Of a stretch of DNA of 64,000 nucleotides, positions 1 through 64,000 are shown one piece after another. The number at the start of each line of letters is the position of its first letter. Position 1 is the first letter of the stretch. A program made the translations under genes and the position numbers. Under the pieces are notes generated by a model. The model saw only the letters and a list, made by a program, of their open reading frames with translations, had not been told where the DNA came from and searched no databases. The DNA is from Microbispora sp. H11081 (GTDB taxonomy: Bacteria; Actinomycetota; Actinomycetes; Streptosporangiales; Streptosporangiaceae): assembly GCF_012999535.1 (NCBI RefSeq), contig NZ_JABBWV010000014.1, positions 62,001 to 126,000 of the forward strand, in the 5' to 3' direction.

Positions 1-1787
1 TGGGCGAACCGGACCCGGCCGGGGCGCGGCTCCTCCAGCAGGCCCGACAGCACCCCCGCCTCCAGGCCGTCGAGCACCGTCTCCTCGTCCGCCCCCGGCA
101 GGGCGACCAGCACGTCGGCGTCGGCCTCGCGGCCGAGGACGGCGGCCGTGCGCAGCGTGGTCCGCGCCGTCGCGGGCAGCCGGGCGAGGCGGCGGCGGAT
201 GAGGTCGCGCACGCCTGGCGGCAGCGCGTGGGCCGCGGAAGGGCCGTCCACCGCGAGCAGCCTGGCGGTCTCGCTCACGAACAGCGGGTTGCCGCCGGTC
301 CGCTCGGTGACCGTGCGCACCGTGGCCTCGTCGACCTCCGTGCCGGAGCGCGCCGCGAGCAGGAGTGCCACCTCCGGCTCCCCCAGGCCGTCCAGGGTGA
401 TGTGCTCCACCGTCTGCACGGCGAGCGCCGCCGAGGTGGCCGTGAGGTCGTCGCCCGCCTCGGCCGGACGGTGCGTCAGCAGGACGAGAACCGGCGTCCT
501 GGTCAGGCGGCCCGCCAGGTGACGCAGGAGCTGGAGGGTCTCCTCGTCGGCCCGGTGCACGTCCTCGAGCACGATCAGCAGCGGTCCCGGCACGCCCTCC
601 AGGTAGTCGCCGGCCGCCCGCGCCAGCCAGAACTGGCCCACGGGCGCGGCGTCGTCGGTCAGCAGGGGCGCGAGCCTGGTTGCGGTCCCCGGCTCCGGCG
701 GGCAGGTCGCGGACAGCTCCCGCAGCACCTCGCTCCACGCCCAGGCGGGCGGCACGCCGCCGCTCGTCTCAGGGCAGCGGCCGACCACGGTCCGCCAGCC
801 GTCCGCGGCCAGGCGCCGTACGAGCGCGTCGGCCAGGGTGCTCTTGCCCGAGCCCGCCTCGCCGCCGAGCCACACGATGCGGAATCCGGTCGCCGCCTGC
901 TCCGCAGCGGCGGCCAGTCGGGACAGCTCCGCCGTACGGCCGACCATGCGGGGGGAGACGGGCTCCGGGGCGGGAGCCGTGACCTCTGGCCTGGAAACCA
1001 CGGGCCCGGCCGTGCGGGGCATGTCGAGAGACTCGGACTGCGCGAGGATGTCCGACTCCAGCGCGCGCAGGGCGGGCCCCGGGTCGATGCCGAGTTGCTC
1101 GGCGAGCAGGGCGCGCGTGCGGCGCAGGACCGCCAGGGCCTCCCCCTGCCGCCCGGCCCGGTAGTAGGCGATCGCGAGCAGCCGCACGGCGTTCTCCCGC
1201 AGCGGATGCGCGGTGAGGTGGCGCTCCAGCTCGGGGACGACCTCGGCGTGGCGGCCGAGCGCTAGCCCGGCCTCGGCGCGGTGCTCCACCGCGACGACCC
1301 GCAACTCGTCCAGGTGGACGACCTCGGGGACGGCCCACTCCTCCTCGGTGAACTCCGCGTACGCCGGGCCGGTCCACAACGCCAGGGCCTCGTCCACGAC
1401 CTCGACCGCGTGGTCGGGCCGTCCCTCGGCGAGCAGGCCGGCGGCGGCCTCGACCAGCCGGGGGAAGCGCCAGGCGTCCACGTCGTCCGGCTCCAGCGCC
1501 AGGCGGTATCCGGGGGGAGCGCTCACCAGCACGCGGGCGACGGCGCGGGGGGCGCGGTCCGGTTCCAGGGCCCGCCGCAGGTTGGAGACGTAGACCTGGA
1601 GGGCGGCCAGCGCGCGTGGCGGCGGCTGCCCCCGCCACAGGTCGTCCACGAACCGGTCGGTCGACACCACGTGTCCACGGGCGCACACCAGCCGGGCCAG
1701 CACGGCGCGCTGGAGCGAGGTCCCGAGGTCCGCGGGGCGCCCACCGACCTCCGCCGCGATCCGCCCTAAAACCCGCACTTTTACCAT
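1..1787 (-). CDS. SARP/AfsR-type transcriptional regulator with ATPase domain (C-terminus beyond window)
   Basis: Transcriptional activator of the SARP (BTAD) class with an added nucleotide-binding domain. Reading the minus strand from ATG at 1787 gives about 595 residues before the window edge. Residues 1-95 form an OmpR-like winged helix (MVKVRVLGRIAAEV at the start, then the typical LQVYVSNLRRAL). Residues 100-245 look like the bacterial transcriptional activation (BTAD) domain. An AAA/NB-ARC-like ATPase begins near 280, with a P-loop GGEAGSGKST at 308-317 and a Walker B-like LLIVLEDVHRAD further on. Full-length relatives usually carry TPR or LuxR-type domains after this, which cannot be seen here. 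It is divergent from the STAS gene. Such proteins often control secondary metabolism, but no biosynthetic target is visible. The frame is supported by domain content; the other frames here are Arg/Pro-rich noise. Confidence 0.9.
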   Translation of the reverse strand, partial: MVKVRVLGRIAAEVGGRPADLGTSLQRAVLARLVCARGHVVSTDRFVDDLWRGQPPPRALAALQVYVSNLRRALEPDRAPRAVARVLVSAPPGYRLALEPDDVDAWRFPRLVEAAAGLLAEGRPDHAVEVVDEALALWTGPAYAEFTEEEWAVPEVVHLDELRVVAVEHRAEAGLALGRHAEVVPELERHLTAHPLRENAVRLLAIAYYRAGRQGEALAVLRRTRALLAEQLGIDPGPALRALESDILAQSESLDMPRTAGPVVSRPEVTAPAPEPVSPRMVGRTAELSRLAAAAEQAATGFRIVWLGGEAGSGKSTLADALVRRLAADGWRTVVGRCPETSGGVPPAWAWSEVLRELSATCPPEPGTATRLAPLLTDDAAPVGQFWLARAAGDYLEGVPGPLLIVLEDVHRADEETLQLLRHLAGRLTRTPVLVLLTHRPAEAGDDLTATSAALAVQTVEHITLDGLGEPEVALLLAARSGTEVDEATVRTVTERTGGNPLFVSETARLLAVDGPSAAHALPPGVRDLIRRRLARLPATARTTLRTAAVLGREADADVLVALPGADEETVLDGLEAGVLSGLLEEPRPGRVRFA

Positions 1788-2059
1788 TTGGCGGCAAGCA
1801 TAGGGATGAATCCGAGCCTGCCGTAGACGACCAGGTCACCGGCAAAGGCGGTCATAGATCGGGACATAGCCCTCCATCTCTGTCTCGATCGTGGCATCTT
1901 TGCTCCACCCGATCGACGCGCCGGAGACGGATTGTTACCCTGAGTGCGGCTCAGCTCGTTCGTCGGCGTGTCCGTCGAAGCGCTTCGCCGGTCACCCCCG
2001 GACTCCCCCGTCCCGCTCCCCGGTGGTCCCCGGCGTCAAGAAGAGCGAAGGGAACCCCC

Positions 2060-2395
2060 GTGGAGACGTGGACGGCACAACCCTCCTCCCCCACCCGCTG
2101 GTGGGTGCTCGGGCTGCGCGGAGAGCTGGATCTCCACGCGGTGCGGCGCCTGCGCGAACCGCTGCGCACCCACATCGAGGCCCGAGGCCCGTGGCTCGCG
2201 ATCGACCTCAGCGAGGTGCGGTTCATCGACACCACGGGCGTCGGGCTGCTGGTGCGCCTGGTGCACACCCTGCGCCAGAGGGACGGCGACCTGGCGCTCA
2301 TCGCGCCGGGCGGTCAGGTGCTGCGCATCCTGCGCTGGACCAACCTGACCCGGCTGTTCCGCGTTCTCGACACCGCCGACGCGCTGGACGAGTGA
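2060..2395 (+). CDS. STAS-domain anti-sigma factor antagonist
   Basis: A 111-residue single STAS domain, the length of a stand-alone SpoIIAA/RsbV-like protein. Such proteins bind an anti-sigma kinase and release a sigma factor when unphosphorylated. GTG at 2060 is chosen because a purine-rich GCGAAGGGA lies just upstream; longer in-frame starts would run back into non-conserved sequence. The phosphorylation motif is IDTTGVGLL, with Thr59 where SpoIIAA has its phospho-Ser, so phosphorylation would be on threonine. No anti-sigma kinase, phosphatase or sigma factor gene is adjacent, so its partner is encoded elsewhere. It converges on the penicillin-binding protein gene with an 7-base gap. Confidence 0.85.
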   Translation: METWTAQPSSPTRWWVLGLRGELDLHAVRRLREPLRTHIEARGPWLAIDLSEVRFIDTTGVGLLVRLVHTLRQRDGDLALIAPGGQVLRILRWTNLTRLFRVLDTADALDE

Positions 2396-2402
2396 CCGGC
2401 GG

Positions 2403-4532
2403 CTATTCCGGCAGGATCTGCACCGGCGTGTCGTCGTCTCCGGCCGGCGGCGTCACGGACACCACCTTCCGGCAACCGTCGCCGCAACCGCCGAAGCGCT
2501 CGGAGTCGATGGGCGTGAACTCCGTCGCAGGCACGCCGCGCAGCGCCGCCAGCATCGTGTCCTTCCAGATCGGGCCGGGAACGCTGGCGCCGAACACCGA
2601 GCCGTAGTAACGACCGCCGATCATGACGCCGTTCAGCTTGTACTTCGACGAGCCGCGCGGGTCGCCCAGGCTGACCGCTCCCGCGAGGTCCGGGGTGAAC
2701 CCGGCGAACCAGGCGGAGGAGGAGTCGTCGTTGGTCCCGGTCTTGCCCGCGGCGTCGCGGCCGATGCCGCCGACGGCGGCCATCGTGCCCTTGGTCAGGA
2801 CGCCCGACAGGATGTGCGCCGCCGCGTCGGCCACCTCGGGCTCCAGCGCCTGACGGCACTTCGGCCGGTAGTCGGTGGTCTTCCCGGTGCTGTCGGTGAT
2901 GCGGGTGATGGCCATCGGCGCGCAGTACTTGCCGCGCGCGCCGATCGCGGCGTACGCGGTGGCGACCGTCACCGGGTCCATCTCGTTGATGCCGAGCGTG
3001 AACGTCTCGTACTCCCGGAGCTTTTCGCCGTCCGCGCGGTGGATGCCCAGCGACTTGGCCGTCTTGACCACTTCACACAGGCCGACCCGCCGCTCCAGCT
3101 CCATGAAGAAGGTGTTGACCGAGTTCCACGTGCCGGTCTGCAGGGTCAGCCAGCCGGGCGAGCCCTCGTCGTTGGTGACGGTGTGGCTCGGGTCGCCGAT
3201 GGACTGGCCCGCGCAGTTCTTGAACGTCGAGTAGGCCGGCGCGGTGTAACCGGCGCCCGCGCTGAAGCCGTCGTTGATCTTCATGCCCTGCTTGAGCGCG
3301 GTGAGCAGCGTGAACGTCTTGAACGTCGAGCCGGCCTGGAAGCCGATGCCGCCACCGTGCGCGGCGTCGGCCACGAGGTTGTAGGACACCTCGTTCTTGC
3401 TCTTGCGCGTCCCGTACGGGCGGCTCGCGGCCATCGCCTTGATCGCCCCGGTGCCGGGCTGGACCAGCGCCTCGGCGGCCACGGGGTTGTCGGTCGGGTT
3501 GACCCACTTCCTGATCGCCTTGTCCGCGGCGGCCTGCATCTTGGGGTCGATCGTGGTTCTGATCGTCAGCCCGCCGCGGTTGAGGAACGCCAGGCGGTCC
3601 TTGGCCGTCTTGCCGAAGTCGGCGTTGCCGAGGATCTCGTTGCGCACGTAGACGCAGAAATACGGATATTTGCTTGATTCACAGCCGCCGGGCAGCGGGG
3701 TCCCCTTGTAGCCGAGCCTGGCCTTCTTCGCCTTCGCCGCCTCGTCCGTGGTGATCTTGCCCAGCTCGGCCATCCGGTCGAGCACGACGTTGCGCCGCTT
3801 CAGCAACCGGTCGCGGCTGGTCTTGCCCAGGTTGGGGTCGGTGGCGTTGGGGTCCTGCACCGCGCCCGCCAGCGTCGCCGCCTGCGCCAGCGTCAGCTTG
3901 CTCGCGCTGATCCCGAAGAACCGCTTGGCCGCCGCCTCGACGCCGTACGCGCCCGCGCCGAAATAGGCGATGTTGAGGTATTTCTCCAGGATCTGATCCT
4001 TGGAGTACTTCTTCTCCACGCCCATCGCGTACCGCAGTTCGTTGAGTTTGCGGGCGTAACTGGCCTCCAGGGCCTTCTGCTTCTCCTCCTCGGTCTGGGC
4101 GGCGTTGAGCAGCACCTGCTTGACGTACTGCTGCGTGATCGTCGAACCTCCCTGGGCCACCCCGCCCGACTGAAGGTTCGTCGCCAGCGCGCGGGCGGTG
4201 CCTTCGAGGTCGATCGGGCCGTGCTCGTAGAACCGGTAGTCCTCGATCGAGATGATGGCCGTCTTCATGATGTCGGCGACCTGGTCGAGCGGGACGACCT
4301 CGCGGTACTGCTCGTAGAACCGCGCGATCTCGTGGCCCTTCACGTCCTGGACGACGGAGACCTGCGCCAGCGGGGGCTCGGGGAGGTCCCGTGGCTCAAG
4401 GCCCACGTCCTCGACTGCGGTCACCAACCCGACGCCCGCGCCTCCCACCGCCGGCAGCGCGATGCCCGCGACCAGCACGCCCGCCGCCGTCGCCAAGGCG
4501 GCCAGGCGCAGCACCTTCCCCGTGCTGTTCAC
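2403..4532 (-). CDS. Bifunctional class A penicillin-binding protein (glycosyltransferase/transpeptidase)
   Basis: Polymerises and cross-links peptidoglycan outside the membrane. About 709 residues from GTG at 4532, preferred because GGGGGGA lies 7 bases upstream; an ATG ten codons earlier has no such site. One N-terminal membrane anchor (about residues 5-30). The GT51 glycosyltransferase domain has the catalytic glutamate in EDYRFYEHG (E97) and the QGGSTITQQ motif at 127-135. The transpeptidase domain carries SxxK as STFK (S402, K405), SxN as SVN (471-473) and KTG at 597-599. All catalytic motifs are intact. There is no PASTA domain and the tail is short. It sits next to a class A beta-lactamage-type gene on the same strand, separated by about 70 bases, so the two may be expressed together. 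Confidence 0.95.
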   Translation of the reverse strand: MNSTGKVLRLAALATAAGVLVAGIALPAVGGAGVGLVTAVEDVGLEPRDLPEPPLAQVSVVQDVKGHEIARFYEQYREVVPLDQVADIMKTAIISIEDYRFYEHGPIDLEGTARALATNLQSGGVAQGGSTITQQYVKQVLLNAAQTEEEKQKALEASYARKLNELRYAMGVEKKYSKDQILEKYLNIAYFGAGAYGVEAAAKRFFGISASKLTLAQAATLAGAVQDPNATDPNLGKTSRDRLLKRRNVVLDRMAELGKITTDEAAKAKKARLGYKGTPLPGGCESSKYPYFCVYVRNEILGNADFGKTAKDRLAFLNRGGLTIRTTIDPKMQAAADKAIRKWVNPTDNPVAAEALVQPGTGAIKAMAASRPYGTRKSKNEVSYNLVADAAHGGGIGFQAGSTFKTFTLLTALKQGMKINDGFSAGAGYTAPAYSTFKNCAGQSIGDPSHTVTNDEGSPGWLTLQTGTWNSVNTFFMELERRVGLCEVVKTAKSLGIHRADGEKLREYETFTLGINEMDPVTVATAYAAIGARGKYCAPMAITRITDSTGKTTDYRPKCRQALEPEVADAAAHILSGVLTKGTMAAVGGIGRDAAGKTGTNDDSSSAWFAGFTPDLAGAVSLGDPRGSSKYKLNGVMIGGRYYGSVFGASVPGPIWKDTMLAALRGVPATEFTPIDSERFGGCGDGCRKVVSVTPPAGDDDTPVQILPE

Positions 4533-4603
4533 TCGATCATCCCCCCAAATCGCTATACACAAGGCTATGAGACCGTAAAGCGGGATAAGTCACCATAAAT
4601 GTC

Positions 4604-5524
4604 CTACGTCAGTCGGCCGAGGCCGCGCGCGAGCACGGTCGCCGTCTGGGCGACGACCCGGTCGTCGGCGGAGGCGCCGGCCGCGTGGCGGTTCGTGTAG
4701 ATCGCCATGATGATCGGGGCGGCGCCCTTGGACGGCCAGACCACGGCGATGTCGTTGGCGGTGCCGTACGAGCCGCCCGTGCCGGTTTTGTCGCCGACGA
4801 TCCACGTCTTGGGCAGCCCGGCGCGGATGCGCTTGTCCCCGGTCGTGTTGGCGCGCAGCCACCCGACCAGCCGGGAGCGGTCCTTCGCGCCGAGCGCGTC
4901 GCCGACGGTGAGCGCGCGCAGGTCGCGGGCGATCGCCGCGGGCGTGGTCGTGTCGCGCCGCTCCTTGGGCGACCACTCGTTCAGCGCGGTCTCCCACCGG
5001 TCCAGCCGCGAGACCGGGTCCTTGAGCGAGCGGAAGTAGCGGGTGAGCCCCTTCGGCCCGCCGATGCGCTTCAGCAGCATGTTGCCCGCGGTGTTGTCGC
5101 TGTAGATGATCGCCGCCCGGCACAGCTCGGCGAGCGTCATGCCGTCTTTCACGTGCTTGCCGGTCTCCGGCGAGTGCGGCTGCAGTTCGTCGGCGGTCCA
5201 GCGGACCACCTTCCGCGTCAGCTCCCTGTCGCTCGTACGGGCCAGCACCGCCGCGGCGGCCGCCGCCTTGAAGGTGGACGCCAGCGAGAACCGCTCGCCC
5301 GCCCGGTAGCCGATCGTCCTCCCGGTCGCCGTGTCGATCGCGTACGCGCCGATGCGGCCGCGGAAGGACCTCTCCAGCGCGCGCAGTTCGGCGGCCACGT
5401 CCGTCCGGTGCGCCGTCGCGGCCACGTCCGTGCGGGGCGCCGCGACGGCCGGGGTCGCCGGGGCGGCGCCGACCAGGACGAAGACCGTCAGCACGGCGGC
5501 CTTCACCGTCGCCGGGTGTGTCAT
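4604..5524 (-). CDS. Class A beta-lactamase
   Basis: Secreted serine beta-lactamase of 306 residues that hydrolyses beta-lactams in the envelope or medium. The signal peptide (about 1-29) ends near APAVAAP. Active-site motifs are complete: STFK (S83, K86; Ambler 70/73), SDN (142-144; Ambler 130-132), the omega-loop ETALN with E178 and N182 (Ambler 166/170) and KTG at 246-248 (Ambler 234-236). AAGGA lies 6 bases before the ATG. The start region contains two copies of ACATGTCC about 60 bases apart, which might be regulatory, but no blaR/blaI pair is nearby. It lies upstream of, and co-directional with, the penicillin-binding protein gene. Resistance to a given drug cannot be inferred from sequence alone. 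Confidence 0.95.
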   Translation of the reverse strand: MTHPATVKAAVLTVFVLVGAAPATPAVAAPRTDVAATAHRTDVAAELRALERSFRGRIGAYAIDTATGRTIGYRAGERFSLASTFKAAAAAAVLARTSDRELTRKVVRWTADELQPHSPETGKHVKDGMTLAELCRAAIIYSDNTAGNMLLKRIGGPKGLTRYFRSLKDPVSRLDRWETALNEWSPKERRDTTTPAAIARDLRALTVGDALGAKDRSRLVGWLRANTTGDKRIRAGLPKTWIVGDKTGTGGSYGTANDIAVVWPSKGAAPIIMAIYTNRHAAGASADDRVVAQTATVLARGLGRLT

Positions 5525-5601
5525 GACATGTCCTTAATCTCGTGGGTCGGTGGTCTGTCAGACGCAGGACCAAGCCAAGAGGTTCGGAACATGTCCCATA
5601 T

Positions 5602-5979
5602 TCATTTGAACCGCGCCGATATCAGGAGGACATGGACGACGCAGCCGGCGGCTGCGCCCACGGCGTACCAGAACAGGTCGGGGGCGTTGAAGGTCGTGCC
5701 GAGCGCCAGCCTGGCCAGCGCGCTGCGCGCGGACAGCTCGGCCGGCACGCCGGTGAGCTGGGCGAACTCGACCAGCCAGCTCAGGCAGAGCGCCACGGCC
5801 GCCGCCACGACCGGCCGGGCGCGCGGCGCGGCCACGACGACCAGCGCGTACACGAGGAGGGTGTAGAGAAGGTCGCCCGCGTACTTGCCCACCGCGCCGG
5901 GCAACAGCGCCCGGACCGCCAGGCCCGCGGCCACGACCATCACGGCGGCGGCCAGCGCGGCCAGTCGGCGATGAGGCAT
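5602..5979 (-). CDS. Small integral membrane protein, DUF2809-like
   Basis: A 125-residue protein with about four hydrophobic helices. The pattern GKYAGDLLYTLLVY, then LVEFAQL, then LGTTFNAPDLFWYAVG matches my recollection of the DUF2809 family, whose function is unknown. The ATG at 5979 is followed by a short basic stretch and the first helix. No close functional partner: the beta-lactamase gene is downstream on the same strand and a long non-coding leader lies upstream. VanZ-like proteins have a similar size and topology and are the main alternative. Confidence 0.75.
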   Translation of the reverse strand: MPHRRLAALAAAVMVVAAGLAVRALLPGAVGKYAGDLLYTLLVYALVVVAAPRARPVVAAAVALCLSWLVEFAQLTGVPAELSARSALARLALGTTFNAPDLFWYAVGAAAGCVVHVLLISARFK

Positions 5980-6331
5980 CCGGGCACCCTACCGGGGCCC
6001 GGCCGTCAGCTCGTCCGGCAGCTCGTCCGGTGGTAGCACACCCAGATGCCGCCGCCGATGCGTCCCGACAACCGCAGCACGATATGCCCGAAATGCTGCA
6101 AGCACGGGAAAACACCGAAATCAATAGGTTCGCAGACGAAAAATCACACCATGGAACGATCTAGCCGGAAAAACGATGGCTGGTTAAACTCCGAGTCAGC
6201 TTCGGCCACCCGTCTCGGGTGGCCGTTCGCCGTCGCCCACCGGGGAGGGCTCGCGCCCTCCCATGTCCGGGGGCGGCGCGGTTCCTCCACGCCCTGGGCG
6301 GCGGGGCCTCACAGGTCTCCATGGAGGTGTC
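5980..6331. promoter_or_regulatory. Non-coding region with promoter and two hairpins before the subtilase gene
   Basis: No convincing gene in these 352 bases. Visible elements on the + strand are the 10-mer TGGAACGATC at 6152-6161, which recurs at 45601 and 60794; a -10-like TAAACT around 6185; and two perfect hairpins, CGGCCACCC/GGGTGGCCG (6203-6225, 5-base loop) and GGGAGGGC/GCCCTCCC (6243-6262, 4-base loop). A GGAGG at 6323-6327 then serves the GTG start at 6332. If transcription begins near 6195, the protease mRNA has a structured 5' leader of about 135 bases. Neither hairpin is followed by a T-run, so attenuation is only a possibility. Confidence 0.45.
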
Positions 6332-9300
6332 GTGTCGAGGAAGTCCCCACCCCCCTACTTACGGACCACAGCGGTCATCGCCGGACTCGGCCTTGTGGCA
6401 GCGATCATCCCTGCGGCCTCCGCGGCCGCCGACCCCAGCCCCACCCCGTCGCCGTCGTGGAGCGCCACGGCCGTGACGGGCGCCGAGCGCGTCCAGGGCG
6501 CCAAGTCGCCGAGTGGGCGTCTCGCCAAGAGCGACCCAGAACTGCTCGCCTCGCGGTCGCCGCAACAGACGAGCGTCCTCGTCAAGCTCGACTACGACTC
6601 GCTCGCGGCCTACAAGGGCGGCCTGCCGGGCCTGCCCGGCACCAGCCCGTCGGTCACCGGCAAGGCGCTCAACCCGAAGAGCGGCGACGCGGCGAAATAC
6701 CAGAAGCACATCGAGAACGTCGAGAACGCCTTCCTCGGCGAACTCGGCGACAAGGTCCCCGGCGCCAGGGTGGGGCAGAAGCTCCGCACGGTCTACGGCG
6801 GCGTCGCCCTGACCCTGCCCGCCGACAAGGCCGCGGACCTGCTGAAGCTGCCCGGAGTGGCGGCCGTGCAGGAGGACAAGCGGGAGCAGCCCCTCACCGA
6901 CTCCAGCCCCGCGTTCATCGGCGCGCCGACCGTCTACAACCAGCTCGGCGGGGCCAAGTCGTCGGGCAAGGGCGTCATCGTCGGCATCCTGGACACCGGC
7001 GCCTGGCCGGAGCATCCCTCGTTCGCCGACCCCGGCACGCTCCCCGCTCCCCCGCCCAAGGCGGACGGCACGCCGCGCACCTGCAACTTCGGTGCCAACC
7101 CGCTGACCCCGGCGGCCGACCCCTTCTCGTGCAACCGCAAGCTGATCTCCGGCCAGCCGTTCCTCGCGACGTACAACGCGATCGTGGGCGGGGAGGTGTA
7201 CCCGGACAGCGCCCGTGACTCCGGCGGCCACGGTACGCACACCGCCACCACCTCGGCGGGCGGGCCCGTGGACCACGCCAACCCGCTCGGCATCGACCGC
7301 GGCTCGATTCACGGCATCGCGCCGGCCGCGCACGTCGCGGTCTACAAGGTCTGCGGCGCGGAGGGCTGCTACCAGTCCGACTCCGTGGCCGCGGTGGCGC
7401 AGGCCATCGCCGACGGCGTACGGGTCATCAACTTCTCGATCGGCGGCGGCGCAGACCCCTACAGCGACCCGGTCGAACTCGCCTTCCTCGACGCGTACGC
7501 CGCGGGCGTGTTCGTGGCGGCGTCGGCGGGCAACTCGGGACCGGGCGCCAGCACGACGGACCACCGCGGCCCGTGGGTGACCACCGTCGCGGCCTCGACG
7601 CAGAGCCGCACCTTCCAGTCGACGATCACCCTGACCGGCGGCCCGTCGATCAAGGGCGCGTCGATCACCGGGGGCGTCTCCTCGCCGCTGCCGGTGGTGC
7701 TCGCCTCCGCGCCGCCGTACAGCGACCCACTGTGCCTCAGCCCGGCGCCTCCCGGGTTGTTCACCGGGAAGATCGTCGCCTGCCAGCGCGGCCCGAACCG
7801 GGTGCTCAAGGGATTCTCCGTCAAGCAGGGCGGCGCCGCGGGCATGATCCTGTACAACGCCACGCCGCTCGACCTCATGACCGACAACCACTGGCTGCCG
7901 ACCGTGCACATCGACAAGCCGGAGACCGACGTCCTGCTGAGCTGGCTGAGCTCCCACCCGGGCGCGACCGCGAGCTTCACCCAGGGGACGAAGACCACCT
8001 GGCAGGGCGACGCGATGACGTCGTTCTCCTCGCGCGGCCCCGGCGGCGACTTCCTGAAGCCGGACGTCACCGCGCCCGGCCTGCACATCCTCGCAGGCAT
8101 GACCCCGACTCCCGAGTCGCCGCTGGAAGGCCCGGCAGGCAACCTCTACCAGGTCATCGCCGGGACCTCGATGTCGTCGCCGCACGTCGCGGGCGCCGCC
8201 GCGCTCCTGTTCGCGCTGCGTCCGACCTGGACGCCCGGCCAGGTCAAGTCGGCCCTGGAGACCTCCGCGACGACGAAGGTCACCAAGGAGGACCGGACCA
8301 CCCCGGCCGACCCGTTCGACTACGGCGGCGGCCGCATCGACCTGACCAAGGCCGGCGACGTGGGCCTGACCCTCGACGAGACCGCGGCGAACTACGCCGC
8401 CTCGGCCGCCGACCCGCTGAACCGCATCGACCTCAACCTGCCGTCGGTCAACGCGCCCGTCATGCCGGGCGTGATCACCGCCAAGCGCACGCTCGTCAAC
8501 ACCACCGGCAAGACGCTGGTCTACACCGCGACGGGCACCACCGTCAGCGGAGCGAGCATCACGGTGCTGCCGCCGCTGTTCACGGTGAAGCCGGGCAAGA
8601 GCCAGAAGATCACCGTCGTGATCACCGCACCCGACCTGCCCGACGGGCAGTACTTCGGCCAGGTGAACCTCAAGCAGGTCAACGGCAACCGGGAGCAGCA
8701 CCTGCCGGTGGCCTTCTACCGGCAGGAGGGCGCGGTGCCGATCGACCAGACCTGCGCGCCGACCGCCATCGCGAAGAACACCGGCGAGTCCACCTGCACG
8801 GTCACGGTCCAGAACAACACGCTGGAGGACGCCGAGGTCACCGCGCTGAGCACGCTGAACACGAAGCTGCGGCTCACCGGCGTGACCGGCGCGACCAAGG
8901 TCGGCAACCAGATCGTGACGACCAATAAGACACTCGCGGGCAAGCAGCCCGACAAGCCCGTCATCGCCCCCGGCACGGGCCCGGCGGGCTACCTGCCGCT
9001 GTCGCTCTTCGGCATCGCCCCGACGCCCATCGGCGACGAGGAGGCGCTGAACTTCACCGTCCCGGCGTTCACCTACGCCGGCCGCACGTTCAACAGGATC
9101 GGTGTCGTCTCCAACGGCTACACGGTCGCGGGCGGCACGAACGGCTCGGCGGACATCCAGTTCGCGCCGCAGACGCTGCCCGACACGGCCCAGCCGAACG
9201 GCGTGCTCGCGTCGTACTGGACCGACCTCAACGGCGCGGGAGCGCCGGGCGTCTACGTCGCCACCCTGACCGACGGGGTGAGCACGTGGCTCGTCGTCGA

Positions 9301-9661
9301 GTGGCAGGTCAACCTGTACGGCACGAGCAGCCGCAAGGTCTTCCAGCAGTGGATCGGCCTGGGCGGCACGGAGGACATCTCGTACGCCTACGATCCGGCG
9401 AACCTGCCCGGTGACCCCGGCGCGGAGTACGGCCTGACCGTCGGCGCCGAGAACATCGAGGGCACCGGCGGCAGCCAGATCAGCGGCCCGCCGACGCAGG
9501 ACTACCGGATCACCAGCACGCCGGGCGCCCCCGGCGGCACGCTCAGCTACTCGTTCAAGGTCAAGGGCGTGTCCTCGGGCACCGGCACCGTCACGACCGG
9601 CACCTCCACCCCCCAGGTGAAGGGCATCACGGTCGAGGTCGACAAGATCACTGTCAACTAG
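6332..9661 (+). CDS. Secreted subtilisin-like serine protease (S8) with PA insert
   Basis: Extracellular protease of about 1109 residues. GTG at 6332 is chosen for GGAGG four bases upstream and because a signal peptide (1-33, basic start, hydrophobic core, ASAAA cleavage region) follows at once. An I9-type inhibitor propeptide spans about 80-185. The catalytic triad is intact: Asp221 in GILDTG, His300 in GGHGTH and Ser613 in GTSMSSPHVAG, with the oxyanion Asn401 in SAGNSGPG. A protease-associated (PA) domain of about 100 residues is inserted between Asn and Ser (about 455-555). A fibronectin-like domain (about 700-800) and a long C-terminal beta-rich region follow. The architecture resembles large actinomycete and plant subtilases. 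A strong hairpin follows the stop codon, so it is probably monocistronic. Confidence 0.95.
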   Translation: MSRKSPPPYLRTTAVIAGLGLVAAIIPAASAAADPSPTPSPSWSATAVTGAERVQGAKSPSGRLAKSDPELLASRSPQQTSVLVKLDYDSLAAYKGGLPGLPGTSPSVTGKALNPKSGDAAKYQKHIENVENAFLGELGDKVPGARVGQKLRTVYGGVALTLPADKAADLLKLPGVAAVQEDKREQPLTDSSPAFIGAPTVYNQLGGAKSSGKGVIVGILDTGAWPEHPSFADPGTLPAPPPKADGTPRTCNFGANPLTPAADPFSCNRKLISGQPFLATYNAIVGGEVYPDSARDSGGHGTHTATTSAGGPVDHANPLGIDRGSIHGIAPAAHVAVYKVCGAEGCYQSDSVAAVAQAIADGVRVINFSIGGGADPYSDPVELAFLDAYAAGVFVAASAGNSGPGASTTDHRGPWVTTVAASTQSRTFQSTITLTGGPSIKGASITGGVSSPLPVVLASAPPYSDPLCLSPAPPGLFTGKIVACQRGPNRVLKGFSVKQGGAAGMILYNATPLDLMTDNHWLPTVHIDKPETDVLLSWLSSHPGATASFTQGTKTTWQGDAMTSFSSRGPGGDFLKPDVTAPGLHILAGMTPTPESPLEGPAGNLYQVIAGTSMSSPHVAGAAALLFALRPTWTPGQVKSALETSATTKVTKEDRTTPADPFDYGGGRIDLTKAGDVGLTLDETAANYAASAADPLNRIDLNLPSVNAPVMPGVITAKRTLVNTTGKTLVYTATGTTVSGASITVLPPLFTVKPGKSQKITVVITAPDLPDGQYFGQVNLKQVNGNREQHLPVAFYRQEGAVPIDQTCAPTAIAKNTGESTCTVTVQNNTLEDAEVTALSTLNTKLRLTGVTGATKVGNQIVTTNKTLAGKQPDKPVIAPGTGPAGYLPLSLFGIAPTPIGDEEALNFTVPAFTYAGRTFNRIGVVSNGYTVAGGTNGSADIQFAPQTLPDTAQPNGVLASYWTDLNGAGAPGVYVATLTDGVSTWLVVEWQVNLYGTSSRKVFQQWIGLGGTEDISYAYDPANLPGDPGAEYGLTVGAENIEGTGGSQISGPPTQDYRITSTPGAPGGTLSYSFKVKGVSSGTGTVTTGTSTPQVKGITVEVDKITVN

Positions 9662-9672
9662 GGGGTCTTTCC

Positions 9673-9702
9673 GGCCCGGCGGACCAGCGCGTCCGCCGGG
9701 CC
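9673..9702 (+). terminator. Terminator hairpin after the subtilase gene
   Basis: Perfect 12-bp stem GGCCCGGCGGAC / GTCCGCCGGGCC with a 6-base loop, 12 bases after the stop codon. There is no T-run, as is common in actinomycetes. Confidence 0.75.
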
Positions 9703-9723
9703 ACCTCGGCCCGCTCCCGCGCC

Positions 9724-9752
9724 GATACATGGCTGAGCGTCCGCGGATACAC
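9724..9752. promoter_or_regulatory. Paired GATACAY sites upstream of the M1 peptidase gene
   Basis: GATACAT at 9724-9730 and GATACAC at 9746-9752 lie in direct orientation, 22 bases (two helical turns) apart. The same 7-mer occurs as an 11-base-spaced pair at 13611 and 13622, on the far side of the two-component system. Spacing in multiples of a helical turn is typical of OmpR-family response-regulator sites; assignment to the neighbouring regulator is an inference. Confidence 0.4.
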
Positions 9753-9838
9753 GGTCCAGGCGGCGCCGACACACGAACCACCCACGATGGGGCGCAGTGC
9801 GCGAACCCGCGCACCTTATCCCCGGAGGTGGTTCATCG

Positions 9839-11410
9839 ATGTCCTCTGCCCACGTACCCGCCCCGCGTACGCGAGGGCGCGGCGCACGGCGAACGCTCAC
9901 CGCGCTGGCGGCGACAGGCGCGCTGGCCCTGGCGCTCTCCGCGTGCGCCGCCGGGGCCGGGGCCGGTGCCACCGCCGCGGCCTCGGCCGCCGGGACGCCC
10001 AGGCCCGGTGCTCACAGCGCCGGTAACCACAGCGCCGGTAACCACAGTGCCGGTGACCCGCTTTTCACCTACCTCGGGAACGGCGGGTACGACGTCGTCT
10101 CCTACGACGTCAGGTACGACTACCGGCCCGGCACGACGAAGATGAACTCCTCCGTGCGGATCACGGCCACGGCGAAGCAGGCTCTGTCGAGCTTCAGCCT
10201 GGACTCGAAGGTGGACCGTGTCGACTCGGTGTCCGTGCAGGGCGAGCGGGCCGCGTTCAAGGTGTCCGGCGAGAAGCTCCTGATCACGCCGCGGCGCGCG
10301 CTGCGCGAAGGAGCATCCTTCCGCGTCGACGTCTCCTACCGCGTCGACCGCGCGGACGACACGCGGTCGCCCTCCTACCCGCCCAACGCGCACTACCTGC
10401 AGGCCTGGCTCGACAAGGACGACGGCTTCGCGGTCATGGGCCAGCCCGACCGCGCCCACATGTTCTTCCCCGGCAACGACTACCCCAGCGACAAGGCCCG
10501 CTTCACCTTCCGCGTCACCACGCCCAAGAATCTCCAGGCCGTGGCGAGCGGGACACTGCGGTCGCGCAAGACCACCGGGGACCGTACGACCTACACCTAC
10601 ACCACCCGCGATCCCATCCCGACCCATGTGGCCCAGGTCGCCGTGGGCCGCTTCACGAAGGTGACGGCGCGCGGGCCCCACGGCCTGCCGATCCGCAGCT
10701 ACCTCGCGACGGCCAGGTACAAGGCGGCGAAGGCCCGGGTGGACGACATCCCCGCCCAGGTCGCCTGGGTGGAGAAGGAGATCGGCCGCAGGTATCCGTT
10801 CGAGACCTACGGGGTGCTGGGGGTGCCGGGAGACTACGACGGCGTCGCCCTCGAGTCCGCGACGCTTTCCACGTTCAGCGTCGAAGGACTGACGCGCCCG
10901 GCCGAGGAGATCGCGCCGACCATGATCCACGAGCTGGTCCACCAGTATTTCGGCGACGCCGTCTCCGTACGCACCTGGAACGACATGTGGATCAGCGAGG
11001 GCCACGCCGACTACTACCAGCTGCTCTATTCGGTGGACAAGCTGCATCGCGACCTCGACGAGGTCCTGAAGCAGCGCTACGAGTTCGAGTTCGGCAAGCG
11101 GATCGAATCCGGGCCCCCCGCGCGGCTCAAGACCGCGCAGGACGTGCTGACCGGCGGGAACAACGGGGGCGTGCTGATGCTCGCGGGCCTGCGCCACCAG
11201 GTCGGCGACTCCGTGTTCAAGAAGATCGAGCAGACGTTCTACGACCGCTACCTGGGCAAATCCGCGACGACCCAGGACTACATCGACGTGGCCAACAAGG
11301 TCAGCGGGCGCGACCTCACCTCCTACATCGAGGGCTGGCTCTACGGGGCCAAGGTGCCCCCGATGCCGGGTCACCCCGACTGGAAGCCCGCGCCGCCCCC
11401 GGCCTCCTGA
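9839..11410 (+). CDS. M1-family zinc metallopeptidase, predicted lipoprotein
   Basis: Aminopeptidase-N-like enzyme of 523 residues, probably anchored outside the membrane. GGAGGT lies 8 bases before the ATG at 9839. The signal peptide ends in the lipobox LSAC, Cys36. An N-terminal beta-sandwich domain (about 75-270) precedes the catalytic domain with HELVH (H364, E365, H368) and the third zinc ligand E387 in WISEGHA; the H-x18-E spacing is exact for M1. The usual GAMEN exopeptidase motif appears as GVALES, so substrate choice may differ from aminopeptidase N. A short repeat AGNHS lies between the lipobox and the first domain. It sits directly before a two-component system that may control it. 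Confidence 0.9.
   Translation: MSSAHVPAPRTRGRGARRTLTALAATGALALALSACAAGAGAGATAAASAAGTPRPGAHSAGNHSAGNHSAGDPLFTYLGNGGYDVVSYDVRYDYRPGTTKMNSSVRITATAKQALSSFSLDSKVDRVDSVSVQGERAAFKVSGEKLLITPRRALREGASFRVDVSYRVDRADDTRSPSYPPNAHYLQAWLDKDDGFAVMGQPDRAHMFFPGNDYPSDKARFTFRVTTPKNLQAVASGTLRSRKTTGDRTTYTYTTRDPIPTHVAQVAVGRFTKVTARGPHGLPIRSYLATARYKAAKARVDDIPAQVAWVEKEIGRRYPFETYGVLGVPGDYDGVALESATLSTFSVEGLTRPAEEIAPTMIHELVHQYFGDAVSVRTWNDMWISEGHADYYQLLYSVDKLHRDLDEVLKQRYEFEFGKRIESGPPARLKTAQDVLTGGNNGGVLMLAGLRHQVGDSVFKKIEQTFYDRYLGKSATTQDYIDVANKVSGRDLTSYIEGWLYGAKVPPMPGHPDWKPAPPPAS
10013..10057 (+). repeat. Three in-frame 15-bp tandem repeats in the M1 peptidase linker
   Basis: Units at 10013-10027, 10028-10042 and 10043-10057. 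The first two are identical (CACAGCGCCGGTAAC); the third differs at two positions. They encode HSAGN/HSAGN/HSAGD in the flexible tether after the lipobox, so copy number could change the tether length without a frameshift. Confidence 0.85.
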
Positions 11411-11497
11411 GGAGGGGAGCACCGGCCTTGTCCGCATAAGCTCGCAAACGCGCTATTCGCCGCCTCTGTATTCGCCGCGTCTGGGGGGCACGTCGGG

Positions 11498-12277
11498 TTG
11501 GATGCCAGAAGCGGGCCGCAGGCCCCTGTCACCGTGCTGCTCGTCGAGGACGACGAGGTGATCCGTAAGACGGTCGGGATGTCCCTGGCACGCTACGGCT
11601 ACGAGGTGTCGACGGCCGCGGACGGCCTGACCGGCCTGGAGCTCTTCCGGGAGGGACGGCACGACCTGCTGTTGCTCGATGTGATGCTGCCCGGCCTGGA
11701 CGGCATCAGCCTGTGCCGCAGGGTCAGGGAGACCAGCCTCATCCCGATCCTGATGATGTCCGCGCGCGGCGACTCGCTGGACGTGGTGGCGGGCCTTGAG
11801 GCGGGGGCGGACGACTACGTCGTCAAGCCGGTCGACACGGGCGTGCTGGTGGCCAGGATCCGCTCGCTGCTGCGCCGGGCCACCTTCGCCCCCGGTCACG
11901 AGTCCGGTCACGAGCCCGCTCCGGCGCCCGCTCCCGTGTCAGGGCCGGACGACTCCCCGGAGCCCGCGCCCGTCTTCGGTGACCTCGTCTTCGGGGACCT
12001 CGTCTTCGGCGACCTGGCCGTCGACACCCAGGGCCTCGAGGTGCGCCTGGCCGGCGAGCCCGTCGCGCTCGCCCCCACCGAGCTCCGGCTGCTGCTGGAG
12101 TTCGCGGCCAATCCGGGGATCGTGCTGGACCGGCAGACGCTGCTGCGCAACGTCTGGGACTACGGCTGGGATGGTGACAGCCGCGTGGTGGACCTGTGCG
12201 TGCAGCGGTTGCGCAAGAAGATCGGCACCGACCGCATCGAGACCGTCCGCGGTTTCGGCTACAAGCTGCGGCGCTGA
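11498..12277 (+). CDS. OmpR/PhoB-family response regulator
   Basis: DNA-binding response regulator of 259 residues from TTG at 11498 (GGGGGG lies 9 bases upstream; a GTG a few codons later is an alternative). The receiver domain (11-125) has the acidic pocket EDD, phospho-acceptor Asp61 in LLLLDVMLPG and Lys110 in YVVKP. A winged-helix DNA-binding domain occupies about 170-258, ending VRGFGYKLRR. The linker is unusually long and repetitive: SGHE twice, then FGDLV three times. It is followed at once by its histidine kinase and is flanked by cell-envelope genes (M1 peptidase and a D,D-carboxypeptidase), suggesting an envelope-stress or cell-wall role. Confidence 0.93.
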   Translation: MDARSGPQAPVTVLLVEDDEVIRKTVGMSLARYGYEVSTAADGLTGLELFREGRHDLLLLDVMLPGLDGISLCRRVRETSLIPILMMSARGDSLDVVAGLEAGADDYVVKPVDTGVLVARIRSLLRRATFAPGHESGHEPAPAPAPVSGPDDSPEPAPVFGDLVFGDLVFGDLAVDTQGLEVRLAGEPVALAPTELRLLLEFAANPGIVLDRQTLLRNVWDYGWDGDSRVVDLCVQRLRKKIGTDRIETVRGFGYKLRR

Positions 12278-12278
12278 T

Positions 12279-13568
12279 GTGAGCGCCGAGACCCGCCGTG
12301 GCAACCCTCTGTCGCTGCTGGACCCCAGGTCGCTCAGGTGGAAGATCGCCGCACTGGCGGCCGCGGCCTCCTGCGCGGTCGCCGTGGCGGTCGGGGTGCT
12401 CGTGCACACGACGACCTACGACTGGTCGCTCAACGCGGGCAGGGCCGAGGCGCTCCAGTCCGCCGTCGACCAGGCGAACGGCGGCGGGGACGTGCCCGGC
12501 ACGTCCGTCGAGGACCCGGGCACTCTCCCGCCGGAACTGCTGCGCCAGATGGCGTCCGGGGAATCCGGGGGATTCTGGGAGTCCGCCACCTGGTACGACG
12601 ACACGAAACCCGACGAGCCCTGGATGTGGGCGGCCGTCCGCGACGGCGGTCGCGTGACGGCCGTGAAGGTCGACATGGGCCCCGAGCGGCGCAGCCTCCA
12701 GGCACTCGACCGGCACATCGTGCTGGCCACGCTGGCCGCGCTCGCGATCGTGGTGCCCCTCGCGGCGCTCGCCGCCGAACTGCCGAACCGGCGCCTGCGA
12801 CGCGTGGCGGGAACGGCCCGGCGCATCGCGGGCGGAGACCTCGACGCCAGGATCGGGGCGGGCAGCCGGACCCGTGACGAGATCAGTGAGATCTCGGCGG
12901 CCGTCGACTCGATGGCGAGCGCGCTGCAGGAGCGGTTACTGGCCGAGCAGCGCTTCACCGCGGACGTCGCCCACGATTTGCGTACGCCGCTGATGGGCCT
13001 GATCACCTCGGCGGAGTTGCTCCCGGAGGGGGAGGTCACCGAACTGGTACGCGACCGCGTGCGGGTGCTGCGCGTGCTCGTCGAGGACCTGCTGGAGATC
13101 TCCCGCCTGGACGCGGGCGCGGAGCGGGCCGAGCACGTGCCGGTGCCGCTGGGCGAGGTCGTCGAGGAGTCCGTCCGCCGCACCGGGCTCCCCGCCCGGG
13201 TGGAGGTGGCCGATCCTTCCATGGCCGACACCGACCCCCGGCGTCTCGACCGGATCATCGCCAACCTGGTCGCCAACGCCCATCGCCATGGTCGGGCTCC
13301 CGTCGAGGTCTCCGTCCGGGGCACGACGATCGTCGTGCGCGACCACGGACCCGGATTCCCCGCCTCGCTGCTGGCCGAAGGGCCGCGGCGCTTCCGTACG
13401 GACGCGCAGGAACGCGGCAGGGGCCACGGCCTGGGCCTGACCATCGCACTCGGCCAGGCGCGGGTGATCGGCGCCGCCCTCGGCTTCGCCAACGCTCCGG
13501 ACGGCGGCGCGGTCGCCACCGTCCGCCTCGGAAGCCACCCGCGACTGCCCGACCCCGGCAACCGCTGA
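12279..13568 (+). CDS. Sensor histidine kinase
   Basis: Membrane kinase of 429 residues, partner of the preceding regulator. GTG at 12279 begins one base after the regulator's stop codon, so translation is probably coupled. Transmembrane helices lie at about 21-43 and 146-166 and enclose a small extracytoplasmic sensor of about 100 residues. HAMP occupies about 168-220. The HisKA H-box is DVAHDLRTPL with phospho-acceptor His232. The ATPase domain has the N-box NLVANAHRHG, G1 DHGPGFP and G2 GRGHGLGLTIA. The sensor region resembles no ligand-binding family I can name. Confidence 0.92.
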   Translation: MSAETRRGNPLSLLDPRSLRWKIAALAAAASCAVAVAVGVLVHTTTYDWSLNAGRAEALQSAVDQANGGGDVPGTSVEDPGTLPPELLRQMASGESGGFWESATWYDDTKPDEPWMWAAVRDGGRVTAVKVDMGPERRSLQALDRHIVLATLAALAIVVPLAALAAELPNRRLRRVAGTARRIAGGDLDARIGAGSRTRDEISEISAAVDSMASALQERLLAEQRFTADVAHDLRTPLMGLITSAELLPEGEVTELVRDRVRVLRVLVEDLLEISRLDAGAERAEHVPVPLGEVVEESVRRTGLPARVEVADPSMADTDPRRLDRIIANLVANAHRHGRAPVEVSVRGTTIVVRDHGPGFPASLLAEGPRRFRTDAQERGRGHGLGLTIALGQARVIGAALGFANAPDGGAVATVRLGSHPRLPDPGNR

Positions 13569-13610
13569 CCCCGGCGACCGCTGACCTCGGCGGCCGCTGC
13601 CCGGGAGCCG

Positions 13611-13628
13611 ATACACGGCGGATACACA
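13611..13628. promoter_or_regulatory. Direct repeat GATACAC, 11-base period, upstream of D,D-carboxypeptidase gene
   Basis: GATACACGGCG followed by GATACAC: exact 7-mers at 13611-13617 and 13622-13628, one helical turn apart, in the gap between the kinase gene and the carboxypeptidase gene. The same 7-mer pair lies before the M1 peptidase gene. A head-to-tail, 11-base arrangement is the classic layout for OmpR/PhoB-family regulators. Function is inferred. Confidence 0.45.
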
Positions 13629-13742
13629 GCAGCGCGTGATTCGAGCGACCGCTGATGCCCCACATCGGCAGCACGGAAATTCGCCCGGCCCAAGGTGGCT
13701 GACGTGCGCATACGGCGCACCGACCACCTGGAGGCGCCTCCC

Positions 13743-14720
13743 ATGTCCACAGCCAGCCCGTCCCCCGTTTCCGCCGGAGAGCACCCGGTCCGCCGCCTCG
13801 GCGCCCTCCGCCTCGCGGCCTCGTTGTGGGCCCTCGTCCTCGTCGCCACCGGCGTCTCCGGCTGCTTCGGATTCCCCTCGGGCGACGTGAGCGAGGGCCT
13901 CGCGGCGGGAATGGCGCTGCCCTGGCCCGAGGAGGGCCAGGCGAGCGTCATGGTCGAAGGTCTCGGCGATCTCGGCAGCAAGGGAACACAGGAGCCGGTG
14001 CCGATCGCGAGCGTCACCAAGGTGATGACCGCGTACGTGATCCTCAGCGAGCATCCGCTGAAGGGGGCCGCGGCCGGACCGGTCATCGAGGTCGACAGGG
14101 AGGCCGCGGACGAGTCGTTGTCCCGCGAGGAGTCGAGCGCGCCGGTCAGGGAAGGCCAGCGGTTCACCGAACGGCAGATGCTCGAACTGATGCTGATCCC
14201 CTCGGGCAACAACATCGCCCGCCTGCTCGCCCGCTGGGACGCGGGAACGCAGGAGGCGTTCGTGGCGAAGATGAACCGGGCCGCCGCCGCCCTCGGCATG
14301 ACCCGCACCACCTACACCGGCGCCAGCGGCATCGAGCCGACGACCGTGAGCACCGCCGTGGACCAGTTGAGGCTGGCCAGGAAGGTGATGAAGAACCCGG
14401 TGTTCCGCTCGATCGTGGCCAAGCCCAGGGCCACGATCCCCGGGGTTCCCGGCACGATCGTCAACACCAATGCGCTACTGGGCACGTCGGGCGTGATCGG
14501 CCTCAAGACCGGTTCAAGCACGCCGGCCGGCGGCGCCCTGATGTGGGCGGCCAAGGCCTCGGCCGGCGGCCGTACGTGGCTGGTCCTCGGCGTCGTCCTG
14601 CACCAGAGCGCGGGCTCGCCCCCCGCGGCGGGGCTGCGGGACGCCCTCGACCGCAGCCGGACGCTGATCGACGCGGTCCGCGAGTCGCTCGATTCCGTGG
14701 TCGCGGCCGAGGGCGTGTGA
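13743..14720 (+). CDS. D-alanyl-D-alanine carboxypeptidase (S11), possible lipoprotein
   Basis: Low-molecular-weight penicillin-binding protein of 325 residues that trims peptidoglycan stem peptides. ATG at 13743 has GGAGG 8 bases upstream. The N-terminal hydrophobic segment ends in VSGC (Cys41), a plausible lipobox. Active-site motifs: SxxK as SVTK (S90, K93), SxN as SGN (154-156) and KTG (255-257). The C-terminal domain of PBP5 is absent and the protein ends soon after the catalytic domain. It lies downstream of the two-component operon with its own upstream region carrying the GATACAC pair, consistent with control by that regulator. Confidence 0.93.
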   Translation: MSTASPSPVSAGEHPVRRLGALRLAASLWALVLVATGVSGCFGFPSGDVSEGLAAGMALPWPEEGQASVMVEGLGDLGSKGTQEPVPIASVTKVMTAYVILSEHPLKGAAAGPVIEVDREAADESLSREESSAPVREGQRFTERQMLELMLIPSGNNIARLLARWDAGTQEAFVAKMNRAAAALGMTRTTYTGASGIEPTTVSTAVDQLRLARKVMKNPVFRSIVAKPRATIPGVPGTIVNTNALLGTSGVIGLKTGSSTPAGGALMWAAKASAGGRTWLVLGVVLHQSAGSPPAAGLRDALDRSRTLIDAVRESLDSVVAAEGV

Positions 14721-14727
14721 ATCCGGG

Positions 14728-14755
14728 TTGACGCATACCCATATGGGAATATGAT
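14728..14755 (+). promoter_or_regulatory. Promoter with embedded palindromic operator for the ArsR operon
   Basis: -35 TTGACG (14728-14733), 16-base spacer and -10 TATGAT (14750-14755) are close to consensus. The spacer holds the perfect 10-bp palindrome CCCATATGGG (14738-14747), positioned to block RNA polymerase, as expected for an autorepressing ArsR-type regulator. Transcription should start near 14762, directly at the ATG at 14763, giving a leaderless mRNA. Confidence 0.65.
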
Positions 14756-14762
14756 TGCCCGC

Positions 14763-15104
14763 ATGGCACGAGCAGCGACGACGTCGGACGTCTTCAACGC
14801 GATCGCCGAGCCGCAGCGCCGGGAGATCCTGGCGCTGCTGCGGGCGGGTGAGCGGCCGGTGACGGAGTTGGCCCAGGAGCTGGGGATGACCCAGCCGGGG
14901 GCGTCCAAGCACCTGCGGGTGCTCAGGGAGGTCGGGCTGGTGCGGGACCGCAAGGTCGGCAAACAGCGCCTGTACGGCCTCGACGCCCGGGGGCTGCGAC
15001 CGGTCCACGAGTGGACCGGCGGGTTCGAGCGGTTCTGGAACGAGAGCTTCGACCGGCTGGACGCGTACGTGCAGGACCTCAAGCAGGCAAGGCAGGAGGA
15101 ATGA
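14763..15104 (+). CDS. ArsR-family winged-helix regulator
   Basis: A 113-residue repressor with a central winged helix (VTELAQELGMTQPGASKHLR as recognition region, about residues 38-57). No metal-binding Cys pair is present, so it is of the non-metal class usually paired with SRPBCC proteins. The start is taken at 14763 because the earlier in-frame ATG at 14751 lies inside the -10 element. It is the first gene of a three-gene operon: an SRPBCC/AHSA1 gene follows after 3 bases, then a DHFR-like gene. Probably represses its own promoter through the palindrome upstream. Confidence 0.9.
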   Translation: MARAATTSDVFNAIAEPQRREILALLRAGERPVTELAQELGMTQPGASKHLRVLREVGLVRDRKVGKQRLYGLDARGLRPVHEWTGGFERFWNESFDRLDAYVQDLKQARQEE

Positions 15105-15107
15105 CCG

Positions 15108-15614
15108 GTGGCAGAGACAGGACGCGCCGCGCCGGCGCAGGCGGTGACGGCCGACCGAGAGATCGTGATCTCCCGGGTCATCAGCGCCCCACGGGAGTTG
15201 GTGTTCGAGGCGTTCACCGAAGTCCGGCACCTGTCGCGCTGGTGGGGACCGGAGGGGTTCAGCACCACCACGCGGGCGTTCGAGTTCCGCGTCGGCGGAG
15301 AGTGGGACTTCGTGATGCACGGACCGGACGGGACGGACTACCAGGAGTGGATCTCCTGGACCGAGATCGCCCCGCCGGAGCGGATCGCGCTGCTGCACGG
15401 TGAGCGCCGCGACGACCCGAACGCCTTCGAGTCGGTCCTCACGTTCGCGCCCGACGGAGCGGCGACCCGGATCGAGATGCGCACGGTGTTCCCCACCAAG
15501 GAGTCCCGCGACGAAGCGGTCGAGAAATACCACGCGATCGAGGGCGCCCGGCAGACCCTCGGCAACCTGGCGGCCTACGTCGCCGAGATCGGTTCGAGGG
15601 GAGCGAAGGGCTGA
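15108..15614 (+). CDS. SRPBCC (AHSA1/START-like) family protein
   Basis: A 168-residue helix-grip protein of the AHSA1 group. Typical features are REIVISRVISAPRELVFEAF at the start and HLSRWWGPEGFS. Members bind hydrophobic ligands in a deep pocket; the ligand is not known. GTG at 15108 is preceded by AGGAGG. It is translated between the ArsR gene (3-base gap) and the DHFR-like gene (TGATG overlap). ArsR-SRPBCC pairs are common in actinomycetes, but their physiological role is mostly undefined. Confidence 0.88.
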   Translation: MAETGRAAPAQAVTADREIVISRVISAPRELVFEAFTEVRHLSRWWGPEGFSTTTRAFEFRVGGEWDFVMHGPDGTDYQEWISWTEIAPPERIALLHGERRDDPNAFESVLTFAPDGAATRIEMRTVFPTKESRDEAVEKYHAIEGARQTLGNLAAYVAEIGSRGAKG

Positions 15615-16231
15615 TGGCCGGGAAGGTGTTCTTCAGCGTCTCGATGTCGCTGGACGGTTTCATCGCACCCGAGTCCCTCGACGATCTGATGGGGCGGCAG
15701 TGGATGGAACTGCAGCAGTGGGTTTTCCCGACACGGTTCTTCCGGGAGAACCTGAAGCTCGGCTCGGGCGGCGAGGAAGGGCGCGACAACGACATCGTGC
15801 GGGAGACGTTCGAACGCACGGGCGCGAGCGTGATGGGCAAGCGCATGTTCGACGCCGGCGAGCAGGCGTGGCCTGAGGAGGCGCCGTTCCACACGCCGGT
15901 CTTCGTGGTGACGCACCAGGAGCGTGACCCCTGGGAGCGGCCGGGTGGGACCGTCTTCCACTTCGTCGGCGACATCAAGACCGCGCTCGACCAGGCCCGC
16001 GAGGCCGCGGGCGACAGGGACGTCCGCATCGCGGGCGGCGGCGCGACGATCCTGCAGTACGTGAACGCCGGCCTGATCGACGAGTTCTCCGTCGCGGTCT
16101 CACCCGTGCTGTTCGGCTCCGGGGTCCGCCTGTTCGAGGGCGTGGACGCGGCCCGCGTGGCTCTGGAGCCGGTCCGCTCTGAGGCGACGCGGCGGGTGAC
16201 CCACCTGACCTACGCGGTCCGGAAGCGGTGA
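15614..16231 (+). CDS. DHFR/RibD-C-terminal-domain-like reductase
   Basis: A 205-residue protein with the RibD C-terminal/dihydrofolate-reductase fold: FFSVSMSLDGFIA at the N-terminus, ASVMGKRMFDAG, then DVRIAGGGATILQYVNAGL, the glycine-rich NADPH-binding region. The ATG shares one base with the preceding stop codon, indicating coupled translation. Members of this group are presumed NADPH-dependent reductases of unknown substrate; this is not the essential folate DHFR. A stable 13-bp hairpin follows the gene and ends the operon. Confidence 0.88.
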   Translation: MAGKVFFSVSMSLDGFIAPESLDDLMGRQWMELQQWVFPTRFFRENLKLGSGGEEGRDNDIVRETFERTGASVMGKRMFDAGEQAWPEEAPFHTPVFVVTHQERDPWERPGGTVFHFVGDIKTALDQAREAAGDRDVRIAGGGATILQYVNAGLIDEFSVAVSPVLFGSGVRLFEGVDAARVALEPVRSEATRRVTHLTYAVRKR

Positions 16232-16236
16232 CCGCC

Positions 16237-16286
16237 GCGCGGATCTCCCGGGGACCGGCTCCGGGCCGGCTCAGGGAGATCCGCGC
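16237..16286. terminator. Bidirectional terminator between convergent genes
   Basis: Perfect 13-bp inverted repeat GCGCGGATCTCCC (16237-16249) and GGGAGATCCGCGC (16274-16286) with a GC-rich 24-base loop, placed between the DHFR-like gene and the convergent lipoprotein gene. It can act in both directions. Confidence 0.7.
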
Positions 16287-16290
16287 GCCG

Positions 16291-16346
16291 GGTGGTTATC
16301 CGCGGGCCGGGTGGTTATCCGCGGGCCGGGTGGTTACTGCGGGCCG
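16291..16346. repeat. 19-bp tandem repeat reaching the lipoprotein stop codon
   Basis: Three head-to-tail copies starting at 16291, 16310 and 16329. The first two are identical 19-mers (GGTGGTTATCCGCGGGCCG); the third is 18 bases and changed. The third copy contains the stop codon of the minus-strand lipoprotein gene, so the unit may have been copied out of the gene's 3' end. Confidence 0.85.
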
Positions 16347-16942
16347 GGCTGGAGCGCGCGGCCGCCGCCGAACGCCTTCACGCGGCAGTCATTCTGGATC
16401 TTGGAGATGTCGACGCCGTCCCCGGGGACGCTCGCGTACCGCCAGCCGACCTTCGCGGGGCCGTCCACCTTGACGAGGTGGACGTCGAAGCCGTGGTCCT
16501 GCAGACACTTGGCCTCGATCCGGACGCTCCTGGCGTAGTCCGGGTTCCTGGCCGGGTCGAGCTCCGGCGGCAGCAGCGGCCGCAGGTGCTCGCAGGAGGC
16601 CCGCGCGGACTTCTCCGCCGCCTTGGGCCAGGTGCCCTTGCTCGGCATGCCGTGCTCGCTCAGGCAGCCGGCGTACGCCTCGCGGAACTTCCGCACCTCG
16701 GTCTCGGAACTGTCCAGGCGCAACTGCGGACGGGACTCCGTGGCACGGGCGGGCCTGGACTCGGCCTGCGCCGCGACCGGCCGGGGAGCTGACGCGTGGC
16801 CAGCGGGGGCGGCTGCGGGGGTGCTGGGGTTGCTCGCCGCCTCGGCGGCGCCGCAGGCGGTGAGGAGGCCGCAGGCGAGGGCGGCGATGGAGAGGGCGGC
16901 GGTGCGCCGCGCGGACACGCGCTGATGGGTTCGTTCGCTCAT
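16334..16942 (-). CDS. Cysteine-rich lipoprotein of unknown function
   Basis: A 202-residue exported lipoprotein. A basic start, hydrophobic core and lipobox LTAC (Cys30) are followed by a Pro/Ala-rich tether to about residue 75. The folded part then has four cysteines (in AGCLSEHG, RASCEHL, EAKCLQDHG and NDCRVK), suggesting two disulfides. I do not recognise the family by name; similar lipoproteins are often next to two-component systems in actinomycetes. It is transcribed divergently from the regulator/kinase pair, and the shared 103-base gap holds a direct-repeat operator, so it is a likely target or accessory of that system. Confidence 0.8.
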   Translation of the reverse strand: MSERTHQRVSARRTAALSIAALACGLLTACGAAEAASNPSTPAAAPAGHASAPRPVAAQAESRPARATESRPQLRLDSSETEVRKFREAYAGCLSEHGMPSKGTWPKAAEKSARASCEHLRPLLPPELDPARNPDYARSVRIEAKCLQDHGFDVHLVKVDGPAKVGWRYASVPGDGVDISKIQNDCRVKAFGGGRALQPGPQ

Positions 16943-16964
16943 ACGGAAGAAGATGGACGAGCGA

Positions 16965-16985
16965 TGTCAGGAACTTGTCAGGAAC
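16965..16985. promoter_or_regulatory. Direct-repeat operator TGTCAGGAAC, 11-base period
   Basis: Exact 10-mers TGTCAGGAAC at 16965-16974 and 16976-16985, one helical turn apart, in the divergent gap between the lipoprotein gene and the response-regulator gene. The layout fits an OmpR/PhoB-family dimer. A -10-like TACTAT at 17032-17037 lies 9 bases before the GTG at 17046, suggesting a leaderless regulator mRNA. Confidence 0.55.
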
Positions 16986-17045
16986 CCTTGGTGGGCAGAT
17001 GAGCAGGGGTGAGGTGGTCCCCAGACCGACCTACTATCGCCATCT

Positions 17046-17765
17046 GTGGGTGCATATGTCCTGATAGCAGAGGACGACGTGAAGCAGGCCGAGCTCCTCC
17101 GCCGCTACCTGGAGCGGGAGGGCCACGAGGTCGCCGCCGTCCACGACGGCCGCGCGGCCCTTGAGTCGGTGCGCAGGCGAGCCCCCGACCTGCTGGTGCT
17201 CGACGTGATGATGCCCAGGGTCGACGGGCTGGACGTCTGCCGCGTCCTGCGCGCGGAGTCGGACCTCCCGGTGCTGATGCTCACCGCCCGCTCCACCGAG
17301 GACGACCTGCTGCTCGGTCTCGACCTCGGCGCGGACGACTACATGACCAAGCCGTACAGCCCGCGCGAACTGATGGCGCGCGTCCGCACGCTGCTCAGGC
17401 GCGCCCGCACCGCCGCCGCGCCCGCCCTGCCGCTCGCGCCGGTGCTGAGGGCGGGCGCCCTGGTCGTGGACCCCGGCCGCCACGAGGTCAGCGTGGACGG
17501 CGTGCCGGTCGAGTGCACCCCCGGCGAGTTCGCGGTGCTGGAACTGCTCGCCACCCAGCCGGGACGGGTGTTCACCCGCGAGCAGATCCTCTCCCGGCTG
17601 CACGGCTTCGACCGCTACATCACCTCCCGCACCGTGGACGTCCACGTGATGAACCTCCGCCGGAAGATCGAGCCAGCGCCGCGCCGTCCCGTACGGCTCG
17701 TCACCGTCTACGGAGTGGGCTACAAACTCGCCGACGACCGGCGGGACCCGCGCGATGCGGGCTGA
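17046..17765 (+). CDS. OmpR/PhoB-family response regulator
   Basis: Response regulator of 239 residues. The receiver domain has AEDD at 9-12, phospho-acceptor Asp53 in LLVLDVMMPR and Lys102 in YMTKP. The winged-helix domain (about 140-230) ends with VTVYGVGYKLAD. GTG at 17046 is probably at or near the transcription start, since a -10-like TACTAT ends 9 bases upstream and there is no ribosome-binding site. It overlaps its kinase gene by 11 bases. A direct repeat upstream suggests autoregulation and control of the divergent lipoprotein gene. Confidence 0.93.
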   Translation: MGAYVLIAEDDVKQAELLRRYLEREGHEVAAVHDGRAALESVRRRAPDLLVLDVMMPRVDGLDVCRVLRAESDLPVLMLTARSTEDDLLLGLDLGADDYMTKPYSPRELMARVRTLLRRARTAAAPALPLAPVLRAGALVVDPGRHEVSVDGVPVECTPGEFAVLELLATQPGRVFTREQILSRLHGFDRYITSRTVDVHVMNLRRKIEPAPRRPVRLVTVYGVGYKLADDRRDPRDAG

Positions 17766-19581
17766 CGTGCCGCTCCACCGCAGCCTGCTGCTGCGGGTGC
17801 TCGCGGTGTCCGTCCTGGTGTCGGTCTGCTCGATCGCGGCGACGGCCTGGCTGACCGTCCGGAGCACCACCGTGGCGATCAGGCAGGAACAGGGGCAGGC
17901 ACTCGCCGACGACGCCCGCACGTACGACACCCTGCTCGGCTACGCGGCCACCCACCCGGGCTGGGACGGCGCGGCGGAGGTCGTGCGGCGGCTGGCGCGC
18001 GACACCGGTCGCCGCGTAACGATCACCACGGACCGGCGCGTGCCGCTTCTGGACTCCGACGCCGGGCCGCCCGCGAAGCTGCCCGCCCGGCCGACCGCGT
18101 CGATCGACCCGCTGCACGTCGACACGGTCCTGTCGGCCGCGTCCAGTTCGCCCCTGACTGCCGCGCCCGACCCCATCGACCCGCGCGCCGTGGGGCCCTT
18201 CCTGCTGCCGCGCAAGGAACGTGACGCGCTGCGCGTCGCCGCCGAGCAGCGCGCCGCCTGCCTGCGCGGCTCCTTCGGCTCCGTCGCCACGATCGCCGAC
18301 AGCCCGAGCGGACGGCCCGTGCTCGACACCCGGGACGCGCGCCCGTACTCCGATACCCGATGCCCGAGCACCGTCCTCGACCGGCCGACGACCACCGAGG
18401 CCAAAGCCCTCGCGGCGCTGCAGAAGCTCGTCGACAGTTGCCTGGAGCGGCGGCACGAGTCGCACGTGCGGCTCAACCTCGACTTCAGCTGGACACGGGT
18501 GCCCGCGGCCGCTCCCGCCGCGGCTGCGGCGGACGACGCCGCCCGCGGCAACGTCGTCCCCGAATGCGTCACCGGCAGCCGCCGCGAGCAGCTCGCACCG
18601 TACGTCGCCCCGCCCGCGCTGCTCTTCATCAGCAGCCGCGGCGGCGACACCTCGACCGTCTTCGACCTGTCGCCGGAGAACCAGGCCCGCATCGCCGGAG
18701 TGGCCGCCCTCGTGCTGCTGATCACCGTGACGGCCAGCGTCATGGCCGGAACCCGGTTGAGCCGCCCCCTGCGGGCGCTCACCGACGCCGTACGGAACAT
18801 GCAGGAAGGGCGTGCCGCCCGCGTCGAGGTCAGGGGGAAGGACGAGATCGGCAGGCTCGCCGCGGCCTTCAACGCCATGGCCGAGCGGCGCGAGCGGCTG
18901 GAGGAGCTGCGCAAGGCGATGGTCGGCGACGTCGCCCACGAGCTGCGGACGCCGCTGAGCAACATCCGCGGCTGGCTGGAGGCCGCCCAGGACGGGCTCG
19001 CCGACCCCGATCCGGAACTCGTGTCGTCGCTGCTGGAGGAGGCATTGCTGCTCCAGCGCGTCATCGACGACCTGCAGGACCTGGCGGTGGCCGACGCGGG
19101 CGAGCTGAGAGTGCACGCCGAGCCGGTCGACGTGGCCGACCTGCTGGCCCAGGTCGCGACCGCGCACCGAGGCGGCGCGGCGGCGGCCGGCGTCACGCTG
19201 ATGACGCGGGCCGACGGACGCCTCCACCTGGTCGCCGACCCCGTACGGCTGCGCCAGGCGGTGGGCAACCTCGTCTCGAACGCCGTACGGCACACCCCGC
19301 CGGGCGGCACCGTACGCCTGCTCGCCCGCCGCGAGGACGGCGACGTGGTGGTCGACGTGGCCGACACGGGCAGCGGGATCGCGCCCGGCGACCTCCCGCT
19401 GGTCTTCGAGAGGTTCTGGCGGGTGGAGAAGTCACGCAACAGGCGCAGCGGAGGCAGCGGGCTCGGCCTGCCCATCGCCCGCAAGCTCGCCGAGGCCCAC
19501 GGCGGGTCGCTCAGCGCCACCAGCGTCGTCGGCGAGGGTTCGACCTTCACGCTCCGGCTGCCCGCACACGCCCAGACCTGA
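17755..19581 (+). CDS. Sensor histidine kinase with large extracytoplasmic domain
   Basis: Kinase of 608 residues. Transmembrane helices at about 11-33 and 312-332 flank an extracytoplasmic region of about 275 residues with four cysteines (C169, C203, C229, C271). HAMP lies at about 333-383. HisKA carries DVAHELRTPL with His395. The ATPase domain has the N-box NLVSNAVRHTPPGG, G1 DTGSGIAPGD, an F-box FERFWRV and G2 SGGSGLGLPIA. The large Cys-containing sensor next to a Cys-rich lipoprotein suggests that the lipoprotein could be a ligand or partner; this is inference. The start overlaps the regulator gene. Confidence 0.93.
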   Translation: MRADVPLHRSLLLRVLAVSVLVSVCSIAATAWLTVRSTTVAIRQEQGQALADDARTYDTLLGYAATHPGWDGAAEVVRRLARDTGRRVTITTDRRVPLLDSDAGPPAKLPARPTASIDPLHVDTVLSAASSSPLTAAPDPIDPRAVGPFLLPRKERDALRVAAEQRAACLRGSFGSVATIADSPSGRPVLDTRDARPYSDTRCPSTVLDRPTTTEAKALAALQKLVDSCLERRHESHVRLNLDFSWTRVPAAAPAAAAADDAARGNVVPECVTGSRREQLAPYVAPPALLFISSRGGDTSTVFDLSPENQARIAGVAALVLLITVTASVMAGTRLSRPLRALTDAVRNMQEGRAARVEVRGKDEIGRLAAAFNAMAERRERLEELRKAMVGDVAHELRTPLSNIRGWLEAAQDGLADPDPELVSSLLEEALLLQRVIDDLQDLAVADAGELRVHAEPVDVADLLAQVATAHRGGAAAAGVTLMTRADGRLHLVADPVRLRQAVGNLVSNAVRHTPPGGTVRLLARREDGDVVVDVADTGSGIAPGDLPLVFERFWRVEKSRNRRSGGSGLGLPIARKLAEAHGGSLSATSVVGEGSTFTLRLPAHAQT

Positions 19582-19610
19582 GCCCGCTCGCCCGGCCCTG
19601 ATCGTCAAGG

Positions 19611-20699
19611 TCATCGGGCCAGGGGAAAGGCGATGCGCAGACCGTCTTCGCCGCCGACGGCGACCGCTTGACGAGCGACGCGGATCCGGGTGGCCGTCGC
19701 GGTCGGCTCTCCGTTGCCGAGGTTGCGGTTGTAGTAGGGGTGGGCGCCGCTGGCCACCACGAGACGGAGGCGGTGGCCGGCCGCGAAGCGGTGACCGATG
19801 GGGCCCAGGTCGACCTCGACGGGTACGCCTTCGCCGAGGCCGGGATCCGTGATGCGGACGATGCCGTCGGCGACGTTCTGCACCTGCCCGTTCTCGTAGA
19901 CGTCCAGGACCCGCAGGAACAGGTCGGCGCTGGGCGCGGCCGGCCAGGTCCAGCGGCTCCCGCAGCGGAGCACTGGTGAAGACGCGCACATCTTCCCGTT
20001 GTTCGAGGGTGCCGCTGTCCCAGAGGCCGCTGACGTCGCCGGTGCCGATGGTGAGGAACCCGACGGAGGGGGTGGGGTCGGCTGGGTCGTACGTCCATTC
20101 CACCCGCTTGGCCAGGTCACCGGGGGCCGCCAGCAACTGCTCGTCGGAGCTCGCGTAGAAGACGGTGGTCTCCGGTTCGTGCCACCTATCGAGTTCGTGC
20201 CAGTCGGCGTCGGCGCCGATGCGGTAGTAACGCAGGGCGCCGAAACGGTCCCCACCTTCGCCACGCACGTAGGTGTCGAACCAGGCGAGCTTCTCGGCCA
20301 TGGAGATGCGCGGGTCGAGGACGGCGTGCGGCCACGGCCCGATGACGAAGCGGTACGGCATGTCGCCGGTGTTCCGGTTCAGGCGCTCGAAGTCCTGCCA
20401 GCAGTAGCTGCGGTGGTAGTCGTACCAGCCGTCGAGGTGCAGGAACGGCGCCGGAGGGTCGTCCAGCAGTTCGGCGAAGTTCAAGGCCTGCCAGTGCGGG
20501 TCCTCGCCGTCGTGGGCCAGGCGCTCTTGGTAGAAGTCGAGGGTGGTTCCGGTGGCGGCGACGTCCGCCTGGTCGAGCGGCAGATGGTCGTACGGGTTCT
20601 CGCCGACCTCGGCGCCGTTCGCCTGCTGTACGGCGGTCCAGCTGAGGGCCAGCTCGAGAGCGAAGCCGCCGCCGGGATACCAGGAGCTGACCGGTCATC
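19611..20699 (-). pseudogene. Decayed CocE/NonD family hydrolase (X-Pro peptidase-like)
   Basis: Translating the minus strand from about 20690 gives a good CocE/NonD segment: SSWYPGGGFALELALSW, then the hallmark APFLHLDGWYDYHRSY and FVIGPWPHA, continuing to TSAPLREPLDLAG near 19940. There the frame is lost, and the homology resumes in another frame with SADLFLRVLDVYENGQVQ and runs to a natural stop at 19611. A short internal deletion with a frameshift fits best, since the beta-sandwich start normally found between these segments is missing. The N-terminal third, including the nucleophile Ser region, is absent: an in-frame stop occurs near 20696 and upstream sequence is unrelated. The gene is therefore both 5'-truncated and frameshifted. 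The 150 bases upstream hold no gene. Confidence 0.8.
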
Positions 20700-20852
20700 G
20701 GACGCCATGGGTCACAGACGGGATTGAACCGTAGGAGCTGGTCTGCTGGGCTTGCCCGGGTCGATGGCAGGAGGGATGCGCGGGCTCTACATCAGCCACC
20801 TACGGCCCGCGCTCTCCCGCTTGGCCACATCCCGGAGCCGGAGGCTTTTGAA

Positions 20853-21179
20853 TCAAGCTGTGTTGGCGAGATCAACGTTGGCCAGGGCTCGTAGTAGCCC
20901 GGACAGATGCATCAGGTCGTGCCAGAGGATCACGTCGTCATTCTTGGAGCGATCAGGTGCGCCGTGCAGGTCGGCCAGGTCGTCGCTGACCTGTCCGCAT
21001 CCGACGTGCTGGGCTGGATCATTGTCCATGTCGAAAGCGGCCTGCAGTGGGATGTCCCAGTAGTAGTCGACGTTCCATCGTGAGAGGTCGATGCGGGCGC
21101 CATGTCGCCGCTCCACGGCGTCCAGGAGAAGGGTGGTTAGTCGGCGGAGTTCTGCAATCTTCAGGACCATGTCGCTCAT
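20853..21179 (-). CDS. Small hypothetical protein
   Basis: A 108-residue acidic, soluble protein from ATG at 21179. It begins MSDMVLKIAELRRL and contains WNVDYYWDIP, a run that looks conserved, then CGQVSDDLADL and LWHDLMHLSGLLRALA. Mostly helical; no signal peptide or membrane helix. I do not recognise a named family. It lies just beyond the 3' end of the tRNA-Tyr gene and its terminator, on the same strand, next to the decayed hydrolase. No clear ribosome-binding site; the second ATG, three codons in, is an alternative. Confidence 0.65.
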   Translation of the reverse strand: MSDMVLKIAELRRLTTLLLDAVERRHGARIDLSRWNVDYYWDIPLQAAFDMDNDPAQHVGCGQVSDDLADLHGAPDRSKNDDVILWHDLMHLSGLLRALANVDLANTA

Positions 21180-21266
21180 GCGGTCATCGTTGCAGGCGAG
21201 CAGGGGGCGCTCTCCACGTCCGCGACCGGAGCCGCCGACGGCCGACTGCATAGGCCGGAAAGCAGA

Positions 21267-21286
21267 AGAGGCCCCGGAGGGCCTCT
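21267..21286 (-). terminator. Terminator of the tRNA-Tyr gene
   Basis: Perfect 8-bp stem AGAGGCCC / GGGCCTCT with loop CGGA, 16 bases beyond the tRNA 3' end in its direction of transcription. Confidence 0.7.
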
Positions 21287-21301
21287 GAGCTGCTGTTCTG
21301 C

Positions 21302-21386
21302 TGGTGGCAGGTCCAGGGTTCGAACCTGGGTAGGCTGAGCCGACGGTTTTACAGACCGCTCCCTTTGGCCACTCGGGCAACCTGCC
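21302..21386 (-). tRNA. tRNA-Tyr (GTA anticodon), CCA encoded
   Basis: The minus strand shows a complete class II tRNA: acceptor GGCAGGT / ACCTGCC, D-arm around GCCCGAGTGGCC, anticodon loop CTGTAAA (anticodon GTA at plus positions 21350-21352), a long variable arm, T-arm CCAGG-TTCGAAC-CCTGG, discriminator A and an encoded CCA (plus positions 21302-21304). The long variable arm with a GTA anticodon identifies bacterial tRNA-Tyr. Confidence 0.97.
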
Positions 21387-21539
21387 TTGTCTTCCGCTCG
21401 ACGCGGCGACAGGTAGAAGAATAGCGGACTTCCCGGGTGCACGTGACATGGGTTCCGGCGCGGTCTCCACGCATGATCGCCGGGGTGCGGACGGCCCGGA
21501 AACCCAGGAGCGGAAGCGGCAGGCCGAGGCCATAGTGGA

Positions 21540-22022
21540 ATGGTGATCAGACAGGCTGAGCCGGCGGATCTCGCGGCCCTGGCGGCGATCGAGAGGGCGG
21601 CGGACCGCATGTTCGTGCCGCTCGGCATCGTCTTCCCGCCAGGCCCCACGGTCGTGGAAGGGTGCGACGACCCCGGGCGTGTCATCGTGGCGGGCCGGCC
21701 GCCGGTGGGGTTCGCCCTGGTCGGGGTGATCGACGGCCTGACCCACCTCGAACAGATCGCCGTACGCCCCGAGCACGGCAACCGGGGAATCGGCATACGG
21801 CTCCTCGACGCCGTCCTGGCGGCGGCCGCGCGGGCCGGGAGCGCCGCGGTGACGCTGACGACGTTCCGGGATGTGCCGTGGAACGCCCCCTGGTACGCCC
21901 GTCGCGGCTTCCGCGTCGTACGACCCGACGAGTGGGGACCGGAGCTCACCGAGCTCGTCGAGCACGAACGGGTTCTCGGGGTCGATGTGGGGCCCCGCGT
22001 CGTCATGAGGATGGACCTCTGA
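21540..22022 (+). CDS. GNAT-family N-acetyltransferase
   Basis: A 160-residue acetyl-CoA-dependent acetyltransferase. The fold is recognisable from VIRQAEPADLAALAAIERAA at the N-terminus, the acetyl-CoA site IAVRPEHGNRGIGIRLLDA (about 76-94) and the late WYARRGFRVV. The acceptor substrate cannot be told from sequence. No ribosome-binding site precedes the ATG at 21540 and the gene may be leaderless. It lies between tRNA-Tyr and yajQ, with no apparent functional link to either. Confidence 0.88.
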   Translation: MVIRQAEPADLAALAAIERAADRMFVPLGIVFPPGPTVVEGCDDPGRVIVAGRPPVGFALVGVIDGLTHLEQIAVRPEHGNRGIGIRLLDAVLAAAARAGSAAVTLTTFRDVPWNAPWYARRGFRVVRPDEWGPELTELVEHERVLGVDVGPRVVMRMDL

Positions 22023-22076
22023 TCACATCGCCGCCCACTAATCTCGAAGGCTAACGGAGAGAGGACACGGACACCG

Positions 22077-22568
22077 ATGGCCGACAGCAGTTTCGACGTG
22101 GTGAGCAAGATCGACCACCAGGAGGTCGACAACGCCCTGAACCAGACGGTCAAGGAGGTCGGGCATCGCTTCGACTTCAAGGGCACCGGCGCGAGCATCT
22201 CCTGGTCGGGGCAGAAGGACATCGAGATCAGGGCGAACAGCGAGGAGCGCGCCAACGCGGTGCTCGACGTCTTCAAGGAGAAGATCGTCAGGCGCAACCT
22301 GTCCCTGAAGATCCTGGACGCGGGCGAGCCGAAGCTGTCCGGCAAGGAGTACCGCCTGATGGTGTCCCTCAAGGAGGGCATCGACCAGGAGAACGCCAAG
22401 AAGATCTCCAAGCTGATCCGGGACGAGGGCCCGAAGGGCGTGAAGGCGCAGATCCAGGGCGACGAGCTCCGGGTCAGCTCCAAGAAGAAGGACGACCTGC
22501 AGGAGGTGATCTCCCTGCTCAAGGGCAAGGACCTCGACCTCGCCCTCCAGTTCGTCAACTATCGGTGA
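22077..22568 (+). CDS. yajQ: YajQ family nucleotide-binding protein
   Basis: A 163-residue protein with full-length match to YajQ (formerly DUF520). It starts [20 protein letters not shown], with [16 protein letters not shown] and ending [11 protein letters not shown], all typical. YajQ has two ferredoxin-like domains that bind nucleotides; some members are cyclic-di-GMP receptors, but that role is not shown for actinomycetes. GGAGAG lies upstream (around 22060). It is followed by a very stable terminator hairpin and is probably monocistronic or paired with the GNAT gene 54 bases upstream. Confidence 0.95.
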
Positions 22569-22595
22569 TACGCGTCACAGCCTGACGCGCGGATC

Positions 22596-22624
22596 AAGGC
22601 CCTGAACTGCGAGTTCAGGGCCTT
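22596..22624 (+). terminator. Terminator after yajQ
   Basis: Perfect 13-bp stem AAGGCCCTGAACT / AGTTCAGGGCCTT with a GCG loop, 28 bases past the stop codon. Confidence 0.85.
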
Positions 22625-22684
22625 CGTCATCTCCGGACCACCCGCGTGCCTCCGGCGGTTTGGTTGCCCCGAGCAACGATCACC

Positions 22685-22709
22685 TACGATTGCTTAGGGA
22701 AACTAAGTA
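22685..22709 (+). promoter_or_regulatory. Promoter and MarR-type operator for the MFS/YceI/MarR operon
   Basis: A -10-like TACGAT (22685-22690) is followed directly by the inverted repeat TGCTTAG-GGAAA-CTAAGTA (22691-22709; six of seven positions pair, the outer one being imperfect). The repeat covers the expected transcription start. The 19-bp size and position suit a MarR repressor, and a MarR gene lies at the end of the same gene run at 26189. AGCGGAGGGGG then serves the GTG at 22728. Confidence 0.55.
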
Positions 22710-22727
22710 CTAGCGGAGGGGGCTGCG

Positions 22728-25298
22728 GTGGCGAACACGATGACCAGGGAGACGCCGCCGGGAACGGCGGCCCCGGGAATGACGCACCGGGAGATCCTGG
22801 AGGCGCTCTCGGGGCTGCTGCTCGGCATGTTCGTCGCGATCCTGTCGTCGACCGTCGTGGCGAACGCGCTTCCCACCATCATGGTGGACCTGAAGGCGGA
22901 CGAGACGACCTACACCTGGGTGATCACCGCGACGCTGCTCGCTGCGACGGTCTCGACGCCGATCTGGGGCAAGCTGGCCGACCTGACGAGCAAGAAGGCG
23001 CTCATCCAGATCGGCCTGAGCGTGTACGTCATCGGCTCCATCATCGCCGGCCAGTCGCAGAACCCCACGATGCTGATCACTGCGCGGGTGGTGCAGGGCC
23101 TGGGCGTCGGCGGCCTCACCGCGCTCACCCAAGTCATCATGGCGGCGATGATCTCGCCACGGGAGCGGGGGCGCTACTCGGGCTACCTGGGGGCGGTGTT
23201 CGCGGTCGGCACGATCGGCGGTCCGCTGATCGGCGGCCTCATCGTGGACACCGACTGGCTCGGCTGGCGCTGGTGCTTCTACGTCGGCGTGCCCTTCGCG
23301 ATCATTTCGCTGATCGTGCTGCAGAAGACCCTGCACCTGCCCGTGGTCAAGCGCGAGGTGCGCATCGACTGGGGTGGCGCGGTCCTCATCGCCGCCTCGG
23401 TCTCGCTGCTGCTGATCTGGGTGTCCTTCGCGGGCAACAAGTACGACTGGCTGTCGTGGCAGACCGGCGCGATGGTCGGCGGGGCCGTCGTCCTCGCGGC
23501 GCTGTTCCTCCTGGTCGAGTCGAAGGCCCGTGAGCCCATCGTCCCGCTGCGCCTGTTCCGGATGCGTACGGTCAGCCTCGCCGTGGTCGCCAGCGTGCTG
23601 GTCGGCGTGGCCATGTTCGGCGCGACGACCTTCCTCAGCCAGTACTTCCAGCTCGCCCGTGGTGAGACGCCCACCGTGGCCGGCCTCATGACGCTGCCGA
23701 TGATCCTCGGCCTCGCGCTCTCCTCGACCATCTCCGGGCAGATCATCACCCGCACCGGCCGCTGGAAGTCCTTCCTGGTCTCCGGCACGTTCTTCCTCAC
23801 CGCCGGCTTCGCGCTCATGGGCATGCTGCGGTACGACACCGACTACTGGATCGTGGCCGTCTTCATGTTCCTCGTCGGCGTGGGCATCGGCATGACCCAG
23901 CAGAACCTCGTCCTCGCCGTGCAGAACGAGGTGCGGGCGGAGGACCTCGGCGCGGGCAGCGCACTGGTCGCGTTCTTCCGTTCCCTCGGTGGCGCGATCG
24001 GCGTGTCTGTGCTGGGCGCCGTGCTGGTCCACCGCGTCAAGAACTACCTGGAGGAGGGCCTGTCGGCACTGGGCGTCAGCGGGACCGGCGCGGAAAGCGG
24101 CTCGATCCCCGACCTGTCCGCGCTGCCCGCCCCGGTCCGCACCGTCGTGAAGAGCGCGTACGGCCACGGCGTCGGCGATCTGTTCCTCTACGCCGCGCCG
24201 GCCGCCTTCCTGGCGCTGATCGCCGTCCTGTTCGTCAAGGAGGTCGCACTGCGGACCAGCGCGGTCAGCGTCCGCTCCGACGCACAGGAACCCGATGCGG
24301 CTCCAACCATCGGCATCTCCCCCCAGCGCAACGGCGCCACGCCCGGACGCCACGCACAGCACGCCGCTCAGCACACCGCTCAGCGGGACGCACAGCGCGA
24401 CGGGCAGCCGCCGAGCACGGGCGGCGCCGAGATCGCCTCGCCGAACGGCCACGGCCTCACCCAGCCGCTGAACGCGCGGGTTCTCACCGCCGCGCAGGCC
24501 CAGCCGTACGCCGCCGTCGCCCTGGAGACGCACGGCCCCGGCGGCGTGGAGGTCCGCGGGTTCGTCAGGGGGCAGGACGGCGTGCCCGTGGGCCGCGCCA
24601 CGCTCACGCTGATCGACGCGCGCGGCCACCAGCTCGGCCGTACGGTGACCCGGGACGACGGGGGCTACGCGCTCCGGTCGCCGCGCGACGGGACGTACGT
24701 GCTGATCGCGTCGGCGGGCGACCGGGAGCCGCAGGTCGCGACGCTGGTCGTGGGCGACCGGCCGGTGGACTTCGACATGGTGCTCGCGGCCTCCGGCCGG
24801 TTCGTCGGCACCGTACGCGGGACGGACGGGACGCCGGTCGCCGAGGCGGTGGTCGTCGTGACGGACGTGCGCGGCGAGGTCGTGGCCACGAGCGCGACCG
24901 ACGCCGAGGGCGGCTTCTCCTTCGCCGGCATCGTGGCCGGCACTTACACGCTGACGGTCAGCGGCGCGGCGTACCGTCCTGCCGCCGTCCCCGTCGAGGT
25001 GCTGGGCAGCGGCCATACCCGGCACGACGTCGTGCTGCTGCCCGGCGCGCGGGTGCGGGGCACGGTCCGCGTCGGGGACGGCGTGCCGCTGTCCGACGCC
25101 AGGGTCACGCTGCTCGACGCCGCGGGCAACGTGGTGGGCGTGGCGACCACCGCGGAGGACGGCGAGTACGCCTTCACCGACCTCGCCGGCGGGCAGTACA
25201 CCATCGTCGCCAGCGGCTACCCGCCCGTGGCGAGCACGCTCGACCTGAACGGCCGGGGCGACGAGCCGTACGACGTGTGGCTGGGGCACGAGCGATGA
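22728..25298 (+). CDS. MFS drug:H+ antiporter (DHA2 type) fused to three carboxypeptidase-regulatory-like domains
   Basis: An 856-residue membrane exporter. Residues 20-510 are a 14-helix DHA2 (EmrB/QacA-like) transporter: motif GKLADLTSKKALIQIGL in the first cytoplasmic loop and motif C region GTIGGPLIGGLI. A His/Gln/Ala-rich linker (about 515-600) follows, then three consecutive beta-sandwich repeats of about 83 residues (603-689, 690-772, 773-856), each with a G-x-V-x-G...P-V...A-x-V...D-A/T-G-x-Y/F...G-x-Y-T pattern typical of CarboxypepD_reg/SpaA-like domains. A transporter of this type normally ends near residue 520. The next gene starts inside its stop codon and opens with a fourth repeat. 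It probably exports a hydrophobic compound and is likely repressed by the MarR protein downstream. Confidence 0.9.
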   Translation: MANTMTRETPPGTAAPGMTHREILEALSGLLLGMFVAILSSTVVANALPTIMVDLKADETTYTWVITATLLAATVSTPIWGKLADLTSKKALIQIGLSVYVIGSIIAGQSQNPTMLITARVVQGLGVGGLTALTQVIMAAMISPRERGRYSGYLGAVFAVGTIGGPLIGGLIVDTDWLGWRWCFYVGVPFAIISLIVLQKTLHLPVVKREVRIDWGGAVLIAASVSLLLIWVSFAGNKYDWLSWQTGAMVGGAVVLAALFLLVESKAREPIVPLRLFRMRTVSLAVVASVLVGVAMFGATTFLSQYFQLARGETPTVAGLMTLPMILGLALSSTISGQIITRTGRWKSFLVSGTFFLTAGFALMGMLRYDTDYWIVAVFMFLVGVGIGMTQQNLVLAVQNEVRAEDLGAGSALVAFFRSLGGAIGVSVLGAVLVHRVKNYLEEGLSALGVSGTGAESGSIPDLSALPAPVRTVVKSAYGHGVGDLFLYAAPAAFLALIAVLFVKEVALRTSAVSVRSDAQEPDAAPTIGISPQRNGATPGRHAQHAAQHTAQRDAQRDGQPPSTGGAEIASPNGHGLTQPLNARVLTAAQAQPYAAVALETHGPGGVEVRGFVRGQDGVPVGRATLTLIDARGHQLGRTVTRDDGGYALRSPRDGTYVLIASAGDREPQVATLVVGDRPVDFDMVLAASGRFVGTVRGTDGTPVAEAVVVVTDVRGEVVATSATDAEGGFSFAGIVAGTYTLTVSGAAYRPAAVPVEVLGSGHTRHDVVLLPGARVRGTVRVGDGVPLSDARVTLLDAAGNVVGVATTAEDGEYAFTDLAGGQYTIVASGYPPVASTLDLNGRGDEPYDVWLGHER

Positions 25299-26116
25299 GC
25301 GTCCCGGAGACGGTCCCCAGGGGACTGCGCGCCACGGTCCTCGGCAAGGACGGCTGGGCCGTCGGGCACGCGGTCGTCACGGTGACGGACACGACCGGCC
25401 GTCAGGTCGCGCGGGCGGAGGCGGACGACGACGGGCAGGTCGCCACCGCCCCGCTGCGGCCGGGCGTGTACACGGTGGTCGCGACGGCGATCGGGTACGC
25501 GCCGGCCGCGTCCACCGCGATCGCGACCGCCTCGGGCGCCGCCGAGGCAGGCACGCTGGTGCTGGCCCGGCAGGGCGGCACGGAACTCCCGCCGCCCGGC
25601 GTGTGGACGATCGACCCCGAGCACTCGAAGGTCTCGGCCACGGCCCGGCATCTCGGTCTCAGCAGCGTGCAGGGGCGGTTCACCGAGTTCTCCGGCCGGA
25701 TCGACATGGGCGCCACCCCGGAGGAGTCGTCGGTCACCGCCGAGATCGTCGCGGCGTCCGTCGACACGGGCAGCCGGATGCGCGATGATCATCTGCGGTC
25801 CGCGGACTTCCTCGACGTCCCGGTGCACCCCGTCATCACGTACCGGAGCACCGGGCTGTCACCCGCGGGTCCCGACCGGTGGACGGTGCACGGCGTGCTG
25901 ACGCTGAGCGGCGTCAGCCGCCCGGTCGATCTCGATCTCACATATCTGGGCGCGGGCCCGGACCTGTGGGGCGGGCTGCGGGCGGCCTTCCACGCGGTCA
26001 CCGAGTTGCGCCGGGAGGACTTCGCGATGACCTACAACCAGGTCGTCCAGGCCGGGATCTCGCTGATCGGCGCGACACTGAAAGTAGAGCTGGACATCCA
26101 AGCGGTGCGCGGCTGA
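25295..26116 (+). CDS. YceI-family protein with N-terminal carboxypeptidase-regulatory-like domain
   Basis: A 273-residue protein. Residues 8-95 are a further copy of the repeat found at the end of the preceding transporter (GLRATVLGKDG, then GVYTVVATAIGYAP). Residues 103-273 are a YceI lipocalin-like domain: GVWTIDPEHSKVSATARHLG, then GRIDMGATPEESSVTAEI, with LRSADFLDVPVHP. YceI proteins bind polyisoprenoids or other lipids in a beta-barrel. No signal peptide is seen, so it is probably cytoplasmic. ATG overlaps the transporter stop codon (ATGA). The tight coupling and shared domain suggest it works with the transporter, perhaps presenting a hydrophobic substrate. Confidence 0.9.
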   Translation: MSVPETVPRGLRATVLGKDGWAVGHAVVTVTDTTGRQVARAEADDDGQVATAPLRPGVYTVVATAIGYAPAASTAIATASGAAEAGTLVLARQGGTELPPPGVWTIDPEHSKVSATARHLGLSSVQGRFTEFSGRIDMGATPEESSVTAEIVAASVDTGSRMRDDHLRSADFLDVPVHPVITYRSTGLSPAGPDRWTVHGVLTLSGVSRPVDLDLTYLGAGPDLWGGLRAAFHAVTELRREDFAMTYNQVVQAGISLIGATLKVELDIQAVRG

Positions 26117-26125
26117 AGGCTGAAC

Positions 26126-26170
26126 GCCCCGCCCACCACAGCCCCGCCCACCACAGCCCTGCCCACCACA
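26126..26170. repeat. Three 15-bp tandem repeats between YceI and MarR genes
   Basis: Units 26126-26140 and 26141-26155 are identical (GCCCCGCCCACCACA); unit 26156-26170 differs by one base. They fill most of the gap before the MarR ribosome-binding site (AGAAGGAG). Confidence 0.85.
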
Positions 26171-26188
26171 GTCAGAAGGAGCCAGGCC

Positions 26189-26671
26189 ATGACGCAGGCG
26201 GAGATCGCCCCCCGGCCGCAGACGGCCGGCGAGCGCGAGGCGTACTGCGACGTCGAGCGGCAGCTCGCCATCCTGCTCCGGCGCGCCCAGGCGTTCTCCG
26301 CCGAGATGGGCCGCAAGGTGCATCCCGAGCTGGACTCCGGCGCGTACGGCCTGCTGGTCCGCATCGAGCAGAGCTCGCCGATGCGGTCCAGCGACCTGGC
26401 GGCCTATCTCCGGGTCGGCCGCGCGACGATCAGCCGCCAGCTCAAGGTGCTCGACGAACTGGGGCTGATCCGCCGGAGCCCTGACCCGGAGGACGGCCGG
26501 GCGCACCTGCTTGCCCTCACTCCCGAGGGCCGCAGGCGGCTCCACGACGCGCGGGCGGCCCGCGAGGGCCAGTTGCGCACGCTGCTCGCCGCCTGGCCGG
26601 AAGAGGACGTGCGGCTGCTGGCCGTGATGCTGGAGCGTTTCAATGTGCTCACCGAAGGCATCCGTCCCTGA
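26189..26671 (+). CDS. MarR-family transcriptional regulator
   Basis: A 160-residue winged-helix repressor. The recognition helix region is SDLAAYLRVGRATISRQLK, with the wing RRSPDPEDGRAHLLALT. AGAAGGAG lies 10 bases before the ATG. It is the last of three co-directional genes after the MFS exporter and YceI gene, so it is likely the ligand-responsive repressor of this operon; an inverted repeat at the operon promoter (22691-22709) is the obvious candidate site. The ligand is unknown. Confidence 0.92.
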   Translation: MTQAEIAPRPQTAGEREAYCDVERQLAILLRRAQAFSAEMGRKVHPELDSGAYGLLVRIEQSSPMRSSDLAAYLRVGRATISRQLKVLDELGLIRRSPDPEDGRAHLLALTPEGRRRLHDARAAREGQLRTLLAAWPEEDVRLLAVMLERFNVLTEGIRP

Positions 26672-26780
26672 CACCATGTTTCACCGACGTTACGGGCTCC
26701 GACCCATGGAGTGCTCAATCCGTCATAAGGGACGCTTAAACTGCGCTTCGGACATTCCGCACCACATCAAGGAGGCCCGT

Positions 26781-27677
26781 GTGGCTCCCCGGTCCACCTA
26801 TCGGAAAGCGGCGAGCATCGGCGCGACGGTACTTGCGGCGACCCTCGCCGTATCCGCCTGCGGGAGCGACTCCGCCGGCTCCGGCACGCAGACGGCATCG
26901 GCCGCCCCGGGCGGCGTCGCCCTCGTGAACGCCGGCAAGATCACGACCTGTACGAACATCCCGTACGAGCCGTTCCAGTTCAACCAGGGTGACAAGGTCG
27001 TCGGGTTCGACGTGGACATCGTCGACCTGGTCGCGAAGAAGCTGGGCGTGACCCAGGACATCGTGGACATCGACTTCGCCGCGATCAAGAGCGGCGCCGC
27101 CCTGAACGCCCGCAAGTGCGACGTGGCCGCCGCGGGCATGACGATCACCCCGGAGCGGCAGCAGAACCTGCTCTTCTCCGAGCCGTACTTCGACGCCACC
27201 CAGGCGCTGATGGCCAAGAAGGGCAGCGGGATCACCTCGCTGGACGACGTCAAGGCCAAGAACCTCAAGCTCGGCGCGCAGGCGTCGACGACCGGCCTCG
27301 ACTACGTCAAGAGCAAGGGCTTCGAGCCGATCGAGTTCGCCGACTCCCCCAAGGAGCTGCTCGGCCTCCAGACCGGCCAGGCCGACGTGATCGTCCAGGA
27401 CCTCCCGGTCGTGCTGACCTGGCTGAAGAAGCCCGACGTCAGCGCCAAGTTCGAGCACGTCGCGAGCCTCGACACCGGTGAGCAGTACGGCATCGGCATG
27501 AAGAAGGACAACGAGGCGCTCAAGAAGGTCGTCGACGAGGCTCTCGCCGCCGCGAAGTCCGACGGCACCTACAACGAGATCTACAAGAAGTGGTTCGGCA
27601 CCGAGCCCGGCGCCGCCTCGGGTGGCGCGTCCGACGGCGCTTCGACCGGAACCGAGTCGCCAGCCGCCGGGTCATGA
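26781..27677 (+). CDS. Amino acid ABC transporter substrate-binding lipoprotein
   Basis: A 298-residue solute-binding protein of the polar amino acid (family 3) type. GTG at 26781 is chosen for AGGAGG 5 bases upstream and the signal peptide that follows; the lipobox is VSAC (Cys27). Typical family 3 features: GKITTCTNIPYEPFQF, DKVVGFDVDIVDLVAKKLG and KCDVAAAGMTITPERQ. It delivers a polar amino acid to the permease encoded next, whose ATG overlaps its stop codon. The exact substrate (glutamate, glutamine, cystine or other) cannot be fixed. The C-terminal tail is a short Ser/Ala/Gly-rich extension. Confidence 0.92.
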   Translation: MAPRSTYRKAASIGATVLAATLAVSACGSDSAGSGTQTASAAPGGVALVNAGKITTCTNIPYEPFQFNQGDKVVGFDVDIVDLVAKKLGVTQDIVDIDFAAIKSGAALNARKCDVAAAGMTITPERQQNLLFSEPYFDATQALMAKKGSGITSLDDVKAKNLKLGAQASTTGLDYVKSKGFEPIEFADSPKELLGLQTGQADVIVQDLPVVLTWLKKPDVSAKFEHVASLDTGEQYGIGMKKDNEALKKVVDEALAAAKSDGTYNEIYKKWFGTEPGAASGGASDGASTGTESPAAGS

Positions 27678-28513
27678 GTGCTGTGACCGAACAGCGGGAC
27701 GCCTCCCCGCCTGAGCCCCCCAAGGGGCTCAGCCCGCGGCAGAAGCAGCGCGTCAGCCGGGGCGTCCAGTACGCCGTGCTGCTGGTCGTGGTCGTCGTCC
27801 TGGCCGCCCTGGCCGACTGGAAGGCGATCGGCCAGTCGTTCTTCAACCTCGACGTCGCCCGTCAGGGCCTGCCCGAACTGTTCACGGTGGCGCTCCGCAA
27901 CACCGTGATCTACACCGTGTCGGGCTTCGTCCTCGGCTTCGTCGTGGGCCTGGTGCTGGCGCTGATGCGGCTGTCCACGGTCGCGCCGTACCGGTGGGTC
28001 TCGGCGATCTACATCGAGATCTTCCGCGGCCTGCCGATGCTGCTCATCTTCCTGCTGATCGGCAGCCTGCCGCTGGCGTTCCCCGGCTTCGAGCTGCCCG
28101 GCGGGGTCTACGGCAGCGCCGCGCTCGGGCTCGGCGTCGTCTCGGCGGCGTACATGGCGGAGAACTTCCGGGCGGGCATCCAGGCGGTGCCCAAGGGGCA
28201 GATGGAGGCGGCGCGCTCGCTCGGCATGCCGCACATGCGGGCGATGGTGTCGATCGTCATCCCGCAGGCGATCAGGATCGTGCTGCCGCCGCTCACCAAC
28301 CAGCTCGTCTCCCTGCTGAAGGATTCGTCGCTGGTGCTGATGCTCGGCGTCACGGCCGCGCAGGTCGAGCTGGCGAAGTTCGGCAACGACCAGGCCTCCA
28401 CCCACGCCAACCCCACGCCGATCCTCGCGACCGGCCTGACCTACCTGCTGATCACGATCCCCCTCGGGTACGTCGCTAGGCGGCTCGAAGCACGTCAGGG
28501 AGCGGGCCGATGA
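27674..28513 (+). CDS. Amino acid ABC transporter permease
   Basis: A 279-residue inner-membrane permease of the HisM/GlnP type with about five helices. ATG at 27674 overlaps the preceding stop codon (ATGA). It carries the EAA loop [20 protein letters not shown], which contacts the ATPase, and [19 protein letters not shown]. The N-terminus has a 45-residue cytoplasmic extension rich in Pro and basic residues. Only one permease is encoded, so the transporter probably uses a homodimer. The next gene overlaps by 4 bases. Confidence 0.92.
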
Positions 28514-29250
28514 GCACCGTCAAGATCAGTGACCTGCACAAGTCGTTCGGGAAGCTCGAAGTGCTCAAGGGCGTCGACTTCACGGTCGAGAGCGGCCAGG
28601 TCGTGTGCGTGATCGGGCCGTCCGGCTCGGGCAAGTCGACGCTGCTGCGCTGCGTGAACCTGCTTGAGCAGCCCACCTCGGGCACGGTCGTCGTCGACGG
28701 CGTCGACCTGACCGACCCCGATGTGGACATCGACGCCGCCCGGCGGCGCATCGGCATGGTGTTCCAGCAGTTCAACCTGTTCCCCCACCTGACCGTGCGG
28801 CGCAACGTCACGATCGCCCAGGAGCGGGTGCTCAAGCGGCGCAAGGACGAGTGCGACCGCGTCGCCAGGGAGAACCTGGAGAAGGTCGGCCTCCTCGAGA
28901 AGATCGACGCCTACCCGCCCCAGCTGTCCGGCGGCCAGCAGCAGCGGGTGGCGATCGCCCGCGCGCTCGCCATGAACCCCTCGCTGATGCTGTTCGACGA
29001 GCCGACCTCGGCGCTCGACCCCGAACTGGTGGGCGACGTGCTGTCGGTCATGCGGCAACTCGCGGAGGACGGCATGACGATGCTGGTCGTCACCCACGAG
29101 ATGGGATTCGCCCGCGAGGTCGCCGACCGCGTGGTGTTCATGGACGGCGGCGTGATCGTCGAGGACGGGCCGCCCGAGCAGGTCATCGCCGACCCGCAGC
29201 ACGAGCGGACCCGCGGGTTCCTGAGCCGCGTGCTGCATCCCGGCGCCTGA
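28510..29250 (+). CDS. Amino acid ABC transporter ATP-binding protein
   Basis: A 246-residue ATPase of the GlnQ/HisP type. Walker [10 protein letters not shown] (about 37-45), Q-loop [13 protein letters not shown], signature [15 protein letters not shown], Walker [15 protein letters not shown] and H-loop VVTHEMGFA are all intact. ATG overlaps the permease stop (ATGA). Third gene of the substrate-binding/permease/ATPase operon, which ends at a strong hairpin downstream. Confidence 0.95.
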
Positions 29251-29288
29251 CGGACGGACCGTCACCGCACCGCCACGGCACCGGCGGA

Positions 29289-29333
29289 GACGAGAGGAGG
29301 CGGGCGCCCGCGACGGCCCCGCCTCGTCTCGTC
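29289..29333 (+). terminator. Terminator of the ABC transporter operon
   Basis: A 16-bp stem with one mismatch: GACGAGAGGAGGCGGG (29289-29304) and CCCGCCTCGTCTCGTC (29318-29333), with a 13-base loop. Confidence 0.75.
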
Positions 29334-29381
29334 TGTGGAAATGCGGTGGGCCCAGGGAGTGATGCGGGTTATTGTCCCGTT

Positions 29382-29957
29382 ATGGGCAAGATCTACGAGA
29401 AGCTCACCGACCGGCTGCGCGAGTTCGTCACCACGCAGCCGGTCTTCTTCGTCGCGACCGCCCCGGAGCGGGGAGGTCACGTCAACGTGTCGCCCAAGGG
29501 ATACGCCGACACCTTCGCCGTCATCGACGACACCACGGTGGCCTATCTCGATCTCGACGGCAGCGGCGTGGAGACCATCGCCCACCTCCGGGAGAACGGC
29601 CGCGTCACGCTGATGTTCTGCGCCTTCAGCGGGCCACCCAAGATCGTCCGGCTGTTCGGCTCCGGTCGTGTCGTGACCCCCGGGGACGCCGACTTCGCGG
29701 AACTGCTCACGCTCTTCGGGCCGCACCCCGGGGTGCGGTCGGTCATCGTCGTGAGCTGCGACCGCATCGCCGACTCGTGCGGATACTCCGTGCCCTTCAT
29801 GGCGTACGAGCAGGACCGCACGCTGCTCGACGAGTGGGCGGAGCGCAAGGACGTCCAGCAGCGGCGGGACTACCGCGCCAAGCACAACAGGGAGAGCATC
29901 GACGGGCTGCCCGCGCTCGGCGCGGCGGAGACCGACCCGGTCACCCAGCGCTCCTGA
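29382..29957 (+). CDS. Pyridoxamine 5'-phosphate oxidase-like (split-barrel flavin) protein
   Basis: A 191-residue protein with the PNPOx-like FMN-binding split barrel: FFVATAPERGGHVNVSPKG near the N-terminus and VAYLDLDGSGVETIAHLREN. Members often act as general stress or flavin/F420-dependent oxidoreductases; this one is not biosynthetic PdxH. The ATG at 29382 lacks a ribosome-binding site, and a -10-like TATTGT (29370-29375) ends 6 bases upstream, so a leaderless transcript is likely. It converges on htpX. Confidence 0.85.
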   Translation: MGKIYEKLTDRLREFVTTQPVFFVATAPERGGHVNVSPKGYADTFAVIDDTTVAYLDLDGSGVETIAHLRENGRVTLMFCAFSGPPKIVRLFGSGRVVTPGDADFAELLTLFGPHPGVRSVIVVSCDRIADSCGYSVPFMAYEQDRTLLDEWAERKDVQQRRDYRAKHNRESIDGLPALGAAETDPVTQRS

Positions 29958-29975
29958 TAGGGAGGTCGCGGCACG

Positions 29976-30824
29976 TCAGCGGCGGTAGCCGGCCATCCGC
30001 TCCAGACGGGCGATCCGCGCGGCCACCGGCGGATGCGTCGCGAACAGCCTGCCGATCCTGGTGCCACGGAACGGGTTGACGATCATCATGTGGCCGGCGG
30101 AGGCGAGCCTGCCGTTCTCCGGGAGCGGCAGCCTGCGGACCTCCATCTCGATCTTGCGGAGCGCGGAGGCGAGGGCCAGCGGGTCACCCGTCAGCCGTAC
30201 GCCCGCCTCGTCGGCCGCGAACTCCCGCGAGCGCGCGATCGCCACCTGGATCATCGTGGCCGCGACCGGCCCGAGGACCAGCACCAGCACCGCGCCGAGG
30301 AACCCCGGGCCCTCGTCGTCGTCCGAGCCGAAGAACAGGCCCGCGTACCCGAAATAGGTGATCATCGTCGCGAGCGCGCCCGCGACCGAGGAGATCAGGA
30401 TGTCCCGGTTGTGGATGTGCGACAGCTCGTGGCCGAGCACGCCCTTGAGCTCGCGTTCGTCCAGCAGCTTGAGGAGTCCGTGCGTTACGCACACCGCCCC
30501 GTCGCGCGGGTTGCGGCCGGTCGCGAACGCGTTGGGCTGCATGGTCGGGGAAACGTACAGGCGGGGCATCGGCGCGCGGGCCTCGGTGCACAACTCGCGG
30601 ACGACGCGGTAGAGGACCGGCTGCTCCACCTCGGCCACGGGCCGGGCCCGCATCGCCGACAGCGCGATCCTGTCGGCGCAGAAGTAGGCGACGCCGCTGA
30701 CCACGAGGCCGGCCACGACCGCGATCCGGGCGCCCGTGCCACCCCCGAGCCAGGCCCCGGCCACCAGGAGCGACGCGGTCAGCGCCCCCAGCAGGGCCGC
30801 GGTGCGCAGGCGGTTGTGGTGCAC
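29976..30824 (-). CDS. htpX: Zinc metalloprotease HtpX (M48)
   Basis: A 282-residue membrane protease for quality control of membrane proteins. Helices near 10-30 and 35-55 precede the active site HELSH (H132, E133, H136), with the third ligand E201 in SREFAADEAG; two more hydrophobic segments lie at about 142-165 and 173-195. Catalytic residues are intact. GTG at 30824 is preceded by a run GAGGAGGAGG, slightly close to the start. From memory, htpX also borders the second nuo cluster in Streptomyces, so its position here supports an ancestral htpX - nuo - korAB arrangement. Confidence 0.94.
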   Translation of the reverse strand: MHHNRLRTAALLGALTASLLVAGAWLGGGTGARIAVVAGLVVSGVAYFCADRIALSAMRARPVAEVEQPVLYRVVRELCTEARAPMPRLYVSPTMQPNAFATGRNPRDGAVCVTHGLLKLLDERELKGVLGHELSHIHNRDILISSVAGALATMITYFGYAGLFFGSDDDEGPGFLGAVLVLVLGPVAATMIQVAIARSREFAADEAGVRLTGDPLALASALRKIEMEVRRLPLPENGRLASAGHMMIVNPFRGTRIGRLFATHPPVAARIARLERMAGYRR

Positions 30825-30899
30825 GCCTCCTCCTCACGGCTCGGTGCGTCCAGCCCTACCAACGCGCATGGCCAGGACGAACGTTCCCCATGATCCGCA

Positions 30900-30986
30900 T
30901 CACCCCCACGACGGAGGGCGCCACCTGGGCGACGCGGACGCCGGCACCGTGATCGGCCCGGCGAAGCCCGCCGCCTGGGAGGTCAT
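30900..30986 (-). pseudogene. Stub at the nuoJ position (remnant)
   Basis: An ATG at 30986 overlaps the nuoI stop codon in the ATGA manner typical of nuo operons, but the frame runs only 28 codons ([14 protein letters not shown] then unrelated residues) before TGA at 30900. An intact nuoJ would encode a membrane protein of 150 or more residues. The simplest reading is that nuoJ and everything after it (nuoK-N) have been deleted, leaving a start-proximal stub. Based on position and start overlap; the few remaining residues are too short to prove homology. Confidence 0.45.
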
Positions 30987-31681
30987 CGCGCCTCCTCCGG
31001 CCCGTCCTTCCTCTCCGGAGGCGACGCGCTCTTCCTGGGCAGCGAGCCCGGCGGCCGGATGGAGCGGATGTCGCGCATGGCTCTCGGCGGCTCGCGCCGC
31101 GGGCGGCTCTCCTCGGCCTGCGGGGGTTCCGCCGCCGGTCGCGTGTTCTCCCGCGTGTTCTCCCGCTCTGGCACGGACGCGCTCGCGCCCGGCGGCCTCA
31201 CCCGCGCCGTACGGCCGGCCGGCGCGGGGCGGGAACCGGCCGACAGTTCCGTGGGCGGTTCCGCGCCGGCCTCGTGCGCCGGCGGCGGGGGCACGGTGGC
31301 GGCCCACTCGCCCAGTCTGTCCTTCTCGTGCAGGAGGTCGCGGATGTCGTACTCGGCGTACTCGACCTCCGGCGACCAGAACAGCGCGTCGAAGGGGCAC
31401 ACCTCGATGCAGATGCCGCAGTACATGCACAGCGAGAAGTCGATCGCGAAGCGGTCGAGCACGTTGCGGGCGCGCGGGCGGCCGCCCTCGGGCGCGGGCA
31501 GGGTCTCCTTGTGGGAGTCGATGTAGACGCACCAGTCGGGACACTCCCGGGCGCAGAGCATGCAGACGGTGCAGTTCTCCTCCACCAGGGCGATGACGCC
31601 CCGGCTGCGGGCGGGCAGGTCGGGCTGGACCTCCGGGTGCTGCCGCGTCTCCGGCCCGTGCACCGTGGACCGCATGGTCAC
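30983..31681 (-). CDS. nuoI: NADH-quinone oxidoreductase subunit I-like ferredoxin (orphan second copy)
   Basis: A 232-residue 2x[4Fe-4S] protein. GTG at 31681 is chosen because GGAGG lies exactly 7 bases upstream. The two clusters are [12 protein letters not shown] (Cys 37, 40, 43, 47) and [12 protein letters not shown] (Cys 85, 88, 91, 95). The C-terminal 100 residues are a Pro/Glu/Arg-rich tail not found in canonical NuoI. It belongs to the second, partial complex I-type cluster known in actinomycetes, but nuoD and nuoH, normally between C and I, are missing, and nuoJ downstream is a stub. It may persist as a ferredoxin, for example for the KorAB enzyme encoded nearby. Confidence 0.88.
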
Positions 31682-31780
31682 GGCCTGGCCTCCGGCCGGT
31701 CCTTCTCCTGGAATACGCGCCACACTGCTCATCATCGCGCACTGCCGGCGGCGAGCGGACGCGTGGCTCCACCACGACGG

Positions 31781-31821
31781 TTGTCCACATCATCCACACG
31801 GTCATCCCCAGGTTGTCCACA
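31781..31821. promoter_or_regulatory. Cluster of DnaA boxes
   Basis: Within 41 bases there are two copies of TTGTCCACA (31781-31789 and 31813-31821), the preferred actinomycete DnaA box, and a one-orientation variant TCATCCACA (31790-31798). A further weak reverse match (TGTGGGGAG) lies at 31825. They occupy the gap between nuoI and the helix-hairpin-helix gene. No dnaA, dnaN or gyrase genes are present, so this is not the main origin. Confidence 0.65.
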
Positions 31822-31876
31822 GCGTGTGGGGAGAAGAGGGCCGCACAGACCCCGACTTATCCGTATCGTCTGGACC

Positions 31877-32809
31877 ATGAACGGCTATGGGGGACCGGGA
31901 GGTTACCCGCCCGGAGCGCAAGGACCACAAGGACCACGACGCCCGCAGGGCCAACAGGGCCAACAGGGGCCTCAGCGACAGGGGCCGCAGGAGCACGGGC
32001 GGCAGGGGCCGCAGAATCCGTCGTACGGACAGCCGGGACCGTACGGACAGCAGTGGCCGGGACCCTACGGCGCCCATCCGGCGCCGACCCCCGCACAACC
32101 ACCTGTGCCGCCGCCCCATCGTCCCCCGATCCCTCACCCGCCGGTGCCGCCGCCCGTACGGCGTCCTTCCAGCGTCCCCAGCTACCTGTGGGCGCTCGCT
32201 CCGCTCTACACCTGCGGATTCGGCACTCCCTTCAGCATGCTGTACGCCGCCATCCGCAAGCGCAGCGTGGGGTACGGGGCCGCCGCCGCCGGATACGCCG
32301 CGGCCACCGGCTCGTGGATCTACCTGTCCGAGTTGTACGAGGACGCGACGATGCCGGCTCTGGCGTCCGTCGCCATGGTCCTCTTCGTGCTCGGCCCCTG
32401 GCTCTTCGGCACCGTGCACTCCCTCGCGGTCAGAAGACAGGTCTTCGACGTCGCCGCGCCGTACGCTCCGGGCAACGAGCACGCGCTGGCGGTGGCCCAG
32501 CAGCGCCGCGCCCTGCGCGAGCAGGCCAGGGAACTCGCGGAGCGCGACCCCGCGCTGGCGCGCGAACTGCGGATAGGGCGGCCCGACCTGCCCCGGCAGT
32601 ACGACGACGGCGGCCTGGTCGACCTCAACCGCGCCCCCGCCGCGGTGATCGCCGGCCTGCCCGGCCTGACCCCCGCGCTCGCCGAACAGATCGTGCGCGT
32701 ACGCGACCAGGTCGGCGGCTTCGTCTCGGCCGAGGACGTCTCCGCCGCCGCGTCCCTGCCGCCGAACCTCACCGCCGATCTCGCCGAATACGGCATTTTC
32801 CTCCCATAG
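31877..32809 (+). CDS. Membrane protein with C-terminal helix-hairpin-helix domain
   Basis: A 310-residue protein. Residues 1-95 are a Gly/Pro/Gln-rich collagen-like tail with repeated QGPQ units; three hydrophobic segments follow between about 105 and 180. A charged helix then leads to a ComEA-like helix-hairpin-helix motif (VDLNRAPAAVIAGLPGLTP, about 248-266, with a second hairpin to 300). HhH motifs bind DNA or mediate protein contacts. A -10-like TATCGT (31864-31869) ends 7 bases before the ATG with no ribosome-binding site, suggesting a leaderless mRNA. The DnaA-box cluster lies 56-96 bases upstream. Function unknown. Confidence 0.82.
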   Translation: MNGYGGPGGYPPGAQGPQGPRRPQGQQGQQGPQRQGPQEHGRQGPQNPSYGQPGPYGQQWPGPYGAHPAPTPAQPPVPPPHRPPIPHPPVPPPVRRPSSVPSYLWALAPLYTCGFGTPFSMLYAAIRKRSVGYGAAAAGYAAATGSWIYLSELYEDATMPALASVAMVLFVLGPWLFGTVHSLAVRRQVFDVAAPYAPGNEHALAVAQQRRALREQARELAERDPALARELRIGRPDLPRQYDDGGLVDLNRAPAAVIAGLPGLTPALAEQIVRVRDQVGGFVSAEDVSAAASLPPNLTADLAEYGIFLP

Positions 32810-32909
32810 GCATTCGGTAATCGCGGTTGTCGTCGGCAATATGCCTGGCTGAGCGATCGGCCTTTCCTTAGGCTTTACGGTGCGTCAGCCGTGAAAGACG
32901 GGAGGGCCT

Positions 32910-33170
32910 GTGACGTCATCCGAGATCGCCGAATGCAGGGCGGACATGGCCGTGGCCGCCACCGCCGTACGGGAGGTTCTCCAGGCGCTCACCGCCGTCC
33001 CCACGATGTTCGGAGACCGCACCTGGCAGGGCCAGGCAGCCGACCGCTGGGCAGCCGGTTGGAACGCCCGCAGAGCCCAGCTCACCAGGCTGCTCGACGC
33101 CGTGCTCACCGAGCAGCCGCACCTGATCGCCCGTGTGGAGGAGGCGGAGCGCCGCAAAGCCGCCTCGTAG
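32910..33170 (+). CDS. Small WXG100-like protein
   Basis: An 86-residue, almost entirely helical protein with the central turn WQGQAADRWAAGW, i.e. a W-x-G motif about midway, and the size of ESX/type VII secretion partners. GTG at 32910 has GGAGGG 3 bases upstream. Only 23 bases separate it from the large protein gene that follows, a pairing typical of WXG/LXG secretion partners and their cargo. No EccC/EccD secretion genes are in the window, so export would rely on machinery encoded elsewhere. The C-terminus lacks a clear YxxxD/E signal. Confidence 0.7.
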   Translation: MTSSEIAECRADMAVAATAVREVLQALTAVPTMFGDRTWQGQAADRWAAGWNARRAQLTRLLDAVLTEQPHLIARVEEAERRKAAS

Positions 33171-33193
33171 CCGCCGCATTGGGAAGGATCGCC

Positions 33194-35170
33194 GTGGGGG
33201 AGTTCGTCGGAGTCGATCCCGAGAATCTCAAGGAGCTGACCAAACGACTGGGACAGCTTCATGATCTGCTGGCCCGGCACAGTCCGCTCATACAGCAGAA
33301 AATGCAGAAATGGGGCAGCGAAGTCGCGGTCACTTCGCTGCCCGGCCTCATCGCCGCCGCGCTCGACGACGTCCGCGACATGGACGCCCGCACGACCAGG
33401 GCGTACGAACTGGCGAGGCAGCAGGGCTGGAGCGCGCTGAGCGGTGCGCCCGGCGTCCTCGGCCTCACCCTCGACCGGCCGCCCGGCGTGCGGCTGGACT
33501 GGGAGGCGACGGGCCAGAGCGCGTACCAGGGCGAACGCGACGCTGAGACGCTGACCGCCGCCCTCGCGGCCAAGAACCCCGAGGACGCGCGCATCGCCCT
33601 CCTCGGACTGCCGGAGAGCCTGCGGCGGCACATGGCGGACAAGGACTACCAGGCGGCCTTCTGGGCCGGGGCCGGCCCGCTCGCGCTGCGCGCCGCCCGG
33701 GCGCTGTACGAACGAGCGGGTGGCGCGCTGTTCAGCGCCGAGAGCCTGAGCGTGCTGCGGGCGCTCGGAGCGTCCTTGGCCGCCGCCAGCCAGATGCGCG
33801 TCGGCACGGGCAAGGACCGCCGCCCGTTGCTGCCCACCGCCACCCGCGCCACCCTCACCGGGAACTCCGACCCCTGGTCGGTCGGCATGCTCGTGAAGTA
33901 CGGCCCCGAGGGCAGGTCGTGGGACTCCCGCCTGCTCGCCGACCTGACCCGCTCCATGCTCGACGCCCGCGCCGGCGGCAAGGACATCTGGCCACCCACC
34001 CGCGGCACGCTGGAGACCGACGCCGACGCCTCACGCCAGCAGCGGCTCATGGCGGAGTACGACGCCGTGGGGGCCGTCCTCCAGCGGGCCGCGGAGAACG
34101 GCATGGCCGCCCGGCACGTGCTGGGCGATGAGGCGACCGGCCTCAAGTACGCCCGGATGCTCGTCAGCGACTCCTGGCACACCCCCGGCTACGACCCCGG
34201 GCCCTTCCTCAGTTCGTACGCGCACCCGGGCGGCGCGCTTCCACCCACCGGCCAGGTGGACCTGTCCGCGCCCACGGCGGCCTTCCTCAAGGCCGCCGTC
34301 TCCGCGGAACGCGGCACCTCCGTCGACGCCGAGGAATCCGCCTGGTCCGTCGTCCACATCGTCCAAGCCACCGCCGAGTTCTCCAAGCTTCACCCGCAGA
34401 CGGTGCTACCCAAGGAGATCCGGCAGTCTTTGATCTACACCGCCGACCGCTACCTCCCCGACTTGGCCGCCTCCGTCAACGGTTACGGCAACAAAGCCCG
34501 TCCGCACGGCGATCAGCCGGGCGCTCCATGGGTCTCCTACGTCGACAGCACTGCACTGGCCGAATTCCTCAGGCAGGCCTTGCACGACCCCAAGGACCTC
34601 GGCGCCTTCGAGGGGAGGATGGATGCTCGAATCAGCGCGAGCGTAGCCGCGTCCGTCCGGGACCCGAATCAGGACTATCTTGCCCAGATGAGTGCGCTCA
34701 ACGGCCTGACCGCCAGGATCAAGAAGGACTTCAATTTCGACGAAGCTCAGCGGTTGGACGAGAAAGCACAGCGCTTCCAAACCTTTCTGTCCATCATATC
34801 CGGCGGATGGGGCGCGCTCAGTTTCAGCAAAGCACTGGGCGCAGGCACCGCTTCCCAAGTATTCGTCGCCGTCGCGCAACCCCCTGCGAGCGAGCTCATC
34901 AACACCGATCACAAGATAGAAACTTACAAGATCAATGAGGATGAGTTCCGAGCACGCCTGCTCCACGTCAGGATTCCTGTGATCCAAGGGCTTCTGATCG
35001 CCGATTTGATCGATCTACCCGCTAACACCTCCTGGTATCAGAATGGAGTGATCAGCCCGAACGCGGATTTCACCGACTGGTACACCACACATGAAAGAGT
35101 CGTATATGGTGGCCGCAGACTGGATGAATGGGTGAAAGACGCAGAGCACGCCATGGACATACAACGATGA
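33194..35170 (+). CDS. Large WXG-associated protein of unknown function with tail module shared by downstream lipoproteins
   Basis: A 658-residue protein from GTG at 33194 (GGGAAGGA upstream). The N-terminal 80 residues are helical (VDPENLKELTKRLGQLHDLL, then SPLIQQKMQKWGSEV), like the WXG-type targeting domains of actinomycete cargo proteins. The middle is Ala-rich and helical with no catalytic motif I recognise. It resembles the uncharacterised DUF6571 group from memory, not verified. The C-terminal 60 residues (from about 598) form a module ending in PNADFTDWYTTH (622-633) and LDEWVKDAEHA, which recurs in the lipoprotein encoded next. DNA from about 34600 on is noticeably richer in A/T than the first two thirds, suggesting that the tail was acquired separately. 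ATGA overlap with the next gene. Confidence 0.72.
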   Translation: MGEFVGVDPENLKELTKRLGQLHDLLARHSPLIQQKMQKWGSEVAVTSLPGLIAAALDDVRDMDARTTRAYELARQQGWSALSGAPGVLGLTLDRPPGVRLDWEATGQSAYQGERDAETLTAALAAKNPEDARIALLGLPESLRRHMADKDYQAAFWAGAGPLALRAARALYERAGGALFSAESLSVLRALGASLAAASQMRVGTGKDRRPLLPTATRATLTGNSDPWSVGMLVKYGPEGRSWDSRLLADLTRSMLDARAGGKDIWPPTRGTLETDADASRQQRLMAEYDAVGAVLQRAAENGMAARHVLGDEATGLKYARMLVSDSWHTPGYDPGPFLSSYAHPGGALPPTGQVDLSAPTAAFLKAAVSAERGTSVDAEESAWSVVHIVQATAEFSKLHPQTVLPKEIRQSLIYTADRYLPDLAASVNGYGNKARPHGDQPGAPWVSYVDSTALAEFLRQALHDPKDLGAFEGRMDARISASVAASVRDPNQDYLAQMSALNGLTARIKKDFNFDEAQRLDEKAQRFQTFLSIISGGWGALSFSKALGAGTASQVFVAVAQPPASELINTDHKIETYKINEDEFRARLLHVRIPVIQGLLIADLIDLPANTSWYQNGVISPNADFTDWYTTHERVVYGGRRLDEWVKDAEHAMDIQR

Positions 35171-35508
35171 CGGGACGGTTCGCACTCCGCCTGCCCGCCT
35201 TTGCGATTCTCATCGCCCTGGGAGTGGCGGCATGCGACGGTGGCGCCACCTCAGAGGAGAAGACCGATCCGGCACGTCAGCGGAAGGCAGCGATAGAGAA
35301 GGCGGTTCAGTGCCTACTGGATCGCGGCGCTATTCCTGACGAGCAATTGCGGTCCGCGACGTGGCTGAGAGATGGGAAACTGCTTCCCAACGCCGACTTC
35401 ACCGATTGGTACACGACGCACGATAACGTCAAGTACCAGGGACAGACTCTGCTTGACTGGACCGAACAAGCCGAGAAGGCTGGGAACACGTGGAGATGCC
35501 CCCCTTGA
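35167..35508 (+). CDS. Lipoprotein carrying the shared NADFTDWYTTH module (copy 2)
   Basis: A 113-residue exported lipoprotein. The signal peptide ends in the lipobox VAAC (Cys23). The mature part has KAVQCLLDRGAIPDEQL, then WLRDGKLLPNADFTDWYTTH (about 66-85) and ends WRCPP. The 12-residue run PNADFTDWYTTH is identical to one in the tail of the preceding large protein, although synonymous codons differ, implying an old duplication. Two cysteines (in VQCLL and WRCPP) may form a disulfide. Translation is coupled to the large gene by an ATGA overlap. Function unknown; a membrane-tethered partner or decoy of the large protein is one idea. Confidence 0.75.
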   Translation: MTGRFALRLPAFAILIALGVAACDGGATSEEKTDPARQRKAAIEKAVQCLLDRGAIPDEQLRSATWLRDGKLLPNADFTDWYTTHDNVKYQGQTLLDWTEQAEKAGNTWRCPP

Positions 35509-35542
35509 TGGTCACTTCCTCCCCCGAGATCAGCTCTGCCAT

Positions 35543-35929
35543 ATGAACCCCGCAGTGAGGGCGCTCAAGTTTGGGAGCGGGCTTCTCCTGCCCATGGCGT
35601 TCACCCAGGCCGCATGTATCGGAGATGAACAATTCCGCAAGCCAGTGGACGATGAGATAAAACGACGGGGTCGGGCTCTCGTCGCCGTCGTCCACTGCTT
35701 TGTTGACCGCGATGTGATCGCGCGGAGGAGCCGTGCCGTTGCCTTGGTGAGCATCGCGGCGATCCTGCTGCTGACGGGGTGCGACCGTGGCGAGCAGCGC
35801 CCCGCGCCGACCGACAACGAGGTGAAGAGACGCGACGCGGCGCTCGTGGCAGTGGTGCAATGCCTTGTCGATCACGGCGAAGTCCCGCACGCGCACCTCG
35901 AAGACCAGCCGTGGTTGAAGGACAAGTAA
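35543..35929 (+). pseudogene. Chimeric lipoprotein open frame: module copies 3 and 4 fused
   Basis: One open frame from ATG at 35543 encodes two successive lipoprotein starts. The first has a signal-like region ending QAAC (Cys25), then VDDEIKRRGRALVAVVHCFV. The sequence then switches, without completing the module, into a second signal peptide (VALVSIAAILLLTGC, Cys80), followed by TDNEVKRRDAALVAVVQCLV. This is what a recombination between two tandem copies would leave. The frame ends at TAA 35929 just after QPWLKDK, where intact copy 2 continues into its second half. A GTG at 35714 could start copy 4 alone. A stable functional product is doubtful. Confidence 0.6.
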
Positions 35930-35930
35930 G

Positions 35931-36059
35931 GTGCAGCCCAGCGCCGAACTGGTGACTTGGAGAAGCGATCACGCGGAGACTGTCTACGCGGGCAAGACAC
36001 TGCAGGTGTGGGAGGACGAGGCGACGGCGGGGTGGCCGGGGTGGAGGTGCCCGTTGTGA
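35931..36059 (+). pseudogene. Frameshifted second half of module copy 4
   Basis: Beginning two bases after the preceding stop codon, a short frame of 42 residues reads VQPSAELVTWRSDHAETVYA, then GKTLQVWEDEA and ends WPGWRCPL. It aligns with the second half of copy 2 (PNADFTDWYTTH..., GQTLLDW, TWRCPP). The two halves of copy 4 are therefore separated by a stop and frameshift at about 35927-35931. Confidence 0.6.
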
Positions 36060-36109
36060 GGCCACGACCAGCCGGATGGGGGTCGCGCGTCTCAGTCAGG
36101 GAGTCTCTC

Positions 36110-36643
36110 TCAGCCGGAGGCCCAGTCGGGTGGCACGCCCGGGGGCGACATCCTGCGGCGGCTCGGCGAGCCGTCGCCGGACTCCCCCGGTTCTTTGGCC
36201 CCGGGCCAGGCCTTGGCGACGCGGGCGGCGAGCACGAAGTCCTTGCGCAGCGGGTGGCCCTCGAAGCCGTCGGGCAGCAGCAGTGGGCGCAGGTCAGGAT
36301 GGCCGTCGAAGACCACGCCGAACATCTCGTAGGTCTCCCGCTCGTGCCAGTTCGCCCCGCGGAAGACACCGGTGGCGGTCGGCAGGCGGGGGTCGGCGCG
36401 CGGGACCCTGGTGCGCACGAGCAGGTGCGCGAACGCGACCGGGTCGAACACGTGGGCCACGACGGCGAACGTCTCGGGCGGTTCGTCCACGGCGGTGAGC
36501 CAGTCGAAGAACTCGAATCCGGCCGACCGGGCGAAGGCCAGCGCGTCGGCCCACTCCCCGGCGTCCACGTCGAGCACGTCCTGACCGAAGGAGTCGGTGA
36601 CGCGCGAGCCGTACCGCTCGCGCACGGCCTCGACGGCGCTCAT
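36110..36643 (-). CDS. nuoC: NADH-quinone oxidoreductase subunit C-like protein
   Basis: A 177-residue protein matching the 30-kDa/NuoC family: [20 protein letters not shown] and the signature [20 protein letters not shown] followed by [20 protein letters not shown] at 36643 overlaps the nuoB stop codon (ATGA). In complex I this subunit joins the peripheral arm with NuoB and NuoD. The expected next gene, nuoD, is absent: after nuoC comes the converging lipoprotein module on the other strand. The C-terminal 25 residues are Ser/Pro/Arg-rich and may be a readthrough caused by the deletion. Confidence 0.92.
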
Positions 36644-37206
36644 GCGTCCGCCCCCGGGGTCTCGCCCGCGATCTTCTCCTGGAGCTTCATGATGCCGTGC
36701 AGCAGCGCCTCGGGGCGGGGCGGGCAGCCGGGGACGTACACGTCCACGGGAATGATCTGGTCGACGCCCTTGGTGACGCAGTACGAGTCCCAGTACGGCC
36801 CGCCCGAGTTTGAGCAGGCGCCGAAGGAGATGACGTACTTGGGATCGGGCATCCGGTCGTACAACCGGCGTACGGCAGGGGCGATCTTGTCCGTCACCGT
36901 GCCCGACACGATCAGGAGGTCGGCCTGGCGGGGGCCTTCGGGGAACGGATCCACCCCGTAGCGGATGAAGTCGTGCCTGCTCATCGACGTGGCGACGAAC
37001 TCGATGGCACAGCAGGCCAGCCCGAAGTTGAAGACCCACAGGGAATAGCGGCGGCCCCAGTTCAGCACGAACTTCATCGGCTTGGGCGCCAGCCTGGCCA
37101 CCGGCCCCACCGTGGGCATCGGGAGATCGTTCACGGGCATGCGGTCACCGCCATGCCGCCCATTGTCCTCCCCCTGGACCGGCCGGGTCACATCCGTCGT
37201 CGTCAT
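36640..37206 (-). CDS. nuoB: NADH-quinone oxidoreductase subunit B-like protein
   Basis: A 188-residue protein with the conserved NuoB core: [20 protein letters not shown] with the CC pair, [36 protein letters not shown] and [14 protein letters not shown], supplying all four cysteines for cluster N2. ATG at 37206 (MTTTDVTRP) is assumed; an ATG 22 codons later (MPVNDLP) is also possible. It overlaps nuoC. With nuoA reduced to a stub and nuoD and nuoH lost, it cannot form a normal complex I from this locus, but its own cluster-binding residues are intact. Confidence 0.92.
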
Positions 37207-37257
37207 GCCGGACCCGGGGGCCGGCCGGGAGGGTCGTAACACGTCGTAACACGCGGT

Positions 37258-37332
37258 TCACCCAACGAAGATCACCACGCCGCCGAGGAACTGGGCGCCT
37301 ACCATGGCATATGAGCCGAAATATCCGCTCAT
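37258..37332 (-). pseudogene. nuoA remnant (first 24 codons)
   Basis: Immediately upstream of nuoB on the same strand, GGAGG precedes an ATG at 37332 and a 24-residue frame MSGYFGSYAMVGAQFLGGVV followed by IFVG and TGA. The residues look like the start of NuoA (a short polar start then the first helix), and the position is where nuoA belongs. A full NuoA needs about 120 residues and three helices. The stop is followed within about 50 bases by nuoB, so most of nuoA has been deleted. Confidence 0.6.
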
Positions 37333-37425
37333 CCTGCCTCCCCGCTCCGCGGATAACCCCGGCGCGATCTCAAGGGCTGAACACTTGGCGGTCACAGGTG
37401 ACTCTCGCGCATATAGTTGAGGATC

Positions 37426-37515
37426 GTGACCCGAATCAAGCTCGTCGCCCGCTTGCACCTCGACCTGTGCCGGCTCGCGTCGGGCCTGTGTCGTCCGGAA
37501 GGTTCGCGAGGCTGA
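37426..37515 (+). CDS. Putative cysteine-containing leader peptide upstream of korAB
   Basis: A 29-residue frame from GTG at 37426: MTRIKLVARLHLDLCRLAS followed by GLCRPEGSRG. It has the RxHxDLxR...C pattern that I recall from the actinobacterial family annotated as putative leader peptides, thought to regulate downstream genes by attenuation in response to cysteine or sulfur supply. A -10-like TATAGT (37412-37417) ends 8 bases before the GTG and there is no ribosome-binding site, so it is probably leaderless. The stop is 185 bases before korA, and small hairpins (such as GCCGC...GCGGC at about 37522) follow. The rest of the 37333-37700 gap holds nothing else I recognise. Confidence 0.6.
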   Translation: MTRIKLVARLHLDLCRLASGLCRPEGSRG

Positions 37516-37700
37516 CGGTGCGCCGCCCCCCTTGCGGCTCGGCGCCGAACGGGAACGCGCCACAGGCGTGGAAAGTCCCGGTAGTCGCACCTCAAGTGCG
37601 CATCTACGAAAAACCAGCGTAACCCCGATGGATCTAGCATGGACATGACAACGTGCCACAAGCAGCCAGGCCTGGGCGCGTCAAGGAGGACTGAGGAGCT

Positions 37701-39548
37701 GTGACCAAGCAGGTTCAGCAACTCGACCGCGTGATCATCCGGTTCGCGGGTGACTCGGGCGACGGAATGCAGCTCACCGGTGATCGGTTCACGGCGGAGA
37801 CGGCCCAGTTCGGCAACGACCTGTCGACGCTCCCCAACTTCCCGGCGGAGATCCGCGCCCCCGCGGGCACCCTGCCCGGGGTGTCGAGTTTCCAGTTGCA
37901 TTTCGCCGACCACGACATCCTGACCCCAGGCGACGCCCCCAACGTGCTCGTCGCCATGAACCCCGCCGCGTTGAAGGCGAACCTCGGCGACCTGCCGCGC
38001 GGGGCCGACATCATCGCCAACACCGACGAGTTCACCAAGCGCAACCTGTCCAAGGTGGGCTATGCGGGCAACCCGCTCGAAGACGACTCCCTGAAGGAGT
38101 GGCGTCTGCACGCGGTGCCGCTGACCTCGCTGACGGTCAAGGCGCTCGAGGGCTTCGACATCTCCAAGAAGGACGCCGAGCGGGCCAAGAACATGTTCGC
38201 GCTCGGGCTGCTGTCGTGGCTGTACCACCGGCCGACCGAGGGCACGATCGCGTTCCTTGAGGCGAAGTTCGCCCGTAAGCCGGAGATCGCCAAGGCGAAC
38301 ATCGCGGCGTTCCAGGCGGGCTGGAACTACGGCGAGACGACCGAGTCGTTCTCTGTCTCCTACGAGATCAAGCCGGCGACCCACCAGCCGGGGACCTACC
38401 GCAACATCTCCGGCAACCAGGCGCTGGCCTACGGGCTGATCGCGGCGTCGGTGCAGGCCAAGCTGCCGTTGTTCCTCGGGTCGTACCCGATCACCCCGGC
38501 CTCCGACATCCTGCACGAGCTGTCCAGGCACAAGCACTTCGGCATCCGCACCTTCCAGGCCGAAGACGAGATCGCCGGCGTCGGCGCCGCCCTGGGTGCG
38601 GCGTTCGGCGGGTCGCTGGGGGTGACCACCACCTCCGGTCCCGGTGTCGCGCTGAAGGCCGAGACCGTGGGTCTCGCGGTGACCACGGAGCTGCCGCTGA
38701 TCATCGTGGACGTGCAGCGGGCCGGCCCGTCCACGGGCATGCCGACCAAGACCGAGCAGACCGACCTGCTGATGGCGATGTTCGGCCGCAACGGCGAGTC
38801 GCCGGTGCCGGTGCTCGCCCCCGCCACCCCGTCCGACTGCTTCACCATGGCGGTCGAGGCGGCCCGCATCGCGCTGCAGTACCGCACGCCGGTCATGCTG
38901 CTGTCGGACGGTTACCTGGCCAACGGGTCCGAGCCGTGGCGCATCCCCGAGATCGACGAGTTGCCGGACATCTCGGTGCGGTTCACCACGGAACCCAACG
39001 GCGAGGACGGCACCACGTACCTGCCTTATCAGCGGGACCCGGAGACGCTGGCCCGGCCGTGGGCGGTGCCCGGCACGCCCGGCCTGGAGCACCGGATCGG
39101 CGGCATCGAGAAGGCCGACGGCACGGGGAACATCTCCTACGACCCCGACAACCACGACACGATGGTGCGGCTGCGCCAGGCCAAGATCGACGGCGTGGAC
39201 GTGCCGGACCTGACCGTGGACGACCCCGACGGGGGCGCCCGGGTGCTGGTGCTCGGCTGGGGCTCGACGTACGGGCCGATCGCGGCCGCGGCTCGCCGGG
39301 TCCGCGCGGCCGGTCACAAGGTGGCCCAGGCGCACCTGCGGCACCTGAACCCGCTGCCGGCCAACACCGGCGAGGTGCTGCGCTCCTACGACAAGGTGCT
39401 GCTGCCCGAGATCAACCTGGGTCAGCTGGCCATGCTGCTGCGGGCCCGTTTCCTGGTCGACGTGATCAGCTACAACCGGGTGCGCGGGCTCCCGTTCAAG
39501 GCCGCCGAGCTCGCCGCCGTCATTCAGGACGTGATCGAAAGTGACTGA
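37701..39548 (+). CDS. korA: 2-oxoglutarate (2-oxoacid):ferredoxin oxidoreductase, alpha subunit
   Basis: A 615-residue protein that, with KorB, oxidatively decarboxylates a 2-oxoacid to acyl-CoA and reduces ferredoxin. The N-terminal 200 residues are the gamma-like domain (DRVIIRFAGDSGDGMQLTGD), fused to the pyrimidine-binding alpha domain beginning ISGNQALAYGLIAASVQAKL and including GSYPITPASDILHEL. The gamma-alpha fusion and length are those of the actinobacterial KorA. AAGGAGG lies about 14 bases before GTG at 37701, with GAGGAG nearer. It overlaps korB by 8 bases. The enzyme allows a CoA-dependent, ferredoxin-linked variant of the TCA cycle; 2-oxoglutarate is the usual substrate in this family but is inferred. 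Confidence 0.93.
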   Translation: MTKQVQQLDRVIIRFAGDSGDGMQLTGDRFTAETAQFGNDLSTLPNFPAEIRAPAGTLPGVSSFQLHFADHDILTPGDAPNVLVAMNPAALKANLGDLPRGADIIANTDEFTKRNLSKVGYAGNPLEDDSLKEWRLHAVPLTSLTVKALEGFDISKKDAERAKNMFALGLLSWLYHRPTEGTIAFLEAKFARKPEIAKANIAAFQAGWNYGETTESFSVSYEIKPATHQPGTYRNISGNQALAYGLIAASVQAKLPLFLGSYPITPASDILHELSRHKHFGIRTFQAEDEIAGVGAALGAAFGGSLGVTTTSGPGVALKAETVGLAVTTELPLIIVDVQRAGPSTGMPTKTEQTDLLMAMFGRNGESPVPVLAPATPSDCFTMAVEAARIALQYRTPVMLLSDGYLANGSEPWRIPEIDELPDISVRFTTEPNGEDGTTYLPYQRDPETLARPWAVPGTPGLEHRIGGIEKADGTGNISYDPDNHDTMVRLRQAKIDGVDVPDLTVDDPDGGARVLVLGWGSTYGPIAAAARRVRAAGHKVAQAHLRHLNPLPANTGEVLRSYDKVLLPEINLGQLAMLLRARFLVDVISYNRVRGLPFKAAELAAVIQDVIESD

Positions 39549-40599
39549 CACCCTCAATGGCAAGGGCCTGGCCCTCATCCCTCGTACGGACGCCAAGCAG
39601 ACCCTGAAGGACTTCAAGTCCGACCAGGAGGTGCGCTGGTGCCCGGGCTGCGGTGACTACGCGATCCTGGCGGCGGTGCAGTCCTTCCTGCCCGACCTTG
39701 GCCTGCGCCGGGAGAACATCGTTTTCGTCTCCGGCATCGGCTGCTCCTCGCGGTTCCCGTACTACCTCGACACCTACGGCTTCCACTCCATCCACGGGCG
39801 GGCTCCGGCGATCGCGACGGGCCTCGCCGCCTCCCGGCCGGACCTGTCGGTGTGGGTGATCACGGGTGACGGCGACGCGCTGTCGATCGGCGGCAACCAC
39901 CTGATCCACGCGCTGCGCCGCAACGTCAACCTGAACATCCTGCTGTTCAACAACAGGATCTACGGCCTGACCAAGGGGCAGTACTCCCCCACGTCGGAGA
40001 TCGGCAAGATCACCAAGTCGACGCCGATGGGATCGCTCGACAAGCCGTTCAACCCGATCTCCCTGGCGCTGGGGGCCGAGGCCGGGTTCGTCGCCCGCAC
40101 CCTCGACTCCGACCGCAAGCACCTGCAGTCGGTGCTGCGCCAGGCCGCCGAGCACCGCGGCGCCTCGCTGGTGGAGATCTACCAGAACTGCAACATCTTC
40201 AACGACGGCGCCTTCGACACGCTCAAGGACCCGGCGACCCGTGACGAGATCACCATCAAGCTCGAACACGGGCAGCCGATCGTCTTCGGCACCGGCGACA
40301 AGGAGCAGGCCGTACGGCTGTCGCCCACCGGCGGCGTCGAGGTCGTGCCGCGCGCGCAGGTCGCCGACAGCGAGATCCTCGTGCACGACGCCCACAACCC
40401 CGACCCGTCGCTGGCGTTCGCGCTGTCGAGGCTCGACGAGCCGGCCTTTCAGCACGTGCCGGTCGGCGTCTTCCGCTCGGTCGACCGGCCGTCGTACGAC
40501 CACCTGCTGAACGAGCAGGTCCAGGCGGCCACGACCGACAAGGGCACCGGCAGCCTCGCCGACCTGCTCCACGGCGGGGACACCTGGACCATCAGCTGA
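39541..40599 (+). CDS. korB: 2-oxoglutarate (2-oxoacid):ferredoxin oxidoreductase, beta subunit
   Basis: A 352-residue thiamine-diphosphate subunit. WCPGCGDYAIL (about 38-48) supplies two cluster cysteines, with GIGCSSRFPYY next. The TPP motif is GDGDALSIGGNHLIHALRRN, followed by NNRIYGLTKGQYSPTS, and QNCNIFNDGAF gives a further cysteine. It overlaps korA, so the two subunits are made together. A ferredoxin is needed as acceptor; the orphan NuoI-like protein at 31 kb is one local candidate. A strong bidirectional hairpin follows. Confidence 0.94.
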   Translation: MTDTLNGKGLALIPRTDAKQTLKDFKSDQEVRWCPGCGDYAILAAVQSFLPDLGLRRENIVFVSGIGCSSRFPYYLDTYGFHSIHGRAPAIATGLAASRPDLSVWVITGDGDALSIGGNHLIHALRRNVNLNILLFNNRIYGLTKGQYSPTSEIGKITKSTPMGSLDKPFNPISLALGAEAGFVARTLDSDRKHLQSVLRQAAEHRGASLVEIYQNCNIFNDGAFDTLKDPATRDEITIKLEHGQPIVFGTGDKEQAVRLSPTGGVEVVPRAQVADSEILVHDAHNPDPSLAFALSRLDEPAFQHVPVGVFRSVDRPSYDHLLNEQVQAATTDKGTGSLADLLHGGDTWTIS

Positions 40600-40613
40600 C
40601 CTGAGGCCACCAG

Positions 40614-40649
40614 AAAAGGCTCTCCACCCGGCCGGGCGGAGAGCCTTTT
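40614..40649. terminator. Bidirectional terminator between korB and rfbC
   Basis: Perfect 12-bp stem AAAAGGCTCTCC / GGAGAGCCTTTT with a GC-rich loop. The A- and T-tracts at the stem ends give a terminator in both directions. Confidence 0.9.
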
Positions 40650-40665
40650 CCAGTAGCGGGCGCCG

Positions 40666-41262
40666 CTACGCCGACCGGAGCTTCTCGTAGTAGGCGAGGC
40701 AGTCGTCGTAGCCGGGCAGCAGATCCAGCGCCCCCGCCTCCGCCAGTGTGGGCGCGACCGCGTCCTTCGGCGACAGGAGAGGGTCGAGCCCTTCAGGCCA
40801 CGCGATGCCGAGTTCGGGGTCGAGCGGGTGGATCCCGTGCTCACGCCCCGGCGCGTACGGCTGGGAGCACATGTAGGCCACCGTGGCCTGCTCGCTGACC
40901 GCCATGAACGCGTGGCCCAGGCCTTCCGCCAGGTACACCCCCCGGCGGCTCACGTCGTCGAGCGGCACGCTCTCCCATTGACCGAAGGCAGGCGAGCCGA
41001 CCCTCAGGTCGACCACGACGTCGAGAACGGCTCCCGACACACAGGTCACGTACTTGGCCTGACCCACCGGCACCTCCGCGAAGTGCACGCCGCGCAGCAC
41101 GCCCCGGCGGGACACCGAGAGGTTGGCCTGGGCGAGGTCGAACCGGTGTCCAAGCGCGGCGGCCAGGTCCTCCGCCCGGAACCACTCCAGGAACATCCCG
41201 CGGTCGTCCCGGTGGACGGCGGGGGTGAAGACGTAGGCGTCCGGGATCTGCAGCTGCTCCAT
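40666..41262 (-). CDS. rfbC: dTDP-4-dehydrorhamnose 3,5-epimerase
   Basis: A 198-residue cupin enzyme, third step of dTDP-L-rhamnose synthesis. ATG at 41262 gives the usual start (MEQLQIPDAYVFTPAVHRDD). Catalytic His60 in LRGVHF and Tyr130 in VAYMCSQPY are present, with RGMFLEWFR near the N-terminus. It is separated by 15 kb from rfbA-rfbB-rfbD, and it lies downstream of the giant LamG/PKD gene beyond a terminator. Some cupins of this shape act on other dTDP-sugars, but the presence of all four rhamnose genes in the window favours rhamnose. Confidence 0.9.
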   Translation of the reverse strand: MEQLQIPDAYVFTPAVHRDDRGMFLEWFRAEDLAAALGHRFDLAQANLSVSRRGVLRGVHFAEVPVGQAKYVTCVSGAVLDVVVDLRVGSPAFGQWESVPLDDVSRRGVYLAEGLGHAFMAVSEQATVAYMCSQPYAPGREHGIHPLDPELGIAWPEGLDPLLSPKDAVAPTLAEAGALDLLPGYDDCLAYYEKLRSA

Positions 41263-41300
41263 CTGCGGCACCTCGGGGTCGGTCGGGGGTCGGGGGTGGG

Positions 41301-41334
41301 AGGAAGGCCCCGCCGTCGCCGGCGGGGCCTTCCT
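41301..41334 (-). terminator. Terminator after the giant LamG/PKD gene
   Basis: Perfect 14-bp stem AGGAAGGCCCCGCC / GGCGGGGCCTTCCT with a 6-base loop, just past the stop codon on the minus strand and 39 bases before rfbC. Confidence 0.85.
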
Positions 41335-41341
41335 GCTCATC

Positions 41342-44300
41342 TCAGGAGACGTCCACCGTCTGGGTGGTGACGCTCGTGCGGTTGTCGGATCCGGTCACGG
41401 TCAACGTGATCCGGTAGGTGCCCGGCTGGGCGAAGGTGTGCGACGCGGTCTGTCCCGTCTCCACCACACCATCGCCGTAGCTCCATGTGTAGGTGGAGAT
41501 GGGCGCGGAGCCGGCGGTCGACGCCGAGGCGTCCACCGTGCAGGTCAGCCCGGTGCAGTTGGGCGTGAACGCAGCGGTCGGCGCCGCGGCCGTGCTGGTC
41601 GCGACCAGGTCGTCCACCGTGGCGACGACCGGCGCGTTCGTCGCCGTCCCGGACAGGAACGCCCCGAACCCGACGCCGCCCGCCGTCTGCAGCGCGGCCG
41701 TCGAGTCGGTCGCGGTCACCTGCCAGGAGCCGGGTTCGGCGTCCGTCGCCCGCCAGACCTTCGCCTGGACGGTCGTCGGAGACGTCCCGGACACCTGAAC
41801 CCGGACCTTCAGCACGGTTCCGGCGCTGTAGGTGAGACCGGCCACCGTCTGCTCGGAGCCGAGGATCGTCTCCGCGTTGGCCGAGTCGGTGCGGCTGACG
41901 GACAGACCGACCCCGTTGGACGACAGCAGCCGCACCCGGGCCCGGTAGTCGCCCTGACCGCTCACCCCGCGCCCGACGGCCCAGATGTAGATGCCGTTGC
42001 CGGTTCCCGGCTTGTCGGTGGTGAAGGAGAACGTGGTGTCCGTCATCGTGCTGGACACGCCGTTCAGGTACGCCCGCCGGTTCGCGCTGGTCGAGGGCAG
42101 CGTGATCTTCGCCGCGTTGCCGTCCACCGCGAACGAGGAGGCCGCGCCGGAGAGCGAGTACGACCCGCCGGTGTCGGCCGAGCCGAGCCCGCCGGAGACC
42201 CCGCGCCCGAAGGCGTCCGACGCCAGCGTGGCGGGCGGGTTGGCCGGCGCCTGCGCGGTGACCACGTCGGCGCGTATGCCCGTCGCGTTCGCGTCGTCGG
42301 TGACCGTCAGCGTGACCGGGTAGTCGCCCGCGGCCGGGTAGGTGTGCGTCGGCGTCTTCCCGGTGCCCGTGGTGCCGTCGCCGAAGTCCCAGGCGTACGA
42401 GACGACCGAACCGTCGCTGTCGGCGGACGCCCCGGCGTCGAACGAGCACTCGAGCGCGGGACAGTTCACCGTGTAGGACGCGGTGGGCGGCTGGTTCGGC
42501 GGCCCGTTGCCCGAGCCCTTCTGCCAGTGCGTGGCGACCTGCGTCTCGGTGAGCACGGAGTTGTAGACGGCCACCTCGTCGATCTGGCCGTTGAGGTAGT
42601 TGCTGGTCGGCTGGTTCGGCCAGGAGCTGAGGCTGTCCCCGCCGACCCTCCAGTAACCGGTGAAGCTCTCGGCGCCCGTCTGCGGGTTGGTGCCGACGAG
42701 CGCGCCGTCCACGTACAGCTTCATGCCGTCGGGGCCCTGGGTCGCCACCATGTGGTGCCACTGGCCGTTGTTGTAGGAGCCGGTCGTGGTGATCGTGTTG
42801 ATGCTGCCCGTGTACGTGCCGAAGACGAGCTTGCCGTCGTTCCGCATGTAGACGTGGCGGTCATAGTTGGAGCTGTTGCCGGTGGCGGACGCGCCCAGCC
42901 CGATCAGCTTGCCGCCGCGGTTCGTGGTCGTGTTGAACCACAGCTCCTCGGAGTAGGTCGTCGGGTTGGCGAACGTCGTCGACGAGGCGATCCCGCCGTT
43001 GTTGACCGACACCGCCTTGTCCGTCGTGCCGACGAGCGCGCCGGTCTGGCCGTAGCTCACGCCGCTCGCGGTGTAGTTGCCCGTGACGCCGCTCTTGCCC
43101 GAGTCGGCGGCCGCCGGGCCGCTCGTCTCGTTCAGCCGCCAGTAGAGCACCGGCTCGTCGTTGTAGACGGCCTTGCCGTACGGGTCGGCGGGGGCGGGCG
43201 GGATGGGGCTGGTCCTGCCGCTGGCCACGTAGTGGTCGATGACCTTGTCCTGCGGCAGGGCCGAGGGATAGATCGCCACCTCGTCGATGTCGCCGTTGAG
43301 GTAGGCGCTCGTCGGCTGGTTCGGCCAGCCGCTCAGGTTATCGCCGCCGATGCGCCAGTAGCCGGTGTACTGCTGGGCGCTGGTGGTCGCGGCGGACTGG
43401 GCGACGCGGCGGCCGTCGACGTAGAGGGTCATGCCGGCGGTCTCGCTGAGGCTGGCCGCGATGTGGTGCCAGTTGCCGTCGTTGAAGCCGGGCCCTGAGT
43501 TGACCGTGCGTACGGCGCCGGGGTAGACGCCGAAGAAGATCCGCCCGGCGTTGTCCATGTAGACGTGCCGGTCGTAGCTGCTGCTGTTGCCGGTGGCCGC
43601 GTTGCCGTAGCCGATGATCTTGCCGCCTCTGTTGCTGGTCGTCTTGACCCAGGTCTCGACGGTGAAGCTCGGCGTCGCGGGCGTCTGCGACTGGGTCACC
43701 CCGAAGCCGCTCGTCGTGCCGTCGAAGTGGGAGGCCGTGTCCGTGTCGCCGTTGACGGCCCCGGCCGTGCCGTACGTCACCCCGCTCTTCTGGCTGACGT
43801 CGTTGAACGCCGCGTAGTCGTACGCGGTGGCGCCGCTGGGCTCACCGAGCCGCCAGTAGCTCGCCGGGTTGTCGGCGAGCACGGCGTCGGGGTAGGCGCT
43901 GGACCCGCCCGAGCCCGCGATGGTGACGGGCGCCGAGGTGCTGCTGCCGACCGCGTTGCCCTGCGGGTCCCTCGCCCGGATCCGGTAGGTGTGCGTGGAG
44001 CCCGGTTCGAGGCCGGTGTCGTTGAAGCCCAGCGCGGGCAGCGTCCAGAAGTTCGACTTGGCGGTGACGGTCGCGATCGGCGTGCTGCTGCCGTCCCGCA
44101 GGATCTCGTAGTTCAGCTTCTCGTGGTCCTGGTCCCAGGTCGCCTTCCAGCTCACCCTGGCCGTGCCCTCGCGGAAGGAGACAACGGTCGGGGTCAGGTC
44201 GGGGCCGGGGATCGGCGCGGCCTTCTTCGGCGCGAGCGACTTGATCGCGAACCGGGTGAGACCCTGCTGCGGGTTGCCGTTGACGTTGGTGAACTCGCCG

Positions 44301-45544
44301 CCCATCGACAGGTACTGCGAGTTGCCGGTGAGCGACCAGCCGCCCTGGTACATGCCGGTGTAGCTGCCGGCGTTGATCGAGGGGAACCAGTGCAGCAGGC
44401 CAGGCACGGGCTGACCGCTGTAGTTGCTGTTCGAGCCCGGCGGGGCCTTGTCGGTGCCGACCGGGTACGTCGTCTCGGCCAGCGCCCGGTGCCACGTCGT
44501 CGGGTTGGTCTCGGGGAACGCGCCGAGGGAACTGCAGTCGTGCGCGTGCCCGACGCTGTAGAGCACCTGACCCGTCACGAAGATGCCGTACGTCGCGCCG
44601 TAGCAGTTGTCGAGCCAGATGAGGTCGCCGGTGGTGGGGTCGGCCGCCCACCGTCCGTCGAACCAGTGCCCGCCCTCACCGTCGTTGGCGCCGTACACCA
44701 CGGTGCCGTCGGTGACGAGGTCGTCCACGTAGGAGAACCTGTTGCTGTCGAGGGCGGTGGGCGTGGGGCGGCTGCTCCACGGCAGCGAGGCGCCGGTGAT
44801 CGGGTCGACGGCGGTGACGCCGACGCGCGCCTCCCCGTTGAAGTTCTGGAACTTGCCGCCCACGATCACCCGGCTCTGGTCCGGGGCCACCAGCAGGGCG
44901 CGGATCTCGTCGTCCGGTTCGATCGCCCAGTCCTGCAGGGCGCCGTTGCTCCGAGCGAAGGCCGCGGCGCGGTTACGCGAGCGGTTGTTGGCGTTGAAGA
45001 AGTTGCCGCCTGCGTAGACGGTGGTGTCGGAGACCGAGATGGCCCACACGGTGCTGGAGATCGACGCGTTGAAGGCGGTGTCGACCGCCCCGGTGGCGGT
45101 GTTGAAGGCGACGATGCGGTTGCGTGCCACCCCGTCGACGGTGGTGAACTCGCCGCCGACGTAGATCCGCGAGCCGTCCGGGGAGACGGCGATCGCGCGG
45201 GCCTGCGCGTTCAGGGTGTGGTTGAACGGCAGCAGGTTCCCCGTCGTGATGTCGTACGCGAGGATGTTGGCGCGGTTGACCTCCTGAGGGTCGCCGGGAC
45301 TCGTGCCGGGCGGCCTGGCCTTGGAGAAGCTGCCAACGGCGTAGACCGTGTTGCCGACCGTGGCCTGTTTCCACACGACGCCGTTGATCTGCCACGTGGG
45401 CAGCGCGTCGGCCGTCACGGTCTCGGGTACGCCGGGTTCGGGGTCGATGTCGGCCGCGGCGACCCCGCCTTGGGCGAGACCGAATCCGGCGACGATGAGG
45501 AGTGCGAGCGCAGAGCGCTTTAACAGGGGTAATTTGGAACGCAC
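41342..45544 (-). CDS. Giant secreted LamG/PKD multidomain surface protein
   Basis: A 1400-residue exported protein. Signal peptide at about 1-31. Residues 35-450 form a beta-propeller-like region with repeated units such as IYVGGEFTTVDGVARNRIVAF and VIVGGKFQNFNGEARVGV. A fibronectin III-like domain follows (about 455-545), then two LamG/concanavalin-like domains (about 550-775 and 790-1010), which are clearly duplicated: both contain SYDRHVYM or NYDRHVYM and GYWR(I/V)GGD..WPNQPTS. Then PKD domain 1 (about 1016-1100, SYAWDFGDGTTGTG), a third jelly-roll-like domain (about 1106-1310) and PKD domain 2 (1320-1400). No sortase motif or C-terminal anchor. It is the largest gene of the exopolysaccharide locus and probably binds glycans; no catalytic residues are obvious. 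Confidence 0.9.
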   Translation of the reverse strand: MRSKLPLLKRSALALLIVAGFGLAQGGVAAADIDPEPGVPETVTADALPTWQINGVVWKQATVGNTVYAVGSFSKARPPGTSPGDPQEVNRANILAYDITTGNLLPFNHTLNAQARAIAVSPDGSRIYVGGEFTTVDGVARNRIVAFNTATGAVDTAFNASISSTVWAISVSDTTVYAGGNFFNANNRSRNRAAAFARSNGALQDWAIEPDDEIRALLVAPDQSRVIVGGKFQNFNGEARVGVTAVDPITGASLPWSSRPTPTALDSNRFSYVDDLVTDGTVVYGANDGEGGHWFDGRWAADPTTGDLIWLDNCYGATYGIFVTGQVLYSVGHAHDCSSLGAFPETNPTTWHRALAETTYPVGTDKAPPGSNSNYSGQPVPGLLHWFPSINAGSYTGMYQGGWSLTGNSQYLSMGGEFTNVNGNPQQGLTRFAIKSLAPKKAAPIPGPDLTPTVVSFREGTARVSWKATWDQDHEKLNYEILRDGSSTPIATVTAKSNFWTLPALGFNDTGLEPGSTHTYRIRARDPQGNAVGSSTSAPVTIAGSGGSSAYPDAVLADNPASYWRLGEPSGATAYDYAAFNDVSQKSGVTYGTAGAVNGDTDTASHFDGTTSGFGVTQSQTPATPSFTVETWVKTTSNRGGKIIGYGNAATGNSSSYDRHVYMDNAGRIFFGVYPGAVRTVNSGPGFNDGNWHHIAASLSETAGMTLYVDGRRVAQSAATTSAQQYTGYWRIGGDNLSGWPNQPTSAYLNGDIDEVAIYPSALPQDKVIDHYVASGRTSPIPPAPADPYGKAVYNDEPVLYWRLNETSGPAAADSGKSGVTGNYTASGVSYGQTGALVGTTDKAVSVNNGGIASSTTFANPTTYSEELWFNTTTNRGGKLIGLGASATGNSSNYDRHVYMRNDGKLVFGTYTGSINTITTTGSYNNGQWHHMVATQGPDGMKLYVDGALVGTNPQTGAESFTGYWRVGGDSLSSWPNQPTSNYLNGQIDEVAVYNSVLTETQVATHWQKGSGNGPPNQPPTASYTVNCPALECSFDAGASADSDGSVVSYAWDFGDGTTGTGKTPTHTYPAAGDYPVTLTVTDDANATGIRADVVTAQAPANPPATLASDAFGRGVSGGLGSADTGGSYSLSGAASSFAVDGNAAKITLPSTSANRRAYLNGVSSTMTDTTFSFTTDKPGTGNGIYIWAVGRGVSGQGDYRARVRLLSSNGVGLSVSRTDSANAETILGSEQTVAGLTYSAGTVLKVRVQVSGTSPTTVQAKVWRATDAEPGSWQVTATDSTAALQTAGGVGFGAFLSGTATNAPVVATVDDLVATSTAAAPTAAFTPNCTGLTCTVDASASTAGSAPISTYTWSYGDGVVETGQTASHTFAQPGTYRITLTVTGSDNRTSVTTQTVDVS

Positions 45545-45590
45545 TTGTACCTACTTCGTCCCGTGCGCCCTTATGGGCTGCGTTACGAAA

Positions 45591-45612
45591 TAGATCGTAA
45601 TGGAACGATCTA
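45591..45612. promoter_or_regulatory. Inverted repeat upstream of the giant LamG/PKD gene
   Basis: TAGATCGT - AATGGA - ACGATCTA is a perfect 8-bp inverted repeat with a 6-base spacer, 47-68 bases upstream of the GTG start. It includes the 10-mer TGGAACGATC (45601-45610), also present before the subtilase gene and in the glycosylphosphotransferase/LCP gap. Probably an operator; the regulator is unknown. Confidence 0.45.
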
Positions 45613-45665
45613 ATGACGACCGTCGATTTATTACCCGATTGATTCCAATGCGATCACACTTAGGT

Positions 45666-47318
45666 CTAGTAAGGGGCACCGGCCACATTGCGCGCGCCCG
45701 CCTGCGCGCCGAGCCAGCCCGCGACGTCCGAGGGCAGTGCCGCACCAGCAGAAAGACCGGATTGGGCGTTTTCTGCCGGAATCTCCCGACCGTTACGTTC
45801 TATTTGCGCCTGAATTCCGGTCAGGCTCGTATAGGTACCGCCACCCCGCGACCGATCAACCCACTTGATGAGCGACTCGCGCTTCTCTCCCATGCGGATA
45901 TAGACGTTGTAGTCCAGCGTGGCCATCTGCGCGGCCGTGCGCCTGCCGGTCAGGTCCTGCACCGAGATCTGCGGCCCGGCACCGCCCCCCTGGAGCACGT
46001 TGTTGCGCACCTCGACCCCGGAGACGTTCCACGGCATGTTCTGGTCGGCCTGCTCCCGCGCGCCGTCGATGATGTTGATCTGTGACTCGCCGTTGCGCAG
46101 CGCCGTGTTGTTCCACAGGCGGACGTCGCTCGACTCGTTGACGTACAACCCGTTCCTGCCGTTGTCGGCCGCGAAGTTCCCCACGAGGAGCGCGCGCGCC
46201 GAGATCTCGTAGTCGATGCCGTGCCCCGTGTTCTCCCAGGCGAGGTTGCGGGCGATCACGGCGTCGGACACCGACTCGTCGAGCCACAGACCCGGCCCGC
46301 GGTTGCGCTGGGAACGGTTGCCGATCACCTGGATCGCCGACGACGTCGTGATCTTCATGCCGCCGGAGACGGGCGCCTGCTCGAAGCGTTCCCAGTTGTT
46401 GCCCTCCATCAGGTTGCCGGTCACGACCGCCCCCTGGGTGCGGTGCCCGTGCAGCCCGAGCTGGCCGTTGCGCACGAAGGCGTTGTGCCGCACCGTGATC
46501 CGTGCGCCCTTGATGCTGAGCCCGGCGAGCGCCGTGTCGGCGAAGACGTCGTTCTCGAACCGCAGGTCGTCGGCGAACCCCTTCACCGCGGCGACCCGCT
46601 TGATCGGCGTCGCGTACCGGCGGAAGCCGATGCCGAGGACCGCCGAGCCGTGCGCCGTGTTGAGGTAGAGCGCCTCCGTCAGCGTCGTCGCCCGCACGTC
46701 GTGCCCGGCGGGATCGGAGCCGAGATAGAGCGTGCCGCGGTTGTAGTCGACCGCGAACGTGCCCGGCACCACCTGGTCCCTGCCCGCCACCTGCCGCTGC
46801 TGCCGCCCGTCCACGAAGACCTGGTCGGGCCAGTTCGCCACCGGGTTGTCCGCGCCCACCATGTGCCAGGCGGGGCCGCCGCCCGCCGTCGGGTCGGTGT
46901 TGTCGAATCGGACGGTCCAGCCGTCCCTGCGCCAGATCGACCCGTCCCTGACCCAGCCGGTCACGGATTCCGTGCCGTCGAACCACACGGCCTCGCGGGG
47001 GTACGCCTGAATGGTGAGGCGCTTGCCGTACACCTCGACCGACTCGTGGTAGACGCCGCCGCGCAGCACGATGGTCGCGCCGGCGGGGGCCGCCTTCACG
47101 GCGCGGCCCACGGTGCGCCAGGGCGTCGTGCCGCTGCCGTTCGCGGCGTCGTCTCCCTGGGGGGAGACGAAGAAGGCCCCGGCGGGCACGGGGTAGGCCG
47201 CCGTGCCGATGGGCAGCGGGCCCGCCGTACGCCAGCCCTCCACCGCCGCTGCCGCCGGCAGCGTGGCCACGGCCCCGGCCGCGGTGACGAGCGATACCAC
47301 TACGGCGACGACTCTCAT
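45666..47318 (-). CDS. Secreted right-handed parallel beta-helix protein
   Basis: A 550-residue exported protein. ATG at 47318 has GGGGAGGGG 7 bases upstream and is followed by a signal peptide (1-26, ending AAAAV). Residues 45-110 include FFVSPQGDDAANGSGTTPWRT, the usual start of pectate-lyase-like parallel beta-helix proteins. Repeating short turns continue to about 470 (for example ITVRHNAFVRNGQLGLHG and ALLVGNFAADNGRNGLYV). Such proteins are polysaccharide lyases, hydrolases or glycan-binding proteins. Given the polymer locus, trimming or binding of the exopolysaccharide is a reasonable inference; catalytic residues cannot be assigned. Confidence 0.88.
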   Translation of the reverse strand: MRVVAVVVSLVTAAGAVATLPAAAAVEGWRTAGPLPIGTAAYPVPAGAFFVSPQGDDAANGSGTTPWRTVGRAVKAAPAGATIVLRGGVYHESVEVYGKRLTIQAYPREAVWFDGTESVTGWVRDGSIWRRDGWTVRFDNTDPTAGGGPAWHMVGADNPVANWPDQVFVDGRQQRQVAGRDQVVPGTFAVDYNRGTLYLGSDPAGHDVRATTLTEALYLNTAHGSAVLGIGFRRYATPIKRVAAVKGFADDLRFENDVFADTALAGLSIKGARITVRHNAFVRNGQLGLHGHRTQGAVVTGNLMEGNNWERFEQAPVSGGMKITTSSAIQVIGNRSQRNRGPGLWLDESVSDAVIARNLAWENTGHGIDYEISARALLVGNFAADNGRNGLYVNESSDVRLWNNTALRNGESQINIIDGAREQADQNMPWNVSGVEVRNNVLQGGGAGPQISVQDLTGRRTAAQMATLDYNVYIRMGEKRESLIKWVDRSRGGGTYTSLTGIQAQIERNGREIPAENAQSGLSAGAALPSDVAGWLGAQAGARNVAGAPY

Positions 47319-47388
47319 GCGGCGCCCCTCCCCTCGTGGTTCACCAAACACCAACTCCACTACCGCGGCAAGGAAAACGACAAGACCG

Positions 47389-48657
47389 CTATGGCGCCTT
47401 GGCCCGCTCCGTCGCGGCCGGCGCCCGGCGGGCCCGGTAGCCGGAGTGGTCCATCATGATCACGGTCCAGGCGATGACCATGAACAACCACACCGACGCG
47501 ACGTTCGCGGGGGCGGCGGACATCTCCGCCGTCAGTCCGTCCACCGCGAAGAACAGCACCAGGCCGACCAGCAGCGCCGCGTCGGCGCGCCGCGCCGGCA
47601 ACCTGCTCAGCCCGACGTTGACGGTGGCGAGGACGATCAGCAGCGTGCAGAACAGGGTCACCCCGACCGCGCCGCCCTCGACGAGGGCGTTGACGAACGC
47701 GTTGTGGCCGCCGCCGAGGCCGATCTCGTCGAGGAAGAGGCCGCGCGCGGCCGACAGCCCGTTTCCGAAGATCGGCTGGTCCGCGAAGGCGTCCAGCGCG
47801 AGCGTCCACAGGTCGGTGCGCGAGTTCAGCGTCTCCAGTTGCTCGACGCTCTCTCCTCGGGTGGCGAAGGAGAGCAGGCTGTCGGTGAACAGCAGCCCGA
47901 CCACGATCGCGGACGGCACCCCGATCATCAGCAGTTCCGCGCGGCCCCTCGCGCCCCTGGCGATCACCACCAGCGCGAGGACCCCCGCCGCGCAGGCGCC
48001 CGCCGCGCCCCGCGTTCCCGTCGCGATCAGCGCCGCCGCCAGGACGAGGATCGTCACCAGGTACGCCGAGAGCGGCCAGCGGCGCGGCAGCCCGCCCGGC
48101 AGCGCGAAGGCCACGGTCAGCAGCAACGCGATGCCGAGGAAGATGCCGGCCGAGACGGGATGGACGTACAGCCAGTTGAACCGGTCGACGGTCAACGGGG
48201 TGCGCTGGAGCGGCATGGCCAGCCCGAACCCCACCGAGCACAGAACGAGGACGACGAAGGCATGCGCGAGCCGGTACAGGTCGTCGCGCTCGGCCCGCGT
48301 GGCAACGACGTGGCAGACCGCCGCGGTGATCATCATCTGTACGCCCCGGACCAGGGCGAACTGGGCGAACGGCGACCACAGCGCCGACAACAGGGAGTAG
48401 CTCGCGAAGGCCCAGCCCAGCAGCAACGGCGCGGGCGCCCGTCTGCGCGGCGGTCTGATGCCGAACCGCCGGTAGAGGTAGAGGGCGACCACCCCGTAGA
48501 GACCGATCTCCAGCAGGATGACCGCGTCCACGCCGCCCGAGATGGCCTGGTTCCCGCTGCGGGAGCGGAGTTTGTACTCGCTGGCCAGAATGAGCGTGAG
48601 GGGGAGCACCACGGGCCACCACTCCGACCGGAGCCGGCGGCGGCGCGCCTTCGACAT
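47389..48657 (-). CDS. O-antigen ligase/polymerase-like membrane protein
   Basis: A 422-residue integral membrane protein with about 11-12 helices. ATG at 48657 has GAGGAG 6 bases upstream. The large extracytoplasmic loop near the C-terminus contains SRTDLWTLALDAFADQPIFGNG and GGGHNAFVNALVEGG, the R...G-x-G...H-N pattern of the Wzy_C/WaaL superfamily. In a Wzx/Wzy-type locus it would polymerise undecaprenyl-linked repeat units or ligate the chain outside the membrane. It accompanies a Wzx-like flippase and a Wzz-like protein here, so the polymerase role is favoured. Confidence 0.88.
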   Translation of the reverse strand: MSKARRRRLRSEWWPVVLPLTLILASEYKLRSRSGNQAISGGVDAVILLEIGLYGVVALYLYRRFGIRPPRRRAPAPLLLGWAFASYSLLSALWSPFAQFALVRGVQMMITAAVCHVVATRAERDDLYRLAHAFVVLVLCSVGFGLAMPLQRTPLTVDRFNWLYVHPVSAGIFLGIALLLTVAFALPGGLPRRWPLSAYLVTILVLAAALIATGTRGAAGACAAGVLALVVIARGARGRAELLMIGVPSAIVVGLLFTDSLLSFATRGESVEQLETLNSRTDLWTLALDAFADQPIFGNGLSAARGLFLDEIGLGGGHNAFVNALVEGGAVGVTLFCTLLIVLATVNVGLSRLPARRADAALLVGLVLFFAVDGLTAEMSAAPANVASVWLFMVIAWTVIMMDHSGYRARRAPAATERAKAP

Positions 48658-48741
48658 TCGCTCTCCTCGTACTGGACACGAGCGCACTGGCCTCGACCAG
48701 AATACTTGTGAACACCGTACCGAACGAGGGAATCGCGACAT

Positions 48742-49647
48742 ATGGGTGCACGGGAGATGTTACCGGAATCCGTTCTCGATATAGGACGTAAAGCATTCCG
48801 GGCGTACGGAATGGCGACGGCGCGAACACGACCCGACCCCGACTTCCTGCTCATCGGCGCCAAACGCGGCGGTTCGACCTCGCTGTACTACGCGCTACTC
48901 GAGCACCCGCGAGTCATCCCTCTCTTCCCGTCGGCGGACCTGCTGCCGAAAGCCAACCATACGAAGGGCATTCACTTCTTCGACAGCAATTACGACAAGG
49001 GCCTGCGCTGGTACCGGTCCCACCTCCCGAGCAGAGCCGCCCGTACGCGCGCGGCCCGGCGCGCCGGCGGTCCGGTGATCACGGGCGAGGGGTCTCCCTA
49101 CTACCTCCATCACCCCCTGGCCGCCCGGCGCGCCCACCAGGACGTCCCCGGCGCGCGCATCCTGCTGATCCTGCGCGACCCGGTCGAGCGCACGTTCTCG
49201 CACTACCGCGAGCGGGTCAGGGCCGGCGCCGAGTCGCTCTCCTTCGAGGAGGCGCTGGAGGCCGAGGCCGAGCGGACCGGAGGCGAGGAGCAGCGGATCA
49301 TCGCGGATCCCTCGTATCGCAGCTACGCCCACGAACAGCAGTCGTACGTCGCGCAGAGCGAGTACGCCGGGGCGTTGCGCCGCTGGCTCGATCTGTATCC
49401 CGCGGACCGCGTCCACGTGGTCACGAGCGAGGAGTTCTACCGGGACCAGCAGCGTGTCTGCGACGAGATCGCGGCGTTCCTCGGCCTGCCCTCCGCGCCG
49501 CTGCCCGGCGCCGGGAAAGTGTGGAACCCGGCGCCGAAGGCCGAACTGGCGCCCGCGGTGAGGAAGAGGCTCACCGACCACTTCGCCCCGCACAACGAGG
49601 CCCTCGAGAAGCTGCTCGGCCGGAGTTTCCCCGACTGGGCCGCCTGA
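48742..49647 (+). CDS. PAPS-dependent sulfotransferase
   Basis: A 301-residue cytoplasmic sulfotransferase. The 5'-phosphosulfate loop is GAKRGGSTSLYY (39-50, a variant of the usual PKSGTT) and the 3'-phosphate site is LRDPVERTFSHY (144-155). The likely catalytic base is in the HFF segment near residue 78. It lies among glycosyltransferase and polymerase genes, so it probably sulfates a sugar of the repeat unit or its lipid carrier; protein or small-molecule sulfation is not excluded. The first 60 codons are relatively A/T-rich. It converges on the phosphotransferase gene after 18 bases. Confidence 0.9.
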   Translation: MGAREMLPESVLDIGRKAFRAYGMATARTRPDPDFLLIGAKRGGSTSLYYALLEHPRVIPLFPSADLLPKANHTKGIHFFDSNYDKGLRWYRSHLPSRAARTRAARRAGGPVITGEGSPYYLHHPLAARRAHQDVPGARILLILRDPVERTFSHYRERVRAGAESLSFEEALEAEAERTGGEEQRIIADPSYRSYAHEQQSYVAQSEYAGALRRWLDLYPADRVHVVTSEEFYRDQQRVCDEIAAFLGLPSAPLPGAGKVWNPAPKAELAPAVRKRLTDHFAPHNEALEKLLGRSFPDWAA

Positions 49648-49665
49648 GGCCGTGGCGAGGGCTCC

Positions 49666-50601
49666 CTAATCCCGCGCGGCTCCCAGCAGCTTCAGCGCGG
49701 ACAGCAGCCGCCGGGTCAGCTCATGGTCGTCCTGTCCCCGGCGGCTGACCCGATCGTGCCAGTATCCCGCGGCCTCGGTGTAGGAGTCCCCCGGACGCGA
49801 AGGCGGGCCGCCGCCGTACACGGCGATCCGGGTGGCGAGGAAGTACACCTCGTCGGCGTGCGGCGGGCCGTACCCGGCGTCCTCCCAGTCGATGAGCCAG
49901 GGCACCCGCCCCCGGGTGAGCCGGAGATTCCACGGCGTGAGGTCCCCGTGCATCGGCGCCCAGTGCGAGGGGACGTCGTCCGGCCGCGTCAGGCCCCTGC
50001 CCAGAGCCTCGCTGATCCCGCTCGCCAGGCCCGAGACCGCGACGCCGGGCACGGGCCGGGCGGGCACCGGTTCCATGGGTGACAGCAGCAGCCACCAGAG
50101 CGAGCCGGCCGATCCCGTCCCCAGCACGCGGGGGACGCGGAAGCCGAGCCCGGTGTCCCCGCCCGGCTCACCGGCCGGACCCGTGGTGAACGCCGCCAGT
50201 GCCGCCGACTCCCTGGTCAGCTCCGCCGGTGACTCGCGCACCTTGAGGAAGCCCAGGGGCCGCCCCCCGCGCAAGAGCAGCAGCGCGGCGCCGCCGGCCC
50301 GCGACGCCTGGGGACGCAGATAACCCGCCATCCCGTCGAAGGGACCCGTGAGCGCCGTGACCTGGGCCGAGACCTGCGACCAGCTCTCCTCGTCGAGCGG
50401 CGGCCGCCAGGTCGTGCGCCTGCCGGGAAGCACCCACGGGCCGAGCGCCCCGACCGCCACGTGCAGCGCCCGTTGCATCGCGAGCGGCACCGGCTTCGAC
50501 AGCGTCACGAGCGACAGCCCTGCCCGGGCGGAGCGGCGGTCACCGGTGGGGATCAGGATGTTGCCGCGGCCGGGGGGAAACGCCAGGTGCCGTCCGTTCA
50601 C
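49666..50601 (-). CDS. Phosphotransferase-fold (APH/choline kinase-like) protein
   Basis: A 311-residue protein with the aminoglycoside phosphotransferase/choline kinase fold. GTG at 50601 overlaps the preceding stop codon (GTGA). FLKVRES gives the ATP-binding Lys120; the catalytic loop is MHGDLTPWN (H218, D220, N225) and the metal site WLIDWEDAG (D238). Within a polysaccharide locus a role in phosphorylating a sugar or lipid-linked intermediate is more likely than drug resistance, but the substrate is unknown. Confidence 0.82.
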   Translation of the reverse strand: MNGRHLAFPPGRGNILIPTGDRRSARAGLSLVTLSKPVPLAMQRALHVAVGALGPWVLPGRRTTWRPPLDEESWSQVSAQVTALTGPFDGMAGYLRPQASRAGGAALLLLRGGRPLGFLKVRESPAELTRESAALAAFTTGPAGEPGGDTGLGFRVPRVLGTGSAGSLWWLLLSPMEPVPARPVPGVAVSGLASGISEALGRGLTRPDDVPSHWAPMHGDLTPWNLRLTRGRVPWLIDWEDAGYGPPHADEVYFLATRIAVYGGGPPSRPGDSYTEAAGYWHDRVSRRGQDDHELTRRLLSALKLLGAARD

Positions 50602-51605
50602 GATGCCAGGCCTGCTCCCCGGCGTCGTCGCGCCCTGAGGAGCACGCCCGCCAGAAGCACGACGGCGAGCCCGCCACCGCCACCCGCGGCCCACATCCAG
50701 CGCGGCGCCCTGGGCGACGCCCACGGGGGTTCCGCGCGCAACTCCTCCGGCAGGTCGAGACGGTGGACGGGGGTCGAAGGCTGCTCCGACGAGATGAGCA
50801 GCGCGGAACCGTCCGCCGAGAGCGCCAGCCCCTCGCCCTGAGGCTGCTGGGGCAGGTCGATGACCCAGCTCACCTGCCCGCCGGGCTTGTCCCACACGCG
50901 GATCTTGTTGTAGCCGCGGAGGACGACGGCGCCCTTCGCCGTGATGAGCCCGTCACTCACCACCTGCGGGATCTTCGCGACGTGGGTGAGCGGGTTCGTG
51001 CCCTCGGCGGAAAGCGCGAGCGGGGCGGAGTACAGGTCGCCGCCCTGGTCGCTCTTGGTCACCACGTAGAGCTGCCTGGTGTTCGGGTCGACGAGCAGGG
51101 CCTCCGCGTCGTGCTGGCCGTCCGGATAGACCAGCCGGTACGTCGTCGAGGGGACCGCCTGGGTGACCAGGGTGTCGGGCTCGGCGAAGCGGTGCACCAG
51201 GATGCCGTCCGGCCGGGGCTTCGGGACGCCGCCGATGTCCCCCACGTAGATCCAGGAGGCTCCGTCCTCGTCCACCGCGCCGCCGAGCGCCTCGGTGTCT
51301 ACGCCGGTGACTCCCGCCAGGGTGACGACCGCCCGGGTGCGCCCGTCGGGACCCGCGGCGAACAACCGGACCGGCCCCTCGCCGTCGTTGACCGTCCACA
51401 CCACGCCCTCGTGCAACGCGCTGGCGTAGAGCCCGCTGGACTCGTCGATCGCGGGATCGTTCCAGGAGAACGCGGTCTTCCACGCCGACGCGGGAATGGT
51501 CCGCGGTTCCTCCTCCGCACCCGATGACAAGCCCGTTGCCGAGCCCGTCCAGGGGACGGCGATGAGGGCGGCGGCGAAGCTAACGATCAGCTTTGACAGC
51601 GACAT
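50598..51605 (-). CDS. Exported beta-propeller protein with C-terminal membrane anchor
   Basis: A 335-residue protein with a signal peptide (about 1-25), a WD/PQQ-like set of beta-propeller blades (VWTVNDGEGPVRLFAAGPDG, ASWIYVGDIGG, RQLYVVTKSDQGG, GEGLALSADGSALLISSE) and a C-terminal transmembrane helix (about 303-322) followed by a basic RARRRR tail. It would display a propeller outside the cell. The gene overlaps the flippase gene by 26 bases upstream and the phosphotransferase gene by 4 bases downstream, so it is an operon member. Function unknown; binding of the polymer or a precursor is possible. Confidence 0.85.
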   Translation of the reverse strand: MSLSKLIVSFAAALIAVPWTGSATGLSSGAEEEPRTIPASAWKTAFSWNDPAIDESSGLYASALHEGVVWTVNDGEGPVRLFAAGPDGRTRAVVTLAGVTGVDTEALGGAVDEDGASWIYVGDIGGVPKPRPDGILVHRFAEPDTLVTQAVPSTTYRLVYPDGQHDAEALLVDPNTRQLYVVTKSDQGGDLYSAPLALSAEGTNPLTHVAKIPQVVSDGLITAKGAVVLRGYNKIRVWDKPGGQVSWVIDLPQQPQGEGLALSADGSALLISSEQPSTPVHRLDLPEELRAEPPWASPRAPRWMWAAGGGGGLAVVLLAGVLLRARRRRGAGLAS

Positions 51606-52821
51606 GAGGACCGGTTTCCGATCGGAGGGTGTGCAGGCGGATCACCAGGACGACGGAGGTGGCCACTCCGCCGGTGCCGATGTAGAAGGGGGCGAGGCCG
51701 ACGAGATCGGGCCGCCACAGGAGCATGACGACCAGTACGGCGAGTCCGACGACCGACTCGATCAGCCGTACGTTGAAGACCAGCCGCGAATGGCGGTACG
51801 CGGTGGCGAGCAGGCTCACCGGCATCGTGGCCGCGATGCTGACGCAGTAGGCGCCCCACCCGGCGACCGTCACCGGCTCGATGTCGAACCGGCCTGCCGT
51901 GATGAGGTGTTCGAGCGGCCCGGTGAGCAGCACCGCCACGAGCGCGCTGACCGCGGAGACGGCGGTCAGCGTGACCGACGCCGTGAGCGCGAGCCGTGCC
52001 CGCAGCGGTTGGCCGGCCTCCCTGAGCCTGACCATGCGCGGCAGCAGGAAGCTGCCGACCCCGTTGATGAGCGTGAGGGTGGGGGCGAGCAGCAGGCGGG
52101 CCGCCTCGGTGGCGGCGAGGGCGGTGCTGGAGACGAGGGCCGCGATGGCGACCCTGGCGAGCAGCAGCGTCGTGGGCCGCAGCACCGCCTGGGCCGCCCG
52201 CCACCCGGCGAAGACGGCGACGCCGCGCACGTCGGCGCCCCTGAGCGAGGGCAGCGCCAGTTCCTCGCGCGGTGTCCGCAGCAGCACCAGGCAGGTCGAC
52301 AGCACGCAGCCCGCGGCCATGGCCACGAGCAGCCATTCCAGGGTGATCCCGGCCGTCACGTGCACGACCGCCAGCACGACGCACGTGGTCAGGAGGTGCA
52401 GGCCGTCGTTGCCCGCCAGCCGGCCGAACTCCATCCGCGCGGCGAGCAGCCGCCGGCCGGTGTCCTCGGCCAGCCAGACCACCACGAGAAGTCCGAACAG
52501 CATCGCCCGGACGCCGGGCAGCGCGCCGAAGACGAGCGCCAGGATCGTTCCCGCGACCGCGCCCAGGGCGAGCGTGCCCAGCAGCGAGACGAACAGGCCC
52601 GCCCGCACCCGGGGGTCGAAGCGGTCGAGCACGGTCAGGGAGTCGCCCACCCAGGCCGTGTGCAGGGTCGCCATCACCACGAGCGCCCCGTTGAGCAGGG
52701 TGAAGGCCGCGAAGCCGGATGCGCCCAGTTCGCGGGCGGCGACCAGTTGGAGGAGCAGGCTGCCGACCGCCGTGATGACCTGGGCGAGCACGGCGCCGCC
52801 GGCCCCGAGGATCCGCCGCAC
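51580..52821 (-). CDS. Wzx-like polysaccharide flippase (MATE/MOP superfamily)
   Basis: A 413-residue membrane protein with about 12 helices, starting RRILGAGGAVLAQVITAVGS, which is typical of polysaccharide transport (RfbX/Wzx) proteins. GTG at 52821 gives a 2-base gap to the upstream glycosyltransferase gene; a GTG at 52851 would overlap it by 28 bases. It is predicted to flip lipid-linked repeat units across the membrane. It overlaps the following propeller gene. Confidence 0.87.
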   Translation of the reverse strand: MRRILGAGGAVLAQVITAVGSLLLQLVAARELGASGFAAFTLLNGALVVMATLHTAWVGDSLTVLDRFDPRVRAGLFVSLLGTLALGAVAGTILALVFGALPGVRAMLFGLLVVVWLAEDTGRRLLAARMEFGRLAGNDGLHLLTTCVVLAVVHVTAGITLEWLLVAMAAGCVLSTCLVLLRTPREELALPSLRGADVRGVAVFAGWRAAQAVLRPTTLLLARVAIAALVSSTALAATEAARLLLAPTLTLINGVGSFLLPRMVRLREAGQPLRARLALTASVTLTAVSAVSALVAVLLTGPLEHLITAGRFDIEPVTVAGWGAYCVSIAATMPVSLLATAYRHSRLVFNVRLIESVVGLAVLVVMLLWRPDLVGLAPFYIGTGGVATSVVLVIRLHTLRSETGPHVAVKADR

Positions 52822-52823
52822 CG

Positions 52824-53933
52824 CTACCGCTTCGCGAGCAGGTCGCGGCACAGGACCTCGTAGCGGGCGGCCACGTCGTCCCAGGTGTACTCGGTGCGGG
52901 CCCGCTCACGGGCGGCGTCGCCCCTGGCCCTTCCCCTCGCCGGGTCGGCCTCCGCGGCCTCGACGGCCGCGGCCAGCGACGCGGGGTCGGCGAAGAACTC
53001 GCCGCTCTCGCCGAGCACCTCCCGGTTGAAGTTCACGTCGTAGGCGACCACTGGGGCTCCTGCGCCCATGGCCCGCAGCAGCGACGGGTTCGTGCCGCCG
53101 ACGGAGTGGCCGTGCAGGTAGGTCGCGGCCCCCGCGTACAGCGCGTCGAGCAGGCGCTGGTCCCAGATTCCCCCGGTCAGCGTCACCCGGGGGTCGGTCT
53201 CGGCCAGGCGCTCGATCCCGCGCGTGTACTCCGCGGCGTACGGCGCCGACCCGACGACCACCAGGGGGTAGGTCGCGCCGCTCTTCACGTAGCCCTCGAC
53301 GATGAGGTCGACGTGGTTCTCCGGCTCGAACCTGGCGACCACGAGGTGGTAGCGGCCGGGCTCGTATCCGGCGGCGCGCAGCACCTCCTCGTCGGTGGTC
53401 TCCTGGATCGGGGCGCCGTACGGGATCATGATGCTCGAGGTTTTGTAACGTTCCCGGTAGTAGTCCTGGATGCCCTTGGCGTCCGCGATGATCTCGTCGG
53501 ACCAGCGCACCGCGAGGCGTTCGGCGAGGAGGTAGTACCTGCGGCCGGCGCCGTTCCACTTCGCGCGTTTCCACTCCAGGCCGTCGACGTGGGTTGCGAC
53601 GGGGATGCGGGCCGCCCGTACGAGGGGCAGCAACGGCGCGTTGGCGGCGTTGAACACCAGCGCCACGTCGGTGCGCCGCCCGAGCAGGTGTCCGACCGAC
53701 AGGGCCGTGTGGCTGAGGGTTTCGAGCACCTTGTGCCGGACGGCCGGCAGGTGGACCAGGCGCATTCCCCGGTACTCCCGCGTCCGCTCACCGCCTGAAC
53801 GGCAGTAGACCCGCACCTCGTGTCCCGCGTCGGCCAGGCGCCGGCCTATCTCCTCCACCGCCGTTTCGAACCCGCCGTATCGAGCGGGGACCCCTCTCGT
53901 GCCGATCATCGCGATCCGCAACCGGCCCTCCAT
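52824..53933 (-). CDS. GT4-type glycosyltransferase with DUF1972 N-terminus (rhamnosyltransferase-like)
   Basis: A 369-residue GT-B transferase. ATG at 53933 is chosen because it directly precedes the conserved start RIAMIGTRGVPARYGGFET of the DUF1972 domain, found in many rhamnosyltransferases. The C-terminal domain has LVVARFEPENHVDLIVEGY and HGHSVGGTNPSLLRAMGAG, the donor-site E/S-x7-E-like region. With dTDP-rhamnose genes nearby, L-rhamnose transfer is plausible. Divergent from the next glycosyltransferase across a 65-base A/T-rich gap. Confidence 0.88.
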   Translation of the reverse strand: MEGRLRIAMIGTRGVPARYGGFETAVEEIGRRLADAGHEVRVYCRSGGERTREYRGMRLVHLPAVRHKVLETLSHTALSVGHLLGRRTDVALVFNAANAPLLPLVRAARIPVATHVDGLEWKRAKWNGAGRRYYLLAERLAVRWSDEIIADAKGIQDYYRERYKTSSIMIPYGAPIQETTDEEVLRAAGYEPGRYHLVVARFEPENHVDLIVEGYVKSGATYPLVVVGSAPYAAEYTRGIERLAETDPRVTLTGGIWDQRLLDALYAGAATYLHGHSVGGTNPSLLRAMGAGAPVVAYDVNFNREVLGESGEFFADPASLAAAVEAAEADPARGRARGDAARERARTEYTWDDVAARYEVLCRDLLAKR

Positions 53934-53998
53934 AGAGTCATGGCCGCCATCAAGTGTGTGCAAAAATCGTGAGAACCATACATCGGGATGGGGATTAC

Positions 53999-55114
53999 TT
54001 GGATAAGGATCGAGTGGTAATCGCACATCCGTCACCAGATTTATATGGCTCTGACCGCATGGTGCTCGAATCGGTAAATTCGGTCATAAATACGCATCAT
54101 GTCCTTTTTGTCCTACCGGGTGACGGGCCGCTTACCGAACGCCTGCGGGCGGCGGGCGCCGAGATCGCCTTCCTGCCCGTCCCCGTGCTGCGCAAGTCCC
54201 TGCTGTCTCCCCGGGGCCTGCTGTCGCTCGCCTGGCGTACGCTCACCGTCCTGCCACGCATGATCGGGCTGCTCCGGCGGACGCGTCCTTCGGTGCTGTA
54301 CGTGAGCACGATCACGATCCCGCTGTGGATCGTGGCCGGCCGCCTGGCAGGAGTCCGGGTGATCTGTCACGCCCACGAGGCCGAGCAGAACCTCTCCCCG
54401 CTGGTACGGCGCCTGCTCACCGCCCCGGTGCGGCTCGCGCACCTGGTCGTGGCCAACAGCGAGGCGTGCCTGCGCACCCTGACCACGGCCGGGGTGCGCC
54501 CGGACCGGGTGCGGGTGATCTACAACGGGGTGCCCGACCGCGGTGACTCGACACCGCCGCGGGAGACGCCCGTGGGCAGGCTCGTGCTCGTGGGCAGGCT
54601 CTCCCCCCGCAAGGGCAGCGACGTGGCCGTGCGCGCCGCCGCGCTGCTGCGCGAACGCGGCAGGGACGTACGGCTCACGCTCGTCGGCGCGGTCTTCCCC
54701 GGCTACGAGTGGTTCGAGGAGGAGCTCAGGTCGATCGCCGGCGAGGAGGTCGAGTTCGCCGGGTTCCACGACATGGTCGCGCCCTTCCTGGCCGACGCCG
54801 ACATCGTGCTGGTGCCCTCACGCGAGGAGCCGTTCGGCAACGTCGCGGTGGAGGGCATGCTCGCCTGCCGGCCGGTGGTGGCGAGCGAGGTCCAGGGACT
54901 CGCCGAGATCGTCAGGCCGGGCGAGACGGGGCTGCTCGTGCCCCCGGGCGATCCCGCCGCGCTGGCGGACGCGATCGACGACCTGCTGGGCGACTGGCCG
55001 CGCGCCCTGACGATGGCACGGGCGGGAATGAAGGACGCGGGTGACCGCTTTGCGCTGACGCGTTACCACAAGGAAACGGCTCGTGTCCTTTCCGCGCCGC
55101 ATACCTCTGCCTAG
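53999..55114 (+). CDS. GT4-type glycosyltransferase
   Basis: A GT-B glycosyltransferase of about 371 residues. The protein begins near RVVIAHPSPDLYGSDRMVLE, with the acceptor-side G-S motif; the C-terminal half has LVGRLSPRKGSDVAVRAAA and SREEPFGNVAVEGMLACRPVV, the donor-binding E-x7-E (EEPFGNVAVE). The start is uncertain: TTG at 53999 (GATGGGGA upstream), GTG at 54014 (AAGGA) or GTG at 53954 are possible. The first 100 bases are clearly more A/T-rich than the rest. Donor sugar unknown. The Wzz-like gene follows after 18 bases. Confidence 0.88.
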   Translation: MDKDRVVIAHPSPDLYGSDRMVLESVNSVINTHHVLFVLPGDGPLTERLRAAGAEIAFLPVPVLRKSLLSPRGLLSLAWRTLTVLPRMIGLLRRTRPSVLYVSTITIPLWIVAGRLAGVRVICHAHEAEQNLSPLVRRLLTAPVRLAHLVVANSEACLRTLTTAGVRPDRVRVIYNGVPDRGDSTPPRETPVGRLVLVGRLSPRKGSDVAVRAAALLRERGRDVRLTLVGAVFPGYEWFEEELRSIAGEEVEFAGFHDMVAPFLADADIVLVPSREEPFGNVAVEGMLACRPVVASEVQGLAEIVRPGETGLLVPPGDPAALADAIDDLLGDWPRALTMARAGMKDAGDRFALTRYHKETARVLSAPHTSA

Positions 55115-55132
55115 ACTTCGAAAGGGGAACGC

Positions 55133-56329
55133 GTGGGAGGTAACGGGGAAGTGGTGAGCGAGGAGTCCGCGGAGGTCCTACCCGAAGTCGGACTCCTGGA
55201 GGCGGTCTGGCGTTATCGCTGGTCGTCGCTTCTGATCATCATTCTGTCCGGGCTGGCCGCGGCCGGCGCCACGCTGGTGCTCCTCAACGGCGTCTCGGCG
55301 ACCGCGCGGTTCGCCGTGACCGACCCGCGCAGCACGTCGTTCCTCCGGCAGGGCGTCTCCTCCGACAGCAGCTTCATCGCCTACACCGCCCAGCGGGCGG
55401 CGTACGCGCAGTCGGCGAGGGTCCTGGGACGCGCCAAGACGCTCCTGGAGACCCGGTATTCGTACCGGATCGACCTGGAGACCCTGCGCGAGAGCGTCCA
55501 GGCGAGCCCGGGATCGAGCGGCGGCATCATCGAGGTGCAGGCCTCGGCGAAGACCGACAGGATCGCCGCGAACATCGCCAACACCGTGGTCGAGGCCTAC
55601 CAGAGCCTGACCGCGGAGACCGCCAAGGCCGACCAGGCCAAGCTGCTCAAGAGCATCAGGTCCACCGAGCTCCAGATCCGCAACAACCTGAAGAAGGCCG
55701 CTTCCGGGAGCGGCCTCGCGGCCTCGCTCACCGAGGCGCTCGTGCAGCTCCAGCTCAAGGAGAGCGACGCCCAGATCGACCTGGCGACGTACGCCGACGG
55801 TGTCCGGTTCGTCGACCAGGCGAACCCGCTGCGGATCTCACCGAGCAAGCTGCCGAGGAACTCCGCGATCGGGCTCGCCCTGGGCGTCATCATCGCCGTC
55901 GTGATCGCCTTCCTGCGCGCGACCAACCCCATCAGCCGCGTCGCCCGGGCCACCATGGGCACGGGGCGGCGCAAGCGCCCGCGGCGCATCCTGCTCGCCA
56001 AGGCCCAGCCGACGCGGCTGACCGCCAAGGCGCTGACCGCCGCGCCCGCGTCCTCCGGCACGTCGTCCTCCGCCACGTCCTCGTCCGGCACGTCCTCTCC
56101 CCCGTCTTCCGGAGCCGGCCCGGGTCCGTCCCGTCCGTCGTACAACGGCTCAGGGACGAGCAGGGTGAACGGAGCCAACGGGACAAAGGGAGTGAACGGG
56201 ACGAACAGCCTGTACGACGAGGACGAGGACGACAGCACCGCGGTCTACGACCGCAACGCGCTGCTCTCCTACAACGTGGACGACGACGAACTGCGGATCA
56301 TCGACGTCAGCAAGGACAGGCGCAACTAG
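55133..56329 (+). CDS. Wzz-like polysaccharide chain-length/co-polymerase protein without kinase domain
   Basis: A 398-residue membrane protein. An N-terminal cytoplasmic segment (LLEAVWRYRWSSLLIIILSG) leads into helix 1 (about 31-52); a mainly helical extracytoplasmic domain with a coiled-coil-like stretch (about 150-225) follows, then the Pro-containing LRISPSKLPRNS and helix 2 (about 243-263). This is the Wzz/CapA plan. Instead of a BY-kinase, the cytoplasmic tail of 135 residues is low-complexity Ser/Thr/Pro and Asn/Gly, then very acidic (DEDEDDSTAVYD). It probably sets chain length for the Wzy-like protein. Confidence 0.85.
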   Translation: MGGNGEVVSEESAEVLPEVGLLEAVWRYRWSSLLIIILSGLAAAGATLVLLNGVSATARFAVTDPRSTSFLRQGVSSDSSFIAYTAQRAAYAQSARVLGRAKTLLETRYSYRIDLETLRESVQASPGSSGGIIEVQASAKTDRIAANIANTVVEAYQSLTAETAKADQAKLLKSIRSTELQIRNNLKKAASGSGLAASLTEALVQLQLKESDAQIDLATYADGVRFVDQANPLRISPSKLPRNSAIGLALGVIIAVVIAFLRATNPISRVARATMGTGRRKRPRRILLAKAQPTRLTAKALTAAPASSGTSSSATSSSGTSSPPSSGAGPGPSRPSYNGSGTSRVNGANGTKGVNGTNSLYDEDEDDSTAVYDRNALLSYNVDDDELRIIDVSKDRRN

Positions 56330-56344
56330 GCGCGCCGACCACGG

Positions 56345-57181
56345 TCACGGCCGCAGGGCGGGCCAGGCGGCGTGCAGCGCCTCCCGCCAGTCCCGCATGG
56401 CGGGCAGCCCCGCCTCGGCCCACCTCTCGTGGGACAGCACGCTGAACGCCGGACGGCGCGCGGGCCTGGGGAAGGCGGCGCTGGAGACCGGGCGCACCCT
56501 GCCCGGGTCGGCGCCGAGCAGCGTGAAGACCTCGCGTGCCAGGCCGCACCAGGTCGTGCGGCCGGCGTTGGTGCCGTGATAGATCCCCGGCGGGGCGGAC
56601 CCCCTGACCAGCCGGATCACCTGGTCGGCGAGGTCGGCGGTCCAGGTGGGCTGGCCGTGCTGGTCGTCCACCACGTCGACCGTGTCCCTCTCCCCGGCCA
56701 GTCTGATCATCGTGCGGACGAAGTTCGGCCCGGCCGCGCCGTACAGCCACGCCGTGCGCACGACGTGGCCGCCGTGCTCAAGCGCCGCGCGCTCCCCCGC
56801 CAGCTTGGTCCGCCCGTACGCGTTGAGCGGGGCGGTCGCGGCGTTCTCGGGAACGGGCTCGCGGGCGTCCCCCGGGAACACGTAGTCGGTGGAAATCTGG
56901 ATGAAGCGGGCGCCGGCCTCGGCTGAGCGGGCGGCGAGCTCGCGGACGGCGTGGCCGTTCACCGCCAGCGCCTCGTCCTCGTGGCGCTCCGCGTCGTCCA
57001 CGCCCGTCCAGGCCGCGCAGTTCACCACGACGTCCGGGCGGTGGCCCAGCACCCACTCGCGCACCGCCGCGGGATCGCGGATGTCGAGATCCGCCCGTTT
57101 CGGCGCGACGACCTCGCCGTCCGCCCGCCGCGCCAGATCGGTGGCGAGCATGCCGCCGCCACCCGTGACAAGCCAGCGCAT
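56345..57181 (-). CDS. rfbD: dTDP-4-dehydrorhamnose reductase
   Basis: A 278-residue short-chain dehydrogenase, final step of dTDP-L-rhamnose synthesis. ATG at 57181 overlaps the rfbB stop codon (ATGA). NADPH-binding TGGGGMLATDLA at the N-terminus; ISTDYVFPG; catalytic Tyr and Lys in YGRTKLAGE. It ends the rfbA-rfbB-rfbD operon and converges on the Wzz-like gene after 15 bases. Confidence 0.93.
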   Translation of the reverse strand: MRWLVTGGGGMLATDLARRADGEVVAPKRADLDIRDPAAVREWVLGHRPDVVVNCAAWTGVDDAERHEDEALAVNGHAVRELAARSAEAGARFIQISTDYVFPGDAREPVPENAATAPLNAYGRTKLAGERAALEHGGHVVRTAWLYGAAGPNFVRTMIRLAGERDTVDVVDDQHGQPTWTADLADQVIRLVRGSAPPGIYHGTNAGRTTWCGLAREVFTLLGADPGRVRPVSSAAFPRPARRPAFSVLSHERWAEAGLPAMRDWREALHAAWPALRP

Positions 57182-58149
57182 CAGGCGCTCCCGAGCAGGG
57201 GCTTCCACCAGTCGGGATTGCCGGCGTACCAGGCGATGGTGTCCCTGAGCCCGTCGTCGAAGCCGACGGACGGGCGGTAGCCGAGCGCCCGGAGCTTGGC
57301 GTCGCTGAGCGAGTAACGCCAGTCGTGGCCCTTCCTGTCGGGCACGTGCTCGACCATGTCCCAGCCGTACCCGAACGCCTCCAGCAGGCGGGCGGTCAGC
57401 TCCTTGTTGGCCAGTTCCGCCGTCCCGCCGATGTGGTAGATCTCGCCCGCCGCGCCGCGCTCGGCCACGAGCTGGATGCCCCGGCAGTGGTCCTCGACAT
57501 GGACCCAGTCCCTGACGTTGCCGCCGTCGCCGTACAACGGGACCCTCTCGCCCCTGAGCAGCCGCGTGACGAAGAACGGCACGAGCTTCTCCGGGTACTG
57601 GTAGGGACCGTAGTTGTTCCCGCAGCGCGTGATCATCACCGGCAGGCCGTGGGTGACTCCGTACGCGCGGGCGATGTGGTCGCCGCCCGCCTTGGAAGCC
57701 GAGTACGGCGAGCGGGGACGCAGGGGGGCCTCCTCGTCCCAGGAGCCGGTGTCAATCGTGCCGTAGACCTCGTCGGTGGACACGTGCACGACTCTGGACA
57801 CCCCGGCGTCCAGGCACGCCTGCATGAGCACCTGCGTGCCGAGCACGTTGGTCCGCACGAACTCGGCGGCGCTGTCGATGGAGCGGTCGACGTGCGACTC
57901 CGCCGCGAAGTGCACGACGACGTCGTGCCCGGGAACGACCTCCGCGAGCAGCGCGGCGTCGCAGACGTCCCCGCGCACGAAGTCGAACCCCCCGGAGACC
58001 GGCTCCAGGTTGGCGGGGTTGCCGGCGTACGTGAGCTTGTCGAGAACGGTGACACGGGCTCCGGCGAAGGACGGGAAGCCGCCGGAGACAAGGGTGCGGA
58101 CGTAGTGCGAGCCGATGAAGCCGGCCCCGCCCGTGACGAGGACCCTCAC
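57181..58149 (-). CDS. rfbB: dTDP-glucose 4,6-dehydratase
   Basis: A 322-residue extended SDR enzyme, second step of dTDP-rhamnose synthesis. NAD-binding TGGAGFIGSHYVRT, dehydratase residues in STDEVYG and the catalytic YxxxK as YSASK. GTG at 58149 overlaps the rfbA stop codon (GTGA). Sequence features NNYGPYQYPEKLVP and the GDGGNVRDWVHVEDH run are diagnostic of RmlB. Confidence 0.95.
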   Translation of the reverse strand: MRVLVTGGAGFIGSHYVRTLVSGGFPSFAGARVTVLDKLTYAGNPANLEPVSGGFDFVRGDVCDAALLAEVVPGHDVVVHFAAESHVDRSIDSAAEFVRTNVLGTQVLMQACLDAGVSRVVHVSTDEVYGTIDTGSWDEEAPLRPRSPYSASKAGGDHIARAYGVTHGLPVMITRCGNNYGPYQYPEKLVPFFVTRLLRGERVPLYGDGGNVRDWVHVEDHCRGIQLVAERGAAGEIYHIGGTAELANKELTARLLEAFGYGWDMVEHVPDRKGHDWRYSLSDAKLRALGYRPSVGFDDGLRDTIAWYAGNPDWWKPLLGSA

Positions 58150-59213
58150 GATGAGATCTGCACCTTACTGTGGTCGCCGAGCACGAGCCGATGTGCCCGG
58201 GGCGTGTTGGGGGCCGGGGTGACCTCGACGTCGTGGCCTATCAGAGAGGCCTCAACCCGGCGTACGCCGGTGATCGAGGACCGGGACAGCACGATCGAGT
58301 ACTCTATCTCGCTGTTCACGACGACGCAGTCGGCGCCGATGGAGGTGAACGGGCCCACGTAGGAGTCCGTGACCCGGGCGCCCGCGCCGATGACGACGGG
58401 ACCGACGATGCGCGACCCGGTCACCAGCGCGCCGTCCTCGATCACTACGCGGCCGATCAGCTCGCTGGACTCGTCGGCCCGGCCGCGGACGGCCGGTTCG
58501 AGGCTCTCCAGGACGAGCCTGTTGACCTCCAGCATGTCGGACACGTTGCCGGTGTCCTTCCAGTAGCCGGAGATCACCGTCGACTCCACCCGGTGTCCCT
58601 CGTCGATCAGCCACTGGATGGCGTCGGTGATCTCCAGCTCGCCGCGCCGGGACGGCTTGAGCTCGGCCACGGCCCGGTGCACCGCCGGGGTGAACAGGTA
58701 GACGCCGACCAGGGCGAGGTCGCTCTTCGGCGCCTCAGGTTTCTCCTCCAGGCCGACCACGCGCCCGCCGGGGCCGATCTCCGCGACCCCGAACTGCCGG
58801 GGGTCGGGCACGCGGGTCAGCATGATCTGGGCCGCGGGCCGGTCGGCGGCGAAGCGGTGGACGATCTCGGTGATCCCCCCGACGATGAAGTTGTCCCCGA
58901 GATACATGACGAAGTCGTCGTCGCCCAGGTAGTCGGCGGCGATGAGCACGGCGTGGGCGAGCCCGAGCGGGGCCTCCTGCCGCAGGTAGGTCACCTCGAG
59001 CCCGAGCCTGCTGCCGTCTCCGACGGCGGCCTCGATCTCGGCGTGGGTGGCGCCCACGACGATGCCGACCTCCCGGATGCCGGCCGCGGCGATCGCCTCC
59101 AGGCCGTAGAAGAGCACCGGCTTGTTGGCGACCGGCACGAGCTGCTTCGCCGAGGTGTTCGTGATGGGCCGCAGCCGCGTGCCCGATCCGCCCGCCAGCA
59201 CGAGCGCCTTCAC
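58146..59213 (-). CDS. rfbA: Glucose-1-phosphate thymidylyltransferase, long (StrD-like) form
   Basis: A 355-residue nucleotidyltransferase making dTDP-glucose. The signature is LAGGSGTRLRPIT with QLVPVANKPV; GDNFIVGGI is in the active site. It is about 60 residues longer than the enterobacterial RmlA because a left-handed beta-helix domain (from about 245: IGRVVIEDGALVTGSRIVGP) follows, as in the StrD type common in actinomycetes. GTG start at 59213. First gene of rfbA-rfbB-rfbD. Confidence 0.94.
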   Translation of the reverse strand: MKALVLAGGSGTRLRPITNTSAKQLVPVANKPVLFYGLEAIAAAGIREVGIVVGATHAEIEAAVGDGSRLGLEVTYLRQEAPLGLAHAVLIAADYLGDDDFVMYLGDNFIVGGITEIVHRFAADRPAAQIMLTRVPDPRQFGVAEIGPGGRVVGLEEKPEAPKSDLALVGVYLFTPAVHRAVAELKPSRRGELEITDAIQWLIDEGHRVESTVISGYWKDTGNVSDMLEVNRLVLESLEPAVRGRADESSELIGRVVIEDGALVTGSRIVGPVVIGAGARVTDSYVGPFTSIGADCVVVNSEIEYSIVLSRSSITGVRRVEASLIGHDVEVTPAPNTPRAHRLVLGDHSKVQISS

Positions 59214-59265
59214 CCGGGGCTCCTTCCGCCGGCCTTCGCCTCGTCGCCTCGTGGCACTAGCGGCA

Positions 59266-60717
59266 CTAGTAGGCCCCTTCCCCGCCGACGACCGCCGACC
59301 ATGTCTTCCACAGGATCTGCAGGTCCATGATGAGCGACCAGTTCTCGACGTACCGCAGGTCGAGCCGCACCGATTCCTCCCAGGACAGCTCCGACCTGCC
59401 GCTCACCTGCCACAGGCCCGTCATGCCGGGCTTGACCAGCAGGCGCCGCCGCACGTCGTCGCCGTACTGCGCCACCTCCTCAGGCAGCGGCGGGCGGGGA
59501 CCCACGAGGGACATCTCGCCGCGCAGCACGTTGAAGAGCTGGGTGAGCTCGTCGAGGGAGTAGCGGCGCAGCACCCCTCCGATCGGGGTGACCCGCGGGT
59601 CCTTCCGCATCTTGAACAGCACGCCGTTCCCGGCGTCGCGCTGCGTGAGCTCGTGCTTGACGTCCTCGGCGTTCCGCACCATCGTCCGGAACTTGTACAG
59701 CACGAACAGCCTGCCGTCCTTGCCGACGCGGGACTGCCGGAACAGGACGGGCCCGCCGCTGGTCACCCTGATCGCCAGGGCGATCGCCAGCAGGGCCGGC
59801 AGGATCACGATCAGCATCAGCGCCGCGACCACCCGGTCGAAGACGCTCTTGACGACCTGCTTGGCGCCCCTCAGATCGGGGTGGGCGACGTGGAGCAGCG
59901 GCAGCCCGGCGACCGGGCGGATGCTGATCCTCGGCCCCGCCACCTCCATCAGCGCGGAGGCGACGTAGAGCTCGGTGCCCGTCTCCTCCAGCTGCCAGGT
60001 CAGGCGGCGCAGCATCGATCCGTCCAGTTCAGGGCAGGACAGCACGGCGACCGTGTCGGCGCCGGCCCGCTCGACCACATCGGCGACGTCGGAGAAGTCG
60101 CCCAGGACAGGGAAGCCGTCGAACTGGACCGGCAGGTCCATGTGCTGCTCCGGGGGGACGCACGCCGCGACGATGCGCATGCCGTGGTGGCGCTGCCGGC
60201 TCAGCTGCGCGTGCAGTTCCAGCACCGAGGCCCAGTGGCCGACCACGACGACCCGCCGCAGGCACTCGCCGTCGCTGCGCCGCCGGTGCAGCCGCTTGCG
60301 CAGCCCGTACCGCAGGAGAAGACAGGACAGGCCCGCGAGCGGGATGGCGGCCATCACGTAGCTGCGGGCGAGGAGGGTCTGGGTGAGATACGCGGAGATC
60401 GCGACGATCGAGGCGATGGCGGCCGTCGCGTGGAGGACCTTCCGGTACTCCTCCGCGCCGTCCCCGAGATGACGGGTGTCGTATCCGCCGATCAGGGCGA
60501 TGCACAACGGCCAGGCGACGATCAGCGCCGCCGCGAGCGCGCTCTCCCACGTCCCGGCCTCGCCGATCAGGGTTCTGACCCCGAGGACTCCGAGGACGGA
60601 CGCCGCACAGCAGACCACGTCGCCAACCAGCGTCACGCGGATGTGCCGGCGGGGCCAGCCGGCCCGGTCCGTCGATTGCCTCGCGCCGTATAACGCGTCG
60701 TCAATGGCAATGTCCAT
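59266..60717 (-). CDS. Polyprenyl glycosylphosphotransferase (initiating enzyme, WbaP/CpsE-like)
   Basis: A 483-residue membrane enzyme that transfers a sugar-1-phosphate to undecaprenyl phosphate to start the repeat unit. Four N-terminal helices and a CoA-binding-like Rossmann segment (RRVVVVGHWASVLELHAQL) precede the catalytic domain: FDRVVAALMLI re-entrant helix, YKFRTMV, SLDELTQLFNVLRGEMSLVG with PRPPLPEE, and KPGMTGLWQVSGRSEL. It is co-directional with rfbA (52-base gap) and divergent from the LCP gene. The sugar (glucose or galactose are usual) is not determined. Confidence 0.92.
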   Translation of the reverse strand: MDIAIDDALYGARQSTDRAGWPRRHIRVTLVGDVVCCAASVLGVLGVRTLIGEAGTWESALAAALIVAWPLCIALIGGYDTRHLGDGAEEYRKVLHATAAIASIVAISAYLTQTLLARSYVMAAIPLAGLSCLLLRYGLRKRLHRRRSDGECLRRVVVVGHWASVLELHAQLSRQRHHGMRIVAACVPPEQHMDLPVQFDGFPVLGDFSDVADVVERAGADTVAVLSCPELDGSMLRRLTWQLEETGTELYVASALMEVAGPRISIRPVAGLPLLHVAHPDLRGAKQVVKSVFDRVVAALMLIVILPALLAIALAIRVTSGGPVLFRQSRVGKDGRLFVLYKFRTMVRNAEDVKHELTQRDAGNGVLFKMRKDPRVTPIGGVLRRYSLDELTQLFNVLRGEMSLVGPRPPLPEEVAQYGDDVRRRLLVKPGMTGLWQVSGRSELSWEESVRLDLRYVENWSLIMDLQILWKTWSAVVGGEGAY

Positions 60718-61004
60718 ACGCCCTCGCCTCTGCCCACCCTCACTTCTGGAGGAAAGCCCGCCCCGGTTCAGACTGCGTCAGGGAGGTCATGATTGGAACG
60801 ATCCTAGGGTATGACAGAAGTTACAGGGAAGTTTAACGATACGTCCGCATGCGGCCATAGTCCCGTGGTGGACAAGATGCCCGACAGATGGTTCCGATTT
60901 CACTACGTATTGATCCGCCCTGTGTGCCGGGTATGGGGCATTGCGGTAGATGTCTGCTTAGGGATACATCCGCGCAGGACAAGGAACCGAGCATTGGACG
61001 CCTC

Positions 61005-62027
61005 GTGACGACATCCGGGCAGTTACCTCTCACCGCGACCCCGCCGCCGCGGGTGTCACGCCGGCGCAAGGTGCTGATCGTCGTGACCCTCGCGCTCCTC
61101 CTCCCACCGGCCGCCCTCTTCGCGGTGCTGATGCAGCGTCAGCACGTGTACGACACCAACCTCCAGCGGGTGCAGCAGGTGTTCCCGGAGGAGTGGGACC
61201 GACCGGCCAAAGTCGTCGGGGCCGCCCAGAACTGGCTCGTCGTCGGCGCGGACAAGCGGCCGGGGGAGAGCGGCTTCCAGCGGTCGGACAGCCTCATGAT
61301 CGCTCACATCCCCGCCGACCGGAAGCGAATCTTCCTGATCGGCATACCTCGTGACTCTTATGTGTCCATCCCGGGTCACGGACGCGACAAGATCAACGCC
61401 GCCTACGCGTACGGCGGCCCCCGCCTTCTCATCCAGACGGTGGAGCGACTGGCCAAGGTCCGGATCGACCACTTCGCCGCACTGGATTTCGATGGCTTCA
61501 TCGACATGAGCAAGGCGCTGGGCGGTGTGGACGTCTATGTGGCCCGTCAGGTTTACGACCCCGCCAACAAAATCACCTGGCCGCAGGGAAACGTCCATCT
61601 CGAGGGCGAACGCGCTTTGCTATTCGTACGCCAGCGTTACGGTCTCCCCGGCGGGGATTTCGACCGCATTAAACGGCAGCAAGCGTTCTTAAGGGCGATG
61701 GCCCAAAAGGTGGTCAGCAAGGGGATTCTGACCAATCCACTGGCACTGGACAAGTTCCTCCAGGCATTGACGCGTTCCCTGGCGGTCGACTCGGGGGTCG
61801 ACATGAAGACCCTCAGGGGCCTGGCGCTCGAACTCCGCGACGTACGCGGCGACGACCTGCGGTCGACCACCTACCCCGTCGCGGGCACGGACACGGTCAA
61901 GGGGGCGAGCATCGTCCGCCTGGACGCGAAGGCGGGCGCCAAGCTCACCGAGGCCCTGCGGACCGACACGCTGGAGCGCTACTTCGCCGACAACGGCGGG
62001 CTGAACGAGTCCACCTTCGTCAGGTGA
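61005..62027 (+). CDS. LytR-CpsA-Psr (LCP) family glycopolymer ligase
   Basis: A 340-residue membrane-anchored enzyme from GTG at 61005, with a transmembrane helix at about 25-45. The LCP domain has NWLVVGADKRPGESGFQRSD, GIPRDSYVSIPGHGRDKINA with conserved Asp and Arg residues, and RQRYGLPGGDFDRIKRQQAF. These proteins transfer glycopolymers from the lipid carrier to peptidoglycan, which fits the end of this pathway. The 287-base gap to the glycosylphosphotransferase gene is A/T-rich and includes TGGAACGATC at 60794. The true start is uncertain; no good ribosome-binding site is visible. Confidence 0.9.
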   Translation: MTTSGQLPLTATPPPRVSRRRKVLIVVTLALLLPPAALFAVLMQRQHVYDTNLQRVQQVFPEEWDRPAKVVGAAQNWLVVGADKRPGESGFQRSDSLMIAHIPADRKRIFLIGIPRDSYVSIPGHGRDKINAAYAYGGPRLLIQTVERLAKVRIDHFAALDFDGFIDMSKALGGVDVYVARQVYDPANKITWPQGNVHLEGERALLFVRQRYGLPGGDFDRIKRQQAFLRAMAQKVVSKGILTNPLALDKFLQALTRSLAVDSGVDMKTLRGLALELRDVRGDDLRSTTYPVAGTDTVKGASIVRLDAKAGAKLTEALRTDTLERYFADNGGLNESTFVR

Positions 62028-62034
62028 CGCTCCC

Positions 62035-62406
62035 CTAGTCGTATTCGAGGTCGGGCAGGGGCGACGGCGGCTCCGGGCTGCGCCACACGACGACGTAGTC
62101 GGCGCGCGCGCCGGCCACCGCCGTGCTCAGCCGGTCGAGGTCGAAGTCCGGCAGATACCGCAGCCGGGCGAGGAAGTTCGCGTCGGTCGCCGAGTGCGGG
62201 ACCACGCAGCCCTCTCCGTCGCGGTCCAGCAGGACGATGAAGACGTCGTCCAACTGGCCGGACGGGTCCCGGCGCTCGTGCCCGCCGACCCGGACCTCGA
62301 CCACGTCCTCCCAGGCGAGGGCCTCGACGCTGCCGTCGGCGTAGTGACGCGTCACGCCTTCTTCGGTGACGTACACATAGGTGTCCGGCACAGGGTTGCC
62401 GTGCAT
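62035..62406 (-). CDS. Hypothetical protein
   Basis: A 123-residue soluble, acidic protein from ATG at 62406. It contains YVYVTEEGVTRHYADGSVEA and LAWEDVVEVRVGG, a beta-rich pattern like small PH-like or DUF domains, then FIVLLDRDGEGCVVP. I do not recognise a family. It converges on the LCP gene after 7 bases. The 133 bases between it and the GntR gene hold nothing recognisable. Confidence 0.68.
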   Translation of the reverse strand: MHGNPVPDTYVYVTEEGVTRHYADGSVEALAWEDVVEVRVGGHERRDPSGQLDDVFIVLLDRDGEGCVVPHSATDANFLARLRYLPDFDLDRLSTAVAGARADYVVVWRSPEPPSPLPDLEYD

Positions 62407-62539
62407 GGGCGCGATTGTGACGACTTGAAGCCGCCCCCTGCAAGGGAATCGGCGTCGAAGACGGTCCCTCGCGGGAGATTCCGGGGACCCCGGACACGGC
62501 GCCGGCAGGGTGGTGGCAGGCCGGCGGCAGGTGGCGGCC

Positions 62540-63154
62540 TCAGCCGTGCCGCCACCGCAGATGCTCGCGTACCGCGCGGACCGCCGCGTCCTCGGGTCCC
62601 TCCGCGACGGCGCGCAGCAACCCGGCGTGCTCGGCCGCGAGCTCCCTGGGGTCCTCGTACGCGTGCCTGAGCCGGACCAGCCCGAGCCGCGTCTCGGCGG
62701 CGAGCGTGGCGTACAACCGCTCAAGGCGCGGGCTGCCCGCGGCGGCGACGAGGGCCTCGTGCAGGGCCATGTGCTCGGCCACGACGGCCGCCCAGGGCGC
62801 GCCCCCCGGCAGCCCCTGCAGGCGGCCCAGCGCCTCCTCCGCCGCCGCCACCCGGCGTCCCGCGACGGCCCGCGCCATCAGCTCCTCCAGCGGCCTGCGC
62901 ACGTACATCAGGTCGTCCAGGTCGGCTGAGGTGATGACGGGGACGTACGCGCTCCGGTTGCGCTCGCGCCGCAGCAGCCCTTCGTGGACGAGCAGCGCCA
63001 GCGCCTCCCGCACGGTGGGGCGGGCCACGCCGTAGCGTGCGGACAGTTCCTGCTCGGGCAGCGCGGCCCCCGGCTCGATGTCCCCGGACAGCACCCGCTC
63101 GCGCAGCGCGCCGGCGAGCGCCTCGACCGTGGAGACGGGTCTCAGGGTGGTCAC
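62540..63154 (-). CDS. GntR-family (FadR/FCD subfamily) transcriptional regulator
   Basis: A 204-residue regulator. The winged helix (about 8-72) has ALPEQELSARYGVARPTVRE as the recognition region; an all-helical FCD ligand domain (about 80-200) contains the metal-binding-type residues EHMALHEALVAAAGS. GTG start at 63154. It begins 12 bases after the EamA transporter gene on the same strand, so it probably controls that transporter's operon. The ligand, usually a small organic acid, is unknown. Confidence 0.92.
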   Translation of the reverse strand: MTTLRPVSTVEALAGALRERVLSGDIEPGAALPEQELSARYGVARPTVREALALLVHEGLLRRERNRSAYVPVITSADLDDLMYVRRPLEELMARAVAGRRVAAAEEALGRLQGLPGGAPWAAVVAEHMALHEALVAAAGSPRLERLYATLAAETRLGLVRLRHAYEDPRELAAEHAGLLRAVAEGPEDAAVRAVREHLRWRHG

Positions 63155-63166
63155 GGGCCGAGCCTA

Positions 63167-64000
63167 CTAACCGGTCCCCGCCGCCGCCCTCGCCGTTTCC
63201 GTCGCGGGCGCGTGCGACGCCGCCGCCGTACGGGCGGGCAGCGCCACCACGACCAGTCCCAGGGCGAGCAGCACCAGGCCGCCCCACGAGACGGGGGACA
63301 GGTGCTCGCGCAGCGCCACGACGCCCAGCAGGGCCGCGACGGCCGGCTCTGCCAGCGCGAGCGTGGCCGCCGTGGCGACGGGCGTGGTGCGCAGGCCCCT
63401 GCCGTACAGGAGATAGGCCAGCCCCGTGGTGGCGCAGCCCAGGTAGAGCGCGGTCAGCAGGCCGGACGGCCGCGCCAGCCAGGCAGGTCCCGTCAGCACG
63501 AGGACCGGCAGCATGAGCACGGCCGCGCCGCCGAACAGGACGCCCATCACGACCCCCGACTCCATGCCCCTGCCGATGGCCCGGGCCGCGACGACCGCGT
63601 AGAAGGCGTACAGGAGCCCGCCGAGCAGGGCGAGCGCGATGCCCGCGGCGTCCGCTCCGCCTGCCCCTCCGCCTCCGCCGGTGACCAGGACCGCGCATCC
63701 GGCGACGGCGGCGGCCGTGGCGAGCGCCCAGCGCCCGCTCGGCCGTCCCTGCCCGGCGATCCAGGAGATGAGCCCGGTGAAGACCGGGCCGCTGCCGATG
63801 GCCACCACCGTGCCGATCGCCACACCTGTCCTGGCGACCGCCGCGAAGAAGCACAACTGGTAGGCCGCGACCGCGGCGGCCCCCAGGAACAGTGTCCAGC
63901 GCGTCGCGGCGTCTGGAACGTTCCCCCGCCCCGCGCGCCGCCGGGCGCGGTGGGCGGTGACCAGCGCCAACGCGCCCAGCATGGCCCCGCCGAGCACGAG
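63167..64000 (-). CDS. EamA/DMT-family transporter (N-terminus beyond window)
   Basis: About 278 residues of a drug/metabolite transporter with eight or more helices visible; the two EamA halves are recognisable (VAAYQLCFFAAVARTGVAIG and YLGCATTGLAYLLYGRGLRT, each with the typical small-residue packing). An in-frame start exists near 63997, but family members usually have one or two more helices before this point, so the true start probably lies outside. It is a RhaT/YdcZ-like exporter of unknown substrate, likely regulated by the adjacent GntR protein. Confidence 0.85.
   Translation of the reverse strand, partial: LVLGGAMLGALALVTAHRARRRAGRGNVPDAATRWTLFLGAAAVAAYQLCFFAAVARTGVAIGTVVAIGSGPVFTGLISWIAGQGRPSGRWALATAAAVAGCAVLVTGGGGGAGGADAAGIALALLGGLLYAFYAVVAARAIGRGMESGVVMGVLFGGAAVLMLPVLVLTGPAWLARPSGLLTALYLGCATTGLAYLLYGRGLRTTPVATAATLALAEPAVAALLGVVALREHLSPVSWGGLVLLALGLVVVALPARTAAASHAPATETARAAAGTG

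Follow-up and report, generated by a model that had tools for sequence, protein, structure and literature searches.

The locus studied here raises the question of why a large protein, encoded next to a small protein with a WXG-type motif, should share the end of its chain with a predicted lipoprotein encoded directly behind it. The host is a soil bacterium of the Microbispora kind with a 7.38-Mb genome, and the stretch that we analysed (the window, 64,000 nucleotides) lies on its contig C6. A first-pass annotation had described a WXG-motif protein beside a protein of 658 residues, and both open reading frames were confirmed (Table 1), with GTG at 33194 as the start codon of the large gene. Its remark that the tail DNA is richer in A/T than the body was also borne out, the GC content falling from 0.75 at 33500-33999 to 0.57 at 34750-35249, in the last third of the large gene.

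Table 1. Features of the window that belong to the large-protein locus.
Feature	Position	Strand	Basis
Helical WXG-like protein (86 aa), presumed to be exported together with the large protein	32910..33170	+	below-cut-off PF06013 and TIGR03930 matches; synteny
Large protein (658 aa) with an N-terminal helical hairpin, a helical body like DUF6571, a variable C-half and the tail module	33194..35170	+	
Portion of the large gene that is exchanged, from codon ~400 to its stop (left side of the allelic cassette)	34394..35170	+	identity step
Tail module (residues 595-658), a homologue of the lipoprotein domain	34976..35167	+	model and profile comparison
Lipoprotein, 113 aa, module plus two invariant cysteines; presumed immunity protein	35167..35508	+	ORF, lipobox
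Relic A: remnant of another lipoprotein gene (the second), 5' part only	about 35543..35728	+	lipoprotein model iE 2.1e-8, model positions 5-58
Relic B: frame-broken third lipoprotein gene, type II	35747..36059	+	two frames, iE 1.6e-16 and 1.8e-19

The tail and the lipoprotein were compared at several levels. The 12-residue string PNADFTDWYTTH is encoded in both, and a degenerate 36-base pattern for it gave two matches genome-wide, one in the large gene and one in the lipoprotein gene, with 0 matches for a reversed-pattern control; within this genome, the shared string reported in the first pass is confined to these two genes. With a model derived from 13 lipoproteins, the window tail scored iE 3.1e-11, and the tail was recognised in 20 non-redundant loci (iE 3.9e-4 to 4.7e-15). 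Profile-profile comparison of tails with lipoprotein domains gave 99% (E 9e-18, 62 columns), and the remaining C-half gave nothing against the lipoprotein domain. Judged by these comparisons, tail and lipoprotein share one homologous domain, in keeping with the earlier claim that the module also exists in lipoprotein form. Both have the same predicted series of elements: three helices, each separated from the next by two short strands. C49 and C111 of the lipoprotein are invariant in an alignment of 36 rows, tails lack these cysteines, and the two residues probably form a disulfide in the lipoprotein. In a tree that carries a long-branch warning, tails and lipoproteins fell on opposite sides of one branch (96/94).

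The window lipoprotein has the lipobox VAAC; the lipobox pattern fits 20 of 21 loci, L098 having STAC. By its signal peptide with a lipobox cysteine it is a predicted bacterial lipoprotein, and lipidation is likewise predicted. A Pfam scan returned two families, DUF7684 (E 0.033) and Dehydratase_LU (E 0.36), neither of which reached its cut-off, and no match to DUF576, the lipoprotein family of TilA. The structure model had a pLDDT of 80.4, with the module above 90. The several downstream lipoprotein units of the first pass come down to one intact gene and two relics, because the second copy consists of a 5' part only and the third is frame-broken. Relic A runs in frame into the third copy and resembles, by eye, the second lipoprotein of locus L087. 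The frame of the third copy stops at 35927-35929 and continues in another frame to 36059, and over 254 bases (35810-36063) relic B shares 91.3% identity with the lipoprotein region of L092, which is of type II. Second lipoproteins are present in L087 and L097.

For the 658-residue protein, Pfam (E up to 1) and NCBIfam scans returned no family; the Pfam scan gave no LXG domain, and the protein exceeded the gathering score of 0 families, DUF6571 (PF20211) included. DUF6571 was reached at E 0.0044 by 1 of 40 relatives. In a single hhalign comparison, residues 1-519 aligned with DUF6571 proteins (98%, E 1.7e-13, 466 columns), and by this alignment the body is a remote DUF6571 relative. The likeness extends to gene layout: in 2 of the 8 DUF6571 loci examined (L155 and L160), a lipoprotein gene overlaps the large gene, and L160 then has a second one. 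These lipoproteins differ from that of the window in being longer and, by eye, without the tail module; they had no Pfam match. The two loci hint that a large protein followed by lipoproteins may be a wider theme. The term DUF6571 gave no match in the literature searched. The structure model of the large protein (pLDDT 76.9) has an N-terminal hairpin predicted at low confidence and a helical C-half in which residues 538-585 are poorly predicted, and no toxin fold or activity was recognised for the C-half in the searches run.

To follow the locus among relatives, we searched 15 genomes of the genus, 13 of which had a match to the large protein (12 full-length), and 341 genomes of the family, 29 of which had one at E 1e-20; relatives with names belong to Microbispora, Sphaerimonospora, Sphaerisporangium, Planotetraspora and Streptosporangium. 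Among 40 stretches taken, 21 loci have both tail and lipoprotein, comprising 18 near relatives and 3 distant ones (L111, L115 and L116). The start of the lipoprotein gene overlaps the stop of the large gene by four bases in all 18 near loci, as it does in the window (ATGA), and the two genes are 16-25 bases apart in the distant three. With the body defined as residues 1-400 and the C-half as the C-terminal ~258 residues, the 12 Microbispora loci fall into five allelic types. Identity among six types is 0.44-0.60 over the C-half versus 0.90-0.95 in most of the body, and the types are homologous alleles rather than unrelated toxin domains. LXG and Rhs-type polymorphic toxins have a conserved front, a variable end and a downstream partner gene, and the window locus resembles them in all three; classic polymorphic toxins end in unrelated domains, whereas the ends in the window family are alleles of one protein.

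Pairs of loci with close bodies and different cassettes revealed the edges of the variable block. The bodies of L087 and L088 are 96% identical and are followed by cassettes of types I and VI; those of L089 and L091, whose large gene has an early in-frame TAG in L091, are 97% identical and precede types IV and II. In steps of 120 bases, identity of L089 and L091 is 0.92-1.00 over the stretch that starts 1080 bases upstream and ends at codon 400, falls to 0.57-0.75 inside the cassette, and is again 0.92-1.00 beyond the lipoprotein. The protein alignment has its identity step at codon ~400 as well. In steps of 30 bases, all 6 DNA pairs lost identity at nt ~1200 of the large gene, and 5 of the 6 regained it at nt 2250-2280, ~60 bases short of the lipoprotein stop; in L089/L086, the pair that includes a type I cassette like the window's, it was not back by nt 2460. 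These results show that the last ~258 residues and the next gene swap between strains as one block, independently of the body. The variable part thus comprises more than the ~60-residue tail first proposed and begins at a sharp edge near codon 400, and the downstream units are orphans only in part, since the first lipoprotein travels with the C-half while the further copies are orphans or relics. A survey of relatives could have returned a constant tail with no downstream copies; what it returned was the type VII-like polymorphic layout that had been proposed: close relatives share a conserved front but differ in the end, and next comes a linked lipoprotein that carries the module too.

Against PF06013, the WXG-like frame gave E 1.9e-4 and 22.1 bits, under the gathering score of 27.3 bits, and its TIGR03930 match (E 5.5e-4) was also below cut-off. 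Given the former E value and a WQG motif, the protein is likely a divergent WXG100 relative. A WXG-type frame lies directly upstream in 16 of the 18 near loci and also in L115 and L116; none was seen in L098, L099 or the distant L111. A second look at 11 loci found one in L104, L107, L110, L112 and L113. Away from the locus, the genome encodes EccB, which exceeds its curated cut-off, and an EccC/EssC-like ATPase that stays below its own cut-offs. An ATPase containing two FtsK/SpoIIIE stretches adjoins the large gene of L110 and that of L112.

We next considered where the lipoprotein is kept. It is present in 20 of 20 loci with a tail over the model threshold, and in L111, where the tail was placed by alignment only, and in 0 of 7 loci in which the large protein ends early (L104-L109 and L113). 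L110 and L112 have tail-like ends by eye, yet no lipoprotein was found there. In G065, at a contig end, the large gene is gutted and frame-broken and the lipoprotein frame is intact; in L124, a lipoprotein without a large gene lies on a 6.2-kb contig. Within types (8 pairs), dN/dS was 0.15-0.31 for the lipoprotein, 0.10-0.24 for the C-half, 0.18-0.29 for the body and 0.10-0.34 for the tail, except for a tail value of 0.82 in L086/L087.

We favour, with modest confidence, the explanation that the large protein is a polymorphic effector of type VII type and the lipoprotein its allele-specific immunity protein, with toxicity and protection as predictions. In this scheme, the N-terminal hairpin would pair with the WXG-like partner, the pair would be exported by an ESX machine, and the C-half would act at the envelope of neighbouring cells. 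The lipoprotein would sit outside, on the membrane of the producer, and block an effector of the same type as itself; this would probably happen through its pairing with the effector's own tail module or substituting for it, and extra and relic lipoproteins would be remnants of earlier types. We count in favour of this explanation the exchange of cassettes with sharp edges and independently of the body, the lipoprotein's presence in all 20 loci with a tail over the model threshold and in none of the 7 whose large protein stops early, the extra and relic lipoproteins, G065, the gene overlap and the dN/dS values, together with the genomic EccB and EccC-like ATPase, the adjoining ATPase of L110 and L112, and the known cases of TilA and of recombining immunity arrays (see below). 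Counted against it are linkage as a sufficient cause of the joint inheritance, the sub-cut-off WXG match, the tails of L110 and L112 without a lipoprotein, L124, the early TAG of L091, a C-half with no recognised activity or toxin fold, and ends that are homologous alleles, unlike those of classic polymorphic toxins.

The same allelic types could serve non-toxic self-recognition, in which the exported large protein would bind the lipoprotein of same-type sister cells, in hyphal kin recognition or adhesion, and the alleles would diversify so as to mark self. Homologous types, a module that could bring like together with like, some cognate matching (see below) and a C-half without a recognised toxin fold are all consistent with this idea; however, the lipoprotein kept beside the gutted large gene of G065 fits immunity better than it fits a two-part recogniser, as do second lipoproteins and relics of other types, and we regard it as unlikely.

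Distances between loci were used to compare the inheritance of the parts. Among the 12 Microbispora loci, body distances were uncorrelated with those of the C-half (r -0.05) and lipoprotein (r 0.03), whereas lipoprotein distances followed those of the C-half (r 0.81) and the tail (r 0.89). The corresponding values for the 18 near loci were 0.16, 0.29, 0.80 and 0.86. The partial correlation of C-half and lipoprotein given the body was 0.81 (12 loci) and 0.80 (18 loci), reached in 0 of 5000 shuffles each, so that a neighbouring gene varies with the C-terminal part as in type VII polymorphic effectors. Linkage is a sufficient cause for this co-variation: DNA of different types is highly divergent inside the block, internal crossovers are therefore unlikely anyway, and co-inheritance alone is no proof of function. 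This bears on an explanation that we hold to be at least as unlikely as self-recognition, namely that the lipoprotein is a chaperone or surface anchor and merely follows, by linkage, a C-half that varies under phage or other selection. The gene overlap of the near loci agrees with it, and the identity of 0.57-0.75 within the L089/L091 block would leave little room for internal crossovers, but neither the intact lipoprotein of G065 beside a large gene that no longer works nor the accumulation of extra lipoprotein copies is expected of a chaperone or anchor.

Finally, we scored the matching of tails and lipoproteins on a core of 31 columns. Cognate identity exceeded non-cognate identity in all 21 loci taken together (0.478 vs 0.363; 0/20000 shuffles), in the 18 near loci (0.493 vs 0.403; 0/20000) and in the 12 Microbispora loci (0.508 vs 0.432; 10/20000). 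With six loci, one per type, the values were 0.495 vs 0.413 (52/20000 after centring, 92/20000 by BLOSUM62), and with type I left out (8 loci) they were 0.476 vs 0.438 (1044/20000 by identity, 1683/20000 by BLOSUM62). Cognate matching in this core is above chance overall, but without type I it is weak. In each of two columns ahead of the invariant Trp, tail and lipoprotein match in 8 of 13 loci, where 2.8 and 2.0 were expected. The tail of L097 is closer to the second lipoprotein (0.55) than to the adjacent one (0.48), and in L087 the matching runs in the expected direction (0.52 and 0.39); the L097 result and the weakness without type I were also counted against the effector/immunity explanation. 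A tail's best match was the lipoprotein beside it in 6 of 21 loci, and in 13 of 21 that lipoprotein ranked among the top two; near-identical lipoproteins that belong to the same type compete for these ranks. At 269 identical residues, codons differed at 149 (0.55), where the gene's own codon use predicts 0.56; codons thus differ as often as by chance, and the identity of tail and lipoprotein is therefore not a recent copy and gives no sign of recent gene conversion. That the matching is an accident of relatedness, left by one old duplication and parallel divergence of both modules, is the least probable explanation that we weighed: matching that leans on type I, few independent types and the 6 of 21 best matches would suit it, but the shuffles (52/20000 with one locus per type, 0/20000 with 21 loci), the codon differences and the two-sided branch argue against it.

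Immunity, or else kin recognition, might work by self-likeness, the lipoprotein being a tethered, probably disulfide-stapled copy of the tail module, and allele specificity resting on the pairing of like with like. We hold this to be a tentative possibility, doubtful rather than probable; each new allele would then need parallel changes in both genes. We know of no described effector/lipoprotein pair that works by self-likeness, in a literature judged by titles and the starts of abstracts.

To our knowledge, antibacterial use of T7SSa is not established. According to the review PMC10765036, the T7SSb of Bacillota is used in competition, the T7SSa of mycobacteria has other roles, and LXG proteins are not associated with T7SSa. 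An immunity lipoprotein against a type VII toxin is known from Staphylococcus aureus, where TilA acts against TslA. TslA/TilA, as described in passages of PMC10730906, has a neighbouring lipoprotein, a polymorphic effector part and a varying copy number of lipoproteins, and the window locus has these in common with it, export and immunity being predictions for the window; TslA differs in its reversed layout and lipase domain. Those passages mention no domain common to TilA and TslA, whereas the window lipoprotein shares the tail module of its putative effector. In EsaD/EsaG, TspA/TsaI and TelC/TipC, a polymorphic type VII toxin is accompanied by a row of immunity genes that differ from one another, and esaG and tipC recombine at conserved blocks (PMC9484751). 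Compared with the EsaG, TsaI and TipC arrays, the exchanged block of the window family holds the effector C-half as well as the lipoprotein, with a homologous module in both.

If the effector/immunity explanation is true, polymorphic effector/immunity exchange would extend to a DUF6571-like family of actinomycetes, and the locus would provide an example, open to direct testing, in which part of an effector is copied by its immunity protein. The natural chimeras, in which near-identical bodies carry different cassettes, would then be ready-made cognate and non-cognate pairs.

The lipoprotein gene of locus L117 (genome G065) is intact and resembles that of type IV, one of the allelic cassette types, with the large gene present only as frame-broken remnants. 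A distant member of the window's lipoprotein family was found at locus L124 on a 6.2-kb contig, in which no large gene was found.

Lipoprotein genes also overlap the large gene at two DUF6571 loci, L155 and L160, the latter carrying a tandem pair. These lipoproteins are of a different kind from the window's family, and the two tested gave no matches in Pfam.

Features at the window and related loci
Feature	Locus	Position	Strand
Genes flanking cassette	window	30983-31735 and 36110-37242	both -
Gene 5' of WXG-like gene	window	31880-32809	+
DUF6571-type large gene with overlapping lipoprotein gene(s)	L160	3698-5110	reversed
DUF6571-type large gene with overlapping lipoprotein gene	L155	2649-3311	
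ATPase, two FtsK/SpoIIIE stretches	L110	444-3701	+
ATPase, two FtsK/SpoIIIE stretches	L112	5070-9515	-
Large-gene remnants and lipoprotein	L117 (G065)	1-674	reversed
Distant lipoprotein	L124	5410-5841	reversed

Both ATPases directly adjoin divergent large genes, and one has an N-terminal FHA-like match that falls below the cut-off.

The product of the gene upstream of the WXG-like gene, which had no NCBIfam match at 1e-8, begins with a Pro/Gln-rich segment followed by a hydrophobic middle and an ending that by eye resembles a helix-hairpin-helix motif. The genes flanking the cassette are ones that we take to resemble subunits of respiratory complex I, namely NuoB, NuoC and the ferredoxin-like NuoI.
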